Shown in pieces: positions 1-13,540 of a stretch of DNA of 13,540 nt. How positions within the stretch are numbered: the first letter of the stretch is position 1; every line of letters starts with the position of its first letter. Source of the DNA: Blautia sp. (GTDB taxonomy: Bacteria > Bacillota > Clostridia > Lachnospirales > Lachnospiraceae); contig JAFWDX010000435.1 of the NCBI GenBank assembly GCA_017515945.1, positions 1 to 13,540 of the forward strand, in the 5' to 3' direction. The translations under genes and the position numbers were made by a program. The notes under the pieces are model-generated. The model saw only the letters and a list, made by a program, of their open reading frames with translations. It was not told where the DNA came from and did no database searches.

Positions 1-30
1 ACCCCAGAGCACAATCCTGTTTTTATCCAT
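1..30 (-). CDS. start of an unidentified downstream gene (partial, cut by the left edge)
   Basis: The reverse strand has an ATG at 28-30 followed by open codons MDKNRIVLWG up to the window edge. A Shine-Dalgarno-like AGAGGA lies 8 bases upstream. The gene starts 59 bases after the stop of the third NRPS on the same strand, so it is probably the next operon member. A start of the type K-x-R-I-V-L-W-G is common where a Rossmann-type nucleotide-binding fold begins, for example in sugar-nucleotide or FkbM-associated enzymes. Ten residues are too few to assign a family, so no function is claimed. Confidence 0.6.
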   Translation of the reverse strand, partial: MDKNRIVLWG

Positions 31-38
31 ATAAAATT

Positions 39-44
39 TCCTCT
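39..44 (-). promoter_or_regulatory. ribosome binding site of the left-edge gene
   Basis: On the reverse strand AGAGGA is followed by eight bases and then the ATG at 28-30. Motif and spacing fit a normal Gram-positive ribosome binding site and support that ATG as the real start. The 59-base spacer between the two genes holds no clear terminator: its only inverted repeat is a five-base stem with no U-tract. Confidence 0.55.
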
Positions 45-89
45 TACACTTGCGCGATCAAGTAAATGGAATTACAACAAAGGATTTTT

Positions 90-3020
90 TTATAGTTTTC
101 TTTCAAGCAGGTCTTCTGTTTTTTTAAGGATCTGGTCCATAACCTTTTCATCCCACAGGTCTATATCAGGATGCATCAAAAGATGTATTCCATCCTCATC
201 CTCCCATAAAAATTCACCCATATTAAACAGGTTATAAGAGGGTGTTGAAAAATAATTATATTTTTCCTTTACCAGCTGCTCGGGAAATATCTGTCCCACA
301 ATATATGGAGATATTTTTGGCACGGTTTCCATTCCAAAGCATTCCTTAAAGATCACCTTTTCCTGCAGAAATCCGTACTGATCAGCCTTCAGATAGGACT
401 GCATAAAATCTCTTTCCGTATCTGTTTTCTTTATCCTGACCGGAACCGCATTCACAATACACCCTACCATCCTGTCCATGCCAAAGATCGAAAGGCTTCT
501 GCCGGATATTCCCATAGGAACCACTATATCGTCCTGACCTAAAACCTCCATTACAGCTCTGGCGTACTGACACAGCACAAAAGCTGAAAGTGAAATGGCC
601 TCTCTTCTGCAATAATCTCTTACCCTGTCAGCCTGTTCCCCTGTAATCGAATACCTGTACTTTTTATAATCCGGTTTTCCTGTATGGCAGGGATTCCCCG
701 GTACACAGGCAATATTTACCCCATCCAGATATTCCTTCCAGAATTCCACGGCATCTTCTCTTGCCTTTTCCTCTGCTGTGAACTCCAGATATTCTATATA
801 ATTGTCCGTTTCGTCAAGCTCATCTTTTGTAAGAAATTCCTGAAAAAGGATTTTCTCGCCCACTGCATCTACGACTCTGTGATCAAATCTTATTTCCAGG
901 ACAGTCTTGTCGTCATGGGTCCTTATCGCAATCACATAAAGAAGCTCGGAAGGATCCGGATGAGTGAACAGTTCATCCGATAAAAGCTGTATGATCTTCT
1001 TTTGTTGCAAGGATATATTTTCGGTTCCGTCACCTCTTTCTCTGATATCCATGTACCGATAACTCATGGGTCTGTCTTTTAAAACCTTCGTATAGAATAT
1101 ACCATTATCCTCAATAAAGCTGCTTCTCAGGGCTGGATGTATCTTTGGAAGCATCTCTGTTTTTTTCTTTATTTCCTCTTCCTCAATTCCCCGATAGGCA
1201 ACGATATTTGCCACAACCTGAAGGTTATTCCGGATCCAGAAGGTCTGCATATCCGTACATTCGACAAGAGCGGATGTGTTTTTCTTATCCTTTTGATATA
1301 TTTTTCGTCTTCTTAGCTTTGCCGCAATATCCTCTACCGAAAGAGACGTGATAAAATCTTCTATGCTAAGGCTGTATCCTTTTTCCGCAAGCCGGTTTAT
1401 GAGGAGAACGGCATTCAGGGAATCCATTCCGAGAGCCATCAGATTGGACTCGGCATCTACCTCCTGGGAATCAAGGCCAAGGAGCTTTGCCGCGCAGTCG
1501 GCAATAAAGCTCTCTAGCTCATTCATAGGTCTGCTGGCCGCAATTTTCTCATACCTGAGCTCCCGTTTTTTTAAAACACCGTAGTCTACCTTTCCATTGG
1601 TATTTAGCGGCAGTGCATCCAGGCGGATAAAATACACAGGAATCATATATGCCGGCATAAATTTCATCATAAAGTACCTTAGATCCCTGAGATCTGTATC
1701 CTGATCGTGCGCACCCTCATAATAGGCAATAAGCAGATCATTGCCGTTTTTTCCTTTGGTGATGATGGCACAGCTGCTTCTGATTCCCGGGTGCTTTTTC
1801 ATTACCTCCTCAATTTCGGGGAGTTCAACCCTTTGTCCATGGTATTTCACCATGCGGTCGTTGCGGCCGGCGAGATGAATGATATTGTTTTCATCCACAA
1901 AGCCCATATCACCGGTTCTGACAAACCGCTCTTTGTTAAGGCTGAGATTTTTTTCCCTGAATACAAGGTCGGACTTTTCTTTATCCTCCAACAGATAACT
2001 GGTAAAAAGGGAGGGTGTCCGTACCACCAGCTCTCCTCTCTCACCTGCAGGCAGCTCCCTTCCGTTTTCATCCAGAGAAACAAGGGTAACTCCAGGGGAA
2101 GTCACCATCCCTTTCCCTGCACGGATATCCTGCCAGCCTATGCCAAAGGTCTCCGTCTGTCCAAAGACCGTTACGATCGATCCGGTAAATTCTTTTATTT
2201 CAAGAAGCATGTCTCTCAAGGAAGAAGGTATGGGCTCCGCAAAAAATCCAAGACAGCTTACGCTTTTCATGGCCTTGCAGAATCTGTCATCCTCAAGATA
2301 CATGCCAAGCTGGGATGGCAGGATTGCCATCAGGCATCTCTCATTTTTTTCAAGAAGCTCTGCCGTATTAAGAATGGATGCCTGCTCATCCTCATCCAGA
2401 AGGATCAGGGTTTTGCCGTTTAACAGAGCCACCGGGTACTCATAGTGATAGGCCACCACAAACCCATGGTTCAGCCGTGCGATCACATGATCAAAGTCCG
2501 CCACCTTTATGCCGGTCGATACTATGTTGTCCGGAAACTGGGAGAAAAGAAACGCGGCGGATTCCTGACTTTGTTCTACACCTTTGGGATTTCCGGTTGA
2601 TCCTGAGGTATAAAGGATTATGCCCGGGTCATCATTATGAGCCATTTCAAAAGAGAAACCGGCGGGAATTCTCTCCTGGCCGCTCATCTCTTTACTGTAG
2701 AAATCATCGGTAACCACCAGAACCGCTTTTGAGCTTGCTATTACGCTTTCAAGTCTCTTTTCGGGAAAGTCGTAAACGATCGGCACAAGAGCTGCCCCAC
2801 TCTTCAGGATTCCGAACATGGCAATAACCATCTCTATGCTGCGCTTCATATGCAGCACAACGCTCATCCCGGGACAGACGCCTTTCTTTGTGATCACATA
2901 GGCAAATTTATCGGTCAGCTCATCAAAATCACGATAAGAAAGACTTCCTTCCGCAGTCCTTATGGCGGTTCCATCGAACAGACCTTTTTTTGATAAACAT
3001 AAACTCTGACAGGTTTCCAT
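90..3020 (-). CDS. NRPS, adenylation-carrier-condensation (A-T-C) protein, third in the operon
   Basis: A 976-residue nonribosomal peptide synthetase of three domains. The adenylation domain (about 1-490) shows A3 YTSGSTGNPKGV (137-148), an A5-like GQTE (287-290), A7 RTGD (368-371), GRNDRM (385-390) and the catalytic lysine K477 in NTNGKVDY. The carrier domain (about 495-570) has the phosphopantetheine serine S534 in GMDSL. The condensation domain (about 590-976) has H714-RVV-D718 plus the late motif GMDRMVGCIVNAVPVR. It should activate a carboxylic acid as an AMP ester, load it on the carrier and pass it to an acceptor; this is a cytosolic enzyme. The canonical FDxS pocket motif is not recognisable, so no substrate is predicted. 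The ATG at 3018-3020 is chosen over a GTG at 3069-3071 because the longer form overlaps the methyltransferase gene by 37 bases and only adds residues ahead of the normal A-domain beginning. No release domain follows the condensation domain. Confidence 0.93.
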   Translation of the reverse strand: METCQSLCLSKKGLFDGTAIRTAEGSLSYRDFDELTDKFAYVITKKGVCPGMSVVLHMKRSIEMVIAMFGILKSGAALVPIVYDFPEKRLESVIASSKAVLVVTDDFYSKEMSGQERIPAGFSFEMAHNDDPGIILYTSGSTGNPKGVEQSQESAAFLFSQFPDNIVSTGIKVADFDHVIARLNHGFVVAYHYEYPVALLNGKTLILLDEDEQASILNTAELLEKNERCLMAILPSQLGMYLEDDRFCKAMKSVSCLGFFAEPIPSSLRDMLLEIKEFTGSIVTVFGQTETFGIGWQDIRAGKGMVTSPGVTLVSLDENGRELPAGERGELVVRTPSLFTSYLLEDKEKSDLVFREKNLSLNKERFVRTGDMGFVDENNIIHLAGRNDRMVKYHGQRVELPEIEEVMKKHPGIRSSCAIITKGKNGNDLLIAYYEGAHDQDTDLRDLRYFMMKFMPAYMIPVYFIRLDALPLNTNGKVDYGVLKKRELRYEKIAASRPMNELESFIADCAAKLLGLDSQEVDAESNLMALGMDSLNAVLLINRLAEKGYSLSIEDFITSLSVEDIAAKLRRRKIYQKDKKNTSALVECTDMQTFWIRNNLQVVANIVAYRGIEEEEIKKKTEMLPKIHPALRSSFIEDNGIFYTKVLKDRPMSYRYMDIRERGDGTENISLQQKKIIQLLSDELFTHPDPSELLYVIAIRTHDDKTVLEIRFDHRVVDAVGEKILFQEFLTKDELDETDNYIEYLEFTAEEKAREDAVEFWKEYLDGVNIACVPGNPCHTGKPDYKKYRYSITGEQADRVRDYCRREAISLSAFVLCQYARAVMEVLGQDDIVVPMGISGRSLSIFGMDRMVGCIVNAVPVRIKKTDTERDFMQSYLKADQYGFLQEKVIFKECFGMETVPKISPYIVGQIFPEQLVKEKYNYFSTPSYNLFNMGEFLWEDEDGIHLLMHPDIDLWDEKVMDQILKKTEDLLERKL

Positions 3021-3023
3021 AGT

Positions 3024-3035
3024 CCTCCATCCTCT
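3024..3035 (-). promoter_or_regulatory. ribosome binding site(s) deciding the start of the third NRPS
   Basis: Two purine-rich stretches precede the chosen ATG at 3018-3020 on the reverse strand. GGAGG (3024-3028) ends only three bases away, which is close. AGAGG (3031-3035) ends ten bases away and overlaps the methyltransferase stop codon. Together they support the internal ATG rather than the earlier GTG. The exact element used cannot be told from sequence. Confidence 0.5.
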
Positions 3036-4180
3036 CAGACTCCAAAGAGTGTAATTTCCGAGGGAGCCCACTGATTGCCATGACTTCTCAGATAATATCT
3101 GTAGTCATCCCTTATACTGCTTATAAGCTTTGGAATTTCAATTATGTCTCTGTTGCTATGATAAACACTTATGGCAAGCTTGGGCCTGTCCTTCAGAATA
3201 TGCTCCCTCGATCCAAGAACAGCTGACTGCTCCGCCCCTTCTATATCCATTTTCAGGAATGTAATCCTTTCCTGAATATCTTCATCCAGGGCAACAACCT
3301 CTATGTCGTCCCCTGCGCTCTCCGCCAGCCGGTTGGATGTGCTCCTTATATCCGACTTTGAAACATGCATCACCCCGGCCTTTTGTGCCGCTCCTTTTTG
3401 CCTTATCTCAATATTTTTATAAAGCTTCAGTTTCCTTTTCATCTTATCCACAGATTCGCCGGTAATCTCATAACAGTAGATTTTTTTGTATCTGCCGATC
3501 TGATCGATATACTCCAGGGCCGTATCCCCGATATAGGCTCCAAGGTCAACGATCACCTCATCCTCGTTAAAGGCAAAAATGTCCGGATCAAAATAGTCCG
3601 GGAAGGTATTTTCCTTCATGCCTGTTATAAGGCCCACATCAAAGGTCAGCCAGTTAAGAAGCATGTTGGATAGTACCCTCTTTGATCTGTAATCGGAAAG
3701 TCTTTCATAGAGCCAGACAAGATCACTTCTGTTTTCCTTCAGAATCGTGATCCTTTCACGTATTGCGCCCTGAGGTTTATCTGTGATATCCAGTTCTCCC
3801 CAAAAATAAGAAAAATCATGATAAAAATTGATAAACCGGCCTCTTGTTACTTCATCCATGTTCATGAAGGATTTTTTTATTTGGGAAGCCATGTCATCCG
3901 CGTTTACAACCTCCGCGTACATGATGGCATAATAGAAATCCCTGTCAATCTGATTCGGTCTGCTCACCTGTGAGCTTAAAAAGTCCCCCACCCTGGAAAG
4001 CCACTGATTTAATGTATGTATATTCTCAAGATATTGAACCTTAAAAAGAGTTATATTTATCCCCTTTACCACATCTGAGATATCTGAAGGAAGATCATTG
4101 ATCAGTGTACTGTCGTCCGTCGCAGATTGCCGGATCGCATCTGCAAGGGAAAGCATTCCCAGATATTCGGCATGATTCAT
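3035..4180 (-). CDS. FkbM-family SAM-dependent methyltransferase
   Basis: A 381-residue protein whose C-terminal part is an FkbM-type class I methyltransferase. The SAM-binding glycine motif is VDLGAYIGDT (211-220), with an acidic residue after the next strand in YCYEIT (235-240). The family-typical KMDIEGAE is at 310-317 and a YHSNRDIIEIP segment at 340-350. FkbM proteins usually O-methylate a sugar or polyketide hydroxyl. The first 170 residues or so are mostly helical in character and are not recognised as a separate family, though the YERLSDYRSKRVL segment (158-170) resembles a stretch often found ahead of FkbM domains in Clostridia. No signal peptide or membrane segment is seen. Its ATG overlaps the stop of the GT-NRPS gene as ATGA. 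Its position between two NRPS genes suggests it tailors the product or its sugar part; that role is inferred. Confidence 0.88.
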   Translation of the reverse strand: MNHAEYLGMLSLADAIRQSATDDSTLINDLPSDISDVVKGINITLFKVQYLENIHTLNQWLSRVGDFLSSQVSRPNQIDRDFYYAIMYAEVVNADDMASQIKKSFMNMDEVTRGRFINFYHDFSYFWGELDITDKPQGAIRERITILKENRSDLVWLYERLSDYRSKRVLSNMLLNWLTFDVGLITGMKENTFPDYFDPDIFAFNEDEVIVDLGAYIGDTALEYIDQIGRYKKIYCYEITGESVDKMKRKLKLYKNIEIRQKGAAQKAGVMHVSKSDIRSTSNRLAESAGDDIEVVALDEDIQERITFLKMDIEGAEQSAVLGSREHILKDRPKLAISVYHSNRDIIEIPKLISSIRDDYRYYLRSHGNQWAPSEITLFGV

Positions 4181-7100
4181 AATAAACGAAAGACCTCCTT
4201 CAGCCTGCTCTCAATTTCCCTGTACACCCTGTCCGTTACATCCATGTCGTAATAGCTCATCTCGATTACGAGTTCATCCCCGTCCATATACATCCGCTTA
4301 CCTCTCAGATCCTCAAAAATGATCTGTCTGGCATCCGTGATTTCAGGATCATCTAAAGACCCCGCCATGATGTTTGAATTTATCCCCTCTGCTGTTCCGA
4401 GACCGCTGAAAGGGATCCCTGCAAGCTTTCCGATCATGTCTGAATCCAGATACGAAAACTGATTCAGTGTAAGTATGTTGCCGGCAAATTCCTGAGGACT
4501 CATTTTTTTGTCGTAGACCACAGGCAAGACCGTAAAGAAATTTGCAACTATGCCGATATTACTCTCATCCCTTCCGGAAAAGGTACATAGAAATATGATT
4601 CTGTCCTCGGAAAGAGCCTCTGCCAGCGCCTTGCCGTACTCATACTGTATGTAGTTTTCAAATGAAATACCCAGAAATGCCGCTCTCTCCCGCAGTCGCA
4701 CCCGCATGGTTTTATCAAGTCTGACAAATCTTCTGCAGACCTTTGTATGTTCCTTGACGATTCCAAAGGGAGGATTGACCTTGGCCGGATGTGCATCCTT
4801 AAGATAGCCTTTAAAAAATTCAGCTGCTCTTGCGATGTCTTCCTTTTGTTTTTTAATGATGCTTCTTTTTACTGAAATGAATTCATCCTCTGCTTCATCA
4901 GGTGAATTTATGCCATTGAGTTCTTTGAGGATGATCTCACTTCCTATGGCATCCGTAATCATGTGTGTCATCCGGACGAGCATCACATGGCTGTTGTCAT
5001 TTATCTTAAAGCAGGCAACGGAAAACAGGTCATCCTCGGCATCCATCATTTTCCAGAAGCCGCTGATATACGCAATCCTGGTATTTTCATCATATCTTGA
5101 GATATTCCTGTAGGTTACGGATATATCTTTGTTTTTCCTGACGAAGCCATAAACCTGACCCGAAGATGTTGTCCTGAATTCTGTCCGCAGCATGGAATGT
5201 CTTTTTACAAGGCTCTTTATTCTATTATGCAGAATATCCTTGTTGAGCTCTTTCGTTGTGGTATACTGAAGCCTGAGTGAATATCTGTAAGCCTCTCTGT
5301 ATTGAACAGGCATGGTAAAATAGCCTTTGGTGATCCCTGTAATCTCATAGGCGTATATGCAGTCTTCAAACAAAGGTTCGTTATACTCATCCCTTCCGGT
5401 ATCATTTAAGTATCCTTCGATAATGGATGGTTCTTCGTTTCCTGTCTTATCTGCAACTGTGAGGTTTTCCTCCGCAGCCCTTGCGAGCAGTACAGGGGAA
5501 GGATAGGTAAATATATCTTTCATTCCAACAGAAAGACCTTTTTTGCAGAGGGTGACGGCGAGCTTCACAGCTCTTATGGAATCCCCTCCAAGGTAAAAGA
5601 AATTGTCATTATCCCCGATATCATCAAGCTGAAATTCTTTCTTAAAGATCTCCAGAATAACAGGCAAAAATCTCAGGGTGTCATAAGACGGCGCCTTTTT
5701 ACCATCCATATTCTTATCTGCATTAAATTTTTCCGGCAGTACAAGGGCTTTAAGATCAAGCTTCCCCCGGTCCGTTACAGGCATCTGTTCCAGCTCAAAG
5801 AAGTGCTCCGGCATCATGAAATAGGGCAGCTTTTTCGACAGATAAACTCTGAGCTTAAATTCATCGATCTTTTCTTTGGCTGTATAAAAACAGCAGATCC
5901 CTGCGCCTTCAAAGGCTTTGGCCGCCACATTCACCATCCCGGGAAAGCTGATCAGTGCTTTTTCAATTTCCGAGGGGTCTATCCTTACTCCTTTTTGTTT
6001 GATCATCCTGTCGAGTCTGCCGCATATCATCAGCTCCCCGGTGCTTCTGATGTATCCCTCATCCCTTGAAATGAAGGTATTCAGCCCGGATCTGTCAATG
6101 ATAAAATCTTCATTGCTGCCATTAATATATCCGTTGGACACTCCATAGCCCTTTACGCAGACCCTTCCCTTTTCCCCACAGGGAAGAGGGTTTCCTGCCT
6201 CATCTATGATTGTCACACAGACATCCTCGTTGGGATTCCCGCAGTTTACGTCGTCCCCGGTAACTCTTCCATTTACGGCGGGTCCGGTCTCCGTGGTTGC
6301 AAAACCGCTGTATATTACCGCCCCTCCCTTAAGAGCCTTCTCTGCCCTTTCAATCTGCTCCTTTTTGACACCCTCCCCGCCATAGACCAGAAGTACAACC
6401 TTTTTAAAAAGGCCCTCATACTCCTCATTTGAAAACCATTCATCCGCGACAGATGGGACTGCGGAGATACTGACTCCTTCATCCGTCAAAAGGCACCTTT
6501 TTGCAAAGCCCGAGCGGATATCCCTGGCATTCCTTAAAAGACAAAGCTTCTTACCGAACAGCAGGGCCTCAAGGCTGACCAGCAACCCGAACAAAAAGTC
6601 TACCTCCATGTGAATAATGTAGGTATTGCTAACCCCGGCCTGATGGCAGTTTTTGACATTTCCGTCAAAGTGATACAGGAAACTGATGAAGTTCCTCCTT
6701 AAGAATTCAACCCCCTTAGGATTTCCTTCTGAGCCGGACGTGAACTCAATAACCAGCGGTTTGTTGTCGTTTATGGAAAGGGCTCCGATATCAAGATCGC
6801 ACTCTCTCCTGGAGCCTTCACTGTAGGTTATGACATCGATATCTTTGTTAAAGCGAGCTTTTGTGTTTATATTGTCTTCATCGGTCAGGATTATGCCAAC
6901 ATTGGCTGCTTCTGCTGCATAGGCGAGCCTTTCGCTGCTCCCATACTTTGACAATACCACCAGGGGATATCCCGACTTGATAACAGCTATGACCGAAACG
7001 ATCCTCTCTATGGAATTATCCATATATAAGCCGACGGCGCTCTTTTTATCATTAATTTTATGAATAATAAAAGCGGCAATCTTATCAGACAATTTATCAA

Positions 7101-8259
7101 GGGTCTCATAGGAAACAGAGCCATTATCCGTTACGATGGCTTCTCCCTTGTACTCTCCGATTTTTTCGACCATTTCCTGAAAGGTCATATCCAGCCGGTC
7201 CTGCTTATAGACGCGATGTCTGCGATCGACAAATATATCCGCCAGAAATTTCATCGAGGCAAGCTCTTTCCCTCCTCCGCTTCCGACATAGGGAATCGGC
7301 TTCAGCTTCTTTACATACTCTGACATTTTCAGCTTCAGCTGTGCCAGCATGGCGTTCTCAATATCTCCGCGGAGAATTACAGAACCCATCATCTCGACTA
7401 TGCTCCATAAAAAGAGATTATAATCGATGTCTTCCGTCTCGCATTGGGAAACAATCCTTTTTACAGGCTCCAGCAGCGCGTCGACGCTGATCCTGTCTTT
7501 AGATACGATATTCTGAAAAGTGGATCCCTTACGCTGCCAGTATGTATAAGCTGTTTCATCTGTCAGAACCGCGATCCTGTCTGCGGCGCCATAAAGCTTC
7601 GTTTCAAAACACAAATCCTCCAGGTACTCCAGATCGTTGTCAAAATAAGCTCCACTGTTTATGATGAACTTCCTGTCTATAAGCTTTGTCCCGAGAAACA
7701 TGGGCGCGCCGTAAACAAGCCTTCCAAGCTCATCCGCGTTTCTGCGCTTTTTTACACCGTCGGTTACACGCAGATATCTGGCATTGTCGATTATGTGGAT
7801 ACCCTCCAGGCTGTAGAGAAGAAGCGGCATGGGAAGGGGCATGACATTTTTCTGTACGCTTTCCTGCCTTGCTCCGGCAACCACCATCTGCGCCCCATGC
7901 AAAAGAGCCGTGTCAAAGGCTTTCCTGATAAACCCGGGATTAACCGTATCATCAGAGTCCAGGAAATAGACATAATCTCCCAGGGCTTCCATTAATCCCT
8001 TATTTCTGGGCGCGGAGGGAGTATGGTTTTCATCATTTAAAACGAAAGTCCTGACAGTATAGGTGCAATCGGCAAGGGCCTGATCCGCTTCTTTTATGTA
8101 TACGTCATCACAGTTGTGATAGACCACAACAAACTCAAGACCCTGCTTTTCAAAGAGAATCCCGGATACCGAGTCAATCGTCTTTTTAAACAGTCCGATT
8201 TCCGTATTGTGAACAGGGGTTATAACAGATATCCTGATCCCTTCAGCTTTATTTCTCAT
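4177..8259 (-). CDS. fusion of a family 2 glycosyltransferase-like domain with an A-T-C NRPS
   Basis: A 1360-residue chimera. Residues 8-250 look like a GT-A family 2 glycosyltransferase: ISVITPVHN (10-18), PSAPRNKG (81-88), GDYVYFLDSDD with the DxD motif at 101-104, and a later LEYLEDLCF (210-218). The usual DDGS segment is replaced by YHNCDD (47-52), so donor binding may be altered. Residues 250-355 are an unassigned linker. The adenylation domain (about 355-845) has A3 EFTSGSEGNPKGV (505-517), TTETGP (655-660), STGE (739-742), GRLDRMIKQKG (747-757) and catalytic K833. The carrier has S894 in LGGDSI. The condensation domain (about 975-1360) has LVKRHSMLRTEF (1017-1028) and H1099-MIT-D1103. 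The reading frame is uninterrupted through both parts. The start ATG overlaps the upstream permease stop (ATGA), with GAGG nine bases before it. Fusion suggests sugar transfer and aminoacyl transfer act on one product; this is inference. Confidence 0.92.
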   Translation of the reverse strand: MRNKAEGIRISVITPVHNTEIGLFKKTIDSVSGILFEKQGLEFVVVYHNCDDVYIKEADQALADCTYTVRTFVLNDENHTPSAPRNKGLMEALGDYVYFLDSDDTVNPGFIRKAFDTALLHGAQMVVAGARQESVQKNVMPLPMPLLLYSLEGIHIIDNARYLRVTDGVKKRRNADELGRLVYGAPMFLGTKLIDRKFIINSGAYFDNDLEYLEDLCFETKLYGAADRIAVLTDETAYTYWQRKGSTFQNIVSKDRISVDALLEPVKRIVSQCETEDIDYNLFLWSIVEMMGSVILRGDIENAMLAQLKLKMSEYVKKLKPIPYVGSGGGKELASMKFLADIFVDRRHRVYKQDRLDMTFQEMVEKIGEYKGEAIVTDNGSVSYETLDKLSDKIAAFIIHKINDKKSAVGLYMDNSIERIVSVIAVIKSGYPLVVLSKYGSSERLAYAAEAANVGIILTDEDNINTKARFNKDIDVITYSEGSRRECDLDIGALSINDNKPLVIEFTSGSEGNPKGVEFLRRNFISFLYHFDGNVKNCHQAGVSNTYIIHMEVDFLFGLLVSLEALLFGKKLCLLRNARDIRSGFAKRCLLTDEGVSISAVPSVADEWFSNEEYEGLFKKVVLLVYGGEGVKKEQIERAEKALKGGAVIYSGFATTETGPAVNGRVTGDDVNCGNPNEDVCVTIIDEAGNPLPCGEKGRVCVKGYGVSNGYINGSNEDFIIDRSGLNTFISRDEGYIRSTGELMICGRLDRMIKQKGVRIDPSEIEKALISFPGMVNVAAKAFEGAGICCFYTAKEKIDEFKLRVYLSKKLPYFMMPEHFFELEQMPVTDRGKLDLKALVLPEKFNADKNMDGKKAPSYDTLRFLPVILEIFKKEFQLDDIGDNDNFFYLGGDSIRAVKLAVTLCKKGLSVGMKDIFTYPSPVLLARAAEENLTVADKTGNEEPSIIEGYLNDTGRDEYNEPLFEDCIYAYEITGITKGYFTMPVQYREAYRYSLRLQYTTTKELNKDILHNRIKSLVKRHSMLRTEFRTTSSGQVYGFVRKNKDISVTYRNISRYDENTRIAYISGFWKMMDAEDDLFSVACFKINDNSHVMLVRMTHMITDAIGSEIILKELNGINSPDEAEDEFISVKRSIIKKQKEDIARAAEFFKGYLKDAHPAKVNPPFGIVKEHTKVCRRFVRLDKTMRVRLRERAAFLGISFENYIQYEYGKALAEALSEDRIIFLCTFSGRDESNIGIVANFFTVLPVVYDKKMSPQEFAGNILTLNQFSYLDSDMIGKLAGIPFSGLGTAEGINSNIMAGSLDDPEITDARQIIFEDLRGKRMYMDGDELVIEMSYYDMDVTDRVYREIESRLKEVFRLL
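4193..4200 (-). promoter_or_regulatory. strong ribosome binding site of the FkbM gene, inside the GT-NRPS coding sequence
   Basis: On the reverse strand AAGGAGGT, close to a full anti-Shine-Dalgarno match, lies within the last codons of the GT-NRPS gene and 12 bases before the methyltransferase ATG. The spacing is longer than ideal. The gene also starts by a four-base ATGA overlap, so termination-reinitiation may help. Confidence 0.6.
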
Positions 8260-8960
8260 GATGAGTAACCTCGTGCAAAATGTTTTGACACCTGTTTAAA
8301 AACACCGTCAATAACGAATACAAGTATCAGATAGATCATTCCTGCCAGAAGATATGCCTCAATATATCTGTATCCCGTTTCAGCACGTATTTTTGCCGCA
8401 GCCATCATATCCACAACGCCAATCCCGAACACCACAGAGCTGCCCTTTAAAAGGCCAAGGCAAAAGCTGCAGATATTCGGAAGAGCTATCCGAAAGGCCT
8501 GAGGAAGTACAATGTACCTGAAGGTCATAGCCTTTGAAAGTCCCAGGGAATATGCCCCTTCGTACTGGTCCTTTCCGACGCTCAGGATTGCGCCTCTCAT
8601 GATCTCTCCCAGAAACGCGGCAGAATAAAGAGTCATTGCCACACGCGATGCTGTCACATTATTGATGTCAGCCACGGAAACCTTCTTTACTCCTGCATAA
8701 AATACCATATTTATAATTTTAGGCATTCCATAATAAAATAAATAAATAATGACAATAAGCGGGCAGCTTCTGAAAAAAGAATAAAAAACCGACACCAGAA
8801 AAGACGCCACCTTAACCTTCTTTATCCTGATCAGGCACAGGAAAATTCCGATGAACAAACCCAGAGCCAAGGGTACAAAGGTAAGCAGCAAGGTCATCGG
8901 AATGGCAGATATCACATATTTTAAACTCGATGTTATAAAGTCAAAGTCAAGCATCACCAC
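8256..8960 (-). CDS. ABC transporter permease, polar amino acid type (HisM/GlnP family), second
   Basis: A 234-residue integral membrane protein with several hydrophobic segments (about 12-45, 52-78, 105-125, 160-190, 203-222). It carries the family's EAA loop with SLGLSKAMTFRYIVLPQAF (138-156), the cytoplasmic contact for the ATPase. Length and motif fit the His/Glu/Gln transporter permeases (HAAAP type), which pair as homo- or heterodimers to import amino acids or related small molecules. It probably pairs with the neighbouring permease. The start is uncertain among GTG 8960, GTG 8957 and ATG 8954. All lie at the stop of the upstream permease gene (TGA at 8954-8956), so the two are translationally coupled. 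Its own stop overlaps the ATG of the GT-NRPS fusion. The substrate cannot be assigned. Confidence 0.9.
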   Translation of the reverse strand: MVMLDFDFITSSLKYVISAIPMTLLLTFVPLALGLFIGIFLCLIRIKKVKVASFLVSVFYSFFRSCPLIVIIYLFYYGMPKIINMVFYAGVKKVSVADINNVTASRVAMTLYSAAFLGEIMRGAILSVGKDQYEGAYSLGLSKAMTFRYIVLPQAFRIALPNICSFCLGLLKGSSVVFGIGVVDMMAAAKIRAETGYRYIEAYLLAGMIYLILVFVIDGVFKQVSKHFARGYSS

Positions 8961-9643
8961 TTAAACAGTCTCCCCAGCCGGTGAAACAGTGCATCCACTA
9001 CGATAGCCACAAGCCAGTATATAAGCGCACAGGCAACATACATCTCAAAGCTTTTGCTGAAAGAGACACCGATATCAATCTGGTATGCTCTTCCCATCAG
9101 ATCCATAATTCCCAGGGTAAACAAAAGAGATGTTCCCTGCATGGCCATCAGAATACTGTTTCCCATGTTGGGAATGATGACCCTGAGTCCCTGGGGAATC
9201 AGAATATACCTGAAGGTCTTAGGTGCGCCAAGCCCCAGGGACTTGGCCGCGTCGATCTGCCCCCTGTCTATGGACCAGTAGGCGCTCTTAAACATCTCGC
9301 TTGCCTGGGCGGATATTTCTATTGCCAGAGCGGTCATGGCAAATAACTCTTTGTTTGCTCCGGCCGGACTGATCCCAAATAAGCTTTTTCTCAGACTAAG
9401 CCCCCCAAAGTAGACAAGAAATATCATGACTATGGTGGGAATACCTCTGATAATGTCCGTGAGAATATCAAGGGCTTTTTTTATTTTAAAAGAGCCATAG
9501 ATCTTACCTATGGCTCCCAGAAGTCCGAACATCCATCCTGTGATCAGGGCAGTCAGCATTATCCTGAAGGTTATCAAAAGTCCTGAAAAGAGCTTATCCA
9601 GGTGACTTATTATAAAACCTGTATCGAATGACTCTGTCATCAT
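8954..9643 (-). CDS. ABC transporter permease, polar amino acid type (HisM/GlnP family), first
   Basis: A 229-residue permease with hydrophobic segments at about 12-45, 65-82, 98-115, 150-180 and 200-220. Its EAA loop includes AAKSLGLGAPKTFRYILIPQ (132-151), followed by GLRVIIPNMGN (152-162). SLGLxxxxTFRYIxxPQ is shared with the second permease, so the two are paralogues and probably a heterodimer. Two adjacent ATGs (9641-9643 and 9638-9640) are possible starts; the first overlaps the binding-protein stop as ATGA. An AAGGTAG sequence lies a few bases upstream. No ATP-binding subunit is encoded anywhere in the window. Confidence 0.9.
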   Translation of the reverse strand: MMTESFDTGFIISHLDKLFSGLLITFRIMLTALITGWMFGLLGAIGKIYGSFKIKKALDILTDIIRGIPTIVMIFLVYFGGLSLRKSLFGISPAGANKELFAMTALAIEISAQASEMFKSAYWSIDRGQIDAAKSLGLGAPKTFRYILIPQGLRVIIPNMGNSILMAMQGTSLLFTLGIMDLMGRAYQIDIGVSFSKSFEMYVACALIYWLVAIVVDALFHRLGRLFKW

Positions 9644-10461
9644 TTAGCTTCTACCTTGAACAAATCATATCCAAACTGATCAACGGAAATCTCTGAAAGC
9701 GTCCCGTTATCCTGTAAGGTTTTCAGCGTTTCATTAACCGCGTCACATAAATCCGATTCATCCTTGTTTATGATCGGATAGGTAGGCACAACGGCCACCG
9801 GATCAGACATTTTAAGCCCTGCCGTCATATTCTCAGGCTGCAGATCAAATACCGGTATAAGATCCACCGCATAGTCATACTGCCCGTTCCTGATGCTTTC
9901 AAAGAGTGTTTCATAATTGGCCTGGGAATAGGTTTCATACTCCACCGGCGCGTCCTCATGCTCCTTGTTATATGCATCTACAATCAGCCGTATGCCGCTT
10001 GCCGCCCGGATCGGATACACCTTTTTTCCTTCCGCGACAGCTGTATCAAAGTCTGTTATGTCATCATCCTCTCTTTGTATAAAGCCCACAGGGGTATAAC
10101 CCATGTTGCTTTCAGGCATCAGATAGATTTCCAGTCTTTCATCTGTCTTAAAGAGTGAATTGATACCCATATGATAGGCTCCGGTCTGTACGCCCACATT
10201 CATCGCTTCTTTATCCACAACTTCATATACAAAATTGTATTCCTCAAGAAGCTCGTCGGCCTTTTTCATGACTTCAACATCATAGCCGGCAGGATTTCCA
10301 TCATCGTCGACATAAGTGATAGGGTAAAAGCCCGGGGCAACTGCCACTACGATCTCCTTAGCTTCCCCGCTCTCTTTACCTTCGCCGCATTCTGCCACAG
10401 CTGCCGTTGTGAATACACCTGTCAAAACAAGACCGATCAACATATATCTTTTCATTTTCAC
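9640..10461 (-). CDS. ABC transporter solute-binding protein, polar amino acid type (SBP family 3)
   Basis: A 273-residue exported binding protein. The N-terminus MKMKRYMLIGLVLTGVFTTA is a basic plus hydrophobic signal sequence, followed by AVAECGEG. The mature part has the family 3 signatures AGYDVEVMKKADELL (58-72) and GINSLFKTDERLEIY (99-113), where the arginine of TDER corresponds to the residue that usually grips the ligand carboxylate, and RNGQYDYAVDL (191-201) in the second lobe. It captures a small amino-acid-like ligand for the two permeases downstream. The usual lipobox reads VAEC, with glutamate where glycine or alanine is expected before cysteine 25. The start is read as GTG at 10459-10461, overlapping the NRPS stop as GTGA with GGAAAG six bases upstream; an ATG at 10453-10455 is the alternative. 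Ligand unknown. Confidence 0.9.
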   Translation of the reverse strand: MKMKRYMLIGLVLTGVFTTAAVAECGEGKESGEAKEIVVAVAPGFYPITYVDDDGNPAGYDVEVMKKADELLEEYNFVYEVVDKEAMNVGVQTGAYHMGINSLFKTDERLEIYLMPESNMGYTPVGFIQREDDDITDFDTAVAEGKKVYPIRAASGIRLIVDAYNKEHEDAPVEYETYSQANYETLFESIRNGQYDYAVDLIPVFDLQPENMTAGLKMSDPVAVVPTYPIINKDESDLCDAVNETLKTLQDNGTLSEISVDQFGYDLFKVEAK

Positions 10462-13400
10462 ATACCACTTTCCAGTAAATCTATAAATTTTTCGTATGTG
10501 GCTTCATCCTTAAGCATGGGATTATAGCTTATACGAATAAACATCTCACCGTTTTCTTCAAGGAAATATGCATTGATTCCCAGGGGATCAAATTCCCTTT
10601 CCTTTATGCGCTGCAAAAGCTTCCCTTCTGTATAATCAGGAAAGACCTCCGAAACAAGGATCGGGAAATTAACAGGGTCTTTTTCCGTCCAAATCTCCTC
10701 GGGCGTGATACACAGATGATTTTCAGCCTGGTAGACACCTTCCATGAACTTGTCCGCGTCCTGTCCCTTTTCTATAACGACTGGCATACGACAGCTCAAA
10801 TCGCCGACGACTTTATCCATTCCGTCCACCGGTATGTTTCTCCCGGAGGATGTTATATAAAATACGATCCTGTCTTTGTCAAAGGTATTGATCAAAGCAT
10901 TGGCATAGCGATAAAGGACATATATAAAGGGAGTCATCCCCGTCAGATTTTCCGTTTTCCCTATTGAGACCATTTTGGTAATGTTATTGTCAAAGCTCAT
11001 GAGGGGCATACCGTCAAAGGCAGGCATGGGCGGAAACCCGGAAGCATCGTTCATGTCCTGCATCTGAGGCATTCCAGGTTTTCCTTCCAGGTCAGGCATC
11101 GGGGGCATCCCGGGCATTCCTTCCAGGCCAGGCATCGGGGGCATTCCGGGCATTCCTTCCGGTCCCGGCATCGGAGGCATTCCGGGCATTCCTTCCAGGC
11201 CAGGCATCGGGGGCATTCCGGGCATTCCGGGCATTCCTTCCGGTCCCGGCATCGGAGGCATTCCGGGCATCGCGGGGGGGCCTTCCACCAGTTCTTTGAC
11301 GCAGGCGTAATCCGCTCCCTCTACATATCCTTTAAAAAATTCCAGCGCTTCATTTTTATTTCCTTCATCCCTGATCCAGGTCTGATACGCGAAATACGCG
11401 TCCTCTTCATCAGGAAGGGATGCTGCCAGAAGCTCGTTGATCAGGATCTGCTGACTCATGCCGTCAGAAATCACATGGGAGATCTTAATATGGAACGCAC
11501 ATCTCTCATCGTCAAGCCTGAAGCAGGCAAAGGCACACTCCCTTCTGCCCTCTTTTTCCTCCAGTTCTTTGAGATATCTGTTTTCATAATCCTCTATATG
11601 CGTTTCAACGCTCTCATCCTTGTCATTTCTGATATCCAAAAAGGATACATGTGGGAATGCTTCCCCAAAGCTCTGGATAAACTCTCCGTTTTCATAAGGC
11701 AGGAACGCACTGGTAAGGACAGGATGTCTTCTGACGAGAAGCTCTATCCTTTCTTTAAAGCTTTCTGCGTCATAGGATGCTTTTCCGATAAAGCTGTCCT
11801 TTATCCACATGGCCATCATGTCGTTTCCGGAAATCTCGGCATTTATCAGAAACTTATGATATTCATTGAGGACAGGGAGGCGATCGGTATGGCAGGTTTC
11901 TTTTGGGACACTGTCCGCTTTTTTGTCCTTTATGCAAAGGGCAAGATCCCTGAGGCTTGAAGAGAGCATGATATCCTTAAGGCTTACCGTAAGCTTTCTT
12001 TCTCCCAGCCCGCTTATAACCCTCAGTGCCTTTAAAGAATCGATCTCCAGCTCCATGCAGCTTGCGTCCAGGGAAGCATCGGCTCCTGTAATGTCCTTTA
12101 CGATCCTGCAGAGTATCTTTTCGAGATCGGTACGGATCTCATCAACCTTGCTTTCAACAGCTGTATTCCAGGGCTTTGCAAAATCTTCATCAAACATCCG
12201 GATCAGCTTTTGATAATCCGTTTTGCCATGAGACGTAACGGGAATGCTGCTTATATAAGTAAAGGAATGGGGCAGCATAAAGAAAGGCACCCTGCGGGAC
12301 ATCTCTTTTCTCAGGATCCTGGTTTCCGTTTTATGATCTGCTTCATAGAACGCAGCGATACGGTTATGTTCTTTTGAGTATACGACCGCCGCATTACGTA
12401 CATCCTTGCAGCCCTTTAAAACTTCCGTAAGCCCATCAAGCTCTATTCTCAGGCCATTGTACTTGATCATCCTGTCATTTCTTCCCTGGATCAAAAGACA
12501 GCCGTCCTTGCCATATACACCAAGATCCCCTGTGAGAAAATATTCTCTTCCATCGATTGTGACCGTTTTTTTTATCCCGGATGCCGAATAACCTTTAAAG
12601 ATATAATCGTTATCTACGCCTGTTTCTCCCGGACCGCCTCCTTCCTTTTCCTCTGCTATAATTTTATACGGAGTAAACTCCAGGCATCTACCGCTCCTTA
12701 TGTCCCTGCCGGAAATAAGTCCGCACTCGGTAGACCCGTAGGCATCCACGATTGCGAGATTTTCAGGATAATAATTTTTTACTTTTTCTTCCAGGGCCTC
12801 AGAAAGCTTTTCACCCGCAAAAAACAAAATACCTTCTTTAGACAAAGCCTGTCTGACACTGTCAGACTCTGCCATGGCCGTGTATTTTGAAGGTGTCATA
12901 AAAATGACGAACTTCTCATCCGAGTCCAATACTCCGGCCAGTTCCGCCGGCGAATTCATCTCGTCTTCAGCCATAAGCTTCATGCACTTATTGCCTGTAA
13001 GACAAAAGCCATATTCAAATATAAAAAAGGATATGAACGTGGCATCCGTAAGAGCTGCCGAAAAGGCTGCATCGCGAACTTCTTCTTTAAAGTTTCTGTT
13101 GATTTCTCCTGCTATTTTTCCAAAGGATTTCTGGGTATGGAGCACACCCTTCGGCACCCCGGTTGAGCCTGATGTATAAATGATAAGAGCCGTATCGTTT
13201 ATTTCCGCCTTTTTTACCCTGGATACATCAAATACACATCCCGGCTTCTTTAATTCCTTATACGTTTCATCAGTGATGATCATGTCCGGCGCAGCATCAT
13301 CAATAATAAAGTCATATCTGCTTTCGGGTATATCCTTTGAGAGCATGATTACGGCTGCCCCTGTGGCAAATACACCTGTCATGGCGCAGATCAGTTCATA

Positions 13401-13540
13401 AGACCGGGACATCTGAAGCGCAACTCTTTTTCCGGGTCCGATACCTGCTTTGATGAGATTTGCGGCAACCTGCTCACTTTCATCCTTCATCTCGGATGCG
13501 GTATAGATTCTGCCTCTGAAAATCACCTGAAAACCTTTGC
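10458..13540 (-). CDS. NRPS, A-T-C protein with a Met/Pro/Gly repeat insertion (N-terminus cut by the right edge)
   Basis: The frame is open to the window edge. The GTG at 13524-13526 is not a convincing start because the opening codons already align with the interior of the adenylation N-lobe in the sister proteins, so some residues are missing. Numbering from that GTG, the adenylation domain (1-450) shows A3 IYTSGSTGVPKGV (116-128), AYGSTE (262-267), LTGD (331-334), GRNDRM (348-353) and catalytic K435. The carrier has S497 in IDSL. The condensation domain (about 550-1022) has LLVRRHPVL (596-604), H684-VIS-D688-G and GMDKVVGDLSCRMPVVI (902-918). Between the two condensation half-domains, about residues 749-845 are a low-complexity Met/Pro/Gly stretch with 22 methionines. 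The pocket A4 motif is unusual, so the substrate is not predicted. It is the first visible operon gene and its stop overlaps the binding-protein start. Confidence 0.93.
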   Translation of the reverse strand, partial: KGFQVIFRGRIYTASEMKDESEQVAANLIKAGIGPGKRVALQMSRSYELICAMTGVFATGAAVIMLSKDIPESRYDFIIDDAAPDMIITDETYKELKKPGCVFDVSRVKKAEINDTALIIYTSGSTGVPKGVLHTQKSFGKIAGEINRNFKEEVRDAAFSAALTDATFISFFIFEYGFCLTGNKCMKLMAEDEMNSPAELAGVLDSDEKFVIFMTPSKYTAMAESDSVRQALSKEGILFFAGEKLSEALEEKVKNYYPENLAIVDAYGSTECGLISGRDIRSGRCLEFTPYKIIAEEKEGGGPGETGVDNDYIFKGYSASGIKKTVTIDGREYFLTGDLGVYGKDGCLLIQGRNDRMIKYNGLRIELDGLTEVLKGCKDVRNAAVVYSKEHNRIAAFYEADHKTETRILRKEMSRRVPFFMLPHSFTYISSIPVTSHGKTDYQKLIRMFDEDFAKPWNTAVESKVDEIRTDLEKILCRIVKDITGADASLDASCMELEIDSLKALRVISGLGERKLTVSLKDIMLSSSLRDLALCIKDKKADSVPKETCHTDRLPVLNEYHKFLINAEISGNDMMAMWIKDSFIGKASYDAESFKERIELLVRRHPVLTSAFLPYENGEFIQSFGEAFPHVSFLDIRNDKDESVETHIEDYENRYLKELEEKEGRRECAFACFRLDDERCAFHIKISHVISDGMSQQILINELLAASLPDEEDAYFAYQTWIRDEGNKNEALEFFKGYVEGADYACVKELVEGPPAMPGMPPMPGPEGMPGMPGMPPMPGLEGMPGMPPMPGPEGMPGMPPMPGLEGMPGMPPMPDLEGKPGMPQMQDMNDASGFPPMPAFDGMPLMSFDNNITKMVSIGKTENLTGMTPFIYVLYRYANALINTFDKDRIVFYITSSGRNIPVDGMDKVVGDLSCRMPVVIEKGQDADKFMEGVYQAENHLCITPEEIWTEKDPVNFPILVSEVFPDYTEGKLLQRIKEREFDPLGINAYFLEENGEMFIRISYNPMLKDEATYEKFIDLLESGM
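11083..11270 (-). repeat. in-frame tandem repeat, 36-base period, five units
   Basis: Five head-to-tail copies of a 36-base unit encode GMPGMPPMPG[PL]E. Unit positions are 11083-11118, 11119-11154, 11155-11190, 11191-11235 and 11236-11270. The fourth carries an extra 9 bases (one more GMP), and the last is clipped by one base at the array end. Two sequence types alternate, one encoding PGPE and one PGLE; the unit nearest 11083 has drifted to PDLE. Degenerate Met/Pro-rich codons continue to about 10992. All changes keep the frame. A run of seven G (11274-11280) sits at the other border. Confidence 0.95.
11274..11280 (-). repeat. homopolymer tract of seven C on the coding strand
   Basis: Immediately before the tandem array, in the direction of translation, the coding strand reads seven C in the Gly-Pro-Pro-Ala codons. 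Such tracts can slip during replication. A length change would break the frame of the condensation domain, so it could act as an on/off site, but only one length is visible here. Confidence 0.6.

Follow-up and report, generated by a model that had tools for sequence, protein, structure and literature searches.

Why would a glycosyltransferase be built into the same polypeptide as a complete NRPS module? The question arises from a window (here the whole stretch of DNA analysed, 13,540 nt, which is all of contig C294) in which one reading frame runs from a family 2 glycosyltransferase (GT2) domain through an adenylation (A), a carrier (T) and a condensation (C) domain. The initial annotation gave this gene's position, strand and length correctly, and proposed that sugar transfer and acyl or aminoacyl transfer act on one molecule. 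Is the single chain real? What kind of GT2 does it contain, and what does its synthetase part load? The genes of the window are listed here with their identity to a second locus, L032 (CAMJPM010000036.1, from an uncultured Lachnospiraceae MAG).

10458..13538, minus strand: upstream A-T-C protein (Pfam), 61% identical to L032:2891-5800
9640..10461, minus strand: family-3 solute-binding protein (Pfam PF00497), 75% identical to L032
8954..9643, minus strand: polar amino-acid type ABC permease 1 (Pfam PF00528, NCBIfam), 80% identical to L032
8256..8960, minus strand: polar amino-acid type ABC permease 2 (Pfam PF00528), 71% identical to L032
4177..8259, minus strand: GT2-A-T-C fusion, 1360 aa (open frame; Pfam), with a 68% identical single-chain orthologue at L032:8001-12074
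3035..4180, minus strand: FkbM-type methyltransferase (PF05050, TIGR01444), 68% identical to L032
90..3071, minus strand: downstream A-T-C protein (Pfam), 77% identical to L032:13209-16157

The upstream A-T-C protein is truncated by the contig end and has a Pro/Met-rich insert inside its C domain, the fusion gene begins within the 3' end of permease 2, and the N-terminal ~200 residues of the FkbM-type protein lie outside the assigned family. PADLOC assigned none of the three NRPS-like proteins of the window to a defence family. The same tool gave one weak match for the FkbM-type protein (mad2, E 1.2e-4).

Is every part of the fusion there? The frame runs from 8259 to 4177 on the minus strand for 1360 codons without a break, in the order GT2-A-T-C, with the following parts.

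7270..8259, minus strand: GT2 domain, GT-A fold, HN-type, residues 1-330
8113..8118, minus strand: codons of His48-Asn49, which replace Asp-Gly of the usual DDGS (motif census)
7948..7965, minus strand: FLDSDD, with D101/D103/D104 equivalent to TarS D91/D93/D94 (invariant in 25/25; TarS alignment; TarS mutants)
7612..7617, minus strand: E214-D215, catalytic-base pair equivalent to TarS E177-D178 (D215 in 25/25 genes, E in 22/25)
5734..7143, minus strand: A domain, residues 373-842, with Leu at the Asp235 position (Pfam; alignments)
5479..5658, minus strand: T (carrier) domain, residues 868-927, with GGDS (PF00550; motif)
4180..5367, minus strand: C domain, residues 965-1360, with HMITD

All four Pfam domains score above their cut-offs in the order first proposed: Glycos_transf_2 at residues 11-143 (51.7 bits, cut-off 23.3), AMP-binding at 373-711 (PF00501, 157.5 bits, cut-off 29.9), PP-binding at 868-927 (PF00550, 39.3 bits, cut-off 20.8) and Condensation at 980-1251 (69.3 bits, cut-off 30.6). 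The GT2 motifs ISVITPVHN (10-18), RNKG (85-88) and LDSDD (100-104) likewise lie where the initial annotation had put them. The A domain contains FTSGSEGNPKG, GRLDRMIKQKGVRI and RGKLD, the first and last of which give an AMP-binding domain with its ATP-binding motif and catalytic Lys; the carrier has the serine of a GGxS motif (GGDS, 891-894), and the C domain has two lobes and, in HMITD, the HxxxD motif. The best Pfam Condensation stretch covers only positions 14-303 of the 456 in the profile; in the predicted fold of residues 945-1360 (pLDDT 82.0), 385 of 416 residues align with a solved C domain, and on this model the C domain is a complete two-lobed fold. Fold comparison shows the GT2 domain as a complete GT-A as well, with TarP, TarS and RmlT as its nearest structures. 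The A-T-C module of the fusion is thus complete.

But could the frame be a product of error? A scan of one genome per species across 84,980 species, whose reach is limited to close relatives, returned a single locus, L032. Judged by this match, the source genome is probably also one of the Lachnospiraceae. Its orthologue is 68% identical to the fusion with all 1360 query residues aligned, and the sole gap is one of 3 residues in the A-T linker, leaving the GT2-A junction without an indel. The joint itself (residues 331-372) is 79% identical, compared with 68% for the GT2 and 75% for the A domain. Whole-chain dN is 0.22; dS, computable in 3 of 6 stretches and giving no value for GT2, T or C taken singly, is 2.3 for the joint, 2.0 for the A domain and 5.6 overall. 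Window and L032 also share a gene order (A-T-C, solute-binding protein, two permeases, GT2-A-T-C, FkbM-type methyltransferase, A-T-C) in which the six partner genes are 61-80% identical, and the L032 cluster extends upstream into a condensation-containing gene and an A domain and downstream into a radical-SAM protein, a second GT2 and a MATE transporter. Its conservation in L032 shows that this is not a chance frame; judged by these substitutions, the single GT2-A-T-C chain is under selection. A full-length syntenic orthologue at this identity, with an intact junction and dS of ~2 or more, makes a sequencing error behind the fusion very unlikely, and the specific candidate of an error or lost stop was rejected on the strength of this independent orthologue. 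That an assembly or sequencing artefact joined two genes might be suspected from the source, as the window is one entire contig of a MAG that is 79% complete (2.6 Mb, 518 contigs); against an independent MAG in which the frame is likewise unbroken and the genes stand in the same order, and a protein conserved at such dS, it is vanishingly improbable. Homologues split at about residues 250-355, or a stop removed there, had been named beforehand as grounds for abandoning the fusion; the only full-length homologue found is a single chain.

What kind of glycosyltransferase is this? Strand 2 of a usual GT2 terminates in an Asp-Asp-Gly-Ser-like motif, whereas the same strand of the window GT2 ends in Tyr-His-Asn-Cys. 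We take Asp39 of SpsA to be the second Asp of the usual DDGS pair. Alignment of the window GT2 with ordinary GT2 domains and with TarS places His48 at this position, and according to the accessible text of PMC3849446 it is Asp39 that contacts N3 of uracil in SpsA; the window GT2 therefore has no uracil-reading Asp. Among the GT2 stretches of the examined regions, His-Asn at 48-49 occurs in 26 of 26 rows scoring at least 177 bits (25 distinct genes, as L028 and L044 hold one gene) and in none of the 37 rows at 133 bits or below. The profile was built from HN rows, which makes the score gap alone circular; the real tests are the motif, the tree and the neighbourhood. A tree was built from 25 HN and 24 ordinary rows (49 in all), and a single branch, supported at 100/100, separates the HN rows from the rest. 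The window GT2 belongs to a discrete HN-type clade. An ordinary polysaccharide transferase, considered as an alternative identity, was ruled out by score gap, motif census, tree and neighbourhood control.

Has the clade kept the means to transfer a sugar? R85, D101, D103, D104 and D215 are invariant in 25/25 members, so that the window GT2 has both the DxD motif (D101, D103, D104) and the catalytic Asp (D215). These five residues align with TarS R75, D91, D93, D94 and D178; in the part of PMC5156392 available, R75A, D91A, D93A and D94A abolish TarS activity and D178N severely reduces it. E214 is absent in three of the 25 genes. Within the tree, the sister group of the window-type GT2 consists of two shorter GT2 proteins (100/100), one of which (L037:5860-7110) has a tail that resembles lobe 1 of the C domain in the fusion (E 2.7e-5, a weak label). 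The placement and this tail hint that the two shorter proteins arose from such a fusion by loss of A-T. A search of the source genome, itself incomplete, for a copy of this second GT2 found only the fusion and two weak matches elsewhere. Tails of other GT2 proteins were also inspected: that of L112 scores 18 bits with a custom profile (again a weak label), no C-domain match was found in that of G036 ('Cfrag' in the tree), and a GT2-C join in G712 is a Pfam match of 17.6 bits, under the cut-off.

With which enzymes do HN-type genes keep company? Seventeen of the 25 are fused to an acid-activating enzyme, in both orders: 14 with GH3 (above the Pfam cut-off in 14/14) and three with A-T-C, namely the GT2-A-T-C chains of the window and L032 and a Pfam-confirmed A-T-C-GT2 (L120:9808-13872). 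For the remaining eight, an A or GH3 gene lies no more than 6.5 kb away, at a distance of 60 bases or less in four cases. All 24 HN regions, which represent fewer places (L028/L044 are one contig, as are L037/L038), contain an A or GH3 gene, compared with 1/24 ordinary-GT2 control regions, several of them short (5 to 10 kb). The controls comprised 20 high-ranking contigs from the own-genus search, L079 and L080 from the same list, and L126 and L127 from the family sample; the sole positive, L152, has one A-type gene of 82 bits at its edge. A C-domain gene is found in 13/24 HN regions and 0/24 control regions with a custom profile that overlooks at least one C domain recognised by Pfam (L125:2394-3800). 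By the custom profiles, the GT2-GH3 gene of seven HN regions (L111, L113, L115, L117, L118, L123, L124) has neither a separate A nor a separate C gene as a neighbour, so GT2-GH3 proteins do not always go with an NRPS. Union with a synthetase also extends beyond the clade, as an ordinary-type (DDGS) GT2 is fused as GT2-A-T-C-hydrolase in G018 (L025:8196-13130). Counting this protein, the window/L032 type and the A-T-C-GT2 of L120, the domain arrangements suggest that GT2 and A-T-C came together on three or more separate occasions. In a related cluster (G223:C78), the GT2-A-T-C gene is absent from the 17.9 kb contig. Taken together, the fusion of HN-type GT2s with acid activators favours sugar transfer and acid activation on one molecule or in one pathway.

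How widespread is this arrangement? HN-type GT2s occur in 4 of 64 own-genus genomes (six matches at 335 bits or more; next best 119 bits). As lower bounds, with 5 to 7 candidates scored in most genomes, the family sample holds at least 12 further matches at 177 bits or more besides the window, in at least 7 of 397 genomes, and the order sample (392 genomes) has them in at least six genomes other than the window's own, of which five are new and one (G713) lies outside the family. With the wider profile A3 nothing besides the window exceeded 142 bits among the first 5 candidates in most genomes of the class sample (391 genomes) or among the first 7 in most genomes of the phylum sample (299 genomes), counts that are again lower bounds and make a weak negative; 7 of 8 class and phylum matches fetched besides the window have Asp- or Asn-Asp-type motifs (L133 not counted). 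The exact GT2-A-T-C order with an HN-type GT2 is rare, being confined among the genomes searched to 1/64 own-genus genomes and one further MAG, L032. The GT2-A-T-C fusion is true, conserved, uncommon and part of a wider pattern.

Which acid would the synthetase part load? At the position of Asp235, the residue type associated with α-amino acids, the fusion has Leu and the two neighbouring A-T-C proteins have Val and Ile, leaving the three A domains of the window without an Asp235-type residue; an alignment with LgrA agrees for the fusion. The loss is not special to the fusion, as 31 of 42 aligned A-type domains, some looking like plain acyl ligases, also lack the Asp and 11 keep it. It bears on the substrate, not on the identity of the A-T-C module. 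From these alignments the A domain of the fusion probably adenylates a carboxylic acid that is not an ordinary α-amino acid.

How might the parts work together? Our preferred reading, to which we give a probability of roughly 0.55, is that the chain works as a single bifunctional enzyme in an NRPS-like biosynthetic cluster, with sugar transfer and acyl loading taking place on the same scaffold; the domains and their conservation are shown, and the coupled reaction, with its order of steps, donor, acid and acceptor, is what we infer from them. The A domain would adenylate a carboxylic acid and load it on the carrier. The GT2, as an inverting GT-A transferase with an altered nucleotide-base pocket, would glycosylate the same scaffold, either at the acyl unit on the carrier or at the acceptor. 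The C domain, which ends the chain and is followed by no further module, would hand the acyl group to an acceptor outside the chain, at a hydroxyl or amine that belongs either to the glycosylated acceptor or to the next partner. This pathway would also include the ABC proteins, the FkbM-type methyltransferase and both A-T-C neighbours, and its product may be a small molecule, acyl or peptidyl in kind, that bears a sugar. A bolder and tentative proposal is that the HN-type is an undescribed clade, so far of its own order (probably Lachnospirales) only, which may use a non-uridine donor and glycosylate carrier-bound or adenylation-linked substrates on-line, within an A-T-C or GH3 machine rather than as later tailoring.

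Could the two halves instead serve one pathway but work on separate molecules, their union bringing no more than co-expression or co-localisation? Stand-alone HN-type GT2s beside NRPS or GH3 genes (4/25: G018 C33, G329, G713 and G223 C3) are what such an origin would lead one to expect, but fusion has recurred in more than one domain order and with two distinct adenylating families, and we regard this explanation as on the unlikely side. The initial annotation had offered, as an example, an amino acid loaded by A-T and placed by the C domain onto the sugar that the GT2 has just transferred. Every domain needed is present, and the accessible text of PMC4351081 describes a streptothricin C domain with an amino-sugar acceptor. 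The fused enzyme of that proposal is real; its amino acid is weakened, as the Asp that anchors the α-amino group is replaced by Leu, Val or Ile in the window's three A domains while 11 of the 42 aligned domains keep it, and this version is fairly unlikely. Or does the GT2 no longer transfer a sugar, serving now as a structural, docking or different group-transfer domain? The exchange of the base-reading Asp for His, followed by Asn, in 25/25 clade genes and the missing E214 in three of them point that way; such a role seems distinctly improbable. The bifunctional enzyme remains the reading that we prefer.

If sugar transfer is indeed built into a synthetase module, the assembly line would program glycosylation, which need not follow release. 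Such systems could be traced by the HN motif, an easily recognised sequence marker, and the recurrent A-T-C and GH3 fusions hint at a little-known class of sugar-bearing natural products. No description of a GT2-A-T-C or GT2-GH3 chain was found in the open-licence literature, as covered by titles and abstract openings. The families of both halves are known; the HN clade, the HN motif and the repeated union with acid activators are apparently new, at least to us.

Which known systems come closest? Among them are the NRPS proteins AmbB and AmbE, which to our knowledge have no GT2 domain, and the condensation enzymes SgcC5 and VibH, which as far as we know are stand-alone and equally free of a GT2. 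The likeness of TarS, TarP and RmlT to the window GT2 is one of fold only, and we know of no fusion of these enzymes to A-T-C. TarS and RmlT have Asp at the base-reading site, where the window GT2 has His, and TarS acts on poly-ribitol phosphate (PMC5156392, accessible part). NRPS parts of lincosamide synthetase and of streptothricin biosynthesis couple an acyl unit with an amino sugar, and in lincosamides a carrier is fused to sugar-biosynthesis enzymes; these are a precedent for NRPS parts working with a sugar, and the accessible part of the same source (PMC4351081) does not describe a GT2-A-T-C single chain. The GT2-GH3 proteins of relatives combine a GT2 of the same HN clade with an acid-adenylating enzyme, which in their case is GH3 instead of A-T-C.

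The FkbM-type protein encoded at window positions 3035-4180 is 68% identical across its full length to its counterpart in L032, a Lachnospiraceae MAG region with a syntenic cluster, and about 200 of its N-terminal residues have no Pfam match at E 0.01. The NRPS-like cluster includes, at 8256-10461, genes for components of an ABC importer of the amino-acid type: two permeases and a solute-binding protein. Visual inspection of the ORFs in the window and in L032 showed no ATPase gene. Within the upstream A-T-C (adenylation, carrier, condensation) protein, the C domain holds a Pro/Met/Gly-rich insert, encoded by a tandem repeat of 36- and 45-base units (11060-11287, minus strand), which is present but shorter in the orthologue.

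Two matches below cut-off were seen in relatives (fetched genome regions, L-numbers, with coordinates within each region): HATPase_c_2 at the C-terminus of a MATE transporter (L039:778-2532) that adjoins a C-domain fragment, and STAS in a protein of a related NRPS cluster (L112:4928-6133).

Family 2 glycosyltransferase (GT2) domains are also fused to adenylating enzymes elsewhere, either of the ordinary DDGS type or of a clade with His-Asn replacing Asp-Gly of that motif (HN-type):

L111 (two), L113, L114, L115, L117, L118, L119, L122, L123, L124, L026, L044, L077: GT2 fused to GH3, an acid-adenylating enzyme type (n = 14)
L025:8196-13130: GT2(DDGS)-A-T-C-hydrolase, one 1644-aa chain
L120:9808-13872: A-T-C then HN-type GT2, single 1354-aa chain

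Several GT2-GH3 genes have neighbours that look transporter-like on visual inspection, as well as neighbours encoding proteins of about 440 aa, two of which (L111:7011-8324, L122:12044-13339) were run against Pfam and gave no match. Upstream of the hydrolase-bearing chain, L025:6051-8135 encodes a GT8 domain fused to the initial part of an A domain. The L120 chain adjoins a stand-alone HN-type GT2 gene, and its domain order is the reverse of that in the window's GT2-A-T-C fusion.
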